Assembly (NCBI RefSeq): GCF_030408395.1
Contig: NZ_CP046980.1
Coordinates: 1,054,001 to 1,118,000 of the forward strand
From: Corynebacterium aquatimens
GTDB lineage: Bacteria > Actinomycetota > Actinomycetes > Mycobacteriales > Mycobacteriaceae
DNA: 64,000 bases
Direction: 5' to 3'
Translations under genes and position numbers: made by a program
Notes under the pieces: model-generated
Told to the model about the DNA's origin: nothing
Seen by the model: only the letters and a program-made list of their open reading frames with translations
The model's database searches: none
Shown: positions 1-64,000 of the stretch, one piece after another
Numbering within the stretch: position 1 is the first letter of the stretch
How the letters are laid out: each line of letters starts with the position of its first letter

Positions 1-546
1 GATCGCCGGGCGGACCAGCGGCAGCGTGACGGTGCGCAGGGTGGTCCATGAGCTTGCCCCGGACACGCGCGCGGCCAGTTCCAGGTCACGGGGGACCTTG
101 CGCAGCGCAGCGGCCATGATCACGTAGACGATGGGGTACGCATGCAGCGTGAGGAGGAAGATTACGCCGTCCGCGCCGTAGATGTTCCAGATCTGGTGGT
201 CTGTAAACGAGTTGAACCCTTGGTTGCGTCCGAACAGTTGAATCCACGCGATCGCCCCCACGAACGGCGGAACCAGCAGCGGCGATAACAGCAGCATCCG
301 CGCGAAGTGCGAACCGCGGATGGTGGTGCGCTCCACGACGATCGCCCCGACCGTGCCCACCGCAACCGCTAGGACCGACGAAAGGAACGTTGAATAAAAA
401 GAATTCCACGCCGCGCGGGGTAGCCCTTGCTCCATGAGCACTGGGATTTGGTTTCCACCCAGCGCTAAGCCCACCACCAGCGCGAGCGGGGTAATGAAGA
501 CGCCGGCGGCGATCAGCCACGTGCCGACTCTGAAAAGCGATGGCAT
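1..546 (-). CDS. ABC transporter permease, ferric-iron/thiamine type (3' end outside window)
   Basis: The N-terminal 182 residues are present, starting MPSLFRVGTW at the ATG at 546; the protein runs off the left edge. At least three hydrophobic segments are visible (about residues 8-30, 52-75 and 84-105). The stretch AVGTVGAIVVERTT followed by LLLSPLLVPPFVGAIAWIQL is typical of FbpB/ThiP-type permeases of the binding-protein-dependent transport superfamily. The EAA-loop-like sequence LELAARVSGASSWTTLRTVTL lies near residue 165, where the ATPase would dock. It probably moves ferric iron or a small organic cation across the cytoplasmic membrane with a binding protein and an ATPase outside the window. 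The substrate cannot be decided from this fragment. Confidence 0.8.
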   Translation of the reverse strand, partial: MPSLFRVGTWLIAAGVFITPLALVVGLALGGNQIPVLMEQGLPRAAWNSFYSTFLSSVLAVAVGTVGAIVVERTTIRGSHFARMLLLSPLLVPPFVGAIAWIQLFGRNQGFNSFTDHQIWNIYGADGVIFLLTLHAYPIVYVIMAAALRKVPRDLELAARVSGASSWTTLRTVTLPLVRPAI

Positions 547-617
547 TGCTTAAAAATACACTGCCGAAAAAAGTGTTGCTTCAAAATGCCCGCCCACCGC
601 GCCAGCGGAAGCGGCGG

Positions 618-1151
618 TTACGCGCCCACTTCGCCCGTCGTGCCGGGGCCCAAACGCTTGGCGACGCGGCGCGCATCAGTCCATGATTGTGACAGTTCCG
701 TGGCCCGCTGATCGGCCACGCGGATCAGCTTCTCCAGCTCGCGGCGCCCGTGGCCGTCGTTAGCAAGGTAGGCATCCACGCGGTGAATGAACCTGCGCGA
801 CGACGCCAGCCGCAGGTGGAAATCCTCAATTTCCGGCACGTTAGAGGTGTTAGAGACCAGCTGCGGGTAGGTCAGGGTTCGGTCCGCGATCGCGTCAGTG
901 GAACTACCGTGCGCCATTTCGTCGAACTCATCAATGATCTGCGCGATGTCATCGCGCGCAACGCGTAACGACGCCCGTAAAGCCTCCAACTCCGGATTCA
1001 CCGCACCCTGGCGGAACAGCAAGAAGGTGATGAGCGCGAACACGGTCGCGATGACCAGGCCCGGCCAGGAAAAACGAAACACGAACGCGATCGCGATCAC
1101 TATGGCGACGGTGAGCCAGAGTGCTTGGTAGTAGCCTCGTTGCTTATCCAC
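618..1151 (-). CDS. Conserved membrane protein with two N-terminal helices
   Basis: The product is 177 aa. Two hydrophobic helices with a short turn lie at about residues 9-27 and 29-46, followed by a charged, mainly helical cytoplasmic part with the pattern LRVARDDIAQIIDEFDEMAH, suggestive of a coiled coil. I recognise no catalytic motif. The stop of the gene upstream in the same orientation is 30 bases away, so the two are probably co-transcribed. It looks like a corynebacterial protein of unknown function; a membrane-anchored scaffold is one guess. Confidence 0.75.
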   Translation of the reverse strand: MDKQRGYYQALWLTVAIVIAIAFVFRFSWPGLVIATVFALITFLLFRQGAVNPELEALRASLRVARDDIAQIIDEFDEMAHGSSTDAIADRTLTYPQLVSNTSNVPEIEDFHLRLASSRRFIHRVDAYLANDGHGRRELEKLIRVADQRATELSQSWTDARRVAKRLGPGTTGEVGA

Positions 1152-1181
1152 GGGTGTGCCGTTCTCGTTTATTACAGTGCT

Positions 1182-1958
1182 CTATCCACCGCACCCGCAC
1201 GAGCCGCCGCAGCCACCGCAGCCGCCGCCTGACGGCGTCGCGATCGATGCAGCCATGACCGCCCGGCCCGCGATCACGGACCCCGTCGCGGGAACGCCGG
1301 CGTCGCCTACGACGTTTGCGTCGTAAGCGACGCAAACGTCAAAGGGGAACGCCGCATCCACCGTCGCGTGGATGAAACGCTGCCCGGTCAAGCCGTTGGT
1401 CCGACACGTTGCCTCGCGGACGCGCGCGGAAAACTCTGCGCCAGCGTCGGGTGCGGCACCCCCGGAGCCTTCGGCGACAGCGCGGGCACTCGGGGAGTCA
1501 ATAACGCCGACGTCCTTGCCGGTCTCCTCCTGGTACGCCTCCACGGAGTCGTAGACCTGTGCGTCCAGCGCGAGCGCCGTGATGCCGACTTCCTGCCAGG
1601 GCAACGTCGGCTCGTCGACAAGCAGGGGCCCTTGAGCCAAGTTGACCGTGAGAGTGCTGATGATGCTGCCTGCAGGGTCGGCGATTTCCGCGAGCGCGAC
1701 CACGTCATTGAGCATGGTGATGTGTGCCTGCGCGCGTGCTGCAGACTCGAAGCCCGCGTAGGTGGAGAACGGCTCTACGGCGAGAATGTTCAGCTGCGCG
1801 CCGCAGACATCGTTGAACTGGATCAGCTGGCCGCCGCGAACCTCACCGGTCACCGCGAGCTGGTTCGAGGCGATCGCCGCCTCCACCGCGTCCTGCCACC
1901 GCGGGAAGTTCATCCCGATGCTGGAAAGATCGCTGCTGTTCACTCCTGTTGTTGTCAT
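1182..1958 (-). CDS. Hypothetical protein with Cys/Gly-rich C-terminal tail
   Basis: The product is 258 aa and not recognised. There is no signal peptide or membrane segment. The body looks globular, with mixed alpha/beta composition. The last 15 residues are only Gly, Cys and one Ser, with four Cys in CGGCGGSCGCGG spacing, which could bind a metal or be modified. Other Cys are scattered (for example in DVCGAQL and REATCRTNG). The gene is divergent from hflX across about 100 bases and probably leads an operon with the two-helix membrane protein downstream. Confidence 0.7.
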   Translation of the reverse strand: MTTTGVNSSDLSSIGMNFPRWQDAVEAAIASNQLAVTGEVRGGQLIQFNDVCGAQLNILAVEPFSTYAGFESAARAQAHITMLNDVVALAEIADPAGSIISTLTVNLAQGPLLVDEPTLPWQEVGITALALDAQVYDSVEAYQEETGKDVGVIDSPSARAVAEGSGGAAPDAGAEFSARVREATCRTNGLTGQRFIHATVDAAFPFDVCVAYDANVVGDAGVPATGSVIAGRAVMAASIATPSGGGCGGCGGSCGCGG

Positions 1959-2060
1959 GCCCCAAGCTTACATTTCACCCACCGGAGGCTTTGCGCGCGG
2001 AGGCGCTGGGGATCGTCGATAAGCAACTGTCTGTGGCTGGTGTGCAACAATGAGGGCCTA

Positions 2061-3617
2061 ATGACAGATTCGTACACTTCTTCTGATTCCCCCGACGCTG
2101 AGCGCGACGCGCTGCTCGCGGAGGCCTTCCACGACTATGACGAGCCTTCTGTGGGCACCCTGGACTTGGAAGAGCGCAATGCTTTTCGACGGGTCACCTC
2201 CGCCACCGAGCTCCGCTCCGAAGAACAGGCCGACGGCTACGAGGTGGAGTACCGCAAACTGCGCCTCGAGCAAGTCATCCTCGTGGGCGTGTGGACCGAA
2301 GGGTCAACCGCCGAAGTTGAGGCGAACATGCAGGAACTTGCCGCGCTGGCGCAAACCGCGGGCGCGGAGGTCGTGGAGATGCTCTATCAGAAGCGCGACA
2401 AGCCACACGCCGGGACCTACATCGGCTCCGGTAAGGTCGCGGAGCTGCGCGACATCGTGCATGCGACCGGCGCCGACACCGTGATCTGCGATGGTGAGCT
2501 GTCCCCAGGCCAGCTGGTCGCGCTGGAGGAGGCGCTGAAGATCAAAGTGATCGACCGCACCATGCTCATCCTGGACATCTTTGCCCAGCACGCGAAGTCC
2601 AAAGAAGGTAAAGCGCAGGTGTCGCTGGCGCAGATGGAATACCTGTACACGCGCACGCGTGGTTGGGGTGGCAACCTGTCGCGCCAGGCCGGTGGCCGCG
2701 CCGGTTCCAACGGCGGTGTGGGCCTGCGCGGCCCCGGTGAAACCCGCATTGAGGCCGATCGCCGCCGCCTGCGCACGGAGATGGCGAAGCTGCGCCACGA
2801 GCTCGCGGACATGAAGACCGCCCGCGACATCAAGCGCGCGAAGCGTGCGCGCTCCACGGTGCCAAAAATCGCTATCGCCGGGTACACCAACGCCGGCAAA
2901 TCCTCACTTATCAACGCCATGACCGGCGCGGGAGTGCTCGTCGAAGATGCGCTGTTTGCAACGCTGGACCCGTCCACGCGACGCGCCACGCTTGCTGATG
3001 GCCGCGCGGTTGTTTTAACCGACACCGTCGGGTTTGTCCGCCACCTGCCGACGCAGCTCGTTGAGGCATTCAAGTCCACCCTGGAAGAAGTCACCGGCGC
3101 CGATCTGGTGCTGCACGTTGTCGACGGGTCCGACCCGTTCCCGCTCAAGCAGATCCAGGCGGTGAGCGAGGTGCTCGCCGACATCGTGCGTGACACCGAT
3201 GAGACCATTCCGCCCGAAATCATCGTGGTGAACAAGATCGACGCTGCTGACCCGCTTGTGTTGGCTGAGCTGCGGCACGCATTCGCCGATGCCGGCCGCG
3301 ACGCTGTCTTTGTCTCCGCCCACACCGGTGAGGGCATCGACGAGCTTGAGCAGCGCATCGAGATGTTCCTGAACACGTTGGACGCGCACGTCACCCTTCT
3401 CGTGCCCTACACGCGCGGCGACGTGGTCTCGCGCGTCCACGAAGAGGGCACCGTCCGCAGCGAGTCCTACGAGGCCGAGGGCACGCTTATCGACGTCCGC
3501 CTGCCCCGCATCGTCGCCGACCAGTACGCCGAGTTCGCGATCAGCCCGGAACCTTCTGCCGGGGAGGACTCAGGAGAACAAAGCTGGGTCGGCCAGGACG
3601 ACCTCGATGCCGGATGA
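2061..3617 (+). CDS. hflX: GTPase HflX
   Basis: HflX is a ribosome-associated GTPase that splits stalled or heat-damaged 70S ribosomes. The 518-aa product has the N-terminal HflX domain (about residues 75-255, with GTYIGSGKV and the glycine-rich GGVGLRGPGETRIE), then a G domain with G1 GYTNAGKSSL, G3 DTVGF and G4 NKID. An upstream in-frame reading frame reaches back past 1400, but the ATG at 2061 matches the family start and the upstream part is antisense to the Cys/Gly-tail gene. The 3' end overlaps the convergent sugR gene by 48 bases. One copy of the overrepresented 11-mer lies in the gene (3485-3495) and one just upstream (2014-2024). Confidence 0.95.
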   Translation: MTDSYTSSDSPDAERDALLAEAFHDYDEPSVGTLDLEERNAFRRVTSATELRSEEQADGYEVEYRKLRLEQVILVGVWTEGSTAEVEANMQELAALAQTAGAEVVEMLYQKRDKPHAGTYIGSGKVAELRDIVHATGADTVICDGELSPGQLVALEEALKIKVIDRTMLILDIFAQHAKSKEGKAQVSLAQMEYLYTRTRGWGGNLSRQAGGRAGSNGGVGLRGPGETRIEADRRRLRTEMAKLRHELADMKTARDIKRAKRARSTVPKIAIAGYTNAGKSSLINAMTGAGVLVEDALFATLDPSTRRATLADGRAVVLTDTVGFVRHLPTQLVEAFKSTLEEVTGADLVLHVVDGSDPFPLKQIQAVSEVLADIVRDTDETIPPEIIVVNKIDAADPLVLAELRHAFADAGRDAVFVSAHTGEGIDELEQRIEMFLNTLDAHVTLLVPYTRGDVVSRVHEEGTVRSESYEAEGTLIDVRLPRIVADQYAEFAISPEPSAGEDSGEQSWVGQDDLDAG

Positions 3618-4361
3618 TTCCAGATCGGCTACGAAGGAGTCCGGCGCCTTCGTATCCGTGATCACGGCGTCGAGTGATGCCAAGGGCGCGAAGCTCACGG
3701 CGTAGTTGTTGCCAAGTTTCGTGGAGTCGCACAGCGCGACTACGCGCGAGGCGTTGGTGACCATGGAGGATTTCACTGCGGCCTCCTGGGGGTCGGCGGT
3801 GGACAGGCCGCTGGGGATTGAGAGCGCATTCGTGCCGATGAACGCCACGTCCGCGCTGAGCAGCGCCAGGGTGCGCAACGCGGTGTCACCGACGATGGCG
3901 TGGGTGAGGGCGCGCACGGTTCCGCCAAGCAACTGCACGCTGACCTGGTCGCTGGACAGCTGCAGCGCGATCGGCCACGAGTTGGTCACGTAGGAATGCC
4001 GACGGGCAATCTCATCGCCAGCAAAAAGCTCGGCCAGCATCTGGATCGTCGTGCCGGAGTCGAGGAACACGGTGCCGGGCTCTTCCGGAAGATACGCCAG
4101 CGCCTCGCGCGCGATGGCCTTCTTCGCAGCCGCGGACGTCCGGTAGCGGGCCTCCATGGTGAGCTCGGCGGTCAGGAACGAGGAACTCGGAACCGCGCCG
4201 CCGTGGACGCGTTGCACCATCCCTTCGTTGTCAAGCGCGGCGAGATCCCTGCGAATAGTCTCCGCGGTGACGCCGAATTCCTCCGCGAGGCGCGTGACGT
4301 TAACGCGGCCTTCAACAGCGGTCAGCGACGCGATCTGGCGGCGGCGTTCTTCGGTGTGCAT
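3570..4361 (-). CDS. sugR: DeoR-family transcriptional regulator SugR
   Basis: The 263-aa product has an N-terminal DeoR helix-turn-helix (about residues 5-57: RRRQIASLTAVEGRVNVTRL, then TAETIRRDL) and a C-terminal sugar-phosphate-sensing domain with DSGTTIQML, GTNAL and CDSTKLG. The position directly next to lexA and the near-identical N-terminus identify it as SugR, which in C. glutamicum represses PTS and glycolytic genes and responds to sugar phosphates. There it is followed by fruK/ptsI genes; here it converges on hflX with a 48-base overlap, so its targets must lie elsewhere. Confidence 0.88.
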   Translation of the reverse strand: MHTEERRRQIASLTAVEGRVNVTRLAEEFGVTAETIRRDLAALDNEGMVQRVHGGAVPSSSFLTAELTMEARYRTSAAAKKAIAREALAYLPEEPGTVFLDSGTTIQMLAELFAGDEIARRHSYVTNSWPIALQLSSDQVSVQLLGGTVRALTHAIVGDTALRTLALLSADVAFIGTNALSIPSGLSTADPQEAAVKSSMVTNASRVVALCDSTKLGNNYAVSFAPLASLDAVITDTKAPDSFVADLESSGIEVVLADPALFS

Positions 4362-4421
4362 TCATGAAACCTTCGGATAGACCGCGTGGGCTGCGACCGG
4401 GACATCGAGTTGCCGCAAAAG

Positions 4422-5099
4422 TTACAGCTTGCGCAGGACGGATACTACGCGTCCCATAATCTCAGCTTCGTCGGCCTTGATGGGGGAGAATGCGTCATTG
4501 TGGGGGAGGAGCCATACCCCCGTTGAGTCCTTGTGGAACTCCTTGACCGTTGCCTCGCCCTCAATAAGCGCGGCAACGAAATCCCCTTCCTCCGCCGTCT
4601 GCTGGGAGCGCACCGCAACCCAGTCCCCGTCCAAAATGCCCGCGTCCTGCATGGACTGGCCGACAACCTGCAGCAAGAAGAGTTCGCCGTCACCCACGAG
4701 CTCTTCCGGCAGCGGGAAGTAATCATTGATGTTTTCTTCAGCGGTGATTGGGACCCCAGCCGCGATCTGACCAACAATGGGGATGTAGCGCGGGGCCGCG
4801 GCCTCTTCGGGTGCGGGCGTCTGCTTCTTTTGCGCAGATTTCTTCCGCAGCGGATCCGTCTCCGGCAGGTGGCGCAGATCCACGGCGCGCGGCTTGTTTG
4901 GGTCGCGGCGCAGGAACCCCTTCTTCTCTAATTCCTTGAGCTGATACGCAACCGACGATGTTGACTGCAAACCCGCCGCATCACCGATCTCACGGATGCT
5001 TGGCGGGTATCCGCGCAGGACAACCGCGTCCTGAATAACCTCCAGGATCCGGCGTTGCCTGTCGCTCAGGCCGTTAGGGTCTCTCTTCTGTCGTGCCAT
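4422..5099 (-). CDS. lexA: LexA repressor
   Basis: LexA is the SOS repressor that self-cleaves when bound to activated RecA. The N-terminal winged helix has LSDRQRRILEVIQ and GYPPSIREIGDAAGL. The self-cleavage Ala-Gly lies in VGQIAAGVPI. The catalytic Ser is in VGQSMQDAGILDGD and the Lys in EGEATVKEF. I chose the ATG at 5099 (MARQKRD, 225 aa) because GGAGAGGA stands 5-6 bases upstream; an ATG at 5129 would add ten residues but has a weak ribosome site. It is divergent from divS, and the shared spacer carries TCGAACA/TGTTCGA half-sites, so autoregulation is expected. Confidence 0.95.
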   Translation of the reverse strand: MARQKRDPNGLSDRQRRILEVIQDAVVLRGYPPSIREIGDAAGLQSTSSVAYQLKELEKKGFLRRDPNKPRAVDLRHLPETDPLRKKSAQKKQTPAPEEAAAPRYIPIVGQIAAGVPITAEENINDYFPLPEELVGDGELFLLQVVGQSMQDAGILDGDWVAVRSQQTAEEGDFVAALIEGEATVKEFHKDSTGVWLLPHNDAFSPIKADEAEIMGRVVSVLRKL

Positions 5100-5166
5100 G
5101 GCGTTCCTCTCCGAGTGTTCCTCATTCAACTTTTCTACCTACCGTTCTACCACGGTATGGCAATTG

Positions 5167-5266
5167 TGTTCGATATTTTCCGCCCACGTGTGGACAAATG
5201 TTTCGCGTGTTGCTATAACTCGAACATAGCATCTAATTAGAACATTCGCGCGAACAAAGTGTTCGA
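5167..5266. promoter_or_regulatory. lexA/divS control region with LexA half-sites
   Basis: Three LexA-type half-sites occur: TGTTCGA at 5167-5173, TCGAACA at 5220-5226, and an inverted pair CGAACA-AAG-TGTTCG at 5251-5265. The recalled corynebacterial SOS box has the same arms separated by two bases; here the spacer is three. The middle half-site abuts the divS -10 element, which suits repression. Confidence 0.5.
5191..5219 (+). promoter_or_regulatory. Predicted divS promoter
   Basis: TGGACA (5191-5196) and TATAAC (5214-5219) are separated by 17 bases, with TG one base before the -10 hexamer (extended -10). The transcript would start about 95 bases before the divS ATG, and a LexA half-site begins at 5220. 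Confidence 0.55.
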
Positions 5267-5319
5267 GAGTGTCGGAGCGAAAATTACACTTGGTTGCAAC
5301 AGTAGAAAGGAATCTCATT

Positions 5320-5685
5320 ATGACCATCGCAGTACGCAATCCCCGCACCGCAAACGTACCTGCTGGTTCGATTCACCGCGCGCCGCAGCCGGCGGATGTG
5401 TGGGATATTCCTGAGCGAACGCAGCACCGCCGGGCCGATCATGTTCGAACTTTAGGCGAGTTTAATCGAAACCCTGAGCCCTACCGGGACATTGCCGAAC
5501 CAACACGGGCGGGGATCGAAACGAAGATCGAAAAACAGCATGAAGCGCGCGCCGCAACGCTCATGGGCACAATGCTGGGCCTCGCGCTCATCGTGGGCGC
5601 AGCGTTTAGCGGCATGTTCTCCGCTGAAGAGCCAGCCCCAGCCGCGCCAGCGGCGCCCAACGTCGTCTCCGCCAGCGTGAGGTAG
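5320..5685 (+). CDS. divS: DivS-like SOS cell-division suppressor
   Basis: The 121-aa product begins at the ATG at 5320 with the ribosome site AGAAAGGA eight bases upstream. The N-terminal 75 residues are polar and cytoplasmic-looking, one membrane helix spans about residues 80-100 ([20 protein letters not shown]), and a short Ala/Pro-rich tail follows. Divergence from lexA with nrdR downstream matches C. glutamicum divS, an SOS-induced gene whose product stops septation. Sequence similarity alone would be weak; the call rests on position, size and the single helix. Confidence 0.72.
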
Positions 5686-5695
5686 TCCGCGCCTC

Positions 5696-5720
5696 GCCCC
5701 CACATCGTGGGGGCATTTTT
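5696..5720 (+). terminator. Rho-independent terminator after divS
   Basis: An 8-bp stem GCCCCCAC/GTGGGGGC with a 3-base loop is followed by CATTTTT. It separates divS from nrdR. Confidence 0.85.
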
Positions 5721-5773
5721 ATGCTTATCGACGCCCACCGTCCCCACACCCGCGGGCGAGTACAATTTCGAGC

Positions 5774-6229
5774 GTGCATTGCCCTTTCTGCCATAACCAG
5801 AACTCCCGCGTCGCTGACTCGCGCCTGATTGACGCGGGCGCATCCATCCGCCGACGCAGAGAATGCACAGAATGCGGCGGCCGCTTTACGACGATTGAGA
5901 AGGCGATCTTGACCGTCGTCAAGCGAAACGGCGTGAGTGAGCCCTTCGACCGTGACAAGCTGATCGTTGGCGTGCGCCGCGCGTGCCAAGGCCGCGACGT
6001 GTCGGATGACGCGCTGAAGCGGCTGGCGCAAGAGGTCGAAGAAACCGTGCGCAGCCACGGCAGCTCCCAGGTCGATTCCAACGACATCGGCCTGGCGATC
6101 CTCGAACCTCTGCGCGTCCTCGACGAGGTCGCGTACCTGCGCTTCGCCTCCGTGTATAAGTCCTTCGAAAGCGCCGACGACTTCGAGTCCGAAATCCGAC
6201 TGATGCGCCGCCGCGACCGCGACCTCTGA
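5774..6229 (+). CDS. nrdR: Transcriptional repressor NrdR
   Basis: NrdR senses ATP/dATP and represses ribonucleotide reductase genes. The 151-aa product has an N-terminal zinc ribbon (CPFC at residues 3-6 and CTEC near 31-34) and an ATP-cone domain (about residues 49-139, starting [16 protein letters not shown]). It starts with GTG. TACAAT at 5761-5766 lies seven bases before the start codon, so the message is probably leaderless. It follows the divS terminator and is its own transcription unit. Confidence 0.95.
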
Positions 6230-6266
6230 CCCGCGCGCCGCGTTCGCACGCGCTGCGCACGCGCCG

Positions 6267-9200
6267 CTAGCTGAGCTTGTCCACCATCTTCTCGATCCGC
6301 CGCTGGCTCACGGGTTTCGCCGTCCCGAGCCGCTGCGCGAACACGCTTACGCGCAGCTCCTCGATGCGCCACAAGATGTCCTTCACCGCGCGCGATTTTT
6401 CGCGGCCCTTAGGCAGGCGGCGAAGCCTCACGTCGAGGTATTCCCGGGCCGCGTCGATGGTTGCCTGGCGCTCGGCGTCGCGGTCGGGGTCCAACGCCAT
6501 GTCCTCGAGCCGCACCCTAATGGCCTGGACGTAGCGGGGGAGGTGCTGCAGGTGCTCCATCCCGTGGATTGTGATCGCGTGCTTGGGTAAAAGAAACGCC
6601 ATCTGCCGGTTGATGTCGTCGATCGCGGGCCCGTGCCAGTTATCCAGCTCGGCCGCGAGGTTCGAGTACTCGACCAGCCCGGGCGCAATCGAAACGATGG
6701 TGCGCCGCACGGCCCCGCTGATGGTGGGTTTGATGGTTTTCACCAGCTCCTCGAACTCCGCGGGCCGTCGCACGGGCCCGCCCGCGGCGAATAGTGCGTC
6801 GCGGATCGCGGCCACGCGCGCGTCTTCCACGAGTCCCGCGGCGCCGCCGTGCGGGTAGTGTTCGACGGCCACGCGTTGCCGCAGCGGCAGTCCTTTGAGC
6901 ATCTGCTGCGTCGACACGTCGATGCGACGCAGCAGCAGCGTCAGCGTCGCGGTCACCATCGAGGCGTCCGCAGCGGCCTTCGTCGGGAAGACTTTCACCC
7001 GCACGCCGCCAGCCGCCGCCTCCAGCGCGGGGTACGCGTCCACTTTGTTGCCCTCGATGGTTGTGGTCACGGTCTCAGGGACGTCGCCAAGCGTATCGAC
7101 GGTCCACTCCCGCACCACATCCGTCTCCGAGCGCTTCCCAGCCTTTGCCACCGACGAATGAATCTGCCCCGCGCGCCTTGTCTTCAGCGCCTGAAGGTCC
7201 TTGTCATGATCGGTGATTTTTCCGCGCCGATCGACAGCCGCGAACGTCATCCGCAGATGACCCGGCACCGCCTCCGGCCGGAAATCTGCCGCCGCGATTC
7301 CGTGCCCGCCCATCGACTGCAGGATGTGCGCCAGCTGCTCGACGACGCGCCCTTGCCCCGGCACTGCCTTCGCCAGAGCGCGCGCGGCGTAGTCGGGCGC
7401 CGGCACGACGGTCTTGCGCAGCGCCTTCGGCAGCGTGCGGATGAGCTCAGTGAACAGCTCCAACCGCAGCCCCGGAACCAGCCAGTCGAATCCGTCGTCT
7501 TTCAGCCCCGCCAGAAGAGGTACGGGCACCATGACGGTGACTCCGTCGAAGGGGTCGCCCGGCTCAAACTTGTACTGCAGCTCGTAGTCGATGGTGCCCT
7601 GCCGCCACGAGTCGGGAAACGCGAGCTTCGCGCTATCCAGCGCGCCGCCGCCGGCAGCACCACCGTCGCTGGCGGCAGCGCCAGCGCCGCCAGCACTACC
7701 TTCGCCCCTTCCGTCGCTGGCGGCAGCGCCAGCGCCGCCAGCGAAGCCGGCGGACTCGGTGCGGTAGGAGCCGTCGTGAAGCATGTGTGCCCCCACGTCC
7801 TCCGCAATGAGCGCGTTCGGGTCAAAGTCCAAAAAGGCCGGGTCTTCGCGGCGTTTCTTTTTCCACCAGGCGTCGAAGTGACGTCCGGTTGCGACGCCAG
7901 CGGGCACGCGGGCGTCGTAGAATTCAAATAGCGTTTCCTCATCCACGACGACGCCGCGGCGGCGGATTTTCTCTTCGATCTCCGCGGCCTGCTCTAAAAG
8001 AGCCGCGTTGTGGGCCGCGAACTTGTGGTGGGTGGTCCATTCACCGTCGACGAGCGCGTGGCGGATGAACATGTCGCGCGCGCCTTCCGCGTCCACGCGG
8101 TGATACGGCACGAGCCGATCCGCGACGATGGTCACGCCGTAGAGCAAGGACTTCTGGTGCACCATCGGCGCGGCACGCTTGCGTGACCACACGGGCTCGG
8201 AATATGAGTGTTTCAGCAGGTCACGCGCGAGCTTTTCCACCCACGCCGGGTCGATCGCGGCAACGTCGCGCGCCCACAGGCGAGTCGTCTCCACGAGCTC
8301 CGCCGCCATCACGAACTCCGGCGGTTTCTTCGCCAGCGCAGAGCCAGGGAAGATCATGAACCGCGTCCCGCGCGCGCCCTTGAATTCCTTCGAGTTGCCG
8401 TCGCGCGCGCCAATGTTGGACAACAGGCCGCTCAGCAGCGCCTGGTGGATTTCCTTCGGGTCGCGCGCCGTGCCGGCTTGATCCTGTGCCCAGCCCAGTT
8501 GCTTCTCGACGTCCCTCAGCTGCCGCACCAGGTCATACCACTCCCGGATACGCATGTAGTGGAGGTATTCCTTCTTCATGCGTTTGCGGAACGCGTTGCC
8601 GGACAGTTCGTCGCGCGCGTCCTTCAGGTAGTCCCACAGGTTCAGCGTGGAGATAAAGTCAGAGGTTTTATCCCTAAACCGTGCGTGGGCTTGGTCGGCC
8701 TGGGCCTGGAATTCCAGTGGCCGCTCGCGCACGTCCTGAATGGTCATGTTGGCCACGATGACCGTGACGTCTTCGAGCACGCCTAGCCGGTTGGCCTCGA
8801 CCAGCATGCGGGCCATGCGCGGGTCGACGGGGATCTTCGCCAGATCGCGCCCGATCGACGTGAGCGTGGGCGCGTCGTTGCTCTCGCGGTCGGTGATCGC
8901 GCCGAGCTCATGCAACAGCAGCAGGCCATCGCGGATCGCTTTCGGGTCCGGCGGCTGGATGAACGGGAACTCCGAAATGTCGCCTAAGCGCAGCGAGATC
9001 ATTTGCAAGATCACGCTCGCCAGGTTGGTGCGCAAGATCTCCGGGTCGGTGAATTCCGGACGCGCCTCAAAGTTCGCCTCCGAGTACAAACGAATCGCAA
9101 TACCGTCCGCGATACGCCCCGAACGCCCTGATCGCTGGTTCGCGCTGGCTTGCGAGATCTCCTCGATGGGCAGTCGCTGCACCTTGGTGCGCGTCGAGTA

Positions 9201-10247
9201 GCGCGAAATGCGCGCCAGCCCCGTGTCCACCACGTAGTGAATTCCCGGCACGGTCAGCGACGTCTCAGCGATGTTCGTCGCAAGTACAATCCGCCGCCCG
9301 GAATGCGGCGCGAACACGCGGTGCTGCTCGGCGTTGCTTAGTCGCCCGAACAGCGGCACGACCTCGACGCCGCGCCAGTTCTGGCCGTCGATCGCCTCCA
9401 TCGCGTCGCGGATGTCGCGCTCGGAGGCGAAGAAGCACAAGATGTCGCCGTCGCCTTCGCGCATGAGTTCCGTCAGGGCGTCGATAAGCCCGTCGAGCAT
9501 GTCCACGTCGACGACCTTCGTCCCGCCGTCTTTTACCGCGACCTCCATCTCCAGCGGCCGGTAGCGGATCTCAACGGGGTACGTGCGCCCCGAGACCTCA
9601 ATGATCGGCGCGCCACCGAAGTGTTCCGCGAACCGCTCCGGGTCGATCGTCGCGGAGGTGATGATCACCTTCAGATCTTTACGCCGCGGCAACAACTGCT
9701 TGAGGTACCCAAGCAGAAAGTCGATGTTGAGGCTGCGTTCGTGGGCCTCGTCGATGATGATCGTGTCGTAGGCGCGCAGCAGGCGGTCGCGCTGCATCTC
9801 GGCCAGCAGGATGCCGTCTGTCATCAGTTTCACGGCCGTCGTGTCCGAGACGCGGTCGTCGAAGCGGATCGCATAGCCTACGGATTCGCCGATCTCCTGG
9901 CCGAGTTCTTCCGCAATGCGCTCCGCCACCGTGCGCGCGGCAATGCGTCGCGGCTGCGTGTGGCCAATCAGCCCCTCGCGTCCGCGCCCCAGCTCAAGGC
10001 ACATCTTCGGGATCTGCGTCGTTTTACCGGAGCCCGTCTCACCCGCGATGATCACCACCTGGTTGTCGCGGATCAGCGTTTTAATCGCTTCTCGACGATC
10101 GGACACCGGCAAGCCCGCCGGATACCTAATCTCCGGCAGAGCTGCCTCGACTGCTGCCGCGCGCTGCGCTTTCAGGCGTGCCCAGTCGCGTTTGTTGCGC
10201 CGCCGCCGGCCACCAGTCCGCTGCCGCGTTTTTTCGCCGCCGCTCAT
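6267..10247 (-). CDS. hrpA: ATP-dependent RNA helicase HrpA
   Basis: This 1326-aa DEAH-box RNA helicase has Walker A GETGSGKTTQ, DEAH in IIIDEAHERSL, SAT, ATNIAETSLTVPG and the arginine-finger motif QRSGRSGR, then the HA2/OB region and a long C-terminal extension (DUF3418 type). HrpA acts in mRNA processing and rescue of stalled or collided ribosomes. Residues about 835-875 are a Gly/Ala/Ser insert encoded by a 32-bp direct repeat (7663-7694 and 7711-7742). The ATG overlaps the stop of oxyR by four bases, so the two are translationally coupled, as in other corynebacteria. Confidence 0.95.
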   Translation of the reverse strand: MSGGEKTRQRTGGRRRRNKRDWARLKAQRAAAVEAALPEIRYPAGLPVSDRREAIKTLIRDNQVVIIAGETGSGKTTQIPKMCLELGRGREGLIGHTQPRRIAARTVAERIAEELGQEIGESVGYAIRFDDRVSDTTAVKLMTDGILLAEMQRDRLLRAYDTIIIDEAHERSLNIDFLLGYLKQLLPRRKDLKVIITSATIDPERFAEHFGGAPIIEVSGRTYPVEIRYRPLEMEVAVKDGGTKVVDVDMLDGLIDALTELMREGDGDILCFFASERDIRDAMEAIDGQNWRGVEVVPLFGRLSNAEQHRVFAPHSGRRIVLATNIAETSLTVPGIHYVVDTGLARISRYSTRTKVQRLPIEEISQASANQRSGRSGRIADGIAIRLYSEANFEARPEFTDPEILRTNLASVILQMISLRLGDISEFPFIQPPDPKAIRDGLLLLHELGAITDRESNDAPTLTSIGRDLAKIPVDPRMARMLVEANRLGVLEDVTVIVANMTIQDVRERPLEFQAQADQAHARFRDKTSDFISTLNLWDYLKDARDELSGNAFRKRMKKEYLHYMRIREWYDLVRQLRDVEKQLGWAQDQAGTARDPKEIHQALLSGLLSNIGARDGNSKEFKGARGTRFMIFPGSALAKKPPEFVMAAELVETTRLWARDVAAIDPAWVEKLARDLLKHSYSEPVWSRKRAAPMVHQKSLLYGVTIVADRLVPYHRVDAEGARDMFIRHALVDGEWTTHHKFAAHNAALLEQAAEIEEKIRRRGVVVDEETLFEFYDARVPAGVATGRHFDAWWKKKRREDPAFLDFDPNALIAEDVGAHMLHDGSYRTESAGFAGGAGAAASDGRGEGSAGGAGAAASDGGAAGGGALDSAKLAFPDSWRQGTIDYELQYKFEPGDPFDGVTVMVPVPLLAGLKDDGFDWLVPGLRLELFTELIRTLPKALRKTVVPAPDYAARALAKAVPGQGRVVEQLAHILQSMGGHGIAAADFRPEAVPGHLRMTFAAVDRRGKITDHDKDLQALKTRRAGQIHSSVAKAGKRSETDVVREWTVDTLGDVPETVTTTIEGNKVDAYPALEAAAGGVRVKVFPTKAAADASMVTATLTLLLRRIDVSTQQMLKGLPLRQRVAVEHYPHGGAAGLVEDARVAAIRDALFAAGGPVRRPAEFEELVKTIKPTISGAVRRTIVSIAPGLVEYSNLAAELDNWHGPAIDDINRQMAFLLPKHAITIHGMEHLQHLPRYVQAIRVRLEDMALDPDRDAERQATIDAAREYLDVRLRRLPKGREKSRAVKDILWRIEELRVSVFAQRLGTAKPVSQRRIEKMVDKLS
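7663..7742. repeat. 32-bp direct repeat inside hrpA
   Basis: The same 32 bases occur at 7663-7694 and 7711-7742, 48 bases (16 codons) apart, so copy-number change keeps the frame. Each copy contains the inverted arms GCTGGCGGC and GCCGCCAGC. Together they encode the AGGAGAAASDG repeat of the HrpA insert. Confidence 0.9.
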
Positions 10248-11206
10248 GCAGTCGCGCCAGCGTTGATGGTTCCGGCCGCGGCGAGGGTGTCCTCGTGCGC
10301 CTGTGTGATCAGCGTGCCAAAGGTTTCAAACTCCTCCACGCGCGTCGACGACGCACGATACGTCAGTCGAACCTGCCGCTCGGCGCTCACGGTGGGTGCG
10401 AACCGGGCGATCGCAACGCCCGGGCGCACGCCCTCAGCGGCAACGGCGTCCTCCGGCAGAAGCGTGGCACCGAAACCGGCGGCAACCAACTGCACAATCG
10501 TGGTCAACGACGACACTCGGCTGACAGATTCGGTGATCTCGTTCGTGCTCACCTGAGCGAGGTGACACAGTTCGATGACCTGGTCGCGGAGGCAGTGGCC
10601 GTCGTCAAGCAATAGCAAATCGAGCTCCCGCAGCTCTTCGAGCGACAAATCATCTCGCCCGGCCAGCGCGTGGTGGGAGGGCAGGGCGACGACGAAGTTT
10701 TCGTCGTAAAGCATGCGCGATGTTAACCCGCTCCTCTCAGACGCGGTGGCCACGACGGCGAGGTCAATGAGGCCGTCACGCAACTGATCCAGCAGGACAG
10801 GCGTGGTTTCTTCGACGATCCGCGGCTCCAGCTCAGGGAAGTGCTCTCGGCACAGGCGGAGCAAGCTGGGCAAAAGGTAGGGCGCGACCGTGGGAATCAT
10901 CCCAATGACCAGCGGGCCGTTCAGCACCCCGTGAGCGCCGCGCGAGCGCGCAACAAACGTCTCCGCCGCCTCGAGCGTGGCCTGGGCGTAGGGGAGAAGC
11001 GCGGCCCCCGCCGGGGTGACGATGACCTTGCGCGTCGAGCGCTCAATGAGCTTGATGCCCAGGCCGGTCTCCAACGCGACGAGCGCCTGCGACAGCGACG
11101 GCTGCGAAATCCCCAGCTTCGCGGCGGCCGTACCAAAGTGACGGTTCTCCGCGACCGTGACGAACGTGCGCAACTGCGCAAGCGTCGGCTTGTACTCTTT
11201 GTTCAC
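10244..11206 (-). CDS. oxyR: Hydrogen-peroxide-responsive regulator OxyR
   Basis: This 320-aa LysR-type regulator has an N-terminal helix-turn-helix (about residues 8-65, HFGTAAAKLGISQPSLSQAL). The C-terminal domain has the two redox cysteines of OxyR, Cys205 and Cys214, in DDGHCLRDQVIELC. Peroxide forms a disulfide between them; in C. glutamicum OxyR controls katA, dps and other defence genes. An ATAG-N7-CTAT palindrome 18 bases upstream of the ATG fits autoregulation. It is the first gene of the oxyR-hrpA operon and divergent from a symporter gene. Confidence 0.93.
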   Translation of the reverse strand: MNKEYKPTLAQLRTFVTVAENRHFGTAAAKLGISQPSLSQALVALETGLGIKLIERSTRKVIVTPAGAALLPYAQATLEAAETFVARSRGAHGVLNGPLVIGMIPTVAPYLLPSLLRLCREHFPELEPRIVEETTPVLLDQLRDGLIDLAVVATASERSGLTSRMLYDENFVVALPSHHALAGRDDLSLEELRELDLLLLDDGHCLRDQVIELCHLAQVSTNEITESVSRVSSLTTIVQLVAAGFGATLLPEDAVAAEGVRPGVAIARFAPTVSAERQVRLTYRASSTRVEEFETFGTLITQAHEDTLAAAGTINAGATA

Positions 11207-11223
11207 CCAGGCAACCGTACCTT

Positions 11224-11238
11224 ATAGCGAACGCCTAT
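11224..11238. promoter_or_regulatory. Candidate OxyR operator upstream of oxyR
   Basis: ATAG, seven bases, CTAT: the half of the classical OxyR recognition pattern. It lies just upstream of the oxyR ATG at 11206, where autoregulatory binding is expected. A second ATAG/CTAT pair at the right spacing was not found. Confidence 0.45.
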
Positions 11239-11355
11239 CAACGAAAACCGCAGTTCGCACCAGCCGCCGCGTGAAATGTACACGATTTTCCACGTTTACT
11301 TTTATGATGAGTTAACGTTTTTGTAACCTGCTGGACCCCGCCCTAAGGAGGACGC

Positions 11356-12930
11356 GTGACCGACTTCATCAACGGATTAAACGACATCATCTGGTCGAAC
11401 TGGCTCGTGTACCTGTGCCTCGGCGCGGGCGCATACTTCACGCTAGTGACCCTGTTCATGCAGGTCCGCTGCCTGCCGGACATGGTCAAACAGATTTCTG
11501 TCGGCGAAAGCTCCGAACACGGAATCTCTTCATTCCAGTCGCTTATGATCTCTCTGGCCGGGCGCGTGGGCGTGGGCAACATCGCCGGCGTGGCCACCGC
11601 CATCGCATTCGGCGGCCCGGGCGCGGTGTTCTGGATGTGGGTGACCGCGTTTCTCGGCTCGGCGACCTCCTTCATCGAATGCTGCCTCTCGCAGATCTAC
11701 AAAGAGCAGGACCGCGACACCGGTGAATACCGCGGCGGGCCTGCGTACTACATCGAGAAATCACTCCGCCACACGAAAGCCCGCCCGTTCGCGCTGGGAT
11801 ACGCCATCGTGTTCGCTGTGTGCATGGTGCTGGCGACGTCCTACTTCCTGCCGGGCGTGCAGGCCAACGGTGTCGCGGCGTCCGTGGAGAACGCATGGAA
11901 CGTTCCCACCGGGGTGTCCGCGCTGGTCATGGCCGTCTTGCTGGGCCTGATCATCATCGGCGGCATCAAGCGCATTGCGACGTTCGCCGCGCTTGTCGTG
12001 CCCGTCATGGCGGTGATCTACATCGTGATCGCGATCGTGGTGCTGTTCACGCACGCCTCCCAGATCCCGGAGGTTTTCGGCATGATCTTCCGCGCGGCGT
12101 TTGACAAGGAAGCGGCGTTTTCCGGCATGCTCGGCGCGGCTATCGCGTGGGGCGTGAAGCGCGGCATCTACTCCAACGAGGCAGGCCAAGGCACCGGCCC
12201 CCAGTCGGCGGCGGCCGCCGAGGTCTCCCACCCGGCCAAGCAGGGATTTGTGCAGGCGTTTGCGGTGTACGTCGATACGCTTCTTGTGTGCTCTGCGACG
12301 GCGTTCATCATCATCTCCACGGACATGTTCCGCGTCTACGAAGGCCAATCCGCTGACGGCGCCGTCATTTACAGCGGCTCCATCTCCGACGCCGTGGAAG
12401 TCGGCCCGGGCTTCGTGCAGGAGGGCCTGAACACCTTCTCGACGGGTCTAGGCCCCAGCTTCGTCGCCGTCGCCATCGCTTTTTTCGCCTTCACGACGAT
12501 CGTTGCCTACTACTACATGGCCGAAGTCAACTTCACCTACCTGAACCGCTGGATCGAGAACGAGACCGCCCGCCGCGTCATCATCTGGATCCTGCGCATC
12601 CTGATCATCGTGTCCGTGTGCATCGGCGCGACCACCACGCCGGGTACCGCCTGGGCACTCGGCGACATCGGCGTCGGCGCGACCGCGTGGCTGAACATCG
12701 TGGCGATCCTCGCCCTCCAAGGCCCCGCGCTGCAGTGCCTGTGGGACTACCGCCGCCAGAAGAAAGCCGGCATCGACCCGCAGTTCGACCCCGAGGCTCT
12801 AGGCATCCGCAACGCTGATTTTTGGGTCGAGCGTAAAAACACCATGCTTATCGACGGTTCCTGGCCCACCCCCAACCCAGACCCCACCGCGCCTGCCACC
12901 GGACCTGCCGCCGGCCGCAGCAACCGCTAG
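11356..12930 (+). CDS. Sodium:alanine/glycine symporter (AGCS family)
   Basis: The 524-aa multispanning protein has about eleven hydrophobic segments and the AGCS signature near residues 70-100 (LAGRVGVGNIAGVATAIAFG followed by GPGAVFWMW). It should import alanine, glycine or a related small amino acid with sodium. The GTG start at 11356 has AAGGAGGA six bases upstream. A TATGAT hexamer at 11303-11308 could be the -10 element. The gene is divergent from oxyR; the C-terminal 20 residues are Pro/Ala-rich. A hairpin follows the stop. Confidence 0.93.
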   Translation: MTDFINGLNDIIWSNWLVYLCLGAGAYFTLVTLFMQVRCLPDMVKQISVGESSEHGISSFQSLMISLAGRVGVGNIAGVATAIAFGGPGAVFWMWVTAFLGSATSFIECCLSQIYKEQDRDTGEYRGGPAYYIEKSLRHTKARPFALGYAIVFAVCMVLATSYFLPGVQANGVAASVENAWNVPTGVSALVMAVLLGLIIIGGIKRIATFAALVVPVMAVIYIVIAIVVLFTHASQIPEVFGMIFRAAFDKEAAFSGMLGAAIAWGVKRGIYSNEAGQGTGPQSAAAAEVSHPAKQGFVQAFAVYVDTLLVCSATAFIIISTDMFRVYEGQSADGAVIYSGSISDAVEVGPGFVQEGLNTFSTGLGPSFVAVAIAFFAFTTIVAYYYMAEVNFTYLNRWIENETARRVIIWILRILIIVSVCIGATTTPGTAWALGDIGVGATAWLNIVAILALQGPALQCLWDYRRQKKAGIDPQFDPEALGIRNADFWVERKNTMLIDGSWPTPNPDPTAPATGPAAGRSNR

Positions 12931-12931
12931 C

Positions 12932-13132
12932 CCGCCCACTACTGCGGGCGCGGCGACCCGCAGCTTTTGGGCATGGCTGTGTGCCCGCCCACCCCTTGTG
13001 TCGGGTGTCGGGTGTGAACCCACCTCTGGCCGCCAGCAGCTGCCAACCGGCAACTGCCATCCAGCTGGCTGCCGCCAGCCAGCAACTGCCCGCCGCCAAC
13101 CGGCAAGTTTCCGCTGGCTGGCGTGGGTGGTG
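12932..13132. other. Convergent intergenic region with hairpins
   Basis: GCCCGC-N8-GCGGGC at 12932-12951 is a likely terminator stem for the symporter. Further on are G/C-rich imperfect repeats (CCAACCGGCAA appears twice) and an inverted repeat GCTGGCTG/CAGCCAGC near 13066-13085. No gene is visible. Confidence 0.5.
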
Positions 13133-14422
13133 TTAGTCGAAGAGTTGGTGCATCGCTCCCCACTGGGCGTTGACGTCGTGGTGCACGGCATGCCCTGATG
13201 GTGACACCCACACCTTCTCAGGCCCGACGCGGCCGACTCTGCCGCGACCATTACCCCGACCCCCGTGCTGGCTGGTGGCGTAATCGTCATCGTTGACGCG
13301 ATTATGATAGCGACACACCACCGCCAGATTGTCGAGGTTTGTCTCCCCACCGTTCTTCCACGCCGTAACGTGGTGGTACTGGCAGTGATCCGCAGATTTC
13401 CGACAGCCGGGGACCACGCAGTTCGGCATCATCGCTCGCAGCAAGACGCGTTGTTTGTCATTGGCGAACCTGCTCGACCGATACAAATTCACCGCACCCT
13501 CCACCGGATGAAACAACCCCACCTTCACACCAGGACCACTCCCGCCAGCGGTGGGGTCGCCGGCTGCGGTAGCGGGGTCGCCGGCGCCGGTATGGGGGCC
13601 GGTGGCGGTGTGGGTGTCGTCGGGGTCGCCGGCGCCGGGGTCGTCGGCGGGGGTGTTGAGGTGGTCGAAGAGGTAAGTGAGGTAGTCGGCGCCGGTGATG
13701 GTGGTGCCGTCGGTAAGCTTGAGCTCTACCTCGTCCCCGTTGCCCGCCATGATCTGGATGTGGGCGGCAAGCGGAACCATGATCAACGGTTCTGGGACCG
13801 CCGCACGCACACCACCGCCACCGCCGTTACTGCTGCCGGTGGTGACGAGGCGACCAAACGCGTCAGCAAGCTGCGGCCCTACAGGGGCAGTGGTGTCAAT
13901 ACCGTCGTAGAGGTGACGCTCGAGATCTTCCACGAGGCGTTCATCGGTCGTAACAGTCACAGAACGCATCTTGTGCCGCGAAGCACTAAACCGCACACCA
14001 GGTTGGGGTGGTGTGGAATCGGCCGGAATGATCTTCTTCGCTGCCTGCTTCAACGCACCAAAAGACCCACGCACCTGAAGCAACTCAAGGCGCAGCTGCC
14101 AGCGCGTGGCAGCATCCACACGTGTAGGAAGGCGGCGTTCGATGTAGATCAGTTTGTCCATCGACACCTGATTCGCCTGCACCAGTTCACGGGCCTGGCG
14201 CTGTTTAGCGCGAAACCGCGTCGACCCGAAGTAGGTGGCGTGCAACGCTTCCAACTCCCGGGCATGGTTGGTGTCTAACTCGCCGCTGCGGGCGAGCTCC
14301 TTGTTGAATGATCCGATGATGCTTAACGCGTTTCGCGTAATCGCAGCGTGATACGCCGCGAAATCCACACCACCAGCAACATCGGGTGCAGCTGGTGGCG
14401 CTGAGCCTGAATGGATTGTCAT
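13133..14422 (-). CDS. DUF222 / HNH endonuclease domain protein (13E12 type)
   Basis: The 429-aa product has an N-terminal helical DUF222-like part (about residues 20-250) and a C-terminal HNH nuclease module (about residues 335-395: CVVPGCRKSADHCQYHH, then GGETNLDNL and CRYHNRV). Between them is an Asp/Gly/Thr/Ala-rich low-complexity linker (about 265-305). Proteins of this type are abundant in actinobacteria, often in multiple copies; their role is unknown, though mobility or DNA repair has been suggested. The upstream region holds two perfect, inverted DnaA-box sequences. Confidence 0.88.
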   Translation of the reverse strand: MTIHSGSAPPAAPDVAGGVDFAAYHAAITRNALSIIGSFNKELARSGELDTNHARELEALHATYFGSTRFRAKQRQARELVQANQVSMDKLIYIERRLPTRVDAATRWQLRLELLQVRGSFGALKQAAKKIIPADSTPPQPGVRFSASRHKMRSVTVTTDERLVEDLERHLYDGIDTTAPVGPQLADAFGRLVTTGSSNGGGGGVRAAVPEPLIMVPLAAHIQIMAGNGDEVELKLTDGTTITGADYLTYLFDHLNTPADDPGAGDPDDTHTATGPHTGAGDPATAAGDPTAGGSGPGVKVGLFHPVEGAVNLYRSSRFANDKQRVLLRAMMPNCVVPGCRKSADHCQYHHVTAWKNGGETNLDNLAVVCRYHNRVNDDDYATSQHGGRGNGRGRVGRVGPEKVWVSPSGHAVHHDVNAQWGAMHQLFD

Positions 14423-14504
14423 AAAGTCCCCCCAAAAAATGTAGAAATGCTTACAGCCCGCAACCTACACCACAAAACACAACCCAAAATCCACACACCA
14501 CCAC

Positions 14505-14535
14505 CCCTGTGGATAACCCCGACTTATCCACAGGG
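14505..14535. repeat. Perfect 12-bp inverted repeat containing two DnaA-box sequences
   Basis: CCCTGTGGATAA (14505-14516) and TTATCCACAGGG (14524-14535) are perfect inverted copies with a 7-base loop. Each arm contains TTATCCACA, the consensus DnaA box. It lies between the HNH gene start and the end of the Ski2-like helicase gene. No T-run follows on either strand, so a plain terminator is not the obvious reading. Confidence 0.8.
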
Positions 14536-14539
14536 CGGC

Positions 14540-17176
14540 TTAGGCTTGGCGCAGTTCGAGGCTGAGCAGGCGGACTTCACCGGCCGCGTCGGAAGCGTCG
14601 AGGTCCACGAGCCCTACGAGCTGGAATGCGTTGTCGCCTTCGGGGTCTTTGATGATTTGGGTGGCCTGCCAGAGGCGGCGCTGGCGCGCAGAGGAAGCGT
14701 CCTGCGAGGCAGATGCAGACAGGTCGGCGGCCAAGCCGCTGGCCTCGGAGTCCAGATCGGTGTTGAGCACAAAGTACTCCGGCCCGCGGGCGTCGGGGCC
14801 AAGGTCGACGTCGTCGTAGTCGTCGAAGTAGTCATCCATGTCGGTACCCCAGTCGGGCTGTGATGAAAGGTCCAAGTAGCTCAGCATCTCGCCGAGTTCG
14901 CGTTCTTTTTCGTAGGCGAAAAGCTCGACGAGCCGGTAGAAGTAGTTGCGCACCATGATCGTGAATGCGCGGCGGTTGGCGGTGAGGGCGGTCGGGTCCT
15001 CGACGCCAAAGGCGAGTTCCCGCTCAAGATCATCGGAGGAGATGGGGGTGTTGTCGTCGGTCATGTGGGCCCATTCGTCGATAAGCGATGAGTCCACCTG
15101 GCGGATGAGCTCGCCGAGCCACACGACAACGTCGGCGAGCTCCGCGGTCATGTTGGCCTCGGGGATCGAGTGCGACAGCGTGCGCCAGGCGTCGGTGAGG
15201 TAGCGCAGGACGACGCCTTCGCTGCGCGCCAGCCCGTAGGTTGCGATGAGGTCGCTGAAGGTCATCGCGTGTTCGATCATGTCGCGCACGACGGATTTGG
15301 GCCGCAGCTCAAAGTCGCGGGCCCATGGGTTGGCCTGGGTGAATGTCTCGAATGCGGCGTCGAGTTCGTCGCGCAGTGGCTGCGGGTGGGTGACCTCTTC
15401 GACCAGCGCCATGCGTTCGGTGTAGTCGACGCCTTCCGCTTTCAGCGCCGCGATTTCCTCGCCGCGGGCTTTGCGTTGCTGCGCTTGGAGTAGCTGCCGG
15501 GGGTCTTCAAGGATCGCCTCAAACGTAGAGATCACGTCGAGCACATAGCTTTCCGACGATGGGTCCAGCACCGTCAAAAACGCCAACGCGAACGGCGACA
15601 ACGGCTGATTCAGAGCAAAATCGCGGTCCAGTTCCGCGGTGAGCGTGTAGGGGCGGAACGCGGGGGAGTCGGGCGTTGCCTCCACGACGCCGGCCGTGAT
15701 CAGCCCGCGGAAGAGCTCGACGGCGGTGAGGATGTCCCGGTTTTGCTTCGCCCGCGAGTCGTGGTTGGTGCGCAGCAGGTTGCGCATGTGCTCGTACCCG
15801 TCGCCGGGGCGCGCAACCACGTTGAGCAGCATGGAGTTGGACACCTTGAACTGGCTTGTTAGCTCTTCCGGCTCCGCGGTAGTGAGCCGGTTAAAGGTGT
15901 TTTCGGACCAGCTCACGTCGCCGGTGCGCGGGGCCTTTTTGCGCATTTTCTTCAGCTTGGCTGGGTCGGTGCCGGCTTTTCTGCGCATCTTGACGTTTTC
16001 GATCTCAAACTCCGGCGCTTCCACCACCACGGTGCCCTCGGTGTCGTAGCCGGCGCGTCCGGCGCGCCCGGCAATCTGGTGGAATTCGCGCGAGGACACG
16101 ATGCGCTGCCGCGTGCCGTCGTATTTGGCCAGCCCGGTCATCACAACGGTGCGGATGGGCACGTTGATGCCCACGCCTAGGGTGTCGGTGCCGCAGATGA
16201 CCTTCAAAAGTCCTTGCTGGGCAAGGCGCTCCACGAGGCGGCGGTATTTCGGCAACATCCCAGCGTGGTGGATGCCGATCCCGCGTCGCAGGAGTTTGGA
16301 GAGGTCCTTGCCGAAGGTCGTCGTGAAGCGAAAGTCCCCGATCGCCGCAGCGATCGCTTCTTTCTCGGAAGCGGTGACAAAGTTCATTGACGTCAACGCC
16401 TGCGCGCGTTCCGCCGCCTCACGCTGGGAGAAATGCACCACGTAGATCGGCGCTTTGCCCTCGGCCATGAGTTCGTCGATGGTCTCGTGGACGGGGGTGA
16501 ACACGTAGTGGAAATCCAGCGGCACGGGGCGCTCCGACCCGCCGACGAACGTGGTCTCACGCCCCGTGCGCCGCGTCAGGTCTTCTTGCAGCCACCCGGT
16601 GTCGCCCAACGTGGCGGACATCAACAGGAACTGCGCGCGCGGCAGTTCCAGCAGCGGGACCTGCCACGCCCAGCCGCGCTCAGGGTCGGAGTAGTAGTGG
16701 AACTCGTCCATGACCACCTGGTCGATCGACGAGCGCACCGCGTCTCCGCCTTCGCGCAGCGCAATATTAGCCACGATCTCCGCAGTCGCCGCGATGATCG
16801 GCGCGCTGCCGTTCACCGTCGCATCACCGGTCATCATGCCGACGTTCTCCGGTCCGAAAATCTCACACAGGGCGAAGAACTTTTCGCTCACCAGCGCCTT
16901 AATCGGCGCGGTGTAAAAGCTCCGCTGCCCACGCACCAAGGCGATGAAGTGGGCGGCGTTCGCCACCATCGACTTGCCTGAGCCCGTCGGCGTTGCCAGG
17001 ATCACATTGTCGCCAGCGAGCACGCTTAACGACGCCTCCTCCTGCGCCGGATACAACGCAATCCCGCGCTCGCGCGTCCAGGATGTGAAGGAATCCCAGA
17101 TCGCGTCGTCGATAAGCGATGAGGGAACCTCTTCGAGCTCCAACGCGAAGGAAGCAAGCGACCCGCTACTCGTCAT
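14540..17176 (-). CDS. Ski2-like DEAD/DEAH helicase with DUF3516
   Basis: The 878-aa SF2 helicase has Walker A ATPTGSGKSMVA, motif II DEFH in VVMDEFHYYSD, SAT in LLMSATLGDTG, and motif VI in HQIAGRAGRAG, followed by a long C-terminal DUF3516-type region. It is the actinobacterial relative of Ski2/Mtr4, probably an RNA or DNA unwinding enzyme of unknown substrate. I start it at the ATG at 17176 (MTSSGSLASF), which overlaps the PAC2 gene stop by 11 bases and has GGGAGGA upstream; a longer frame to 17281 reads Arg/Ser-rich nonsense. Two 11-mer copies lie in the gene. Confidence 0.9.
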   Translation of the reverse strand: MTSSGSLASFALELEEVPSSLIDDAIWDSFTSWTRERGIALYPAQEEASLSVLAGDNVILATPTGSGKSMVANAAHFIALVRGQRSFYTAPIKALVSEKFFALCEIFGPENVGMMTGDATVNGSAPIIAATAEIVANIALREGGDAVRSSIDQVVMDEFHYYSDPERGWAWQVPLLELPRAQFLLMSATLGDTGWLQEDLTRRTGRETTFVGGSERPVPLDFHYVFTPVHETIDELMAEGKAPIYVVHFSQREAAERAQALTSMNFVTASEKEAIAAAIGDFRFTTTFGKDLSKLLRRGIGIHHAGMLPKYRRLVERLAQQGLLKVICGTDTLGVGINVPIRTVVMTGLAKYDGTRQRIVSSREFHQIAGRAGRAGYDTEGTVVVEAPEFEIENVKMRRKAGTDPAKLKKMRKKAPRTGDVSWSENTFNRLTTAEPEELTSQFKVSNSMLLNVVARPGDGYEHMRNLLRTNHDSRAKQNRDILTAVELFRGLITAGVVEATPDSPAFRPYTLTAELDRDFALNQPLSPFALAFLTVLDPSSESYVLDVISTFEAILEDPRQLLQAQQRKARGEEIAALKAEGVDYTERMALVEEVTHPQPLRDELDAAFETFTQANPWARDFELRPKSVVRDMIEHAMTFSDLIATYGLARSEGVVLRYLTDAWRTLSHSIPEANMTAELADVVVWLGELIRQVDSSLIDEWAHMTDDNTPISSDDLERELAFGVEDPTALTANRRAFTIMVRNYFYRLVELFAYEKERELGEMLSYLDLSSQPDWGTDMDDYFDDYDDVDLGPDARGPEYFVLNTDLDSEASGLAADLSASASQDASSARQRRLWQATQIIKDPEGDNAFQLVGLVDLDASDAAGEVRLLSLELRQA

Positions 17177-18179
17177 CGTCGAGCGGGTCCTCCCACATCT
17201 TCGCCTCGAGCTCTGCCTGGGTGGGGCGGGAGTCGCGATCGCGGTCGTCGATCGCGGCGAGGAAGTTCTCGAATGCCTCACCGATTTCCTCGCCGGACGG
17301 GACCTGGGCCTCGCCGGGCATCATCTTCTGCGGGTGCTGGTCGCGGTAGTTGGACATCTCCGTGTCATAGTGCTGCTCAAGCTGCGCCACGACCTGGGCG
17401 ATCTCCTCAGAGTTCTGGGTCTGCTCCGCGAGCTGCTGCGCAACGCGTTCAATGTCACCTTCGATCGCGCGCAGCGGGAAGTCCAGCTCGGACGTGTCTG
17501 ACACAGACTGCAGCAGCTGGAAGACCGCGTGCGGGTAAGGCGACGCCGCCACGTAGTGCGGGACGTGCGCGGTGTAGCCGGCCACCTTGCGCCCGCGGGA
17601 GTGGAGCTCACGCTCAATCATCACGGCCGCGGCGCCTGGCACGGAGACCATGCCGTCGTAGGTGAACATGGTGCCCACCAGCTCAGCGTCGTTGCCATGC
17701 GCAGAAACCACCAGCGGACGCGTATGCGGCGCACCCATCGGCGCGGCGTAGAGGCAGATCGTCTTGTCCACGTTGAACTTGTCCGCCAAGTCCGCCACCG
17801 CCTTGGAGAACGCCTCCCAGCGCATGTCCGGCTCCGGGCCCGACAGCAGCAAAAACGGCACACCCTTGGTGTCGCGCAACACGCGGATGTCCAAGTTGAT
17901 CGGCTCGACGTCCGTGATCTCATGGTGGCTCATGGTCACCATTGGGCGGCGCGAGCGGTAATCGATCAGTTCGTCGTTGTTGAACGTGGCTACCGTCGCC
18001 GATTCCAATGCGTCCTTGAGATGGGATGCCGCGCCTTCCACGGCCTGCCCGGCGTCCGCGTAGCCCTGCATGGCCACGATCATTGTCGGCCCAGACGCCT
18101 CACCACCGTCAACAGATGGCGCGGGGTACTCCAACTCGTACATCCGGCGCTGATCTGATCCACCAGTCCTGTCGTTCAC
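17166..18179 (-). CDS. PAC2-family protein
   Basis: The product is 337 aa if started at the GTG at 18179, for which AAGGAGG lies 11 bases upstream. An ATG at 18239 would add 20 residues, and the frame is open to 18353. The PAC2 (proteasome-assembly-chaperone-like) domain spans about residues 25-260, with TMIVAMQGYADAGQAVEGA and PYLLSGPEPD-type segments; the tail is acidic (DPLDDDE). Bacterial PAC2 proteins are conserved in actinobacteria without a proven role. Its stop overlaps the helicase start, so the pair is an operon. Confidence 0.82.
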   Translation of the reverse strand: MNDRTGGSDQRRMYELEYPAPSVDGGEASGPTMIVAMQGYADAGQAVEGAASHLKDALESATVATFNNDELIDYRSRRPMVTMSHHEITDVEPINLDIRVLRDTKGVPFLLLSGPEPDMRWEAFSKAVADLADKFNVDKTICLYAAPMGAPHTRPLVVSAHGNDAELVGTMFTYDGMVSVPGAAAVMIERELHSRGRKVAGYTAHVPHYVAASPYPHAVFQLLQSVSDTSELDFPLRAIEGDIERVAQQLAEQTQNSEEIAQVVAQLEQHYDTEMSNYRDQHPQKMMPGEAQVPSGEEIGEAFENFLAAIDDRDRDSRPTQAELEAKMWEDPLDDDE

Positions 18180-18352
18180 AGCAGGTTCACCCTCCTTTAC
18201 GTATGCATCCAGTTCCAACCCCGCGGCGGAGGTTTTCATTCCCCACCACCTTAGTGGCCCCCGTCCCTCACCGCGGAAACTCCCACGCGGAGCCAACTGG
18301 TGCGAAAATTTTTCGCTCTTCGATGGAACCTGGACGCCAGTTTTTGAGTCCA

Positions 18353-19489
18353 ATGGATATGAGAAGAAAATTCACTGAAACCACCCGTCCCATCGATTTC
18401 CTCACTGGCCCCGCCGATTTGATTGCCTCGTTGCCCGGAATTTTGGGGTTTTACCCCACGGAATCCGTGGTGATCGTCGGCCTTGAAGAAAACCCGCGCG
18501 CGCCCGGCGCCTACCTGGTTGGGCCCGTGATGCGGGCAGACCTCGTGCATGCGAGCTCCGCTACGTCCGCGGTGACCAAGCTTGGCGCGAAGAATTGCAC
18601 CGCCTTCTACGGCTTCGTAATCACGCGGATTCCCAACTCGGATCTCGCGCGCGACGCCATGCAGGAGCTGGAGGATCTTCGCATCAACGGCCGCGCGGTC
18701 ATCGACGCATGCTGGCACCTTTCTGAGGTAGCTACCGGCACGCCCTACACCATCTTGTTCGAATCGCTCGGCCATGAGCACACGCTTATCGACGGCTGGT
18801 CCAACGGCGTCGTCGCCTCCATCGTGTCCTCACCGACGATGAAACCATTCCTGAAAGAGGGCGCGTTGCCTGCCGCTGACAGGGAAGAGGCTTTGTCCTA
18901 TTTCGAACCGCACACGCTGGACTCGGAGACGCGCCGCGACGTGGATCAGCTGAGCAAGCTGGCCAACCGGCACGCCGGTATTCTGTGGGAGCGCATCGAG
19001 GGTCGCCGTGCCGGCGCGCGCGGCGCCATCGACGATGCCTGCGCGATCCTCACCCGCGGCGAGGCCCACCCCGTTATCGCACCGGATGAGGAGTTCTACC
19101 TCGGCGACGTGTTTGAGCAGGAATCCGAGGTGGTTCTCATCGCCGCGCTTTTATCCACTCCCGGTTTGCGCGATTGCCTCATTGCCCCGTGCTTGAAAAA
19201 CCCGGAAACCGCCGCGGGCGTACTACTGTCCATCGGGCGAACCTTTTCCGGGACTATCCGTGCCAACGCACTGACAATCTGGGCCATGATTGCGTTCGCC
19301 CGCGGACTCAATTCCTGGGCGATTGCAGCGCTGACAACAGTCCAGGATGAAGAGCCGACGCACTCCATGTCCGCGATCATGCTTCAAATCCTGAGCGTCT
19401 CGAATGCCCAGGACATGATCGATGTCATCGTGCAAACTTGCGAGGAGTTCTTCAACAGCGTGGTGGAGCAACACCCCGCCCCGAAGTAG
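18353..19489 (+). CDS. DUF4192 domain protein
   Basis: The 378-aa product begins MDMRRKFTETTRPIDFLTGP; the next ATG at 18359 is equally possible and no strong ribosome site decides. The N-terminal half carries the DUF4192 pattern: ADLIASLPGILGFYPTESVV followed by IVGLEE. The family is an actinobacterial group without known activity. The gene is divergent from the PAC2/helicase operon and converges on galE across a spacer with two 78-bp repeat elements. One 11-mer copy lies at 18784-18794, encoding LID. Confidence 0.85.
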   Translation: MDMRRKFTETTRPIDFLTGPADLIASLPGILGFYPTESVVIVGLEENPRAPGAYLVGPVMRADLVHASSATSAVTKLGAKNCTAFYGFVITRIPNSDLARDAMQELEDLRINGRAVIDACWHLSEVATGTPYTILFESLGHEHTLIDGWSNGVVASIVSSPTMKPFLKEGALPAADREEALSYFEPHTLDSETRRDVDQLSKLANRHAGILWERIEGRRAGARGAIDDACAILTRGEAHPVIAPDEEFYLGDVFEQESEVVLIAALLSTPGLRDCLIAPCLKNPETAAGVLLSIGRTFSGTIRANALTIWAMIAFARGLNSWAIAALTTVQDEEPTHSMSAIMLQILSVSNAQDMIDVIVQTCEEFFNSVVEQHPAPK

Positions 19490-19550
19490 CACCCCGCCCC
19501 GAAATAGCTCCGCCCCGACGTAGCTCCGCGCCCCTCAGCACCGCGGAATC

Positions 19551-19628
19551 CTGACGATGTTGACACATCCCGGTCGCCGACCTGGGATTTTAGAGCCGCG
19601 CCGGGGCCAGAATGGTCAGCATCGTCAG
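19551..19628. repeat. 78-bp inverted-repeat-ended element, copy A
   Basis: It begins CTGACGATGTTGACA and ends GTCAGCATCGTCAG. The ends are inverted copies with one mismatch over 14 bases. It is about 88% identical to copy B, and both are preceded by GGAATC. Confidence 0.85.
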
Positions 19629-19684
19629 CCGCGACGCGCAGAGGCGCGGCGGGGCGCGACGGAATGGACCGGCGGCGAGGAATC

Positions 19685-19762
19685 CTGACGATGCTGACAC
19701 CTCCCGGACGCCGACCTGGGGTTTCAGGGCCGCGTGGGGGCCAGAATGGTCAGCATCGTCAG
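19685..19762. repeat. 78-bp inverted-repeat-ended element, copy B
   Basis: It begins CTGACGATGCTGAC and ends GTCAGCATCGTCAG, a perfect 14-bp terminal inverted repeat. The interior matches copy A (CGCCGACCTGGG, GGGGCCAGAATG). The termini also match the 109-bp elements at 27161-27513, but the interior does not. Confidence 0.85.
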
Positions 19763-19809
19763 TGGCGCTGCGGCGGCGGGGTCCGGCGGCGGGGTGAGGT
19801 GAGGCGGGG

Positions 19810-20847
19810 CTAGGCGTGGTGCTGGGCGAAATCCCAGGCGTCGCGCACGATCGTCGTGATGTCGGTGCGCGTGGGGTTCCAGCCGAGCTCGTTCTTGATG
19901 CGTTCTGAAGACGCGATGAGAACCGCCGGGTCGCCGGCGCGGCGCGGGGCGACGACAGCGGGGATCTCGTGGCCGGTGACTTCGCGGCACGTTTCCACGA
20001 CCTCGCGGACCGAATAACCGGAGCCGGACCCGAGATTGTAAATTGCGTGCCGGCCCGGGGTGTTTGCCTCGAGTGCGAGTACGTGGGCGTCAGCTAGATC
20101 GCGGATGTGGATGTAATCGCGAATGCAGGTGCCATCCGGTGTTGGCCAGTCGTCGCCGAACATGGAGATGGAGTCCCGCTGGCCCAGGGCGACCTGGAGG
20201 ACGATCGGGATCAGGTGTGTCTCGGTGGCGTGGCGCTCGCCGAAGCCGCCGTAGGCGCCGGCGACGTTGAAGTAGCGCAGGCTCGTGGCGCCAAGACCAT
20301 AGGCGTTGCAGTAGGACGTGATCGCGTAATCGATCGCTAGTTTCGTTGCGCCGTAGGGGTTCGTTGGGCGAGTCGGGGTGTCCTCGGTGATCGGGACTTG
20401 CTCAGGCTCGCCGTATGTTGCTGCGGTCGAGGAAAACACCAGCGAGTTCACGCCGTGGGTACGCATGGAGTTGAGCAAGAACAACGACGTTTCGAAGTTG
20501 TCGCGCCAGTACTCGTGGGGGACGTCGACGGACTCGCCAACAAGGGAACGAGCCGCGAAGTGGATGACGCCGTCGACTGCGTCGCCATTGGTGGGGGCTA
20601 GGACGTCATCGATGACGTCGCGGATGTGGCCCTCAACCAACGTCGCGCCGGGAGCGACAGCGTCGCGGTTACCGGTGGAGAAATCATCCACAACCGTGAC
20701 ATCGTGGCCAAGGTCCACCAAGACCTTCGTACACACGCTACCGACGTAGCCGGCGCCGCCGGTCACGACGAGTTTTTTCGGCTCCCCAGCAGATGCGGGG
20801 GAGTCGGTGGAAGGCTGGTTAGCAGAAGGCGTTGCAGAATCACTCAC
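19810..20847 (-). CDS. galE: UDP-glucose 4-epimerase GalE
   Basis: GalE interconverts UDP-glucose and UDP-galactose, supplying galactan for the arabinogalactan cell wall. The 345-aa product has a Rossmann NAD site GGAGYVGS (about residue 30), the catalytic Ser/Thr in FSSTAATYG and the YxxxK pair in NPYGATK. The first 23 residues are a Ser/Pro/Ala-rich extension not usual for the family; no strong ribosome site supports a later start. It lies three bases after dtxR, forming a dtxR-galE operon as in C. glutamicum. Confidence 0.95.
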
Positions 20848-20850
20848 GCT

Positions 20851-21648
20851 TTACGACGATACGCGGATTGCGTGCGCCAGATCGTGGGACAGCTCGATTT
20901 CGTGGCCATCGTCGGAGGCGAGGCGGATCATGCCGCGCTCATCCTCGTCGATGGTGACTGTTAGTCCAAGGTGGAAGCCTAGGCGTGAGATGGAGGTGTA
21001 CTGCTCGGAGTCGAGCTGCAGGATCTCGTTGATCTGGACGATCGTTGCGCGAACCGGCTGGCTCAAATCCAAGTCGCTGACGCGCTGGCCGAGATTCTCC
21101 GGCGTTGCGTGACTGCCGTCCGCGGCACCGATCTCGCCGCCGGCGTCTGCCTCGCCGGCGGCACTGTTCCCGCTGGCGGCGTTTGCCTCGCCGGCGCCGC
21201 CGTTCTCGCTGGCGGCGCCGGGCACGCTCGATTGCAGATCGTTCAACCCCGGGATCGGGTTGCCGAAGGGGGAGCGGGTCGGGTCATCGAGAACGGCCAC
21301 GACGCGGCGCTCAACCTCGTCGCTCATGACGTGTTCCCACCGGCATGCCTCGGCGTGGACTTTGGTGATGTCCATCTTCAAAACGTCGGTAAGCAAGCGC
21401 TCTGCGAGGCGATGTTTGCGCATGACTGCGGTGGCGACTTCGCGGCCGCGTTCCGTCAGCGACAGGGAGCGGTCGCGCTCGACGACGATGAGGCCGTCGC
21501 GTTCCATGCGCGCCACGGTCTGGGAGACGGTGGGGCCGGATTGGTCGAGGCGCTCGGCGATGCGGGCGCGGAGAGGGATGATGCCCTCTTCTTCGAGCTC
21601 ATAAACCGTGCGGAGGTACATCTCAGTAGTGTCAACGAGATCTCTCAC
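20851..21648 (-). CDS. dtxR: Iron-dependent repressor DtxR with extended linker
   Basis: DtxR represses iron uptake and toxin genes when loaded with Fe2+. The GTG at 21648 gives [20 protein letters not shown], aligned with the C. diphtheriae start, with GAGGAG eight bases upstream. Helix-turn-helix [12 protein letters not shown] and metal-site residues in [12 protein letters not shown] are intact, and the SH3-like domain ([13 protein letters not shown]) is present. The product is 265 aa against about 226 in C. diphtheriae; the extra 39 or so residues are a Gly/Ala/Glu-rich insert in the linker before the SH3-like domain. It precedes galE. Confidence 0.95.
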
Positions 21649-21758
21649 AGTGGTACTCCTCATTCGGTTCTGGGGGCGATATCGGGTTAAACGACATATA
21701 TGGTATCCGCATGCCGTGGAGTTGCGGTGGTCCAAAGAGGAAAGATCCACCGAACGGT

Positions 21759-21786
21759 TGACCCTCCGCTGTAGGGAGGGAGTCTC
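21759..21786 (-). terminator. Hairpin downstream of sigB
   Basis: GACCCTCC-N5-GGGAGGGAGTC forms a strong stem just after the sigB coding region in the sigB reading direction. The T-run is short, so it may only partly separate sigB from dtxR. Confidence 0.5.
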
Positions 21787-21812
21787 GGGTACGGAAGAAC
21801 GGCCCCGCGGGA

Positions 21813-22817
21813 TTACATTGCGTAGTCGCGGAGGCGGTCTGCGCGTTCGCCGACGCGCAGTTTGCTCATCACTTCGCGTTCGATTTGGCGGACGCGCTCG
21901 CGGGACAGGCCGAACTCGCGTCCGATCTGGTCGAGTGTGCGCGGCACGCCGTCGTCGAGACCGTAGCGCAGGCGGATCACGTCCTGTTCGCGTTGCTCAA
22001 GGCCGTTGATGATGTCGTGGATGTCATCGTGGCGCAGGACGGAGACAACTGCATCCTCGGCGTCGGCGGCCTCAGCGTCTTCGATGAAGTCACCCAGCGG
22101 GGCCTCCTCATCGGCGCCGACCGGCATGTCCAAGCTCACTGGGTCGCGGGACTGGCGCAGGAGCATTTCAATCTTGGACTCTTCGATGCCGGATTCCTCG
22201 GCCAGTTCCTCGTTCGTGGGTTCGCGGCCAAGGGACTGGTACATCTCGCGGCGGATGCGGGAGAGCTTGTTCACCTGCTCCACGAGGTGGACTGGGAGGC
22301 GGATCGTGCGGGACTGGTCGGCCATACCGCGGGTGATTGCCTGGCGGATCCACCAGGTTGCGTAGGTGGAGAACTTAAAGCCCTTTGCGTAATCGAACTT
22401 CTCCATGGCGCGGATCAGGCCCAGGTTCCCTTCCTGGATGAGGTCCAGCAGCGGCATGCCGCGGCCGGTGTAGCGCTTGGCCAAAGAAACCACCAGGCGC
22501 AGGTTCGCCTCAAGCAGGTGGGCGCGTGCTTTACGGCCTTGCTTGGCCAAGATCTTCAGGTCACGCTTTTTCGCGCGGGTCAGGTGCGTGTCCGGATCAT
22601 CCAGCAGGTGTTGGGCGTAGAGGCCCACCTCAATGGTTTGGGCCAGTTCTACCTCTTCCTCGGCGTTGAGCAGGGCGGTCTTGCCGATGCCGTTGAGGTA
22701 CACACGGACCAAGTCCGCGGACGGGTTGTCATTCGTCTGATTGCGGCGTGAGCCAGGATCTACTTTTTCCTCGGCTTCCTCAGCGCCTGCCACTGGATTC
22801 ACATCCGGTTGAGTCAT
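21813..22817 (-). CDS. sigB: RNA polymerase sigma factor SigB
   Basis: This group 2 (non-essential primary-like) sigma factor is used in general stress and the transition to stationary phase. The 334-aa product starts at the ATG at 22817 (MTQPDVNP) with AGGAGG six bases upstream. Region 1.2 is [17 protein letters not shown], region 2 is [20 protein letters not shown] followed by [13 protein letters not shown], and the region 4 helix-turn-helix is [20 protein letters not shown]. It lacks the long N-terminal tail of SigA. A SigH-like promoter is visible upstream. Confidence 0.95.
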
Positions 22818-22938
22818 ATGAGGCCTCCTACAATCATTCACAGAGCCGTCCGGTTCGATTCGGCTGTTGAGACCGTCCGGACCTTCTACACCTTTTAAGC
22901 CGCGCGGTCCCCGTATGAGTAACCGCTAACAACCTTCT

Positions 22939-22965
22939 AACGCGGAACACTATCAGTTTGTTCCC
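22939..22965 (-). promoter_or_regulatory. Candidate SigH-type promoter of sigB
   Basis: On the minus strand GGGAAC (22965-22960) is followed after 18 bases by GTT (22941-22939). This matches the GGAA(T/C)-N17-18-(C/T)GTT pattern of stress sigma H promoters, and sigB is a known SigH target in C. glutamicum. Confidence 0.5.
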
Positions 22966-23013
22966 ACCGCCGAGTAGGTTCGGTAGTTATTCCGTACTTA
23001 TCTTGCCAAATCG

Positions 23014-24513
23014 TTATTTCAGCAGGTCATCCGGGATGATAAAGCCGTGACGTATGAGGTCTGCTAGAGCTTCTGTGGCCTGGAGTGCAAGAGTTCCAGT
23101 GTCACTCACGGCATCGTGTGCGCATCCCCACAGCTCCACCACATCTTCCAGGGGGAGCCCATTGGGGTGAAGCCCGGAAACGATCGCAGCGAGTGCGTCA
23201 TCTACCTCGCGGCTAAAGCGCGGTCCTTCGGTCCGGGTGAGTCGTTTTACGGTCGGGGCAAATCCCATGCCGGAGGTTTCGTCGCTAAGCGAAATGTCCT
23301 CCAACGCCACGCCAGGGCGCACTGCGTAACGGGCTGAAAGCATGTCCGTCGCATTGACGCCACGCAGCCACCCGACGCGCGTGAAGAAATCCTCAACCTC
23401 TGGCCCCAGCGGATCGGTGAACGGGTGGGAGAGATCGTTGGTGTAGACCTCAGACGGTTCGTCCCCAATCGCGCGGAGGAACACCCAGCCGAAGCCAATC
23501 CCCGTGACGCCGGCTTCCTCAAAGTGGTCAAGCCACCGCTGGGTCCGCTCGATTCCCTCGGGGCTGCGCAGGTCAATGCTTTCATCCTTCAACCACGTGG
23601 AGACGTACATCCCAGGGTCCACCACGTCACGCTGGCAGACCCACGCGCTCACGCTTGACGACGGAACCCACGACGCAACCCGGTTCTCCCACGGGCTGTC
23701 AGCAGTGTGGATCCACGAGGCCAAGATGAAGGCGGTGCCGCCCTCATCGAGGTACTCCGGGGCTGTGCTTACCACCAGCGCACTGGCGTCGTCCAGGTTC
23801 AACCCAGAGTCCCGGTAGACGTGACCGACGTCCGGCAGACCCACGACGAATGGGGGATTGGCCACGATCCTGTCAAAGGTCTCTCCCGCCACCGGTTCGA
23901 ACCAGCTGCCCTGGCGCAGCTCGACGTTGGTCACGCCGTTGGCAGCCATGGTCGCCTCAGCCAGTTCAATCGCGCGCGGGTGCACATCGGTGGCGATCAC
24001 CGACTCGGCGACGCGTGCCTGCGCGAGCGCCTGCACGCCCGACCCAGTGCCCAGGTCCAACACGCGCCGGGCAGGGGACAGCGGGGTCGCCGACAGAAGC
24101 GACAAGCTAGCAGCGCCGACCCCCAAGACGTGGTCAGGGCCGGGGACGATATCTGTCATCGATGCATCCAAGTCCGAGATCACCAGATGTTCCTGTCCAG
24201 CGATGACGTGGGGGCGGATGTCGAAGGCGGGGCGGGCGAGGGAGTCGTCGATAAGCGAAAAGTGCTCTAGGTGCGGAACATCCGCGAGCTGACTGACGGG
24301 CGTGGGCTCGCGGAGGATGAAAAACGCGATGAGGCGCGAAAGCGTCGAGTCATCGCGCAGCGAGTGCTTAACCACGCCGGGCTCCCCGCGGTAGAGCGCC
24401 GCGGTGGCGTCGGGGCCGAGGTGGGCGGCGATGGAATCGGCGGTGAAACCCTCCGCGACCAGGTAGGAAGCTAGCTCGCGCGCGGCGTTGGGCAGGGGGC
24501 TACTCGTCCTCAT
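23014..24513 (-). CDS. Class I SAM-dependent methyltransferase
   Basis: The 499-aa product has an N-terminal helical domain (about residues 1-120), a Rossmann methyltransferase core with motif I LDLGTGSGVQAL and motif IV NPPF (in IVANPPFVVG), and a long C-terminal region. NPPF indicates methylation of an amide or exocyclic amine nitrogen, as in RsmC/PrmC-like and N6-adenine enzymes; the substrate is unknown. The start at 24513 (MRTSSPLP) overlaps the DUF3099 stop by 14 bases. One 11-mer copy encodes SLIDDS. Confidence 0.85.
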   Translation of the reverse strand: MRTSSPLPNAARELASYLVAEGFTADSIAAHLGPDATAALYRGEPGVVKHSLRDDSTLSRLIAFFILREPTPVSQLADVPHLEHFSLIDDSLARPAFDIRPHVIAGQEHLVISDLDASMTDIVPGPDHVLGVGAASLSLLSATPLSPARRVLDLGTGSGVQALAQARVAESVIATDVHPRAIELAEATMAANGVTNVELRQGSWFEPVAGETFDRIVANPPFVVGLPDVGHVYRDSGLNLDDASALVVSTAPEYLDEGGTAFILASWIHTADSPWENRVASWVPSSSVSAWVCQRDVVDPGMYVSTWLKDESIDLRSPEGIERTQRWLDHFEEAGVTGIGFGWVFLRAIGDEPSEVYTNDLSHPFTDPLGPEVEDFFTRVGWLRGVNATDMLSARYAVRPGVALEDISLSDETSGMGFAPTVKRLTRTEGPRFSREVDDALAAIVSGLHPNGLPLEDVVELWGCAHDAVSDTGTLALQATEALADLIRHGFIIPDDLLK

Positions 24514-24955
24514 AATGGTCGATCGTACCCTCGGGGTGGGTGCTCGACGGCGAGTCGATCGCACGCGCACGGGCGGCCTCGAGCTCCGCCGCCATCTGCT
24601 GCCGCGCGACCGCGGGCTTGTAGACATTCTTCGTGCGCTTGTCCCGCTTTTCGCCTTGACCATTGGCGATGACCACCGAAATCCACGGCAGCGGGATCGA
24701 AATGGAGAAGAACAACGCGCCAAGCCACCAGTTGTTCCAGATCATGATGCACGCAATGGACAAAATGATCAGCGGCACGCGCACGCCCTGCCAGAACAAG
24801 TACTTCCTCTGCCGCGACTGGCGGCTTTGACCCGGCGCCTGACGCGCGTCTGTGATGAGTTCGCTCGAGCGCTTGCGCAAGCTCATGCGGCGGTGCGGGC
24901 GGGACTCGACCGGGTCGTGCTCCAAATCTCCCGTGAACTCCCGTGATGCCGCCAT
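24500..24955 (-). CDS. DUF3099 membrane protein
   Basis: The 151-aa product has a basic N-terminus with SSELITDARQAPG, two membrane helices (about residues 57-76 and 78-97, VPLIILSIACIMIWNN and WLGALFFSISIPLPWISVVI) and a charged C-terminal tail. This is the DUF3099 architecture of actinobacteria; function unknown. It is the first gene of an operon with the methyltransferase and divergent from the DUF3039 gene. Confidence 0.85.
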   Translation of the reverse strand: MAASREFTGDLEHDPVESRPHRRMSLRKRSSELITDARQAPGQSRQSRQRKYLFWQGVRVPLIILSIACIMIWNNWWLGALFFSISIPLPWISVVIANGQGEKRDKRTKNVYKPAVARQQMAAELEAARARAIDSPSSTHPEGTIDHYEDE

Positions 24956-25004
24956 AACTCACAAGCGTAGACCTGTGGCTAGGCCTAGGGCTAACCAATA
25001 GGGC

Positions 25005-25259
25005 ATGATGGACCCCGTGACTACGCCATCCACCACAACGATTGAACGGCCCGACATCCGCGAAGATTCAACCACGGATGACGGCACCCCGAAGTTCTTC
25101 CACTACGTGAAAAAAGACCAGATCGTTGACTCCGCGGTGAGCGGAAAAATGGTTGTTGCACTGTGTGGAGAGACGTTTCCCGTGACCAAGCAGGCCAAGC
25201 CCGGATCGCCGGTCTGCCCGGACTGTGAGCGAATCTACAAGGGGCTGCGTCGCCGGTGA
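25005..25259 (+). CDS. DUF3039 protein, small zinc-ribbon-like
   Basis: The 84-aa product ends in a pattern with CGETFPVTKQAKPGSPVCPDC, where three Cys could bind a metal, and the family motif FFHYVKKDQI. Starts at 25005, 25008 and GTG 25017 are possible; TAACCA followed by seven bases and the ATG at 25005 suggests a leaderless message. Its stop overlaps the GTG start of the next helicase gene (GTGA), so the two are translationally coupled. The function of DUF3039 is unknown. Confidence 0.82.
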   Translation: MMDPVTTPSTTTIERPDIREDSTTDDGTPKFFHYVKKDQIVDSAVSGKMVVALCGETFPVTKQAKPGSPVCPDCERIYKGLRRR

Positions 25260-27079
25260 CCTCAACCCCATCCGGGCCGACTAACGGGTCCGCTGGGCCT
25301 TCTCTACGCCAATGGCAGCAGGAGGCCCTTGATTTATTCATGGCCTCCACGCCGCGAGACTTCATGGCCGTGGCGACCCCGGGCGCCGGTAAAACCACGT
25401 TCGCGCTAACACTGGCGTCGCAACTGGTGGCGCAGCGCGTGGTGGAGCGCGTCATCGTGGTCGTGCCTACTGAACACCTCAAAATCCAGTGGGCAGGCGC
25501 CGCGGCCAACTTTGGCCTCATGCTTGACCCAAAGTTCACCAACGCATCCGCCGTCAACCCTGCCTACGACGGGATCGTGGTCACCTACGCCCAGGTGGGA
25601 ATGCACCCCTTCAAACACCACGCGGTCGCCCAAGCCCGCCGCACGCTAGTGATCCTGGATGAGATCCACCACGCCGGTGATGCAAAAAGCTGGGGCGACG
25701 GCGTACGCGAGGCATACGGCGACGTGGAACACCGTTTAGCTCTGACCGGCACGCCGTTTCGCTCGGACGATTCAGCGATCCCCTTTGTCCGGTACGAAGA
25801 GGACGGGGAGGGGCATTTGGTGTCCCGCTCCGACTACACCTACGGCTACGCGGAAGCGTTGAAAGACAAAGTCGTGCGACCCGTGGTGTTCCTTGCCTAC
25901 TCGGGGGAGGCCCAGTGGCGCGATTCCGCGGGTGAGGAGTACGCCGCCCGCTTAGGCGAGCCACTCAACGCCGAACAAACCGCCCGCGCCTGGCGCACCG
26001 CACTGGACCCCAAAGGCGATTGGATGAAGGCCGTGCTCACCGCCGCCCACACGCGCCTTCAGAAAGTCCGCGCCCACGTGCCGGATGCCGGTGGCCTGGT
26101 TATCGCCACCGACAAAACCACCGCCCGCGCGTACGCACGCTTGCTGTCGCAGATCAGCTCCACCCCCGTCACCACAGTGCTTAGCGACGAAGTCGGGGCC
26201 TCCAAGCGCATCGACGACTTCTCCGCTTCCACCGACGAGTGGATGGTGGCCGTGCGCATGGTCTCCGAAGGGGTGGACGTGCCCCGCCTCTCCGTGGGCG
26301 TATATGCCACTTCCGCCTCGACGCCGCTATTTTTCGCCCAGGCCATCGGCCGTTTCGTTCGGTCACGCCGCCCCGGCGAATCGGCGTCTATCTTCCTGCC
26401 CTCCGTGCCCGTTTTGCTACGCCTAGCCGAGGAAATGGAAACCTCGCGCGACCACGTCCTGGGCAAACCAGACCGTCCCGAAGGCTGGTCCGACGAACTC
26501 ATCGAGCAAGCCAACCGGGAACAAAACGAACCCGACGCCGAACCCAACTACCAAGCCATCGGTGCCTCCGCCGAACTCGATTCCCTGATCTTCGACGGCT
26601 CCACCTACGGCACCGCCACCTTCGCCGGCACCGAAGAAGAACAGGATTACCTAGGCCTTCCCGGCCTCCTCGACGCCGACCAGGTAAAAACCCTTCTGCA
26701 AAAGCGCCAGTCCGAGCAACTCGATGCCCGCGCCGCCGCCGCTGCCGGTGCCGCCGGTGCCGCCGCTGCCGCCGCGCACCCCGGCACACCCCACACCATC
26801 ACCCCAGGGTCCGGCACCGCCACCCCCGGCGCAGCCGCCCCCGGCACCGCCGGCTCAACCGCCTTCACCCCTGGCGCCCCCTCCAACGACCCCGCCGTCG
26901 ACAACATTCCGGCTCTTCGCTCCGAGCTCAACGCGCGCGTGGCCATAGCCGCTTCCAGTAGCGGCCGTCCTCATGGTGCAATCCACAACGAAGTCCGCAA
27001 AGCCTGCGGCGGACCCCCAACTGCACTCTGCAACGCGGAGCAGCTCCGCGAACGCATCGCCTACCTGCGCAATTGGTAA
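25256..27079 (+). CDS. SF2 DEAD/DEAH-box helicase
   Basis: The 607-aa product has Walker A ATPGAGKTTFA, motif II in VILDEIHHAGD, motif III-like LTGTPFRSD and motif VI QAIGRFVRSR, resembling type III restriction/XPB-like helicases. A low-complexity Ala/Gly/Pro/Thr tract (about residues 485-545) separates the motor from a C-terminal domain ending in HGAIHNEVRKACGGPPTA. That tail recurs in actinobacterial helicases next to DUF3039. The substrate is unknown. It converges on sigA across the 122-bp tandem array. Confidence 0.9.
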   Translation: MTSTPSGPTNGSAGPSLRQWQQEALDLFMASTPRDFMAVATPGAGKTTFALTLASQLVAQRVVERVIVVVPTEHLKIQWAGAAANFGLMLDPKFTNASAVNPAYDGIVVTYAQVGMHPFKHHAVAQARRTLVILDEIHHAGDAKSWGDGVREAYGDVEHRLALTGTPFRSDDSAIPFVRYEEDGEGHLVSRSDYTYGYAEALKDKVVRPVVFLAYSGEAQWRDSAGEEYAARLGEPLNAEQTARAWRTALDPKGDWMKAVLTAAHTRLQKVRAHVPDAGGLVIATDKTTARAYARLLSQISSTPVTTVLSDEVGASKRIDDFSASTDEWMVAVRMVSEGVDVPRLSVGVYATSASTPLFFAQAIGRFVRSRRPGESASIFLPSVPVLLRLAEEMETSRDHVLGKPDRPEGWSDELIEQANREQNEPDAEPNYQAIGASAELDSLIFDGSTYGTATFAGTEEEQDYLGLPGLLDADQVKTLLQKRQSEQLDARAAAAAGAAGAAAAAAHPGTPHTITPGSGTATPGAAAPGTAGSTAFTPGAPSNDPAVDNIPALRSELNARVAIAASSSGRPHGAIHNEVRKACGGPPTALCNAEQLRERIAYLRNW

Positions 27080-27160
27080 CACAACCCTTCCATCTTCGGT
27101 CGTCCCGGCCCTTAGCCCGCTCCTTCGTCCCCGGCTGGCTCCACCCGACAGCTGCCCGTC

Positions 27161-27269
27161 CTGACGATGTTGACACCCCTGCCACCTATGCACAATGTTG
27201 AATGTTTTTGACCTTGGTGTATGGCGGCACAGGAATATGTCGATGCGTCACTGATGTCATCATCGTCAG
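27161..27269. repeat. 109-bp inverted-repeat-ended element, copy C
   Basis: It begins CTGACGATGTTGACACC and ends GTCATCATCGTCAG. The interior contains TTGACCTTGGTGTATGGCGG and GGAATATGTCGATGCGTCAC. The ends are inverted over 14 bases with one mismatch. Confidence 0.88.
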
Positions 27270-27282
27270 GGCCAGTGGCTGG

Positions 27283-27391
27283 CTGACGATGTTGACACCG
27301 CTGCCACCCATGCGCGCAGTTGAATGTTTATGACCTTGGTGTATGGCGGCTCAGGAATATGTCGATGCGTCACTGATGTCAACATCGTCAG
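27283..27391. repeat. 109-bp inverted-repeat-ended element, copy D
   Basis: It starts exactly 122 bases after copy C. The terminal repeat CTGACGATGTTGAC/GTCAACATCGTCAG is perfect over 14 bp. The interior differs from copy C at only a few positions. Confidence 0.88.
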
Positions 27392-27404
27392 GACCAGTGG
27401 TTGG

Positions 27405-27513
27405 CTGATGATGTTGACACCGCTGCCACCCATGCACAACGTTGAATGTTTATGACCTTGGTGTATGGCGGCTCAGGAATATGTCGATGCGTCACTGATG
27501 TCAACATCGTCAG
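27405..27513. repeat. 109-bp inverted-repeat-ended element, copy E
   Basis: It starts 122 bases after copy D, with CTGATGATGTTGAC at the left end (one change) and GTCAACATCGTCAG at the right. The 13-base spacer GACCAGTGGCTGG follows, then CTGACGACGT of a truncated fourth copy. Confidence 0.88.
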
Positions 27514-27615
27514 GACCAGTGGCTGGCTGACGACGTATCCACCGCAGGAGCCGCGCGGGAAGGGCAATAGGAAACCCCCGGGACGGAAAATCCTAGGGGT
27601 GGGGAGACCTTGGGG

Positions 27616-29361
27616 TTAGTCCAAGTAGTCGCGCAGCACCTGCGAGCGGGACGGGTGGCGCAGTTTGGACATTGTCTTCGACTCGATCTGGCGGATGCGC
27701 TCGCGGGTGACTCCGTATACTTGGCCGATTTCGTCGAGGGTGCGGGGCATGCCGTCGGTAAGCCCGAAGCGCAAGCGCACAACGCCGGCCTCACGCTCGG
27801 ACAAGGTGTGCAGAACATCCTGGAGCTGGTCCTGCAGCAGTGTGAACGACACGGCATCCACTGCAACGACTGCCTCGGAGTCCTCGATGAAGTCGCCGAG
27901 CTGGCTGTCGCCCTCATCGCCGATGGTTTGGTCAAGGGAGATAGGCTCGCGCGCGTATTGCTGGATCTCGAGGACCTTTTCCTCGGTGATGTCCATTTCC
28001 TTGGCTAGCTCGGTCGGCGTTGGCTCGCGGCCGAGGTCCTGGAGCAGCTCACGCTGGATGCGGCCGAGCTTGTTGATGACCTCTACCATGTGGACTGGGA
28101 TACGAATCGTGCGGGCCTGGTCAGCCATCGCGCGGGTAATCGCCTGGCGGATCCACCACGTTGCATAGGTGGAGAACTTGTAGCCCTTGGAGTAGTCGAA
28201 CTTTTCGACGGCGCGGATCAGACCAAGGTTGCCCTCCTGAATGAGGTCGAGGAAAGCCATGCCGCGGCCGGTGTAACGCTTGGCCAGGGACACCACGAGG
28301 CGCAGGTTCGCCTCAAGAAGGTGATCCTTCGCCTTGCGTCCGTCACGCGCGACGGCGCGAAGATCGCGTTTCACAGCCGGTGTGAGTTTGGCGTCTTTGT
28401 CGCCTGCCTCAGCTGCACGCTGCATCTCGTCCAAACGGTGCTGGGCGTAAAGGCCAGCCTCGATGCGCTTAGCCAGGGACACTTCCTGTTCCGCATCGAG
28501 CAGTGCGACCTTACCGATCTGCTTGAGGTACGCACGCACCGAGTCCGCGGATGCAGTGAGCTGGGCGTCCTTGCGGGCCTGGCGCAGCGCTGCAGATTCT
28601 TCGATGTCCCAGACAGAAGAGGAGTCCTCTTCCTCCTCGTCGTCGTCCTCATCGGAGGATTTCTCCTCTTCATCCTCATCCTCGAGGTCGGAGTCGAACT
28701 CGTCGCTGTCAGAGAGCTCGTCCTCCAAGGAATCATCGAGGTCAGGGTCGAAGTCATCCTCGTCTTCCAGGTCGGCGTCAAGATCGTCGTCGAGGATGTC
28801 GGTGTCACGGTCGAGGTCCTCGTTGGTGGAATCCTCGTCGGTTTCAGGCTCTACGGAATCCTCGTTCTCAGCCTGAGCCTCCGCAGCCTTTTGCGCAGCA
28901 GTTTTGCGTACCGTCTTCTTTGCTGCGGTTTTGCGGACTGTCTTCTTCGCTGGCGCCTTGGCTGCGGTGGTTTTCTTAGCGGCAGCCGTGCGTGTACCGG
29001 TGGTCTTGGTACCGGTGGACTTGGTACCAGTGCTCTTTGCGCCTGTGGTCTTGGCTGCAGCAGTTTTGGTTGCCGCGGTCTTCTTGGCAGCAGTCTTCTT
29101 GGCGGCAGCGGAGCGCGTGCCGGTGGTCTTGGTACCAGTGGACTTGGTGCCGGTGGTCTTGGTACCGGTGGACTTGGTGCCGGTGGACTTGGCGGCCGTT
29201 GTCTTCCGCGCGGTTGTGCGGGCGGCGGTCTTGCGCGCAGGCTTCTTCGCTGCGCTAGTGCCGTTTGATGCGGTGCTAGCTGCAGCGTCGGTGCTCGATG
29301 CAGAATTGGCGTTTGTGCCGGATGCAGAGTTGCTCGTGCTAGAAGATGTCTTCGCTGCCAC
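27616..29361 (-). CDS. sigA: Primary RNA polymerase sigma factor SigA
   Basis: SigA is the housekeeping sigma factor. The 581-aa product has sigma regions 1.2-4 from about residue 265 ([71 protein letters not shown]). The N-terminal 260 residues are unusual: residues about 39-158 are a Lys/Thr/Ala/Gly repeat tract with many [10 protein letters not shown] units, like histone H1 tails, and about 167-247 are almost all Asp/Glu/Ser. It is upstream of ppgK in genomic order, as in C. glutamicum, and converges on the SF2 helicase gene. Confidence 0.97.
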
Positions 29362-29466
29362 GAATGACCTTTCGCTGTCTCGTTAAATCAATGACTCCCC
29401 AGAATACAACAGCTCAGGATACAACGAATTCCCGCAGTGCCATTAATCGACGCTCGAAGGCGGCCC

Positions 29467-30246
29467 TTAAGGCTGGATGAGTGAGCGGGCGGCCATTGCG
29501 GCGCCGACGATGCCGGCGCGGTTGCGCAGTTTCGCGGGGACGACTGGGGTGTCAATTGTTAACAGTGGCACCCATTTGTCGGAGTTGCGGGAGATGCCGC
29601 CGCCGACGACGAAGGCAGCGGGGTTGAAGAGGCGCTCGTACTCGGCGAGAACCTTGTTAACCCGTTTTGCCCATTTCTTGTAGCTGAGTTCCTCACGGTC
29701 TTTGGCGGCGGAGGATGCAAGGTGTTCGGCTTCTTTGTCGCCGATCATCATGTGGCCGAGTTCGGTGTTGGGGAAAAGCACACCGTCGGCAAGAAATGCG
29801 GAGCCGATGCCTGTGCCGAAGGTGAGGAAGAGGACTGCGCCGCTGCGGGCGGTTTCGTCGCCGAAGGAGACTTCGGCCAGGCCCGCCGCATCCGCGTCGT
29901 TCAGCACGGCGACGTTCGTGCCCCCAAGGGCGTTTGTGAAGAGATCGTGAACGTCGGTACCGATCCACGATTTGTCGATGTTCGCGGCCGTGCGTGCCAC
30001 CTGGTTCACAACCACTGAGGGCAGGCAGATGCCAACGGGGCCGTCCCAGTTGTGGCCGCGAACGATCTCACTGACCACGGCGGCGACAGCCTCAGGCGTT
30101 GCGGGGGAGGGGGTAGCAATCTTGATGCGCTCGCTGGCGAACTCGCCCGTCCGGTAGTCAACGATTGCGCCTTTGACGCCGGAACCACCGATGTCAATAC
30201 CCAGGCCGAAATGGGAAAGATCGTGCTCAGTGTCGGTTGTAGCCAT
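29467..30246 (-). CDS. ppgK: Polyphosphate glucokinase PpgK
   Basis: PpgK phosphorylates glucose to glucose 6-phosphate using polyphosphate or ATP. The 259-aa ROK-like product has the phosphate-binding [10 protein letters not shown], the conserved [11 protein letters not shown] and [10 protein letters not shown], and an adenosine/hexokinase motif in [10 protein letters not shown]. The HMMIG segment present in most ROK members is here too ([11 protein letters not shown]). It starts with ATG at 30246; TAGACT six bases upstream suggests a leaderless message. The position next to sigA matches C. glutamicum. Confidence 0.93.
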
Positions 30247-30449
30247 GGCTCGAGTCTACAAACAAGCGCATGGTTGTGGTGCGAAAAGTCGGTCCATTTA
30301 GGCCCGGGGAAAATTTAGTGCGTGGTGTAGATGGCGCAACGCGGCAACGTGTTCTAATATCGCGTCGAACAATCGTGATCTGTGCGGCATTGTTGCCTCA
30401 CGCAGAGCGTGGGGTTTGCCCACACACTAGTGATCTAAAAGGAGAAGCC

Positions 30450-30743
30450 TTGGCTACCGACTACGATGCGCCGCGTCGCCGTCTGGATGATGAAATTGAG
30501 ACTGATTCCCTCGACGGCCTCAAAGCCGAGGAAGCAGCGGGAAGCAGCATGGATGACGACGGGGAGGTCGTTGATTCTTTCGAGCCGCCGACAGTGGATC
30601 TCACCGGTGAGGAGCTCAACGTGACCGTCGTTCCGCGCCAGGAGGATGAGTTCACCTGCGCGTCGTGCTTCTTGGTGCAGAAGAACAAGCGTCTCGCTCG
30701 CGTTGAAGACGATGGCTCGAAGATCTGCCTCGACTGCGAGTAG
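30450..30743 (+). CDS. DUF4193 protein
   Basis: The 97-aa product starts at a TTG (30450) with AAAAGGAG five bases upstream. It is acidic, beginning MATDYDAPRRRLDDE, and ends in a CASC...CLDC zinc-ribbon-like pair. DUF4193 is a conserved actinobacterial family next to sigA/ppgK, function unknown, and the Cys pairs suggest a structural metal. TAATAT at 30355-30360 could be its -10 element. Confidence 0.88.
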   Translation: MATDYDAPRRRLDDEIETDSLDGLKAEEAAGSSMDDDGEVVDSFEPPTVDLTGEELNVTVVPRQEDEFTCASCFLVQKNKRLARVEDDGSKICLDCE

Positions 30744-30824
30744 CTGATATTCGCGCGCCACGTTGCTTGACGACGGGCGCGCTTCGCGCGCTGACCTACG
30801 GTTGGCGGCAGATTGTGGCGTGAG

Positions 30825-31289
30825 CTACCCGACGAAGGCTTTGAGTAACGCCTCCGGGTTTTTACTGGACACGAGCCAGTATGGGGTCGGATCTTCGGGG
30901 TCGTCCAAGACCAAGAGAACCATTTCGGCGACCCACGAGTGGTGGACCAGGTAGGCGGCGGGGTCAAGCTGGGGGCCGAGCGCGCTTTGCTTTGCGGAGT
31001 ACGGGACGGCCATGCTGCGTGAGACAACCGTGTTGGGCAGGTTGGATTCACCGATCACGAGCCAGCGGGTGCCATCTGCGTCCCGTTCAACTGCGATTTC
31101 TGTAGAAGAAAGCGAGTAGAGGAACCAGCCGAGTAGCGCTGCAGAAATCGCAAACGCCCCGATGAAGTATGCAATGCCACGGTTGTTTCCCATTTGTGCG
31201 CCAAGCAGCGCAGCAAACGCGATGGCGAATAGCCACCAGTACCACGGCACCCATTGGCGCTCTTTGTAGAGAATTTCAACTTCACCCAC
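30825..31289 (-). CDS. DUF3093 membrane protein
   Basis: The 154-aa product has two membrane helices (about residues 15-60: WYWWLFAIAFAALLGAQ and GIAYFIGAFAISAALLGWF) followed by a beta-rich soluble domain. I place the start at the GTG at 31289 because TAACAT (31302-31297) lies seven bases upstream, a leaderless arrangement; the frame is open to a TTG at 31307. It is divergent from dut. DUF3093 proteins occur next to dut in many corynebacteria; function unknown. Confidence 0.82.
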   Translation of the reverse strand: MGEVEILYKERQWVPWYWWLFAIAFAALLGAQMGNNRGIAYFIGAFAISAALLGWFLYSLSSTEIAVERDADGTRWLVIGESNLPNTVVSRSMAVPYSAKQSALGPQLDPAAYLVHHSWVAEMVLLVLDDPEDPTPYWLVSSKNPEALLKAFVG

Positions 31290-31344
31290 GCACACAATGT
31301 TAGGCAACGGTCATACAGATGTTGTAGTCGCGTAGGGTGGTGCC

Positions 31345-31842
31345 GTGACTACCCCAGCTAATGATTCATCATTGACCGCGGCCGAAAGCGCCGTTGACCA
31401 CGCGGTTACGCAGATTGCGTTGCGCAAGCTTGACCCGGATGTACCTACCCCGGAGCGTGCCCACCGTGGTGATGCGGGCGTGGATTTGCGCGCGGCGGAG
31501 GACATTACGTTGCAGCCCGGCGAGCGTGCTCTGGTAGGAACCGGTATCGCGATAGCGCTTCCTTTAGGCATGGTGGGCTTGGTACACCCGCGTTCCGGGT
31601 TGGCGTTTAAACAGGGCCTCACGGTGCTGAATACGCCTGGCACCATCGACGCTGATTACCGCGGAGAGATTAAGGTTTGCTTGCTCAACACCGATCGGGA
31701 AACTCCGATTGAGATCACCCGCGGTATGCGTATTGCGCAGCTGGTTGTCCAGAAAGTGGAGCTGCCCGAATTCGTCGTGGTAGATGAGCTGGATGAGACT
31801 GTCCGCGGCGAGGGGGGCTACGGATCCTCCGGCGTGCATTAG
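31345..31842 (+). CDS. dut: Deoxyuridine 5'-triphosphate nucleotidohydrolase
   Basis: dUTPase converts dUTP to dUMP and keeps uracil out of DNA. The 165-aa product has all five trimeric dUTPase motifs: [36 protein letters not shown] and the C-terminal GEGGYGSSG. The N-terminus has about 20 residues more than short dUTPases. The GTG start follows TAGGGT by six bases, suggesting a leaderless message. In relatives the DUF3710 gene follows; here a 5-kb accessory region intervenes. Confidence 0.95.
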
Positions 31843-31886
31843 GCAAAGACCATTAGACAAACACGCGTTGTCGAAAGGGGAGAAGC

Positions 31887-32207
31887 GTGGTCACCGGAAC
31901 GAGCTTTTTAAGTCAGCCTGGATTCGCGGCAGACGTCTACTGATGAGGCTTCATCGTCATCATTGGCCTCATGGCACTGTTGGGGATCAGCAGAAAGGCA
32001 CCCCTGTTCTACTTAGGGCAAGCAATCAAACTCTGCTTCGTCTGGGTTCCCGTGGGATTCGTAGTAATGGTCAGCATCGGGGTGCTTGGCTATGTTGCTG
32101 ACGGCTGGGAGAACAAGATGGCTGAGCACGAAGCGAGAGAAGTGCGCCTCTACAACGGGGATACGACCCCACTCCCTGACCCTGATTCCAAGTACGAAAT
32201 GAATTAA
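31887..32207 (+). pseudogene. Small membrane protein gene interrupted by tandem in-frame TGA codons
   Basis: A GTG at 31887 with a strong ribosome site (GGGGAG) opens an 18-codon frame that ends at TGA-TGA (31941-31946). The same frame then continues, GFIVIIGLMALLGISRK, to 32207. Without the stops it would be a 106-aa protein with two hydrophobic helices. An internal ATG at 31971 could still yield 78 aa (MALLGISRKAPLFY... ending DSKYEMN). It is either a recent pseudogene (TGG-TGG to TGA-TGA is one reading) or a two-cistron arrangement. I do not recognise the family. Confidence 0.55.
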
Positions 32208-32248
32208 TCGCGTTGAACCTCCGGCACCCAGCGGGGGAGAGGTAGCCC

Positions 32249-32348
32249 TTAGTCTTGGAACGCTCGATGAATCGTGGAGCGATGGACACCGAAGTGCTGG
32301 GCGATCGCAGTCACTGTCATTCCAGCCGCCTTCATCTCGCGAGCCACA
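32249..32348 (-). pseudogene. Serine-recombinase C-terminal helix-turn-helix fragment
   Basis: The minus strand encodes AREMKAAGMTVTAIAQHFGV followed by HRSTIHRAFQD and a TAA stop. This is the C-terminal DNA-binding helix-turn-helix of resolvase/invertase recombinases. An in-frame TAA stands just upstream at about 32358, so only some 35 codons remain and the catalytic part is absent. Confidence 0.75.
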
Positions 32349-32353
32349 GTGAA

Positions 32354-32463
32354 GCTTTAGGGTCATTATACCTGCGCCACACTAGCCCGAAACGCTGAAA
32401 TCGTCTCCGAATCCGCAGGAACCCTAGAGAAAAACTCCGCTTCGTGGCACGTCGCTTTAGGGT
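32354..32463. repeat. 10-bp direct repeats 100 bp apart
   Basis: GCTTTAGGGT occurs at 32354-32363 and 32454-32463, next to the recombinase fragment. The second is followed by GTACCCC. They could be remnants of element ends. Confidence 0.5.
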
Positions 32464-32497
32464 GTACCCCAACGCACACGCAAAAACAGGCAAAACG

Positions 32498-32522
32498 CGG
32501 GAGCCAATTGGCCGCGGCTCCC
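32498..32522 (-). terminator. Terminator after the LysE-type gene
   Basis: On the minus strand GGGAGCC and GGCTCCC form a 7-bp stem with a 10-base loop, followed by GCGTTTTGCC, just past the exporter stop at 32531. Confidence 0.6.
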
Positions 32523-32530
32523 CTTCAGCA

Positions 32531-33184
32531 CTAGCGAGGCGATGCCAAGCTGGCGGTGCCCTCTCCAAGCATCCAAAGAGCTAACACGATGAAGATCGAG
32601 CCTGTACCCATATCAACAAAGTGGCCGTAGCGGGATAGGAAACTGGAAAAGACATCAACAAGAAGAGCAAAACCAGCCGACATCACGAAGCCCACAACAA
32701 AGAGAGTGACGAGGATCAGCAGCATCCACTCTGCGCCCATATCGGGTTTCACGAACTGAGCGAATACTGCTCCAAAAAACAGGACCGACTTAGGGTTCGA
32801 CAGGTTCGTTGCCATCCCAACCCCAAAAGCCTTGCGCGTTTCGACTGACTGATCATGGAGATCCGCAGGGAGTGCCGCCGACTCACCCGATCGCCAGGCT
32901 CGAAGTCCGCCACGCACCGCACCAAACCCCATATAGAGAAGGTAGGCACCGCCAACCAGTTGCAGGACTGCAAGCAGTTGGGGAGCAGCTTGCATAAGGG
33001 CACTTAATCCCAGCAACGATGCAGCGATCCAGACTGCATACCCCGCCATGATTCCCGTAGCACAAGCCACTCCAGCGGCCCGGGATTTCACACTGAAACG
33101 GATAATCTGTACAACATCAGGCCCGGGAACCGCTACCGCAGCCGCGAACACGCCAATTAAAGCGAGAAAATCTCCGAATAACAT
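32531..33184 (-). CDS. LysE/RhtB-family amino-acid exporter
   Basis: The 217-aa product begins at the ATG at 33184 (MLFGDFLALIG) with GGAGAG upstream; an open frame to 33241 adds unlikely residues. The family pattern VPGPDVVQIIRFS is at about residues 20-32, and six hydrophobic segments follow, with NLSNPKSVLFF in the middle. It should export an amino acid or derivative; the substrate is unknown. It sits in the accessory block between dut and DUF3710, with no regulator beside it. Confidence 0.88.
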   Translation of the reverse strand: MLFGDFLALIGVFAAAVAVPGPDVVQIIRFSVKSRAAGVACATGIMAGYAVWIAASLLGLSALMQAAPQLLAVLQLVGGAYLLYMGFGAVRGGLRAWRSGESAALPADLHDQSVETRKAFGVGMATNLSNPKSVLFFGAVFAQFVKPDMGAEWMLLILVTLFVVGFVMSAGFALLVDVFSSFLSRYGHFVDMGTGSIFIVLALWMLGEGTASLASPR

Positions 33185-33354
33185 TGCTCTCCTAAACCCC
33201 GGCTGCCCTGCACTGATGTGACAGCCACTCCGGTCAGGCAACTAATCCGAATATGGCCCGAGTCGCCACTTTAGTAGCGCGCCGCACACGGGTCTTCAAA
33301 TGCATCCATCCATCTCGCACCATCCGAAAACGCGGGAGCCGCCGAGGGTCGGCG

Positions 33355-33543
33355 TTAGTTCTTCTTGTTCCCGACCTCGCGCACCAGGAGCACGATCGTG
33401 ATCACGGCTGCGCCGATCACGATCACCCACCACAAGTAGAGGCCGGGTGGCGTCTTGAAGAACGGTGCGTCGAGGAAGAACAGCATGGCGATGAAGATGA
33501 CCGCCGAGACGATCATCATCGGGACGGATTGGTTACGGTTCAC
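33355..33543 (-). CDS. Small two-helix membrane protein
   Basis: The 62-aa product starts at GTG 33543 (VNRNQSVPMM), nine bases after AAGGG; a TTG at 33549 is also possible. Two helices are clear: MMIVSAVIFIAMLFFLDAPF and LWWVIVIGAAVITIVLLV, ending in a basic NKKN tail. I do not recognise the family; the size resembles small corynebacterial membrane proteins of unknown role. Confidence 0.6.
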   Translation of the reverse strand: MNRNQSVPMMIVSAVIFIAMLFFLDAPFFKTPPGLYLWWVIVIGAAVITIVLLVREVGNKKN

Positions 33544-33651
33544 AAACAATCACCCTTTCGCAAGCAAAGACAGTGTTTCACCTAGTGTCGCCGAGACCCC
33601 GCCTGCACACCATCGCTTTTCGTTTCCAGTCGGAAACAGTTTGATTAACCG

Positions 33652-36501
33652 CTACTGCGCGTCCTTAGTGAGTTTGGAGTAGTTGGCGAACAGTAGTTCC
33701 TGGCGCTGACGCTCAGTAGTCAGTTTGCGTGGTGCGCCGAAGGCTTTGTCTACTTCTCGGTCCAACTCGTCATGAGCCTTGACCAGAGCGGGATCCATCG
33801 CCAGCGGGTTGTAGTGTTCCGCCAGCGACCGGTCCGGGTTTAGGTTGCGCGCCCATAGGATTTTTTCGCCAGCATCAATGATCCGCTGCCGCGTCTTCTC
33901 ATCTAGTTCAGGGACGGGGAACGTGTTCCAAACGACTGATGCAGAGAAGCGAAGATCAGATTTTAACCGCCCACCGACCGTTCGCTGCCACGTAATGAAC
34001 ATCGAAGAAGAAACAAGGGAGAACGACAGACCAGTCGGATCTTCGACTGTGAACGCCAGATTGCTAGCGATTGTCTCTACCGACATTTGCTCTGCCGTGA
34101 AGTACATCCGATTCTCACTAACCACGGAGGGGATAAAAAGATAATCCGTTGCAGGTTGTCGAATCTCCCCAAACAGGTGAGGGGTGCGTGCTAGAGCCGC
34201 CGTCGCAGCGCGTTTGGATGCGGAGCGAATTTTCATGACTGCATTGATCCGATCTCGCAGAACTGGCGATTTATCAATGTCTAACGGATCAAAGTCATCT
34301 GCCATCCACAGACACCACCGGTCGGATTTACGCAGTAGTTCGTACGATCCCTTGAACGGCCGGAGGTACTTTGCGGCTACGTGATCCGCTAAAACTTCGG
34401 GATAGTCATCGGAATCCACTACAAGGTTCCCGCCGTCATTAGCCATACTTCCGAAACGCGCCGGCGGAATTTCAGTAGAAAGCGTAAGAGATCTGCTTTC
34501 TACAAGAACGAAAGGCCCGTCGATCAAATAGGCGTTGATTCCCTGTTCGATATTCTGCTCGACGCCTTCACCGCGAATGTCTGGGTAGTCCCACAGACGT
34601 TGCTTGACACCGCGGTCGCGCGTGAATCCCACGATCACGCAGTGCACGGCAGCTTTACCGGGTGCTTCTGAATCCCACTGGAATGTGCGGTGAGCGAACT
34701 TAATCCGCCATGAAGCTTCTTGAAGAGGACCGAATAAGTAAGCAGCACCTTGCCCTTGGGTGATGGAGTTAGTTGTGACATAGGCGAACTCGCCCCGCCG
34801 CTCGGCAAACAAAGTCATAGCCTGCGCATGCCAGCCAGACACGTAGTCAAGGTTGTTTATTCCTTTGGCCTTACCCCATACGCGCGCTAGATCTGCTTTT
34901 TGATCAGCATTCTTCATCCTCGCCCCAATGAACGGCGGGTTACCGAAGACATAGGTCATGCCAGTTGTTTCCGGCATGACCTCGCGCCAGTCCACGGCCA
35001 AGGCATTGGTATGGACGATGTGGGCGGTCATGGTGATCGGCAACCGCTCCGGAGCTAGGCCCACTCGGTCGGCCAGTTCACGGTTTGCCTGGTGGTCGAC
35101 TAGGAACATTGCGGTTTCAGCGATGCGTGCGGGCCACCAGTTCAGCTCGATGCCGTGGAACTGGCTAATGGACAGCTTCTGCTCCCACGAAATATCCAGC
35201 GCCATGCCGATCTGTCCTTCGCGCTCGCGGATAGCCACGATGACGTCGGTTTCGATTCGTCGCAGTTCGCGGTAGGCAACGATGAGGAAGTTGCCGGAGC
35301 CGCAGGCAGGGTCGCAGAACACCATGTCGGCCAGACTGTCGCGGAACTGGCGCAGCTTCGCCACCGGCGTGGACTTCGCAGCGATAAGCCGGTCAGCTTC
35401 AGCGCGCAGCTCGTCTAGGAACAGCGGGCCAATAGTTTTCAGAATGTTCTTCTCGGAGGTGTAGTGCTCACCGTCGCCTCGGCGGGCTTCTTTCGACTTC
35501 ACCAGTTGGAACATCGACCCGAAGATTGCTGGGCTGATCTGGGTCCACTGGAAACGGCAGGCGTTCAGCAAGGCGTCGCGCATGTCTGGGGTGAAGAACT
35601 GCGTCGGCATGGATTCGGCGAAAATCGTGCCGTTGACATACGGGAACCGCGCCAGCGAGTCAGGGACACGACGCCTGGCCGACTCCGGGGTGTTGAGCAC
35701 CTCAAACAGGGCGGCGAGCTGGCTACCGAGGTTTTCGCTGTTGGTGTGCTCCAGCACGAACCGGTAGAACAAGTCCTGCTCCCACAGGCCTGCATCGTCT
35801 CCGAAGAGGAGGAACAGCAGGCGGGTGAGGTACATCGAGGTTTCTTGAATCGCGGCGTCCTCGTCCTCCCGGTTGGTCGGAGCTTCATCGCCGACATTCT
35901 CGTCCACTTCGTCGCCCACCATTGCGGTGAAGAGGTCAGCCATGAGTTGCGATGCCTGGATGGAGGCTTCTGCTTGTTCCTCGCGGGTGGTGTCGTCGCT
36001 GTAGCCGGCAAGGAACTTCAACTCGTCCACATGGTCGGTGACCTCACCGAGCGGGAAGGTGACGTCGAAGCGTTTCTCCGGGTCGCCCAAGCGCAGGAGT
36101 CGGAAGGATTCGAAGTCGCTGGCGATGATGTAGCGGGGCTGCTCGGCGTCTTTGATTGTGCCGCCGAGGAGATAGTCTCGGGCCTGGTCGACGGCGACCT
36201 GGAGATCGACGCCGGGCTTTTTGGCTTCGCCGATCACAACACCTGGCCAGAACAAGTCGATGTAGCCGGATTGTCCTGTGGAGGCGCGCAGCGCGTCTTG
36301 TTCGAACAGATCCATGCGCGATGCCGTGATTGCGAAGCACTCGAAGAGTTCCGCCCAGAATGATTGCGCGTATTTCTTCTCAATCGCTCCCTGACCGACC
36401 GACTGCCACTCGTCTAGGCGGGTGCGCCAGCGGGCTTTGAATTGGTCGAGATTCCGGCGCATCGTGGCGCGGTCAAGGCGGGGAGCTGTTGCAGAAGTCA
36501 C
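33652..36501 (-). CDS. MmeI-like type IIL restriction-modification enzyme (nuclease-methyltransferase fusion)
   Basis: The 949-aa single polypeptide has an N-terminal nuclease of the PD-(D/E)XK type (Asp82, Glu92 and Lys94, in IDLFWPGVVIGEAKK), a helical spacer, an N6-adenine methyltransferase with motif I DPACGSGNF (about residue 394) and motif IV NPPF (about 519), and a C-terminal target-recognition region. This is the MmeI plan: one protein that methylates one strand of an asymmetric site and cuts about 20 bases away. No separate specificity or methylase gene is nearby. All catalytic residues look intact. It is in an accessory island. Confidence 0.88.
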   Translation of the reverse strand: MTSATAPRLDRATMRRNLDQFKARWRTRLDEWQSVGQGAIEKKYAQSFWAELFECFAITASRMDLFEQDALRASTGQSGYIDLFWPGVVIGEAKKPGVDLQVAVDQARDYLLGGTIKDAEQPRYIIASDFESFRLLRLGDPEKRFDVTFPLGEVTDHVDELKFLAGYSDDTTREEQAEASIQASQLMADLFTAMVGDEVDENVGDEAPTNREDEDAAIQETSMYLTRLLFLLFGDDAGLWEQDLFYRFVLEHTNSENLGSQLAALFEVLNTPESARRRVPDSLARFPYVNGTIFAESMPTQFFTPDMRDALLNACRFQWTQISPAIFGSMFQLVKSKEARRGDGEHYTSEKNILKTIGPLFLDELRAEADRLIAAKSTPVAKLRQFRDSLADMVFCDPACGSGNFLIVAYRELRRIETDVIVAIREREGQIGMALDISWEQKLSISQFHGIELNWWPARIAETAMFLVDHQANRELADRVGLAPERLPITMTAHIVHTNALAVDWREVMPETTGMTYVFGNPPFIGARMKNADQKADLARVWGKAKGINNLDYVSGWHAQAMTLFAERRGEFAYVTTNSITQGQGAAYLFGPLQEASWRIKFAHRTFQWDSEAPGKAAVHCVIVGFTRDRGVKQRLWDYPDIRGEGVEQNIEQGINAYLIDGPFVLVESRSLTLSTEIPPARFGSMANDGGNLVVDSDDYPEVLADHVAAKYLRPFKGSYELLRKSDRWCLWMADDFDPLDIDKSPVLRDRINAVMKIRSASKRAATAALARTPHLFGEIRQPATDYLFIPSVVSENRMYFTAEQMSVETIASNLAFTVEDPTGLSFSLVSSSMFITWQRTVGGRLKSDLRFSASVVWNTFPVPELDEKTRQRIIDAGEKILWARNLNPDRSLAEHYNPLAMDPALVKAHDELDREVDKAFGAPRKLTTERQRQELLFANYSKLTKDAQ

Positions 36502-36757
36502 CTACTCACCATAAGCCGACCCAACCTCAAAAGGAGTGCGCTCGCTTATGGCCTGTCCAGTTTTTAGCTCAGTCTCGGGGCGTAACTCAAAGCGTTCAAA
36601 TCAAAAACGACGGTTCGCTTCGTATCCCGAGTTTGTAAACACCAGCAGGTGCTTACTGCCCAGACTGCGACCGCAGGGGAACCGTATATTGCTTACGAAG
36701 TGGCACATTTATTTAAGAGCGCCTGCGGGCACCTCGCGGGAGCTCAATTCCGGCACT

Positions 36758-36910
36758 TCACAGTGCCCTACTTACTGTCTGCCGGGAAACGCCGAACTCA
36801 GTCATGGCTTCCGGGATAGTTGGCCATGTGCCTGTTTCTGCTTCATAGCTTAGGAACCACCCAGCGATCGTGAACCGCTTACCTTTAGCTGTTCGAGAGC
36901 GCTTCTTACT
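36758..36910 (-). pseudogene. Helix-turn-helix protein fragment
   Basis: The minus strand encodes TIAGWFLSYEAETGTWPTIP, then EAMTEFGVSRQTVSRAL and TGA. This reads as the C-terminal helix-turn-helix of a small DNA-binding protein. No start codon with a ribosome site precedes it in frame, and an ATG a few bases upstream (MPLLRERKA) is in another frame, so a frameshift or truncation is likely. Confidence 0.5.
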
Positions 36911-37076
36911 AGACGTTTCAAGCTTTTCTCTCTCTGAGAAGTGGCATAGTCCCCGTCTGGGTCGGTCTTCCACCGTTGGGCAGCTTGCTGCCCGCCCCGG
37001 CGTCCCATTGTGACGAGCGCTTTGACAGCACAAGCAGTTGGTTCGAGCCGGTGCGCGCTGAACTGGCGTACCGTTG

Positions 37077-37104
37077 TTGATAAAGCAGATTTTGATAAAG
37101 CAGA
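37077..37104. repeat. Two 13-bp direct repeats upstream of DUF3710 gene
   Basis: TTGATAAAGCAGA occurs twice with a 15-base period. It ends 27 bases before the ATG at 37132, so it may be a regulatory site or a duplication at the island edge. Confidence 0.6.
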
Positions 37105-37131
37105 CGATAGAAGTTAGAAGAGGTGACCCAC

Positions 37132-38028
37132 ATGGCACTGTGGCCATTTGGAAAGAAGAACAAGAACGCCCCGGCGCAGCCCGATACTGATTCCGCGAAG
37201 GGTTTGACGGGTGAAGCGGCAGACGTAGTCAAAAATGAAGCGGAACTTCGCACTGAGGATTCTCAGCGAAGCGACGCGGACACGATGGTTGTTGGCGAGC
37301 CCGCGGTTGAATCGGCAACGGAATCTAAAGATGACAGCGACGACAGCGGGGTCGCAGAGGCTGGACACGAGGCTGAGGCGGTGATTCCACATGATGCCGT
37401 GGGCGGCAACACGGGCCCGTTCGACGGTGACAACGTGGATATTAATGACTTTGACTTCACGGATTTCGCGGTGAGCGTTCTCAACCTGGGTTCGATCCAG
37501 ATCCCGCTGCCGCAGGACTCGCAGGTGCAGGTAGAGATGGCTGAGGAAGGCCCGCGGATGCTCCACGTGATTACCCGCCACGGTCGCGTTACTCCGGTGG
37601 CGTTCGCTTCGCCGAACTCTGGTGGCCTGTGGGAATCCGCGTCTGAGGAGATCGCGGAGGGCATGCGTAACGACGGCATGCCGGCGGTCTTTGAGCTCGG
37701 CCCCTGGGGCCGTGAGATCGTGGGCCAGGGCGACGGTGGTGTGATCCGCATTATCGGTGTGGAGGGTCCGCGCTGGATGTACCGCGTGACGCTGGCTGCG
37801 CCGGATGCGGAAGCGGAGAACATGGCTCGCCTTGGCCGTGAGATGGTGGCGCGCTCGTTTGTCTACCGTGGCAATACCCCGGTGCTCGCTGGTGAGGCGC
37901 TGCCGGTGCAGCTGCCAGCAGAGCTGGCTGCGCAGTTGCAGCAGGCGATGGCGGAGGCACAGGCGCAGCAGGAGCATGCAGGACAAGATGGTCCACAGGG
38001 CGCGGCGGAAGATGGTGAGACGAACTAA
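37132..38028 (+). CDS. DUF3710 protein
   Basis: The 298-aa product starts at ATG 37132 (MALWPFGKKNK). The first 90 residues are charged and low-complexity; the DUF3710 domain (about residues 100-250) follows, with GAFDFTDF-type sequence, IPLPQDSQVQVEM and GPWGREIVGQG. The C-terminal 30 residues are Gln/Ala-rich. It is an actinobacterial protein of unknown function. It normally follows dut and is four bases before the TrmA-like gene, so it heads that operon. Confidence 0.88.
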   Translation: MALWPFGKKNKNAPAQPDTDSAKGLTGEAADVVKNEAELRTEDSQRSDADTMVVGEPAVESATESKDDSDDSGVAEAGHEAEAVIPHDAVGGNTGPFDGDNVDINDFDFTDFAVSVLNLGSIQIPLPQDSQVQVEMAEEGPRMLHVITRHGRVTPVAFASPNSGGLWESASEEIAEGMRNDGMPAVFELGPWGREIVGQGDGGVIRIIGVEGPRWMYRVTLAAPDAEAENMARLGREMVARSFVYRGNTPVLAGEALPVQLPAELAAQLQQAMAEAQAQQEHAGQDGPQGAAEDGETN

Positions 38029-38031
38029 GCG

Positions 38032-39288
38032 ATGAGCAGTTCGCGTTTAACTCCGCGTGAGGTTCTAACGCTCAGCCCCACATCGATGGCGCATGGTGGG
38101 GAGGCGATTGCGCATGCGCCTGACGGGCGTGTCGTGTTCGTCTCCGGTGCGATTCCTGGGGATACCGTTAAGGCCCGGCTGAGCAAGGTGAAGGTGCGCT
38201 GGGCGCGCGCGGAAACCCTCGAGGTTGTGAAACCTTCGCCCGATCGCGTCGATGTTGCCTGCCCCGCGGCACGAGCCGGGGCAGGATGCTGTGACTATTC
38301 CTATATCGCACCGGAAACGCAGCCTGCTCTCAAGCGCGCGATTTTGATGGGGCAGGTGGGGGGCCGGTCGTCGATAAGCGGTGTGCTCGATGGCTTTGAC
38401 TCTTCTGAGGTGAGCATTGTGGCGCTGGAGCCGCACTTTGGCTGGCGCACGCGCGTGCGTTTGGGCGTGGATGCGAGCGGCAAGGCGGGGTTGCGGCGAG
38501 CGCGCAGCAACCAGATTCTCACTGACCATGCGTGTACGCAGGTGGTAGATGGGCTCCTCGAGGGGCTCGTCGGTGAGGGTGCGCGCAGGTTCAGCCCAGG
38601 TTCTGAAGTTATCGCAGTGATGGATTCGCGCGGCGAGCGTCATGTGGTGGAAACGCGGCGGGCGCAGCGCGGTAAACGCGTTGAGCGCATGGACACGGTG
38701 GTTGAAGGCAGCGGTGTGGTCACGGAGGAGATCCAGACGCTCAACGGGGAGACCTATACCTTTGAATTTCCCGCGACCGCGTTCTGGCAAGCGCACGCCG
38801 CCGCGCCGCAGGCGTACTCCTTCATCATCGAAGACTGGGTGAGCGGAGACTACGCATCGCCCGTGGGGTGGGACCTCTACGGCGGCGTGGGCGCATTTAT
38901 ACCGGCGATCGGTACGGCGCTGGGTAGCGACGGGCGGGTGGTGAGCGTCGACTTCTCTGAATCCGCAACGCGGATGGAACAACCTGGGCTCGAACCGTTC
39001 CACCCGGAGGTGGTGAACTCCCGCGTGGAGACGGGTCTTGCCTCGCTGCCGCAGCCGGGGGTCGTGGTGCTTGACCCGCCGCGCATCGGCGCTGGGCATG
39101 AGGTAGTGGAGGCGATCGCGAGCGCGAAACCGGAGCAGGTGATCCACATCGGCTGTGACCCTGCGACGTTCTCACGGGATTTGAGCTCCTGGGGGCAGAT
39201 GGGCTACCGGGTCAAAGACATGGTGCTGGTGGATGCCTTCCCAGGGACGCACCACTTTGAAGTGCTTGCAAACCTTCGGCCCGCCTAA
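38032..39288 (+). CDS. TrmA/RumA-family uracil-C5 RNA methyltransferase
   Basis: The 418-aa product has an N-terminal TRAM domain (about residues 8-65, with GGEAIAHAPDGRVVFVSGAI), a Cys cluster (CPAARAGAGCCDYSY) that may hold an iron-sulfur cluster, and a C-terminal methyltransferase core with VVLDPPRIG. The nucleophile Cys lies in HIGCDPATFSRDL. It methylates C5 of a uridine in tRNA or rRNA; which one is not decided. One copy of the 11-mer is at 38369-38379, here in the other orientation and encoding SSIS. It lies in an operon with DUF3710. Confidence 0.9.
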   Translation: MSSSRLTPREVLTLSPTSMAHGGEAIAHAPDGRVVFVSGAIPGDTVKARLSKVKVRWARAETLEVVKPSPDRVDVACPAARAGAGCCDYSYIAPETQPALKRAILMGQVGGRSSISGVLDGFDSSEVSIVALEPHFGWRTRVRLGVDASGKAGLRRARSNQILTDHACTQVVDGLLEGLVGEGARRFSPGSEVIAVMDSRGERHVVETRRAQRGKRVERMDTVVEGSGVVTEEIQTLNGETYTFEFPATAFWQAHAAAPQAYSFIIEDWVSGDYASPVGWDLYGGVGAFIPAIGTALGSDGRVVSVDFSESATRMEQPGLEPFHPEVVNSRVETGLASLPQPGVVVLDPPRIGAGHEVVEAIASAKPEQVIHIGCDPATFSRDLSSWGQMGYRVKDMVLVDAFPGTHHFEVLANLRPA

Positions 39289-39391
39289 AGGTGCCGTGTA
39301 GAATTATTCAGAAGCGCACGCGGTGGCCTTAAGCCCCACATGCACCCCAGACACGAACGTAACTACGAACCCACAACTGACCGGAGGACTT

Positions 39392-41329
39392 GTGAGCACG
39401 CTTGAAGATCTGGACCTTCCGGCTGACGTCAAGAAGATGTCGGTCGAAGACATGGAGCTTCTAGCCGCAGACATCCGCGAGTTCTTGGTGGAAAAGGTCT
39501 CTGCTACTGGTGGCCACTTGGGTCCGAACCTTGGCGTCGTGGAACTGACCATCGCGTTGCACCATGTGTTCAATTCCCCCAAAGATCCGCTGATCTTTGA
39601 CACGTCGCACCAGTCTTACGTGCACAAGATCCTCACCGGACGCGCTGGCCAGTTTGACACCTTGCGGCAAAAAGACGGGTTGTCGGGGTACACCAGCCGC
39701 GCCGAATCCGAGCATGACTGGACGGAATCCTCCCACGCCTCAGCCGCGCTTGCTTATGCGGACGGGCTCTCAAAGGCCAATGTTTTGCAGGGCAAAGCGG
39801 ACCGCAACGTCGTGGCCGTCGTGGGCGACGGTGCGCTCACCGGCGGTATGTGCTGGGAAGCGCTGAACAACATCGCTGAAGCCGACCGCAACGTGGTGAT
39901 CGTGGTCAACGACAACGGTCGTTCCTACTCACCAACCATCGGTGGTTTTGCACGCAACCTAACTAACTTGCGCTCCCAGATCGCGCAGATCCGTATCCAC
40001 TCGGCGTACGACGAGGTGATGGAGCACGGCAAGCGCACGCTGAAGTCCATGGGCTGGGTCGGTGAGCGCGCGTTCGGCGCATTGCAGGCGGTCAAAGACG
40101 GGATTAAGCACCAAGTGGTGCCCACGGAGATGTTCCAGGAACTGGGCATGAAATACGTGGGTCCCATTGAGGGCCACAACCTCAAAGCCCTGATCTCTGC
40201 GTTCACCTACGCCAAGACGTATGAAAGCCCGATCATCGTCCACGTGGCAACGGAGAAAGGCCACGGCTTTGAGCCCGCGGTGAACAATGTCGCAGACCAG
40301 ATGCACTCCACCGGCGTGATCGACCCGATCACCGGCGAAGAACTGGGGGAGAAGCGCCCCGGGTGGACATCGGTGTTCTCCGAGGAACTGATCCGCGCCG
40401 GGCACGAGCGCGATGACATTGTGGCGATCACGGCTGCCATGGCTGGACCGACGGGGCTCACGCCGTTTGCGGAGAAGTTCCCGTCGCGCTTTTTCGACGT
40501 AGGCATCGCGGAACAGCACGCTGTTGCGTCCGCCTCCGGCTTAGCGCTCGGCGGACTGCACCCGGTGGTGGCGATTTACTCCACCTTCCTCAACCGTGCT
40601 TTTGATCAGCTGCTCATGGACGTCGCGCTGATTAAGCAGCCGGTGACTCTGGTGTTGGATCGCGCCGGCGTGACCGGCAGCGACGGCGCCAGCCACAACG
40701 GTGTGTGGGACATGGCGCTGACGTCGATTGTTCCGGGGATTCGCGTCGCCGCGCCGCGTGACCCTGAGCGGTTGCGGGAAGAATTCCGCGAAGCGATTGC
40801 GGTGGAGACCGGCCCGACTGTAGTGCGCTTCCCCAAGGGCAACGTGGGAGATGGGGTGGCGGAAGTACGGCGCACGCCTGGCGGCTGCGACATCCTCTTT
40901 GCGACGGAAGGCGACGAAGACGGCGCCGACGTGGACGACCAAGGGCGCATCCTCATCGTTGGTATCGGTGAGTTTGCCGCCCGTGCAGTCATTGCCGCGC
41001 GTGAGCTGGCTGGCGACGGCTACAACGTCACCGTGGTGGACCCGCGGTGGATCATCCCTATTAACCCTGAGCTCGTGGACATGGCGCAGGAGTCTGATCT
41101 GGTGGTTGTCTACGAAGACGGCGTGATTCGCGGCGGCGTCGGCTCAGCCTTAAGTGAAGCGCTGCACGCTGCTGAGGTGGACACACCGCTGCGTCACCTC
41201 GCGTTCCCGGACGTGTTCCCGGGCCACGCCACGCGTGAGGAACTGCTGGAATCCGTCGGACTGGACGCGGCTTCCGCCGCCCGGTCGATTCGTGAGTGGG
41301 CGGACAACCTTGAAGCCTGGGGCGATTAA
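39392..41329 (+). CDS. dxs: 1-Deoxy-D-xylulose-5-phosphate synthase
   Basis: Dxs condenses pyruvate and glyceraldehyde 3-phosphate, the first step of the MEP isoprenoid pathway that supplies decaprenyl-phosphate and menaquinone. The 645-aa product starts at GTG 39392 with CCGGAGGA five bases upstream; the open frame from 39323 is not needed. It has [14 protein letters not shown], the thiamine-diphosphate motif GDGALTGGM...N, and the transketolase part with [10 protein letters not shown] and [16 protein letters not shown] at 39299-39304 could be a -10 element. Confidence 0.97.
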
Positions 41330-41340
41330 GTCAGCGCCGT

Positions 41341-42567
41341 CTACGCCAACGCCGTGGCAATGACTGGGGCGGCTGCTTCTGCCTGCCAAGGTCGGGCGCC
41401 GAACTTCAACAATGCGTGCGCGGCATCATCAACGCGCACAGTTCGGCTGCGCTGCGTGAGTTCCCACACCGCCGCGCGAAGGACCGCTGGCTCCACGAGG
41501 ATTTCCGGGGCAATCGACGCGTCTTCGCCGAGTTGGATCATCCCGTCGCGCACCTGGTTCAGCAGGTCCCATTCGTGCGGGTGGCGGGATTTCCACACCG
41601 ATTTGCTGGGCGCATCGCTGAGGCGCTGGGTGTGATTGCGCGCCGGTTCGTCGTTAAGCAACGTGCGCGGCGCGCCCTCTTCGTAGACCTCGCTGATGAT
41701 TCCGAACCACAGTGCTACGGCGCCGCGACGGCGGGCTGGGAAGCCGTGAATGCGCGCGAGGTCGCGTGCGGACCGCGGCCGGGTTTTAGCTACCTCGATG
41801 ATGACTCGGCCGTTAAGGACGCGATTCGGGGCGATGTCGCGCTGCGCGGCGAGCGCGTCACGTTCCTCCCACATTCGCTGCGCAAGCGCGAGCGACACCG
41901 GGTTCTTCAACGCCGAGACGCCCTTGAGTTTTCTCCACGAGTGCTCCGGGACGTAATCGCCAGCAGCATTGCGTGAGATTATGTGCGCGAATTCTGCCTC
42001 GGCGATGTCTAGCTTGCCAGCGGCATCGAGGTACTCCGCCTGGGCCTCGGCGAGGTCACACAGGTAGTCAACGTCCGCCGCGACGTAGCGCAGCCAGTCC
42101 TCCGGCAGTGGAGTGAGCGACCAATCCTCCCGGCCGTGTCCTTTTTCCAGAACAACGCCGCAAAATTCTTCCACCATCGCAGCCAGGTTCGGCTTGTCAA
42201 AGCCCGCGATGCGTCCGGCCAGCGCCGTGTCAAAGAGCGTGCCCGGGTAGAGCCCCAGCTCCGCCAGGCTTGGCAGATCTTCCGGCGCGGCGTGCAAGAT
42301 CCAGTCTGTGCCGCCCACTACTGGCGCGAAAATCTCCCGCATGTCGTGTCGGTGGTGCTCCGGCGCAATCAGGAACGTGCCTGCGTCCCGGCGCGCGATC
42401 TGGACTAGAAACGCACGGTCGTCGTACCGGAAGGAGGACGCCCGTTCCGTATCAATCGCGAACGGGCCCCGTCCTGCCGCTAAAGATTCAGCCGCTGCGC
42501 GGTAGTGATCCGGCGTTGTGGCATACGTGTACTTAACCCCCACGCCGTGCACACCCCCAGCAGTCAT
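41341..42567 (-). CDS. rnd: Ribonuclease D-like 3'-5' exonuclease with HRDC domain
   Basis: The 408-aa product has the DEDD exonuclease core: FAIDTERASSF (DxE), ILHAAPEDL and YVAADVDYLCDL, then an HRDC domain (about residues 205-280, with ARIHGFPARRRG). It trims structured RNA such as tRNA 3' ends. It converges on dxs with a 10-base gap. The DUF3000 gene lies upstream in the same orientation, seven bases away, so they are an operon. Confidence 0.93.
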   Translation of the reverse strand: MTAGGVHGVGVKYTYATTPDHYRAAAESLAAGRGPFAIDTERASSFRYDDRAFLVQIARRDAGTFLIAPEHHRHDMREIFAPVVGGTDWILHAAPEDLPSLAELGLYPGTLFDTALAGRIAGFDKPNLAAMVEEFCGVVLEKGHGREDWSLTPLPEDWLRYVAADVDYLCDLAEAQAEYLDAAGKLDIAEAEFAHIISRNAAGDYVPEHSWRKLKGVSALKNPVSLALAQRMWEERDALAAQRDIAPNRVLNGRVIIEVAKTRPRSARDLARIHGFPARRRGAVALWFGIISEVYEEGAPRTLLNDEPARNHTQRLSDAPSKSVWKSRHPHEWDLLNQVRDGMIQLGEDASIAPEILVEPAVLRAAVWELTQRSRTVRVDDAAHALLKFGARPWQAEAAAPVIATALA

Positions 42568-42574
42568 ACGGGGA

Positions 42575-43279
42575 TTACCGTTGACGCTGGTCGATGCCGG
42601 TTACGCCTTCCGGCGGCAGGCCAGCAACGTAGGCGAGTACCTGGGAGAACGCCTCGACGTGGTGGGACAGATCAGTGCCAGCGGCGGTCCAGGAGGCGCG
42701 CATTTCAATCTGGTACGCCCGTGGCGGGCCGCCGATTTCACCGAAGCGAACAGACGCCGTGGACGTCACGGTACCGCCGAGGTTGGTGTAGGTCGCGCCG
42801 GTGTTGTCCAAGGACTCATTGAGCCACTGCCACGCCACGTCCGGCAGGAACGGGTCAGAGGCCACGGCATCATCCATGTCGGCCTGGATGTATGCGACCA
42901 AGCGCATGGAGCCTTCCCATGCCTCTTCCGTTGACGGGGAGTACAGCAGGATCAAGCGGCCAAACGCATCGCCTTCAGAGTCAGTGGGGATCGGCGCGTC
43001 TTCGTCATGAAGCGCGACTTCCAAGCCCACGGCGTGGCTGAACGGCGCGGGACGTTGCGGGGGACGGATCGTGCCTAGCGTGATCTCTGGGCGCAGGCGT
43101 GCGGCGTGCATGGATTCGACGGCCGCGGTGAACTCCTCCGGCAGTGCGGATTCACCCGTGGGGCTATCCACAGCAGTAGGAGCAACGTGTGAGGAGTCTG
43201 ATGCCGTAGGCGCAGCGGCAAGGTGCGGCGAATCCGAATGTGTCACGCGTTCAAAGCTATCCACCGTCCACGCAATCAC
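42575..43279 (-). CDS. DUF3000 protein
   Basis: The 234-aa product has a DUF3000 core (about residues 50-234) with FTAAVESMHAARLRPEITLG, TIRPPQRPAPFSHAVGLEVA and GRLILLYSP. The first 45 residues are Ser/Ala-rich. The frame opens with GTG at 43279; GTG 43246 is an alternative, and no ribosome site settles it. Function unknown; it is an actinobacterial neighbour of rnd and chdC. It is divergent from chdC. Confidence 0.85.
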   Translation of the reverse strand: MIAWTVDSFERVTHSDSPHLAAAPTASDSSHVAPTAVDSPTGESALPEEFTAAVESMHAARLRPEITLGTIRPPQRPAPFSHAVGLEVALHDEDAPIPTDSEGDAFGRLILLYSPSTEEAWEGSMRLVAYIQADMDDAVASDPFLPDVAWQWLNESLDNTGATYTNLGGTVTSTASVRFGEIGGPPRAYQIEMRASWTAAGTDLSHHVEAFSQVLAYVAGLPPEGVTGIDQRQR

Positions 43280-43408
43280 GGGGAGGCGCGCCGTGTCGAC
43301 ACATCCGTCACCCGCGCCGAATCGTACTCATACTATTGTTGTACATAGCGCGGCCCGCGCGGCCGCACACCCAAGCATGTACACGACCCCCGAAGGAAGG
43401 CGCCGATC

Positions 43409-44113
43409 ATGGCACAGCAGGTTGATCTAGAACGGTTGAACAACACCCAGCGTTACGCGCAGTGGGCAACGTTTCGAGCTATCCCAGGGGCGCTGCCGGA
43501 CGACCGCGCGGACGTCATCGCCCAGGCACGCGAGTTCTTTTCCACGCTTGAGAATGATGGCGAGGTCGTCGTTCGCGGTCTGTATGACATCTCTGGGATC
43601 CGCGCTGAGGCGGACGTGATGATTTGGTGGCACGCCGAGTACTTTGAGCAGATCCAGGAGGCCTACAACGCCTTCCGCCGCGATACGCTGCTTGGCCAGG
43701 CTCTGGAGGTGTTCTGGATCGGCGTGGGCCTCCACCGCCCGGCTGAGTTCAACCGCGGCCACCTGCCGTCCTTCATCATGGGGGAGGAGCCCCAGGACTG
43801 GATTACCGTCTACCCGTTCACGCGCTCCTACGACTGGTACTTGCTGGACCCAGCGAAGCGCCGCGACCTTCTCATTGAGCACGGCAAGGCTGCCGCTGAG
43901 TACGCGGATGTACGCGCCAACACGATGTCAGCTTTTTCCCTGGGCGACTACGAGTGGATGCTGGCGTTCGAAGCCCCCACGTTGGAGCGCATCTCTGACC
44001 TCATGCACAAGATGCGCTACACCGAGGCACGCCTCCACGTGCGCGAGGAGCTACCGTTCTTCTCCGGCCGTCGCGTCGACGACGTCTCTGAGATCGTCGA
44101 GCTTCTGCCGTAG
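43409..44113 (+). CDS. chdC: Coproheme decarboxylase ChdC (HemQ)
   Basis: ChdC oxidatively removes two propionates from coproheme III to give heme b, the last step of the coproporphyrin-dependent pathway of Gram-positives. The 234-aa product has the chlorite-dismutase-like fold pattern, with YDISGIRAEADVMIWW, RGHLPSFIMGEE and the YPFTRSYDWYLLD loop holding the catalytic Tyr. The ATG at 43409 follows GAAGGAAGG by about nine bases. It converges on msrB; one 11-mer copy lies in the gap (44123-44133). Confidence 0.93.
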   Translation: MAQQVDLERLNNTQRYAQWATFRAIPGALPDDRADVIAQAREFFSTLENDGEVVVRGLYDISGIRAEADVMIWWHAEYFEQIQEAYNAFRRDTLLGQALEVFWIGVGLHRPAEFNRGHLPSFIMGEEPQDWITVYPFTRSYDWYLLDPAKRRDLLIEHGKAAAEYADVRANTMSAFSLGDYEWMLAFEAPTLERISDLMHKMRYTEARLHVREELPFFSGRRVDDVSEIVELLP

Positions 44114-44173
44114 CGCACGCTCGCTTATCGACGATTGGTGGGCAGCGCCTTGGCTAGTAGCTGCCCGCTGGGC

Positions 44174-44614
44174 CTACTGACCGTCGATGGGTTTTTCTTC
44201 CAGCGTCATGGAGATGGAATTGATGCAGTAGCGCAGGTCCGTCGGGGTGTCGTAGCCTTCGCCTTCAAACACGTGGCCTAAGTGCGATTCGCAGTTGGCA
44301 CACAGCACCTCGGTGCGGATCATCCCGTGGGATGTGTCCGTGCGTTCAATGACGGCGTCGCCCGCCAGCGGGGAGTAGAACGATGGCCAGCCGCAGTGGG
44401 AGTGGAATTTTTCCGTGGAACGGAACAGCTCCGCCCCGCACGCGCGGCAGTGGTACACACCCTCGGTGGTGGTGTCGGTGTACTCACCGACCCCCGGGGG
44501 CTCCGTTCCCGCCTGGCGCAGCACCGCGTACTCATTCGGGCTGAGTTTCTCGCGCCACTGCGCTTCAGTCCAGTTCTTGTAGTTGGTCGGATCATTGAGT
44601 GAATTTTCAAACAC
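44174..44614 (-). CDS. msrB: Peptide methionine (R)-S-oxide reductase MsrB
   Basis: MsrB repairs oxidised methionine. The 146-aa product starts at GTG 44614 (VFENSLNDP) with GAAGGA seven bases upstream; this start overlaps the stop of aftC by eight bases. It has the zinc Cys pairs CRAC and CANC, HCGWPSFY and the catalytic Cys in RYCINS. A longer frame to 44752 is antisense-like sequence inside aftC and is not needed. aftC-msrB form an operon with translational coupling. Confidence 0.94.
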   Translation of the reverse strand: MFENSLNDPTNYKNWTEAQWREKLSPNEYAVLRQAGTEPPGVGEYTDTTTEGVYHCRACGAELFRSTEKFHSHCGWPSFYSPLAGDAVIERTDTSHGMIRTEVLCANCESHLGHVFEGEGYDTPTDLRYCINSISMTLEEKPIDGQ

Positions 44615-45899
44615 GGTTGTGTCCTTCGTCTTCGTGTCTCTGGGTAATCGAGGAAACGACGACCCATGTTGCAATGGAGATAATGATGATTGCCCAGCCA
44701 GCCGTGGGGAGGTACGTGGCCATCCACTGATGCGCAATCGGGTGCGCCCCAACTGACGTGGTCAGCGGTACAAGGCACAGGAACGCACCCAGCCACGGGA
44801 TGGGGGTGTGGAAGGGGCTCGCCGGGCGCAGCACGGTGAACAGGGCCGGGAACAGCATCATGGAGTAGTACGCCTGTCCCAGTGAGGAAAGCAGGCAGAC
44901 ACCGGTGATGAGCACACCCGCACTGACCGTGGCCCACAACCACTCATCGCTGTACCGCCAGCGCGCTAGGCCCGCAACTGCAACGGCCACCGCCGCGGCG
45001 ATGATGACAAACAAAAGCCCGTGCAACCAGCCTGGCATCCCAAAGTACACTGCCACGCCGGCAAGGGAGGAGTTCGCGTAATCACGCGTGATGCCCAAAT
45101 AAGGCACGACAATGTCCGTGTAGTCCTTCGCCCCCGGCGTCAACGGCCACGCGAGCACATTGAACAGCACTGGCACTGCAACTCCCGCCGCCACGGTGGT
45201 GAAGTTCACCCGCATCAACGGCAAAACCAGCAGCGGGGCGAACATCGGCTTAACCAAAATTGCCAACCCCAGCACAACACCCGCGGCCACTGTGCGCCCC
45301 TGCACCATCCACGCCAGAAACGCCACCAGCGCCAGCAATAAAATCCCGTTCACGTTGGAAAACACCAACGTGTTGGTCACCGCTTCCGTCATGAACGCAA
45401 GCGCAAGCGCAACCGGAAACACCGGTGAGGAGGGCCCATACCCAGACAACCGGGTCAACCACGCAATGGCGCAGATAATCGCAAACGCATTAGCGATGAT
45501 GAACAGCGGCCGCACGGTGTCCGCATCCGCGAACACCCCCACTGGGGACAACAGCAGCGTCGCGCCGGGGTTGTACAGGTAGTGCGGATCAACGTGCGAG
45601 TAGTTCTCGTTGTACACCGGCACGCGCTCTACAAAACGCCGCGCCGCCGACCACACCGTGGTGAAATCATCCGTACGTTTACCCGGAAACGCCAGCGCCA
45701 CCACCCTGTGCACGATCAGCAGAATCGCCAACGGCCATGCGAAGGCATTGCCCACCGAACGCCACGCGCCACACCCACCAAACGCGCCACCGCCCGCAGC
45801 TGCCGGCTGCGGAGCCACCCACGCATCGCGCAACCGCGCTGTGAGGGATGCCTGTGAGCGGTGCATGGCGGTCTGGGTAGGGGTGGAAGTCACCTTCAT
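44607..45899 (-). CDS. aftC: Alpha-(1->3)-arabinofuranosyltransferase AftC
   Basis: AftC adds alpha-1,3 branches to arabinan in the arabinogalactan of mycolic-acid bacteria, using decaprenyl-phospho-arabinose outside the membrane. The 430-aa product is a GT87-like (DUF2029) integral membrane protein with about ten helices; the acidic pair sits in the first loop after helix 1 (KRTDDFTTVW). The neighbours msrB, chdC and DUF3000 match the C. glutamicum aftC locus. The first 40 residues are cytoplasmic and Ala/Gly-rich. Confidence 0.88.
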   Translation of the reverse strand: MKVTSTPTQTAMHRSQASLTARLRDAWVAPQPAAAGGGAFGGCGAWRSVGNAFAWPLAILLIVHRVVALAFPGKRTDDFTTVWSAARRFVERVPVYNENYSHVDPHYLYNPGATLLLSPVGVFADADTVRPLFIIANAFAIICAIAWLTRLSGYGPSSPVFPVALALAFMTEAVTNTLVFSNVNGILLLALVAFLAWMVQGRTVAAGVVLGLAILVKPMFAPLLVLPLMRVNFTTVAAGVAVPVLFNVLAWPLTPGAKDYTDIVVPYLGITRDYANSSLAGVAVYFGMPGWLHGLLFVIIAAAVAVAVAGLARWRYSDEWLWATVSAGVLITGVCLLSSLGQAYYSMMLFPALFTVLRPASPFHTPIPWLGAFLCLVPLTTSVGAHPIAHQWMATYLPTAGWAIIIISIATWVVVSSITQRHEDEGHNRV

Positions 45900-45914
45900 T
45901 AACCTAATGGCTTT

Positions 45915-46604
45915 CTACTTTCCGTTCCCATTCCCACGGCGGTAGCGGGTGAAAATCATCGAGTCCTCGTCGCTCGTGAGGTGCTCCAGAACCCACCGTG
46001 AGGTGTCCACGGATCCAAGGTCGGTGAGCTTCAGCGAGGTCATCTCGTTGGGTACCCGGGGGTCGGTAGTTAGGTGCAGCACATCCACGAGGCCATCGGC
46101 TAGGAGCGCTGCGTACAAGCTCGGCCCACCTTCGCACGAGATGCGCGCGTACCCCCGCCCGCGCAGCGTATCGACGATCTCCGCTGGCGACCCACCACCC
46201 GTGGAAACGATCTGGGCGCCAGCAGATTCCAACGCGTTGCGGCGATCCGCCATTTCCTGCGAGGAATCATCAAACGACGCCTGCGGCGTCAGGATGATCG
46301 GTCCTTCGCCGTCAAACAGCTCACTGTCTGTATCGAAGTCCAACGAGCGCGACACGACGGCCAGGGGAGTGTCACTCGCGCCATAGTGTTCCTTCTTCAC
46401 CGTCCCCGACGTCACCAGCACCGCATCCGCCCACTCACGCAGCCCAAGAAGCACCGCCGTGTCATTGTCGTTGCCCAAACCACCGGACGTGCCGTCGATG
46501 GTGAAGGAGCCAAACAACGTATTGACCATCACCGCGCGCAGTTCAGGCACGCCGGCGGGGGAAAGGGGGCCAAGGAGTTCATCAAGATCAATCGACGCAT
46601 TCAT
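45915..46604 (-). CDS. RibD C-terminal/dihydrofolate-reductase-like protein
   Basis: The 229-aa product starts at ATG 46604 (MNASIDLDELLGPL). The RibD-like fold is shown by RAVMVNTLFGSFTIDGTSGG, ADAVLVTSGTVKKE, the RYVCEGG-type ARISCEGGPSLYAALLADGL and a C-terminal strand. NADPH-dependent pyrimidine or pteridine reduction is possible; these actinobacterial members are mostly unassigned. It is upstream of aftC, 15 bases away, so the three genes to msrB may be one operon. Confidence 0.83.
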   Translation of the reverse strand: MNASIDLDELLGPLSPAGVPELRAVMVNTLFGSFTIDGTSGGLGNDNDTAVLLGLREWADAVLVTSGTVKKEHYGASDTPLAVVSRSLDFDTDSELFDGEGPIILTPQASFDDSSQEMADRRNALESAGAQIVSTGGGSPAEIVDTLRGRGYARISCEGGPSLYAALLADGLVDVLHLTTDPRVPNEMTSLKLTDLGSVDTSRWVLEHLTSDEDSMIFTRYRRGNGNGK

Positions 46605-46637
46605 CGCCAACGATCTTATCTGGCTAGACAAACAAGG

Positions 46638-46658
46638 AAGGCCCCACACAGGGGCCTT
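46638..46658 (-). terminator. Terminator between tRNA-Cys and RibD-like gene
   Basis: AAGGCCCC-ACACA-GGGGCCTT is a perfect 8-bp stem. On the minus strand it follows tRNA-Cys and is followed by CCTTGTTTG. Confidence 0.75.
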
Positions 46659-46667
46659 CGTATTTTG

Positions 46668-46738
46668 AGGTGGAAACGGGAATCGAACCCGTGTACAAGG
46701 TTTTGCAGACCTTTGCCTCACCACTCGGCCATTCCACC
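46668..46738 (-). tRNA. tRNA-Cys(GCA)
   Basis: The minus strand gives a cloverleaf with acceptor GGTGGAA/TTCCACC, anticodon loop CTGCAAA (anticodon GCA) and T arm ACGGGTTCGATTCCCGT. The gene is 71 nt without CCA. Confidence 0.95.
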
Positions 46739-46807
46739 AGTCGTACCTATGAGTTAGGAGCCGGACTCAAGTATAAACCTTAAGCACCGGCTCCTAGCGG
46801 TACGTGG

Positions 46808-46880
46808 AGCGGATGACGAGACTCGAACTCGCGACCCTCACCTTGGCAAGGTGATGCGCTACCAACTGCGCTACATCCGC
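46808..46880 (-). tRNA. tRNA-Gly(GCC), copy 1
   Basis: Acceptor GCGGATG/CATCCGC, anticodon stem TCACC/GGTGA with loop TTGCCAA (anticodon GCC), T arm CGCGAGTTCGAGTCTCG. It is 73 nt and identical to the copy at 47051-47123. Confidence 0.95.
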
Positions 46881-46928
46881 AGTGCAAACGACGAGTTTGC
46901 ACGGAAGAATCCAATTAAGGATGCTTCG

Positions 46929-47000
46929 TGCGCGATACTGGGATTGAACCAGTGACCTCTTCCGTGTCAGGGAAGCGCTCTCCCGCTGAGCTAATCGCGC
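46929..47000 (-). tRNA. tRNA-Val(GAC)
   Basis: Acceptor GCGCGAT/ATCGCGC, anticodon loop CTGACAC (anticodon GAC), T arm ACTGGTTCAATCCCAGT. It is 72 nt. Confidence 0.95.
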
Positions 47001-47050
47001 GGGACAAACCACTATGGATTTGTTGTCAGACCCAGTTGCCTGGATCTTGG

Positions 47051-47123
47051 AGCGGATGACGAGACTCGAACTCGCGACCCTCACCTTGGCAAGGTGATGC
47101 GCTACCAACTGCGCTACATCCGC
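47051..47123 (-). tRNA. tRNA-Gly(GCC), copy 2
   Basis: The sequence is identical over all 73 nt to the copy at 46808-46880, the two flanking tRNA-Val(GAC). It is the first gene of the minus-strand tRNA cluster. Confidence 0.95.
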
Positions 47124-47512
47124 ACTGTGCATAAGTTACGTGCTGCCCCACGTTACTGTGATGCCCTGCTGAATTCCTAATCGGGATCCTGTCCGGCATC
47201 GCTTGCGACTCAAAAACTTTAACCCGGAGTCCCCTCAGGAACCAAATCCGCTGCACAAACGCCCTATTTGCGGCCGGGTATCGCGTGTGGCGGCCTTCGT
47301 AAGTCACCACCGTGTAGTTCACTCGTTATTTACCTCGCCCACCACTTCAACACAGTGCGTTCAACGTAGCGCGTTGAACGCCGTGCGGACTTAAAGCCGC
47401 GCCCCAACGACGGTGCATCGCACAATGCCTCTGAACTGGCGATTATGGTGTTTCGTCTAGGTGGTGTTAATCTGATCAACGCACTTCAAGCGTTACGCAA
47501 AGTGGTGCATAC
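47124..47512. other. 389-base region between divergent tRNA genes
   Basis: No protein gene is supported. It must hold divergent tRNA promoters. An inverted repeat CGTTCAAC-N7-GTTGAACG lies at about 47360-47382. A TTAATCT hexamer near 47467 is a possible -10 for tRNA-Val(CAC). Confidence 0.5.
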
Positions 47513-47584
47513 GGTCCTATGGCTCAGTGGAAGAGCGTTCCGTTCACACCGGAAAGGTCGCTGGTTCGATCCCAGCTAGGACCA
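47513..47584 (+). tRNA. tRNA-Val(CAC)
   Basis: Acceptor GGTCCTA/TAGGACC, anticodon loop TTCACAC (anticodon CAC), T arm GCTGGTTCGATCCCAGC; A encoded at the discriminator. It is 72 nt. An IS3-family end begins 26 bases downstream. Confidence 0.95.
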
Positions 47585-47610
47585 CGTTTCATCAAAAACC
47601 CAGGTCGTTA

Positions 47611-48210
47611 TGAACTGCTCCCCATTAGTTGGACTGAGAAATCAGTTACCGACTAGTGGGGAGCAGTTCCTTTGAGAGCACGTAGTTCGCTCAGTGAAGT
47701 TCAGCGTGAGCAGTTAGGGGAGCTTTTCGAGCAGGGGATGGGTTGCCAGGCCGCTGCTCGTGTTGTGGGTATCTCGAGAGACGTATCGCGCAGCCTCTAT
47801 CGTCGTTTCCAACTGCATGGCAGGCTATGTCTCGTGGAGAAACCGACTAAGCAGCAGTATTCGTTCGAAGCGAAGAAGGAAGTTGTAGAACGCTATCTTG
47901 CGGGTGAGTCGAGAATGGATCTTGCACGTGAGTTCAATCTTTCATCCGACCAACTCGTCAAGGACTGGGTGATTAAGTGGCGCAAAGGTGGCGACGAGGC
48001 TCTGCGCCCGAAGTCGAAGGGCAGGCCCAAAGGTTCGGCTACACCGAAACGTTTCACGGAAGAGGAGCGGCTGCGCCGCCAGGTTGCGCGGCTGGAAGCG
48101 GAAAACGCATATTTAAAGAAATTGCGGGACTTGAGGAATCAGGGATGCGCCTGAAAGTCCAGGCGATTGTCATCCTCAAGTCACAGCATCGCTTGGAGTA
48201 CCTCAGCGTC
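47611..48210 (+). mobile_element. IS3-family insertion sequence, right part lost
   Basis: The left end TGAACTGCTCCCCATTAGTT has the IS3-family TG tip. It is followed within 40 bases by an inverted copy (47652-47669), which makes a hairpin before orfA. orfA is complete, but orfB is only about 15 codons long before unrelated sequence starts near 48205-48212. No right inverted repeat is found. Confidence 0.8.
47672..48154 (+). CDS. IS3-family transposase OrfA
   Basis: The 160-aa product starts at TTG 47672. It has a helix-turn-helix (GCQAAARVVGISRDVSRSLY), a second one (SRMDLAREFNLSSDQLVKDW) and a leucine-zipper-like C-terminus (RLRRQVARLEAENAYLKKL), the usual IS150/IS3 OrfA plan. OrfA binds the element ends; transposition needs the OrfAB frameshift product. 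Only the beginning of orfB (QAIVILKSQHRLEYL) remains downstream, so the element cannot move on its own. Confidence 0.9.
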   Translation: MRARSSLSEVQREQLGELFEQGMGCQAAARVVGISRDVSRSLYRRFQLHGRLCLVEKPTKQQYSFEAKKEVVERYLAGESRMDLAREFNLSSDQLVKDWVIKWRKGGDEALRPKSKGRPKGSATPKRFTEEERLRRQVARLEAENAYLKKLRDLRNQGCA

Positions 48211-48236
48211 GAGAACGACCCAGAACAGCAGGTAAA

Positions 48237-48467
48237 ATGATGCTCATGACAGTGTTCAAGGACTACTTAGCAGGCAAAGCAACAGCCGAGCAGGTCAAGG
48301 CCGAAGTGGCGCGCCAGCGGCAAGGAATGAAGAAACCCGGACCGCCCTACAAGCAACCGGACCTGAACGACGTGAAGTGGACCCCGCCGTCAATCTTCGA
48401 GGAAGTGACAATCGCGCAAGCGACCGGCCAGGTCAGCCGGGAGGAAGCGGACGACCTACTCGCCTAG
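48237..48467 (+). CDS. Small hypothetical protein, relic of a disrupted operon
   Basis: The 76-aa product (MMLMTVFKDYLAGKATAEQV) is hydrophilic and helical, ending QVSREEADDLLA. It has no recognised domain. Its ATG overlaps the stop of a frame reading SVENDPEQQVK (ATGA overlap); that frame joins the truncated IS orfB a few codons earlier. The upstream partner was therefore apparently cut by the insertion. A phage structural or assembly relic is conceivable but not shown. Confidence 0.55.
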   Translation: MMLMTVFKDYLAGKATAEQVKAEVARQRQGMKKPGPPYKQPDLNDVKWTPPSIFEEVTIAQATGQVSREEADDLLA

Positions 48468-48600
48468 GAGATCGCAAGAACGGACTTTCTTAGCCCGTGT
48501 CGGCCACATTTGGGCGGGTGTACCGCTCGCACAGCCGCGTGAGTTCCGCAAGACCGAGCGCACCGGCTACCCGGCGCGTAAACGCGTTCGCCTATGAGAA

Positions 48601-48677
48601 AGCACCCGGATGGCGAGTGTGCTGAATTTTAGCAATGCTAAATGGTGGTGGAGGATGCCCACTCATGGCCGGGTGCT
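48601..48677 (-). terminator. Long inverted repeat after the TerD-like gene
   Basis: AGCACCCGG (48601-48609) and CCGGGTGCT (48669-48677) are inverted. Read on the minus strand, the second arm is followed by TTTCTCAT. The loop contains a perfect palindrome, TTTAGCAATGCTAAA (48628-48642). Confidence 0.5.
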
Positions 48678-48695
48678 GCTTACAGCGTAGCGGAA

Positions 48696-50780
48696 TCAGC
48701 TGAGTAGAGCCAGGATTGCTTCGGTGTGGAAGGGGTCTAGTGCTTTGGCGTCGGGGCTATCGGTGATGTCCGCGCCGGCGAGGCGTAGGTAGGTGGCTAC
48801 ATCCATGTAGGCACTGTGGCGGGCGTTGTCCAAAAGTAGCTGGATTTCGTTGTAGGTGGACTCGACGTTGACCGGCACTTGGTCTGATACGGGTACGGTC
48901 CAGTCCAGCCAGATCAGTTCGCGGCGGGCAAGGTCCACGACAGCGGGGGTGGCGTGGAACGACGGCGTGGTGAGGTCAATGCGCGCGACCACTTCGCTGG
49001 CTTCAAAATCCTGTCCGGTGGACAAGTTGGCACCGCCGAGGATGCCGATCTGCGCGTCCTCGACATTCGCAAACAGGGTGCGGCTGTAAGAGAAGCAGTT
49101 CAACACCACGTAGCGGTAGCCTTCGGCAAGCAATGAAGCGACGTGAAGCTGGATGTACTCAGCTGCCCCTTCGGGGGCGTGGGTGATGTCACCAGAGTGG
49201 AAGCTTCGAGTCTCGTCATCACGCAGGTTGGTGTAGGAAATCGCATTGAGTTTGCTGCCGTCCTCATTCGTGAAATACGCGGTGAGATCCAGATCGACAA
49301 ACTGGCCGCGCCAGTGGAGAAAGAACCGCAGCTCCGCACCATCGCCGACGGGAATACGGGTGCCGCGCCCCACGGTGCGGGTGCCGCTTGAGGCGGAGCG
49401 CACGCCAAGCGGAATGGTCACTCGCGCCGCAGGGTCGCCGCCGACTACATGGGCCATGTCTGTTTCAATCCGGAAGCGTCGTCCCGCCAGTCGGCCGTGA
49501 AGTCCGTGCTCAATCGCCTCAATGATCGGCGTGTAGTCCTCCCCAGGAGCCAGCGTGTTCAACACGTACATCGCTTGGCTTCCGCTGCGTTTAGGCATAA
49601 CCACGCGGTACGGGAGCTCATCGGAGCGTGCAGAGTTAAAGAAGTTCCACATCTGCACCAACACCCGCGCAGACACGTCAGGTGCGTGGTGACGGAACTG
49701 CGCCGTGAGCCAATCCCGATCTGCGGGCATTGCCCGCCACAGGGCATGGAGCCGGCGTGCGAAATCGCCCGGGTTGGCAGCAAAGAGTGCCTGGAGAGTC
49801 TCATGGTCGCGGCGCGCGACGGCGTCCTCAATCTGCCACTCGTGGGCCTTGGGCCAAGCATGACGCGGGCCGTGCACCATCGCCCGGACCTCGTTGACAC
49901 GTTCCGCCCATGGGTACTCCTGCGGGTGCAGCGCGCGCATCAGGCGCTTCCATCGCTCCTCTTCAGCCTGAATGTAGTGCAGATTCTCGTCGCTCAGCAG
50001 GGGCTCAAGAAGCTTAACGACGAACCTTCGGTCAGCCCTGCGCAGCTTGAACTTCGTGTTGATTCCCAGAGATCGATCCCCGCCGGAAAGCTCACTTGCC
50101 ACGCGCAGCACATCGGTTGGTGTCTTCAGCAGCGGTGCCCAGTCCAATCCGCCGACGCGGTGCGCGGCGAGGAGAGCGAGGTTTTCGCGGATCGGGACGT
50201 CCACTGCCTGCGGGATGAATGCGCCTAGAGCGCGGATGTCGTCCGCGTCCGTCGTGGAGAAGGGTTGTGAGGATGCGATGAGGGACGCGGCGATCTCCGC
50301 GATGTCCGCATCAGTTGCGATGCGCACCGGCCGAGGCGTCCGATTCTCCAATGGGGTTCCGGCCAGCACTCCCTCGGGCGGGGCCGGTGAGAGCCACTGG
50401 ATTCCCAAGCCCCTGTAGAAATAGTGGGCTAGCGCACGGGCGTACAGCTGTGATTCCGTCAGACCCGGCACCGTGTTGCGGAAGTCCGGGTTCAACGTGG
50501 GCAAGTGGGCGCTGTTAAATCCGGTGATCTCACGGGCACGGTCAACGACCACGCCGAGCGAGCGCGGGTCGGCGGTCGCGATTAAAGGCAGCTGATCATC
50601 TTCCACCCTGTACCCCAACAAGGCCATATCTCCAAGGAACTTCTCCACCGTAGCCTGATCGGACTGGCCTGGGAAAAGGTAGAGCAGGTTACGCCGACGC
50701 AGAGCCAATTCGGCGACCCTGTACTGCACCGCTGGTTCGTCCATGGTCAGTGTCGTGGAAACGCCTGGGTGGTCATGCAT
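48696..50780 (-). CDS. Large protein with C-terminal TerD-like domain
   Basis: The 694-aa product has an N-terminal half of unknown helical character (residues about 1-450). A TerD-like calcium-binding domain follows at about 490-640, with FVDLDLTAYFTNEDGSKLNA, AISYTNLRD, SFHSGDITHAPEGAAEYIQL and YRYVVLNCFSYS. Ter-domain proteins take part in stress responses often linked to metals or phage. The architecture recalls the MXAN_6230/SCO0854 group of Ter-associated proteins, though I see no RING fingers. Its ATG overlaps the MFS stop by eight bases, so the pair is coupled. Confidence 0.65.
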   Translation of the reverse strand: MHDHPGVSTTLTMDEPAVQYRVAELALRRRNLLYLFPGQSDQATVEKFLGDMALLGYRVEDDQLPLIATADPRSLGVVVDRAREITGFNSAHLPTLNPDFRNTVPGLTESQLYARALAHYFYRGLGIQWLSPAPPEGVLAGTPLENRTPRPVRIATDADIAEIAASLIASSQPFSTTDADDIRALGAFIPQAVDVPIRENLALLAAHRVGGLDWAPLLKTPTDVLRVASELSGGDRSLGINTKFKLRRADRRFVVKLLEPLLSDENLHYIQAEEERWKRLMRALHPQEYPWAERVNEVRAMVHGPRHAWPKAHEWQIEDAVARRDHETLQALFAANPGDFARRLHALWRAMPADRDWLTAQFRHHAPDVSARVLVQMWNFFNSARSDELPYRVVMPKRSGSQAMYVLNTLAPGEDYTPIIEAIEHGLHGRLAGRRFRIETDMAHVVGGDPAARVTIPLGVRSASSGTRTVGRGTRIPVGDGAELRFFLHWRGQFVDLDLTAYFTNEDGSKLNAISYTNLRDDETRSFHSGDITHAPEGAAEYIQLHVASLLAEGYRYVVLNCFSYSRTLFANVEDAQIGILGGANLSTGQDFEASEVVARIDLTTPSFHATPAVVDLARRELIWLDWTVPVSDQVPVNVESTYNEIQLLLDNARHSAYMDVATYLRLAGADITDSPDAKALDPFHTEAILALLS

Positions 50781-52248
50781 GGTGAGTCTCCTGTACGGGG
50801 GATGTGGGGTTGTCGCGGAAGCACCACGCCGTGACTACGCCGAAGATGGCTGCGGTGACGGCAAGGAAGAGGATGACTGTCTCGTGTGCGCTGGTGTAGG
50901 CGGGCGCTGCCAGCGGGTTTGTTGTTGGATCGTACATGGCATCCATGCCCTTCGCTTGCAGCTCGGGTGGCAGTAAAGAGGCGTAGACGGCAGGCAAGAG
51001 AGATCCGGTCACGGCAACGGTGATAAGGGTCCCAAATTCGTAGGAGACTTCCTCAACCCCGGCAGCCATCCCCGCTCGCTCGGGCGGGGCAGCGCCGATG
51101 ATGGCGATGGAGGAGACAGACATGATGAAGCTGGTGCCTGCGCCGATCAGGAGGAAACCGCTAAGCAGTACCGCGAAGCTACCAGAATGTGAGCCCCACC
51201 ATGACAGTGCGGCGCCGAGAACGGAAACCGTGAACCCTGATCCGGTGATCGTGAGGAAACCGATTCGTTCTAACAGCGCACCGCCAGCGATGGAGAAGGG
51301 GAACGCAACTACAGCCACAGCGCCGGTAGCCAGACCCGCGTGGAAGGGAGTGAAACCATGAACCAGCTGCAGGCGCTGGGTGGAAGTCAACTCCATACCG
51401 ATTAAAACGAACATGGCCCCGATCGCGGCTAAGACACCGCCAGCGAACACCCGGTTGCGGAAGATGTCGAAGGTGAGCAGGGGATCGGTGAGTTTCTTCT
51501 GGCGGCGATGGAAGGCAATGGTGCCTATTACCGCGCACACCAGGGCAGCGATGATCAGTGGTAGATTCGCGCCGGGATGCGTTACCTGCTTGATCACCAT
51601 GGTCAGACCAGACAGTGCAATAAGCGCGTAAAGCGAGGAGGTGGCATCCCACTGTTTCGCGGGGTTGGGGTGGTTCGGTGGGCCAAGCAGGAAGGTGCCC
51701 GCGAGGGCAACGAGGACGATGGGGACATTGATAAAAAAGACGGAGCCCCACCAGAAGTACTCCAGAAGCAGTCCGCCGACGACTGGCCCGATGGCGGCAC
51801 CGACAACGGCTGCTGAGGCCCAGATGCCGATGGCGATGTTGCGCTCGCGCTCTTCAGTAAAGATCTGGTTGATCAGGGCAAGTGTGGCGGGCATCATGGC
51901 TGCTGCTCCGATCCCAAGCACGCCGCGTGCTGCCACGAGTGCCCATGGAGACGGCGCAAACGCAGCGGCGAGGGAGGCCGCGCCGAAGATGAGTAGGCCC
52001 GCGACGAACATCTTCTTGTGCCCGATCCGGTCGCCGAGCGTGCCTGTGCCCAGAAGCAAGCCGGTGATCAGCAGTGGGTAAGCGTTGATGATCCACAGCG
52101 ACTGCAGGGGGCTAGCGTCTAGCTGCGCATTGAGGGCGGGAAGGGCCGTGTAAAGGATCGAATTGTCCAACGCGACCATGAGTAAGCCGATGGAGACAAC
52201 GATGAAGAACGCCCATCTGCTCGGGGAGGAAGCACGAACGCCGAACAC
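50773..52248 (-). CDS. MFS drug-efflux transporter, DHA2 (EmrB/QacA) type
   Basis: The 491-aa product has about 14 membrane helices. DHA2 motifs are visible: LDNSILYTALPAL in helix 1 and GDRIGHKKMFVAG (motif A) after helix 2, with WWGSVFFINVPI in helix 6. It exports a cationic or amphipathic compound by proton antiport; the substrate is unknown. The start is GTG 52248 without a strong ribosome site. It is divergent from the CopC gene and leads the operon with the TerD-like gene. Confidence 0.9.
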   Translation of the reverse strand: MFGVRASSPSRWAFFIVVSIGLLMVALDNSILYTALPALNAQLDASPLQSLWIINAYPLLITGLLLGTGTLGDRIGHKKMFVAGLLIFGAASLAAAFAPSPWALVAARGVLGIGAAAMMPATLALINQIFTEERERNIAIGIWASAAVVGAAIGPVVGGLLLEYFWWGSVFFINVPIVLVALAGTFLLGPPNHPNPAKQWDATSSLYALIALSGLTMVIKQVTHPGANLPLIIAALVCAVIGTIAFHRRQKKLTDPLLTFDIFRNRVFAGGVLAAIGAMFVLIGMELTSTQRLQLVHGFTPFHAGLATGAVAVVAFPFSIAGGALLERIGFLTITGSGFTVSVLGAALSWWGSHSGSFAVLLSGFLLIGAGTSFIMSVSSIAIIGAAPPERAGMAAGVEEVSYEFGTLITVAVTGSLLPAVYASLLPPELQAKGMDAMYDPTTNPLAAPAYTSAHETVILFLAVTAAIFGVVTAWCFRDNPTSPVQETHHA

Positions 52249-52373
52249 CCGCGATAGCCTACCCCGCGCCAGTGCGATGGGGAGGATTTATGTCCGGTTA
52301 CCCTTATTATCGGATCAATTACAACGAGATTGTTCTGGCCTTACATGGCTAGGAATTTTTGGGAAGGCTTACT

Positions 52374-52970
52374 GTGAGGTACACAAGTCGGATCGCGATC
52401 GTTTCACTTTCTGCCGCAGCGATTGTTGCGTCAGCCCCTGCGCACGCCCACGACCCGGTGGTTAATGCTTGGCCGGGGGATAACGCAACGGTGAAAGAAT
52501 TTCCGGGGGAGTTGAAGATTGAGTTCTCCGGGGAGATCAAGAAGGATTTCAATACCTTCGCGCTGTCGCGGGTGTCGGACCAAGAGGTGCTGTTTAGCGG
52601 CGAGCCTACGGTAGATGGGCGGTACGCGACGTTGGACCTGCCGGATGATCTTGCACCGGAGGCGGGGCAGTACCGGGTGGGGTTCCAGATTGTGTCCTCG
52701 GATGGGCACTCGACGAAGGGGATGACGGAATTCACCTATGCGCCGGACGGGCAGGTCGCACCGAACGGGGATGCGCAAGGGTCGGATGCGGGTGACAACA
52801 AGCCGTCGTCAAGCGATGGCTCGTCCTCATTGACGTGGCTGTGGGCGCTGGGCGGCGTGGTTCTCATCGCGGGCGCGGCGCTGGCGATGGTGGGACGTAC
52901 GCGCCAACGTGAGGCGTTGGATGCTCACGATCAGCGCACGCGGGAAGAGGTCCCGGGCGGGGAGAAGTGA
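52374..52970 (+). CDS. CopC-domain copper-binding protein, membrane-anchored
   Basis: The 198-aa product starts at GTG 52374 with GGAAGG six bases upstream. A signal peptide (about residues 1-27, IAIVSLSAAAIVASAPAHA) precedes His at the mature N-terminus (AHDPVVNAWPGD). The CopC beta-barrel has a second His in SSDGHSTKG. A Ser/Asp-rich linker and a C-terminal helix (about 150-172) anchor it to the membrane. Extracytoplasmic copper binding is expected. It is followed by thrS after 93 bases. Confidence 0.9.
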   Translation: MRYTSRIAIVSLSAAAIVASAPAHAHDPVVNAWPGDNATVKEFPGELKIEFSGEIKKDFNTFALSRVSDQEVLFSGEPTVDGRYATLDLPDDLAPEAGQYRVGFQIVSSDGHSTKGMTEFTYAPDGQVAPNGDAQGSDAGDNKPSSSDGSSSLTWLWALGGVVLIAGAALAMVGRTRQREALDAHDQRTREEVPGGEK

Positions 52971-53063
52971 CGGAAAGCGGGTAGGCTTTCCCAGTGTTGT
53001 GATGAAAAGTACCCCCGCCCAGGTATGGCGGAGGTGCGTGAGCGCAAAAGGAGCGCATGAAAA

Positions 53064-55175
53064 ATGACCAACGGAATTGCGGCAGCGGTAGAATTCGAGC
53101 CCTTTGAGGTGCCGGCAGGAACTGCCGTCGGCGCGGCGATGCGCGAGTTGGATCTGCCGAACAAGGGCGACAACGCGATCGTGGTTGTCCAAGACGCAGA
53201 AGGCAACCTGAAAGATCTGTCCCACGTTCCGGAGGACACCGCGACGTTCATGCCGGTGCCGGCGAACACTGAGCTGGGGCGCAGCGTGATCCGCCACTCC
53301 TGCGCACACGTTTTGGCGCAGGCAGTGCAGCAAGAGTTCCCGGACGCCAAGCTGGGCATCGGCCCCGCTATTAATGACGGCTTTTACTACGACTTTGATG
53401 TGAAAGAGCCGTTCACGCCGGAGGATCTCAAAGCGCTGGAAAAGCGCATGAAGAAGATCATCAAACAAGGCCAGAAGTTCGTCCGCGGTGTCTATGCCTC
53501 CGCGGAAGAAGCTGCTGAAGACTTGAAAGATGAGCCCTACAAGCTCGAGCTGATCCAGGACAAGGGCAGCGTCGACCCGAACTCGGATGAGGCGACCGAG
53601 GTCGGTGCGGGCGATCTGACGCACTATGACAACGTCAATCCGCGCACGAACGAGGTGGAGTGGCACGACCTGTGCCGCGGCCCGCACGTGCCCACGACGA
53701 AGTACATCCCGGCGTTCGCCCTGACCCGCTCGAGCGCCGCCTACTGGCGCGGTGACCAGGCCAACGCTGGCCTGCAGCGCATCTACGGCACCGCGTGGGA
53801 GTCGAAGGAAAAGCTCGAGGAATACCAGCACATGCTGGCGGAAGCCGAAAAGCGCGACCACCGCCGCCTGGGCACGGAGATGGACCTGTTCTCCTTCCCG
53901 GACGAGGTTGGTTCCGGCCTTCCGGTGTTCCACCCCGCGGGCGGCATCGTGCGCATGGAGATGGAGCAGCACTCCCGCCGCCGCCACATTGAGGCCGGCT
54001 ACTCCTTTGTGAACACCCCGCACGTGACCAAGGGTGACCTGTTCAAAAAGTCCGGTCACCTAGACTGGTACGCGGACGGCATGTTCCCGCCGATGCAGCT
54101 GGATGGCGAATGGGATGAGGACGGCAACTGCACCAAGCAGCCGGTGGACTACTACGCCAAGCCGATGAACTGCCCGTTCCACAATCTGATCTTCGACTCC
54201 CGTGGCCGCAGCTACCGTGAGCTGCCGCTGCGCCTGTTCGAGTTCGGCACCGTCTACCGCTATGAGAAGTCCGGTGTGGTCCACGGCCTGACCCGTGCCC
54301 GTGGTTTCACGCAGGATGACGCCCACATCTACTGCACCGAGGACCAGCTGGAGCAAGAACTCACCGACGTTTTGGAGTTCATCATCTCCTTGCTCAAGGA
54401 CTACGGCCTGGACGACTTCTACCTGGAACTGTCCACGAAGGACCCGGAGAAGTACATCGGTGATGATGAGATTTGGGAGCGCTCCACCAACATCTTGGAG
54501 TCTGTAGCCACCAAGTCCGGCCTTGAGCTCGTCCCGGACCCGGCGGGTGCCGCCTTCTACGGCCCGAAGATTTCCGTCCAGGCCAAGGATGCCATTGGCC
54601 GCACCTGGCAGATGTCCACGGTGCAGCTGGACTTCAACCTGCCGGAACGCTTCGACCTGGAGTACACCGCCTCTGACGGCACGAAGAAGCGCCCCGTGAT
54701 GATCCACCGCGCTCTGTTCGGTTCCATCGAGCGCTTCTTCGGCGTCCTGCTTGAGCACTACGCCGGTGCCTTCCCCGCGTGGCTCGCTCCTGTCCAGGTC
54801 GTGGGAATCCCCGTCGCCGACGAGTTCGCGCCGCACCTCGACGCAATCGTCGACAAGCTCAAAGCCCACGGTCTTCGTGCGGAGGTCGACCACTCCGACG
54901 ACCGCATGCAGAAGAAGATCCGCACCCACACCCAAGCTAAGGTGCCGTTCATGCTTCTCGCCGGCGCGCGCGACGTCGAAGCGAACGCCGTGAGCTTCCG
55001 CTTCCTCGACGGCAGCCAAGTCAACGGCGTCCCAGTGGATGAGGCAATTAAGCTAGTCACCGCATGGGTGGGTGACCAGATCAACGAGCAGCCGAACGAA
55101 GACAACCTGAACTCGCTGCGTGGCGGGGCTGTCGCTCCCGAGAGCGAGGAGTCCTCCGCCCCGCGCGAAGGCTAA
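53064..55175 (+). CDS. thrS: Threonyl-tRNA synthetase
   Basis: The 703-aa product has an N-terminal TGS domain, the editing domain with [12 protein letters not shown], a class II catalytic core with motif 1 region [18 protein letters not shown] and motif 2 [20 protein letters not shown], and a C-terminal anticodon-binding domain (from about residue 590). It charges tRNA-Thr. The ATG at 53064 follows GGAGCG-type sequence. No T-box leader is visible, as expected for the group. The HIT gene follows after 14 bases; thrS likely leads that operon. Confidence 0.97.
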
Positions 55176-55189
55176 AGGGAGGTTGTCGC

Positions 55190-55786
55190 GTGGGTAACGG
55201 CGACCAATTCGTAGACCAAGGCGTAGGCACCCCTGATCGCCTCGAGCGACTGTGGGCGCCCTACCGCTCGGCCTACATCACCAAGATCCCCGGGCAGCGC
55301 GAAAAGCGTGAGGACCCCTTCATCGCCGCGCCCCAAATGAGCGACGAGGACGGCCTCATCATCGCCCGCGGGGAAACCGTCTACGCGCTGCTCAACCTCT
55401 ACCCCTACAACTCCGGCCACCTCATGGTCGTGCCCTACCGCAAGGTCGCTGAGCTTGAGCAGCTTAACGACGAAGAGACCGCCGAACTCATGGCTTTTGC
55501 CAAACTCGCCGTCCGTACCTTGAAGAAAGTATCCCGCCCCGAAGCCATCAACGTTGGCCTCAACCTGGGCAAAGCCTCCGGCGGCTCAGTCGGCGATCAC
55601 CTCCACCTCCACGTCGTCCCACGCTGGGCCGGCGACTCCAACTTCATGACCGTCATCGGCGGCACAAAAGTCCTACCCCAACTCCTACAAGACACCAGGG
55701 CATTACTTGCCGACGCGTGGAGCGAGATCCTCTTCGAGGACTCGTACGATAAACCCGAGAACGACGGGGGTGGTTCCGATGCTTAG
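55190..55786 (+). CDS. HIT-family hydrolase/AP4A phosphorylase
   Basis: The 198-aa product has the histidine triad GDHLHLHVVP at about residues 137-146. Rv2613c, its counterpart in Mycobacterium tuberculosis, is reported as an Ap4A phosphorylase, and the neighbourhood pgsA-patA-pimA is the same. It begins with GTG 55190. The stop overlaps the pgsA start by eight bases, so it is the first coupled gene of the PI/PIM operon. Confidence 0.92.
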   Translation: MGNGDQFVDQGVGTPDRLERLWAPYRSAYITKIPGQREKREDPFIAAPQMSDEDGLIIARGETVYALLNLYPYNSGHLMVVPYRKVAELEQLNDEETAELMAFAKLAVRTLKKVSRPEAINVGLNLGKASGGSVGDHLHLHVVPRWAGDSNFMTVIGGTKVLPQLLQDTRALLADAWSEILFEDSYDKPENDGGGSDA

Positions 55787-56414
55787 CATGCGCGCACGAA
55801 AACCCGCAGCGGTCATCGTCGAGCCGATCGCCAAGGCATTCCTGCATGTAGGGTTTACACCCAACACGGTCACCGTGCTCGGGACCTTGGCCACCATCGG
55901 CATCGCGGTCACACTCATTCCCTCCGATCATCTTCTCACCGCGGCGATCCTCAGCGCGCTGTTTGCCGCCTTCGACCTCGTCGATGGAACAATGGCTCGT
56001 CTCCGTGGTGGGGGCACGGCCTTCGGGGCAACGCTCGACGCCAGCTGCGACAGAATCACCGATGGTGCCCTGTTCGGCGCGATCGTGTTCTGGTTGGTGT
56101 ACGTCGATCAAGCACCGCCGGTAACAGTGGTTGCGGGCCTGATTGTTCTAGTCCTGTCGCAGGTGATTAGCTACGTCAAGGCCCGCGGGGAAGCCGGTGG
56201 ACTAGAAATCAACGGCGGTCTTGTTGAGCGCGCAGAACGCCTCATCATCGCACTGTTCGGCCTCGGACTGGAAGGCCTTGGCGTGCCACACGCCATCGAA
56301 GTAGCGCTATGGCTGCTCGCCGCCGGATCCTTGTTCACCGTTGTGCAACGCCTCGTCAAGGCGTCGCGAAGCGAAGGCGCAAGCGCAACCATCGCCCCGC
56401 CCGCAGGAGCCTAA
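55779..56414 (+). CDS. pgsA: Phosphatidylinositol phosphate synthase PgsA
   Basis: This membrane enzyme transfers phosphatidyl from CDP-diacylglycerol to inositol 3-phosphate, the first step of PI/PIM/lipoglycan synthesis. The 211-aa product has the CDP-alcohol phosphotransferase motif (about residues 66-95): DLVDGTMAR, then GATLDASCDRITD, with all four Asp in place, and about six helices. The ATG at 55779 lies inside the HIT stop overlap; an open frame from 55707 is not needed. The next gene starts two bases after its stop. Confidence 0.93.
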   Translation: MLSMRARKPAAVIVEPIAKAFLHVGFTPNTVTVLGTLATIGIAVTLIPSDHLLTAAILSALFAAFDLVDGTMARLRGGGTAFGATLDASCDRITDGALFGAIVFWLVYVDQAPPVTVVAGLIVLVLSQVISYVKARGEAGGLEINGGLVERAERLIIALFGLGLEGLGVPHAIEVALWLLAAGSLFTVVQRLVKASRSEGASATIAPPAGA

Positions 56415-56415
56415 C

Positions 56416-57333
56416 GTGGCTGCGTTCACGGAATCACTTTCAGCAGCCGGGTACCTAGCCGGGTGGCGCATCGTTCGGTGGATGCCTAACGGTGTGGCGA
56501 CGCGCTTATTCAACGCCGGGGCCGACTGGGCCGCGCGTAAAGAAAAAGGGACCTATTACCTTCGGCGGAACCTCGCCCGCGTTGTCGGGGAAGACAACGT
56601 CACCGATGAGCTCGTGCGTGCCTCCATGCGCTCCTATGCTCGCTACTGGCAAGAGGCATTTCGCTTGCCGTCTATCGCTGGGAAGCCAGCGCTCATGCGC
56701 ATTCTGGATGAAAGCATTAATCACGGACGCCCTGAAATCGAGGCCACGTTGGCGCGCGGAAAAGGGCTGATCCTCACGCTGCCGCACTCCGGTAACTGGG
56801 ACATGGCGGGCATGTGGCTAGTGAACCGCTATGACCAGTTCGCCACCGTCGCCGAGCGCCTCAAACCCGAGGTGCTCTTCGACGCGTTCGTGGACTACCG
56901 CGAATCCATGGGTTTCGAAGTTCTTGCCGCATCCGGAAGCGACACACCGCCCTACGAGCGCCTCAAGGAAGTGCTTGAGGGCAACGGAATCGTCTGCCTG
57001 ATGGGGGAACGCGACCTCACACCCCGTGGGGTACCAGTGAACTTCTTCGGCGAAGAAGCGACCCTGCCAGCAGGCCCAGCGAAACTCGCCATCGACACCG
57101 GCGCCGGGCTACACGTCGCCCACGCCTGGTTCGAAGGAACAGCCGACAACCCTCGCTGGGGACTTTTAGCAACACCAGAAGTAGAAGTCACCACCGTCGA
57201 AGAAACCACCCAACGCGTCGCCGATCTCTTCGCCGAAAACATCGCTGCCCACCCCGAAGACTGGCATGCGCTGCAGCCCATATGGTTGAGTGACCGCCGA
57301 AAGCGGTCACCCAACGAAGAGAATGGGCACTAA
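56416..57333 (+). CDS. patA: Phosphatidylinositol mannoside acyltransferase PatA
   Basis: PatA acylates the mannose of PIM1/PIM2. The 305-aa product belongs to the LpxL/HtrB acyltransferase fold with HX4D in LPHSGNWDMAG (His near residue 126) and the later conserved Glu in GERDLTPRGVPV. It starts at GTG 56416, one base after the pgsA stop, and is followed by pimA after three bases. Position and motif together give the assignment. Confidence 0.92.
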   Translation: MAAFTESLSAAGYLAGWRIVRWMPNGVATRLFNAGADWAARKEKGTYYLRRNLARVVGEDNVTDELVRASMRSYARYWQEAFRLPSIAGKPALMRILDESINHGRPEIEATLARGKGLILTLPHSGNWDMAGMWLVNRYDQFATVAERLKPEVLFDAFVDYRESMGFEVLAASGSDTPPYERLKEVLEGNGIVCLMGERDLTPRGVPVNFFGEEATLPAGPAKLAIDTGAGLHVAHAWFEGTADNPRWGLLATPEVEVTTVEETTQRVADLFAENIAAHPEDWHALQPIWLSDRRKRSPNEENGH

Positions 57334-57336
57334 CCC

Positions 57337-58470
57337 GTGCGTATCGCGATTGTGTGTCCGTATTCTTTCGACTACCCGGGTGGGGTGCAAGCGCACTGCA
57401 TAGATCTGGCGCAGGCGCTGCGGGAGTGCGGACATGACGCGCGGGTCATTGGGCCGGGGACGGCAAGCACGAAGGATTCGGTCCCGGACTTTGTAACCCT
57501 GGGCGGGGGATCCGTGGCGGTGCCGTACAACGGTTCAGTGGCGCGTATTGCATTTGGCCCGCGCACGTTGAAGACAGTGAAGAAGTTCTTAAGCGAGGGT
57601 GACTTCGACATTGTGCACATTCATGAGCCGAACTCGCCGAGCTACTCGCTTGCGGCGCTGATTACGGCGTCCGTACCGGTGGTAGCCACCTACCACACGT
57701 CCGCGGAGGCATCGCGCCTGTTGAAGATCGCGCGGCCGTTTCTGCGGTTGGCGTTGGAAAAGATCTATGCCGGTATTTGCGTTAGTGAGACCGCGCGACG
57801 CTGGCAGGTAGAACAACTTGGCGGCGACCCGGTTCTCATCCCTAACGGTGTGGACGTGGGGTTCTATGCGTCCGGGCACGCTGAGCCGAGCCCGGCGCAT
57901 GAAAAGCACGTGCCGGAAATTGTGTTCCTCGGGCGGCTCGATGAGCCACGCAAAGGGTTCGAGGTCTTTGCTCGTGCCTTGGGTGTTTTGCGCGAACGGG
58001 GGATTGAACCGGGGAAGGACCTACGCGTCACTGTTGCCGGTGGGGGACTCGCGGTGCCACATGCCGATTCACCGGCGTTGCAGGGCGTTGAGTTCGTAGG
58101 CCGGATCAGTGATGAGGAAAAGGCTGAGCTTTTCCGCAGAGCAGATATTTACGTTGCGCCGAATACGGGTGGTGAGTCCTTCGGGATTGTTCTGATCGAA
58201 GCGATGGCCGCTGGATGCGCAGTGATCGCGAGTGACATTGAAGCTTTTCGCACAGTCGGTGCAACATCACGCGAGCACCCGGCCGCGCGGGTCTTTCCGG
58301 TCGGTGATGCGCAACGGTTGGCGGATGCAATCGAAGAACTCCTGGGCAATGAGTCGATCCGGGCATCGCTTGCTGCCGCCGGACAGGCAAGGGCCCAAGA
58401 ATACGACTGGGGCGTCGTCGTCAAGCAAGTGCTCGACGTGTACGAGGTTGTAGCGGGGGAGAAGCGATGA
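57337..58470 (+). CDS. pimA: Phosphatidylinositol alpha-mannosyltransferase PimA
   Basis: PimA transfers mannose from GDP-mannose to phosphatidylinositol at the inner membrane face. The 377-aa GT4 enzyme has an N-terminal acceptor domain with FDYPGGVQAHCIDL, the central hinge, and the donor motif ESFGIVLIEAMAAGCAVIAS (Glu...Glu). It starts at GTG 57337. The next small gene overlaps its stop by four bases (ATGA). Confidence 0.94.
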   Translation: MRIAIVCPYSFDYPGGVQAHCIDLAQALRECGHDARVIGPGTASTKDSVPDFVTLGGGSVAVPYNGSVARIAFGPRTLKTVKKFLSEGDFDIVHIHEPNSPSYSLAALITASVPVVATYHTSAEASRLLKIARPFLRLALEKIYAGICVSETARRWQVEQLGGDPVLIPNGVDVGFYASGHAEPSPAHEKHVPEIVFLGRLDEPRKGFEVFARALGVLRERGIEPGKDLRVTVAGGGLAVPHADSPALQGVEFVGRISDEEKAELFRRADIYVAPNTGGESFGIVLIEAMAAGCAVIASDIEAFRTVGATSREHPAARVFPVGDAQRLADAIEELLGNESIRASLAAAGQARAQEYDWGVVVKQVLDVYEVVAGEKR

Positions 58471-58775
58471 AGCGCACGGTGGCGATGCGATGGGCCGTGG
58501 GCATAAGCTGCGCGGGCGTGTTGTGGGCGGTGGTGACGGCGCGGCGATTGGACCGCTTGCACAGGCGCGTTGACAGCACGCGCGCGAGGTTCGAGGAGCT
58601 GGGCGCAGCGCCGGCGAGCTCAGAGGAACTTTACCGCGCGGAACTCTCCCGGCGCTTCTACAACCAGGCGGTGATGGAAACGCGAGCGCTCCGGCTAAAC
58701 CCCGTGGTGCGGGTGCTGCGTTTGGAGGGTACGGCGCCACTTCCGCATTTTGCTGGCAAGCCCGACGCGCGCTGA
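58467..58775 (+). CDS. Small membrane protein after pimA
   Basis: The 102-aa product has one N-terminal helix (about residues 7-26, MRWAVGISCAGVLWAVVTA) followed by a basic helical region with LHRRVDSTRARFEEL that may form a coiled coil. In mycobacteria the gene after pimA (Rv2609c) has a similar start joined to a Nudix domain; here no Nudix part follows. ATGA overlap with pimA shows co-translation. Function unknown. Confidence 0.7.
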   Translation: MKRTVAMRWAVGISCAGVLWAVVTARRLDRLHRRVDSTRARFEELGAAPASSEELYRAELSRRFYNQAVMETRALRLNPVVRVLRLEGTAPLPHFAGKPDAR

Positions 58776-58857
58776 GCGTTAGTGGAAACGAAGCGATTCC
58801 ACGAACGGGCACAGCGTAGACAAAACTTACTTGCTGCAGGGAGTAGGATTCTGGCTC

Positions 58858-59742
58858 ATGAACCTCTCGGATTTCAACATCGCGACGCCCAGCATCGAAG
58901 AGATCATCAACCTCGAGCAAATAGACAAAGACATCTTCCGCGGCTCGGGTGCGGATTCACCGCTGCCCCGCACCTACGGTGGTCAGGTAGCTGCCCAATG
59001 CCTATCGGCGGCTACGAAGACGGTCGAAGACGACAAGATCGTCCACTCGCTGCACGGGTACTTCGTGCGACCTGGTCAATCCAGCCGCGACACGGTCTTT
59101 CTGGTGGAGCGCGTGCGCGATGGGCGCAGCTTCGCGACCCGCGTGGTGCACGCAATCCAGGATGGCGAAATCATCTTCACCATGTCCGCGAGCTTCCACA
59201 TCACCGACGATCAAGGCATTGAGCACTCCGACCGTATGCGTGAAGTAGTGCCCCCAGAGGAGGCTCTGCCGCTGGAGAAAACCGGTGGTGAACTTCGCTT
59301 CTTCTCCCTGTGGTCACAGGACTGGGACGTACTCGTTGTGCCGGACGACAAGTTCGAGCACAACCCCTACACCCCCTCCCAGCAGGTGGTGTGGTTCCGC
59401 TCCAAGCGTCAGCTGCCGGACGACCAGACCTTCCACATCTGCACCCTTGCTTACATGTCGGACCTGACGCTGCTGCACTCCGCGATGGTGCCCCACCGCG
59501 ATGAGCAGGTACAGATGGCGTCGCTGGACCACGCGATGTGGTTCTTCCGCGACTTCCGCGCTGATGATTGGCTGCTCTACGACCAGGTGTCGCCGTCCGC
59601 TCACGGAGCGCGCGCAATGGCGACCGGCCGCATCTTCGACCGCGCCGGGAACCTGGTTGCCATGACTACCCAGGAAGGTCTCACCCGATCGCTCGCGGCA
59701 GGCAAGCAATCCATCCCGGTCAAAACCGAATTCGAGAGATAA
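58858..59742 (+). CDS. tesB: Acyl-CoA thioesterase II (TesB)
   Basis: The 294-aa product has the double hot-dog fold of TesB, with YGGQVAAQCLSAA near residue 40, HSLHGYFVRPGQ, and the C-terminal FRDFRADDWLLYDQVSP and THEGLTRSL-type (MTTQEGLTRS) regions holding catalytic Asp and Gln. It hydrolyses medium/long acyl-CoA to free acid. The ATG at 58858 is used; the open frame starts at 58831. Order pimA-tesB-yebC-ruvC recalls Mycobacterium. Confidence 0.93.
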   Translation: MNLSDFNIATPSIEEIINLEQIDKDIFRGSGADSPLPRTYGGQVAAQCLSAATKTVEDDKIVHSLHGYFVRPGQSSRDTVFLVERVRDGRSFATRVVHAIQDGEIIFTMSASFHITDDQGIEHSDRMREVVPPEEALPLEKTGGELRFFSLWSQDWDVLVVPDDKFEHNPYTPSQQVVWFRSKRQLPDDQTFHICTLAYMSDLTLLHSAMVPHRDEQVQMASLDHAMWFFRDFRADDWLLYDQVSPSAHGARAMATGRIFDRAGNLVAMTTQEGLTRSLAAGKQSIPVKTEFER

Positions 59743-59792
59743 AACAGCCCGCGTATAGTTAAGGGCCGGATAAAAGAGGTAAAGGAGACGCT

Positions 59793-60548
59793 ATGGCTGG
59801 CCACTCAAAGTGGGCAACAACGAAGCACAAGAAGGCCGCAAACGACGCAAAGCGTTCCAAGTTGTGGGCGAAAATGATTAAGGACATCGAGGTCGCGGCG
59901 CGTACCGGCGGTGGTGATCCGGCGGGTAACCCGACGCTCGATGACATGATCAAGAAGGCCAAGAAGGCTTCTGTTCCGGGCGACAACATTGAGCGCGCTC
60001 GCAAGCGTGGTTCGGGCGAAGAAGCTGGCGGTGCTGACTGGCAGACCGTGATGTACGAGGGCTACGGCCCGAACGGCGTGGCCATGCTCATTGAGTGCTT
60101 GACCGATAACCGCAACCGTGCTGCGACGGACGTGCGCACCGCGATGACTAAAAACGGTGGCAACCTTGGTGAGTCCGGTTCTGTTGCGTACATGTTTACG
60201 CGCAAGGGTGTGAACACTCTGGCCAAGGGCGAGCTGGAAGAGGACGACGTGTTGATGGCCGTCCTTGACGCTGGTGCAGAGGAAGTCGTGGATACGGGCG
60301 AGCAGTTCGAGGTTCTCTCCGCTGCGTCCGATCTTCACGCCGTGCGTGACGCGCTGGCTGAAGCCGGCATTGAGGTCGAGGAAACCGATACGGACTTCCG
60401 CGCCTCCGTCGAGGTCGACCTGGATGCGGATAGCGCACGCAAGTTGTTCAAGCTGATCGACGCGCTGGAAGACTCCGACGATGTTCAGAACGTGTTTACT
60501 AACATGACCCTATCTGACGAGGTCGCTGCGGAACTCGCTGACGATTAA
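59793..60548 (+). CDS. yebC: YebC/PmpR-family protein
   Basis: The 251-aa product begins [19 protein letters not shown], the hallmark of the family, and has [20 protein letters not shown] and [13 protein letters not shown]. Recent work on the family assigns it a role in ribosome stalling relief and regulation of translation at proline-rich sequences. Spacing before ruvC is 92 bases with a terminator hairpin. Confidence 0.95.
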
Positions 60549-60582
60549 GCAGCACGTTTTCACGTTCGACCCTGCACTTTCT

Positions 60583-60613
60583 AACGCCGCTTCCCGCGAG
60601 GGGGAGCGGCGTT
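60583..60613 (+). terminator. Hairpin between yebC and ruvC
   Basis: AACGCCGCTTCCC and GGGGAGCGGCGTT form a 12-13-bp stem. It is followed by only two or three T residues, so termination may be partial. Confidence 0.65.
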
Positions 60614-60640
60614 GTCGCATCCGTGTGGTAGAACAAATGT

Positions 60641-61210
60641 GTGGTTAGCCTACAAGGACTTCGCGTGATGGGGATTGACCCCGGATTGACGCGCTGTGGC
60701 CTGTCAGTGGTGCAGGCAGGAAAAGGCCGCCAAGTGATTCCGATGGCGGCGGGTGTGGTCCGCACGCCGTCGGATGCGGAGCTATCTGAGCGACTCCTGC
60801 GGCTCTCGGCCGCGGTCCATGAATGGATGGATGACTACCAGCCGGACGTGGTGGCGATGGAACGGCTCTTTGAGCGCGGCAATGTGTCGACGGTGATGCA
60901 CACTGCGCATGCGGTGGGAGTCATGGTGCTGGCTGCCGCGGAGCGCAACATTCCGGTCTACATGTACACGCCGTCAGAAGTGAAGAAGGCCGTTTCCGGT
61001 AACGGGCGTGCGGATAAGAAGCAGATGACGGTGATGATCACGCGCATTCTGGGTCTTGGGGCGCCGCCTAAACCCGCCGATGCGGCGGATGCGTTGGCGA
61101 TTGCGGTGTGCCACTGCTGGCGCGCACCGATGATCGCGATAGGAAAGAATGAACAGCACAAGTTAGGCGTAGCCAGCCAGGAACAACCACAGCAACGAAA
61201 GGGCGCGTAA
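60641..61210 (+). CDS. ruvC: Holliday junction resolvase RuvC
   Basis: The 189-aa product has the four acidic catalytic residues in [20 protein letters not shown] and [15 protein letters not shown]. It cuts Holliday junctions symmetrically with RuvAB. It starts at GTG 60641; TAGAAC six bases upstream, preceded by TGG, points to a leaderless message. It abuts ruvA with no gap. Confidence 0.95.
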
Positions 61211-61840
61211 ATGATTGACTCTGTACACGGTGAGGTACTGTCCATCGGCCTTGATCACGCGGTCATCGAATGCGCTGGTGTGGGTTACCGTTTCTTGGCC
61301 ACGCCGCCGACGCTGGCAACATTGACGCGTGGGGAGACCACGCGCGTGTTCACCTCGATGGTCGTGAAAGACGATGGGGTGACGCTCTACGGTTTCGCTG
61401 ATGATGATGCACGCGGCATGTTCCACCGGCTGCAGACGGTGTCCGGTTTGGGACCGAAGTTGGCGCTGGCTGCCTTGGCGGTGTTCTCCCCGGCGGAGCT
61501 GGCCACCCATATCGTTGCGGGGGACGCGAAGACTATCCAGTCCATTCCGGGCGTGGGCAAGAAAATGGCTGAACGCATCGCGCTTGAGCTGAAAGACAAA
61601 ATGGAGGGCATGTACCCGGCTGAGGCCGGGACCGGTACGGCTGCATCCCCGGGTGCCGGTGCTCCCGCGTCGGCAAGCGGGGCGTCTTTTGCCACGGAGC
61701 AAGTGGTGGAAGCCCTAGTCGGCCTGGGATTCCCCGAGCGCAGCGCGCGGGCGGCCGTCGATAAGATTGCCGCGGACAATGAGGGTGCGGACTCTTCGGC
61801 ATTGCTGCGGCTGGCGCTGAACCACCTGGGCAAGAAATAG
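61211..61840 (+). CDS. ruvA: Holliday junction DNA helicase subunit RuvA
   Basis: The 209-aa product has the N-terminal OB domain (MIDSVHGEVLSIGLDHAV), the tandem helix-hairpin-helix (LQTVSGLGPKLALAALAVFS and IPGVGKKMAERIALEL) and domain III (VVEALVGLGFPERSARAAVD). It holds the junction for RuvB. The ATG directly follows the ruvC stop. Confidence 0.96.
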   Translation: MIDSVHGEVLSIGLDHAVIECAGVGYRFLATPPTLATLTRGETTRVFTSMVVKDDGVTLYGFADDDARGMFHRLQTVSGLGPKLALAALAVFSPAELATHIVAGDAKTIQSIPGVGKKMAERIALELKDKMEGMYPAEAGTGTAASPGAGAPASASGASFATEQVVEALVGLGFPERSARAAVDKIAADNEGADSSALLRLALNHLGKK

Positions 61841-61896
61841 GGCAGAGATCAGCGAACAAAGAAGAAGAGACCAAAGCATAAGGATAAGGCACACGC

Positions 61897-62973
61897 ATGT
61901 CGGACGTAGAGAAGACCGAGTTTGAGCTCCCCGCGGATCTTGCGCGCCAGATTGATTCACCGATTGATGCCAATGAGCAGGTGGAAGAGCGCGATGTGGA
62001 AAAGACTCTGCGCCCGAAATCGATCGAAGAATTCATCGGTCAGCCGAAGGTGCGTGAGCAGCTGAGCTTGGTCTTAACCGGTGCGAAGCGGCGTGGGGTA
62101 ACGCCTGACCACATTCTGCTGTCTGGTCCCCCGGGGTTGGGTAAGACCACGATGGCGATGATCATTGCCCAAGAACTTGGCACTTCTTTGCGCATGACGT
62201 CGGGCCCTGCGCTGGAGCGCGCGGGGGACTTGGCTGCGATGCTATCGAACCTCATGGAGGGTGACGTGCTCTTCATTGATGAGATTCACCGTATTGCGCG
62301 GCCGGCGGAAGAAATGCTCTATATGGCGATGGAAGACTTCCGGATTGATGTGATCGTGGGCAAGGGGCCCGGTGCGACGTCGATCCCGCTGGAGATCCCG
62401 CCTTTTACCCTTGTGGGCGCCACCACGCGCGCGGGAATGCTGACTGGTCCGCTGCGTGACCGTTTTGGGTTTACCGCGCAAATGGAATTTTATGATGTCG
62501 CGGATCTGACCAAGGTGGTAACGCGTGCGGCGTCAATCCTGGACGTGGACATTGACCCCGATGCCGCGGTGGAGATCGCGTCACGCTCCCGGGGCACGCC
62601 GCGTATTGCCAACCGACTGCTGCGTCGCGTGCGTGACTGGGCTGACGTGAATGGCGATGGGCGAGTAACGTTGACCGCGGCACGTGAGGCGCTTGACGTC
62701 TTTGACGTGGATGAGCTGGGGCTGGACCGACTGGACCGCGCGGTGCTTGACTCCTTGATTCGAAGCCACTCCGGCGGGCCTGTGGGTGTGAACACCCTGG
62801 CCATTGCGGTGGGGGAGGAACCCTCCACCGTGGAGGAAGTATGCGAGCCCTACTTGGTCCGCGCTGGTCTCATGGCGCGCACGGGTCGCGGCCGCGTGGC
62901 AACAGCCGCTGCGTGGCAGCACCTTGGAATCACCCCGCCACCGGAAGCGCCGGGGCAATTGAACTTGCTCTAG
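61897..62973 (+). CDS. ruvB: Holliday junction branch migration ATPase RuvB
   Basis: This 358-aa AAA+ hexameric motor drives branch migration. Walker [12 protein letters not shown], Walker [10 protein letters not shown], sensor 1 GATTRAGML and the arginine-finger GPLRDRFG are present, followed by a winged helix. The 56-base gap from ruvA fits the ruvCAB operon. Confidence 0.97.
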
Positions 62974-63186
62974 GAAGTCCCGTGAAGTGGGTGTTGCGCA
63001 TCGCAGTGACTTTAAAATGGCTCCACAACTTTCGCGTGCCGTGAGATCTAGGACGCGTTAAGAAGGGTCGGGCTTAAATTTCCCGGTGCCCATGACGTAC
63101 GATCTTGGACTGGACGATTTTCTCTGCCCGCCGCACGCGCCGTTCGCGGTGAACAAGCGGGCAATACGTATGAGGAGAACCCATCA
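62974..63186. other. Short spacer between ruvB and secD, no yajC
   Basis: There are 213 bases without a supported gene. In relatives yajC usually lies here and needs about 300 bases or more; no such frame is present on either strand. Confidence 0.6.
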
Positions 63187-64000
63187 GTGTCTTCCAAGAA
63201 GTCAAGCTCTTCTGAGTCATCTTCAAAGGCTCGGCGGATGAAGAGCGCCAAGCCGAAGCGGACGCAGGCGGCGGCACGCTCGCACGCGAATCGCGTATGG
63301 CCAAAGCGCGCCCTCGCGCTGTTCCTGCTCCTAGTCGCCGTGGTTTACTCGCTCGTGTTTTTAACGGGTGACCACAAAGCATCGCCGAAGCTGGGTATTG
63401 ACCTGCAGGGTGGTACACGCGTGACCCTGGTGCCGCAGGGCAAGGAGCCGACGAAAGACCAGCTGGCCCAGGCGCGCACGATCCTGGAGAACCGCGTGAA
63501 CGGTATGGGTGTTTCCGGCGCATCCGTCGTGGTGGACGGCAACACGCTGGTGATTACGGTTGCCGGTGAGGACACCAGCCAGGTCCGCACGATTGGGCAG
63601 ACCTCCCAGCTGATGTTCCGCCCGGTGATTGACCCCAACATGCCGCAGAACGAGCAGATCGGGGAGTTTGTCTCCACCCTGGGTGACATGGCTAACCGTT
63701 GGGTGGAGTCCGGTGTGATTGAAAAGCCGATGGCGGAAGCAATCATCACCCAGCTGATCACCGCGATGAATGAGGCTGCTCAAGACCCGGCCCAGAAGGT
63801 TGAGGCGCCGGCGATTGATAAGGAGCCGTTGCCGGAAGCGGACAACACGCTGGAGGCATCCAAGCGCCGCCAGGAGATCACCGCGATGCTGCGTGAGGAC
63901 CGTCAGTCGGACGACCCGCTGAAGCAGTTTGCTGCGATGAGTCTTCTGCAGTGCCAGACGGCGACGGAAGAGGGCGCTGTGGCTGCTGACCCGCTCGCGG
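63187..64000 (+). CDS. secD: Protein translocase subunit SecD (3' end outside window)
   Basis: SecD, with SecF, uses the proton gradient to pull secreted proteins out of SecYEG. The first 271 residues are seen. The GTG at 63187 follows GGAGA; the start is Ser/Lys-rich (VSSKKSSSSE), then comes membrane helix 1 (about residues 46-62, RALALFLLLVAVVYSLVFL) and the family motif KLGIDLQGGTRVTLVP. The P1 periplasmic domain begins with ARTILENRVNGMGVSGASVV. It continues beyond the right edge. Confidence 0.95.
   Translation, partial: MSSKKSSSSESSSKARRMKSAKPKRTQAAARSHANRVWPKRALALFLLLVAVVYSLVFLTGDHKASPKLGIDLQGGTRVTLVPQGKEPTKDQLAQARTILENRVNGMGVSGASVVVDGNTLVITVAGEDTSQVRTIGQTSQLMFRPVIDPNMPQNEQIGEFVSTLGDMANRWVESGVIEKPMAEAIITQLITAMNEAAQDPAQKVEAPAIDKEPLPEADNTLEASKRRQEITAMLREDRQSDDPLKQFAAMSLLQCQTATEEGAVAADPLA

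Follow-up and report, generated by a model that had tools for sequence, protein, structure and literature searches.

The window, a stretch of 64,000 nucleotides (G000:C1:1054001-1118000) drawn from a source genome of 2,524,396 bp (G000), contains two intergenic gaps occupied by short repeats. In the first, between a DUF4192 gene and an NAD-dependent epimerase gene, two 78-bp copies lie on the + strand at 19551-19628 (element 1) and 19685-19762 (element 2). In the second, between a ResIII/DEAD helicase gene and a sigma-70 gene, three 109-bp copies lie on the same strand at 27161-27269, 27283-27391, and 27405-27513 (elements 3 to 5). The positions of the pair and of the trio given in the sequence-only reading were correct, as were its statements that both gaps separate convergent genes and that pair and trio have 14-bp inverted ends in common, two of the trio ends carrying one change each (CTGACGATGATGAC and CTGATGATGTTGAC, the latter being the left arm of element 5). 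In element 1, the left arm CTGACGATGTTGAC occupies 19551-19564 (+) and the right arm 19615-19628 (−). A degenerate left arm, CTGACGACGTATCC, was read by eye after the trio at 27527-27540 (+) and is perhaps the remnant of a fourth trio unit.

The same reading had found no similarity between the interiors of the two families, and this did not hold. A GACCT core is present in both: GACCTGGGATTTTAG at 19579-19593 and GACCTGGGGTTTCAG at 19713-19727 in the pair, and GACCTTGG at 27210-27217, 27332-27339, and 27454-27461 in the trio, all on the + strand. The core offset is 28 in both copies of the pair, whose arm distance is 64, and 49 in all three copies of the trio, whose arm distance is 95, so that the two offsets differ by two helical turns. 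In addition, the left half of the trio aligns with 94/95-type elements (the 49-class) at other G000 loci (CATAAG..GTTTTTGACCT).

The exact arm CTGACGATGYTGAC was present in 39 copies (17 + 22) in G000, as compared with 0 for a reversed control, and was found in 19 of the 150 other Corynebacterium genomes sampled, with at most two copies in each. A looser arm rule, in which CTGA-N6-TGAC faces its own inverse at an arm distance of 54-115, was applied genome-wide and yielded 40 strict paired elements at 24 G000 loci (counted by hand). Alternative pairings at distances of 72, 103, and 111, reflecting iterated arms, were removed from this count, and looser copies near 162.7, 301, 1876.5, 1891.2, 2166.55, and 2334.1 kb were excluded from all counts. 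Every one of the 39 exact arms sits in a paired element, 38 in the strict set and one in a looser copy. Confinement of the termini to the two gaps of the window, which the sequence-only reading would have taken as evidence against its proposal, does not apply, for they occur at 24 loci. The ends of many G000 copies reach about 3 bp further out, as (A/G)TC-CTGAC...GTCAG-GA(T/C), and some arms are iterated with a period of 9 bp.

The asymmetric core inside the elements reads (C)GACCTGG followed by an A/T run. We scored it, leaving the search free of any offset restriction, in a set of 54 elements comprising the 40 from G000 and 14 from the two carriers that a relaxed arm-plus-core pattern returned, namely C. 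riegelii FDAARGOS_1114 and Corynebacterium sp. HMSC29G08. A perfect SACCTGS, that is, (G/C)ACCTG(G/C), was present in 40 of the 54 elements versus 404 of 10800 shuffled spacers, and 53 of the 54 matched it at 6 or more of its 7 positions. The arm distances in G000 were 63-64, 73-75, 85, and 93-95 bp, with steps of about 10.5 bp (R = 0.90 at 10.5 bp, n = 40). When the distances were collapsed to 24 locus-classes, R was 0.89, a value that none of 100000 draws from a uniform distribution over 54-115 attained. Likewise, the 39 unambiguous perfect cores had offsets of 28, 38-39, or 48-49, with one at 51 (R = 0.95). One HMSC29G08 element, with an arm distance of 68, was an exception. Significance of the phasing was taken from simulations, and the per-element statistics overstate independence, as the classes within each genome may go back to few founder events.

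A model of the left half of the elements matched other species via the core alone. The core pattern CGACCTGGGSWWWYG was present in 117 of 242 Corynebacterium genomes, with 58 copies in G211, 42 in G202, 40 in G067, 38 in G020, and 36 in G050, while a control gave at most two in any genome listed; single core matches may be due to chance, and some fall within genes. The pattern was missing from the remaining 125 genomes, indicating that any function it serves is dispensable. Many cores were flanked by inverted arms of unrelated sequence, hereafter dialects, and many of these arms are themselves palindromes or direct repeats. When 401 genomes of the family were searched, strong arms were observed in 11 of 20 hand-picked stretches from outside Corynebacterium, with arm CGTTTTCAGTCATT in genomes of one genus (label g8; G462, G551, and G440) and arm AGCCGTCACTCCGGT in another (label g3; G297). 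The other 9 stretches, together with all five further non-Corynebacterium loci looked at (L304-L308), showed no arm or a weak one. Collectively, these data reveal a core common to Corynebacterium and two other genera of its family, and arms that are lineage-specific dialects recurring as sequence.

The spread over dialects provided a second view of the phasing. Among 230 distinct cores taken from all sequence fetched, a set that includes orthologues and array neighbours differing in sequence, inverted arms with a score of at least 10 were found around 129, as compared with 1 when flanks were shuffled; 101 cores were without arms at this score. For the 83 cores with strong arms (score of at least 13), the asymmetry of the arm dyad was 1-2, 11-12, or 21-23 in 74 cases by hand count, and at the most frequent value the dyad falls on CCTGG within the core. 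The nine cores off phase had values of −39, −8 (three, a slight departure), 16, 18, 26 (two), and 28. When each dialect contributed one asymmetry value, R was 0.95 at 10.5 bp (n = 26), a level that not one of 100000 uniform draws attained; the figure of 26 dialects is a rough one, as some unlike arms were joined by the single-linkage clustering. Most arms in the 230-core test lie outside any search pattern, so the phasing is not a product of pattern selection, and the dialect-level test meets the objection of founder events in part. In most copies, both the arm-to-core and the arm-to-arm distances are whole numbers of helical turns.

What is conserved between copies differs along the element. 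Compared across G000 loci, the 16-bp arms are 0.83-0.91 alike, with 8 of the 14 arm letters fixed by the search, and the 18-bp core window, which the search did not fix, is 0.63-0.74 alike. For the spacers, similarity falls to 0.24-0.36, with the 49-class as an exception in its left spacer (0.73). In G020, seven loci that had been located via the core alone have their arms at identical offsets and otherwise unrelated spacers. Most arms are able to pair, both following one consensus, and most elements could form a hairpin. A rival explanation takes the elements for transcription terminators working in both directions or for RNA hairpins at the ends of genes, and the sequence-only reading had likewise named bidirectional termination as one use of a binding palindrome. 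Convergent gaps and 3' ends are indeed common among the loci, and some cores, such as those at 2328445, 472507, and 1589597, form strong hairpins and carry a T-run on one strand or on both. A terminator hairpin, taken as a GC hairpin followed by a T-run, was present in 10 of the 54 elements versus 8 of 108 shuffles, about 2.5 times the shuffled rate, which fits termination for a minority of elements and speaks against it as a general rule. Covariation between the arms, assessed over 21 loci and thus with low power, was not significant: position 10 matched in 4 of 21 loci against a shuffle mean of 7.0, and the other five variable positions showed no significant excess of arm-arm matches. Since the variable positions of paired arms are not significantly more alike than those of arms from different elements, recognition sequences are favoured over a stem. 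Moreover, the only Rfam matches in nine sources scanned were tRNAs, and a quantisation of 10.5 bp belongs to duplex DNA. We consider the terminator or RNA hairpin explanation improbable for the elements as a group.

The genes around the elements were then informative on a different proposal, namely that the elements are clustered operators of ordinary transcription factors, such as looping repressors of the GalR type acting with HU. An operator, a central architectural site, and a second operator are laid out in this order in the gal loop, and the many palindromic or directly repeated arms are operator-like. However, in our own reading of the 24 G000 loci with a simple ORF caller, an approximate count in which short ORFs overlapping elements were set aside by eye, 10 loci were convergent and so without a gene start, 12 were tandem, and just 2 were divergent; 22 of the 24 lie downstream of at least one gene. 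The loci from many species, armless matches included, gave a similar argument against operators, with 22 convergent, 22 tandem, and 10 divergent among the 54 intergenic ones (12 more lay inside an ORF and 4 were unclassified). By inspection, no Pfam family was common to the genes adjoining eight divergent cases. Ordinary operators are thus, in our view, slightly more improbable still than terminators. The same counts (10 of 24 in G000 and 22 of 54 intergenic loci in many species) do not bear out the strict bias towards convergent gaps that the sequence-only reading had envisaged as a sign of a regulatory role.

A comparison of sister genomes brought in evidence of change. Between G050 and G202, exact cores were equal in number at 8 of the 13 comparable G050 sites, with flanks about 87 to 100% identical; 2 of the 15 sites were too near the end of a stretch, and the stretches had been picked around model matches. 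G050 has a three-element array between convergent genes that G202 lacks, and G202 has another three-element array, directly after a stop codon, that G050 lacks. Although these two arrays lie at different loci, 199 of 274 aligned bases are alike with one of them inverted (0.37-0.52 when shuffled), and the middle element and the linkers match best, spacers included. At one further site, the two genomes differ by one unit of about 94 bp, and the breakpoints fall within the repeated core. Over G050, G202, and G211, spacers are shared weakly among 30 dialect-A elements (0.40 left, 0.46 right) and clearly among 7 dialect-B elements (0.78 and 0.58), and this partial sharing points to copying rather than to selection site by site.

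These observations fit non-autonomous mobile elements of a MITE-like or REPIN-like kind, in which the arms would be the ends read by a transposase or recombinase and the dialects would track the enzyme. The core would then be a site at which bending by the host enables synapsis of ends separated by 63-95 bp, and the phasing would be a signature of synapsis over such short DNA. For this explanation speak the many copies, their patchy occurrence over species with arm dialects per genome, the arrays confined to one of two sister species, the relatedness of arrays at different loci, and the shared interiors of dialect B. There is also a precedent in the IESs of Paramecium, the length periodicity of which is ascribed to synapsis (PMC3408717). 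On the other hand, no consistent target duplication was seen in the 54 elements: over 36 boundary offsets, 3-bp matches never exceeded 4 in number and 4-bp matches never exceeded 3. The only element flanked by a direct repeat of at least 11 bp owes it to an array linker, and no duplication was visible by eye at the junction of the sister-species array difference. For G020 and two G000 classes, interiors differ from locus to locus, and in dialect A they are shared only weakly. Among the G000 arm matches listed, no arm pair encloses a gene or marks an autonomous parent with the same ends. As for the enzyme, the Y1 transposase (RAYT, PF01797) is absent from G000 and occurs in 5 of the 242 genus genomes, none of them core-rich and each with at most two core matches; RAYT was discarded as the mover on these grounds, namely its absence from G000 and from the core-rich genomes. 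The proposal of the sequence-only reading that one enzyme moves elements of shared termini thus gained from the sister arrays and shared interiors, and found no counterpart in a consistent target duplication, a Y1 transposase in G000, or a parent element among the listed arm matches. A mobile origin is a plausible and close rival of the explanation that we prefer, even if we would put it clearly below an even chance.

The explanation we prefer, tentatively and with slightly less than even confidence, is that the elements are looped nucleoprotein sites, with a conserved protein on the core and lineage-specific proteins on the arms. It takes up the other suggestion of the sequence-only reading, a protein-binding palindrome put to use, and draws on the phasing across unrelated arms, on the near-random spacers of two G000 classes and G020, and on the lack of significant arm pairing. 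Both of that reading's suggestions retain support, while its claim of unrelated interiors fails. The repeats would work as short double-stranded DNA elements built of an inverted arm, an asymmetric core, and a second inverted arm. A conserved, probably DNA-bending, protein may sit on the core near CCTGG, and each arm may be bound by a protein, perhaps dimeric, that is specific to the lineage. With all sites on one face of a DNA shorter than the persistence length, the arm proteins could meet, and their contact would close a micro-loop of 63-95 bp, or 6-9 turns. Where elements stand in tandem, several such loops would cluster in the intergenic DNA, and these may act near gene ends as a bidirectional roadblock or as a landmark for supercoiling or the nucleoid. 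Arrays would grow and shrink via unequal exchange between repeated cores and arms, in favour of which we count the single-unit difference of about 94 bp between G050 and G202. Also on the side of this explanation, neighbouring elements of C. riegelii stand 16 bp apart in all four adjacent pairs that have exact arms at the gap. A looping role is compatible with elements that also spread as mobile units, and both can be true.

A bolder extension, which we hold to be rather unlikely as a whole, is a micro-loop system spanning the family, with one conserved architectural protein that reads the core and fast-diversifying DNA-binding proteins as arm readers, one or two per lineage, such that arm dialects co-evolve while geometry stays fixed. 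To our knowledge, no equivalent of such a co-evolving system exists; if true, it would parallel, in bacteria, the rapid evolution of centromere or hotspot recognition. Whatever its fate, many intergenic repeats and minisatellites of a large genus of medical and industrial use are tied into one architecture, and the combination of many unrelated arms, one core, and the same whole-turn spacing is a natural experiment on helical phasing. Identification of the proteins would establish a loop-forming or synapsing site of a new type, and the dialects would then illustrate the joint evolution of a DNA-binding specificity and its many sites.

Among systems already described, the nearest working analogies are RIB/RIP elements and gal loops. 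In E. coli, RIB/RIP consist of inverted REPs around an IHF site, are about 100 bp long, and lie at the 3' ends of genes; the gal loop is likewise formed by an arm, a bending site, and an arm. The order of arm, architectural site, and arm is shared with RIB/RIP, the protein on the present core being a putative one. The sequences are unrelated, and the present elements differ by their many dialects around one core and by their quantised spacing. Presumably, the present core is also unlike the IHF consensus, and we take the present arms to be unlike tagged REP palindromes. Mycobacterial interspersed repetitive units, from related bacteria, are likewise intergenic repeats, 50-100 bp long, that occur both in tandem and dispersed. 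They are not known to have an arm-core architecture.

Closer in outward form, REPINs, made of REP sequences and associated with RAYT, likewise have two inverted lineage-specific arms, a short diverse spacer, many intergenic copies, and local amplification and deletion, according to the parts of PMC8049555 consulted. They differ in that the present elements have a conserved phased core and no Y1 transposase in G000 and the core-rich genomes. NEMIS/Correia elements are also small intergenic inverted-repeat elements, one form of which has a site for a bending protein, IHF; in the consulted parts of PMC2229807, most elements of this type are A+T-rich, TA-ended, and target-duplicating, none of which was seen here. 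In Paramecium IESs, a 10-bp length periodicity is explained by a loop between end proteins, yet these are eukaryotic and excised by a domesticated PiggyBac transposase, and the portion of PMC3408717 consulted describes no central conserved site. Terminal inverted repeats, as in MITEs, and two short inverted arms around a diverse spacer, as in REPINs, are both present. The elements are dispersed inverted-repeat elements that fall outside the REPINs because the Y1 transposase is absent, and outside the MITEs because there is no consistent target duplication. The sequence-only reading knew of no described corynebacterial element with these ends, and we too found no description in the open-access literature, judged from titles and abstracts; searches of the literature by sequence strings gave matches that concern animal or human subjects by title. 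On the strength of this open-access search, the group is apparently undescribed.

Searches further afield gave a few observations. Exact G000 arm pairs with an inner gap of 35-65 were not found in the species collection, which may omit the source genome. In the plasmid and phage collections, the window pair had weak scattered matches, which came from 7 plasmids and one phage and all overlapped annotated genes; for a G050 element, the plasmid collection gave no match. Long near-perfect palindromes of Olsenella/Thermophilibacter, with arm CTGACAAAGGTGAC, are without phasing and mostly without core, and were set aside as possibly unrelated. A core upstream of the gene of a DDE_Tnp_1 insertion sequence (G544 and G423) lacks arms and was taken as a coincidence, and several further matches to the relaxed pattern look like chance or simple-repeat sequence.

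On the chromosome of Corynebacterium aquatimens (G000:C1), we noticed a second arm dialect, built around GTCGAGCCGT with the core unchanged, at positions 62822, 316478, 459971, 577232, and 702605 (L227-L231). The arm at 577232 is a looser variant, and the one at 702605 is iterated. Repeats of CTGAC with a 9-bp period, set opposite their inverse, were also found in Phycisphaerae, Paractinoplanes, and Roseovarius records (L116, L117, and L125). They resemble the iterated arms of C. aquatimens, and this likeness is probably due to chance or without relation to those arms.

In C. aquatimens, arm-like remains flank both sides of a putative insertion sequence at ~161.2-162.7 kb (L040), which looks as if it sits within one arm-core-arm element. 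In two other genomes, G544 and G423 (L365-L367), CGACCTGGGGTTTTG lies, without arms, upstream of the transposase gene in a DDE_Tnp_1 insertion sequence.

In G155, a tandem array of 10 cores with a period of 83 bp (L232; G155:C1:2134250-2135350) has arms based on GGTCGACC, a motif that the arms of G067 show too. Several loci of G020 (L345-L348 and L271) carry tandem arrays with unrelated spacers, in which the units recur every 85 bp or at some multiple of that distance; one G020 pair is separated by 135 bp. In the sister genomes G050 (L283) and G202 (L293), two dialects, CACCAnATTCC and GTGACAAAGGACGCA-like, alternate within each array in the order A-B-A. These two arrays are related, yet they occupy different loci in opposite orientation.

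In C. riegelii (NZ_CP068159.1, G242:C1), all exact CTGACAAANNTGAC arms (33/33) fall within 258-1247 kb, that is, they are confined to a single 1.0-Mb part of the 2.5-Mb chromosome. Thermophilibacter and Olsenella (L139-L166) contain near-perfect long palindromes, whose ends are CTGACAAAGGTGAC and whose inner bases vary while complementarity is kept. Compared with the C. riegelii elements, these palindromes are alike in the arm but different in architecture.
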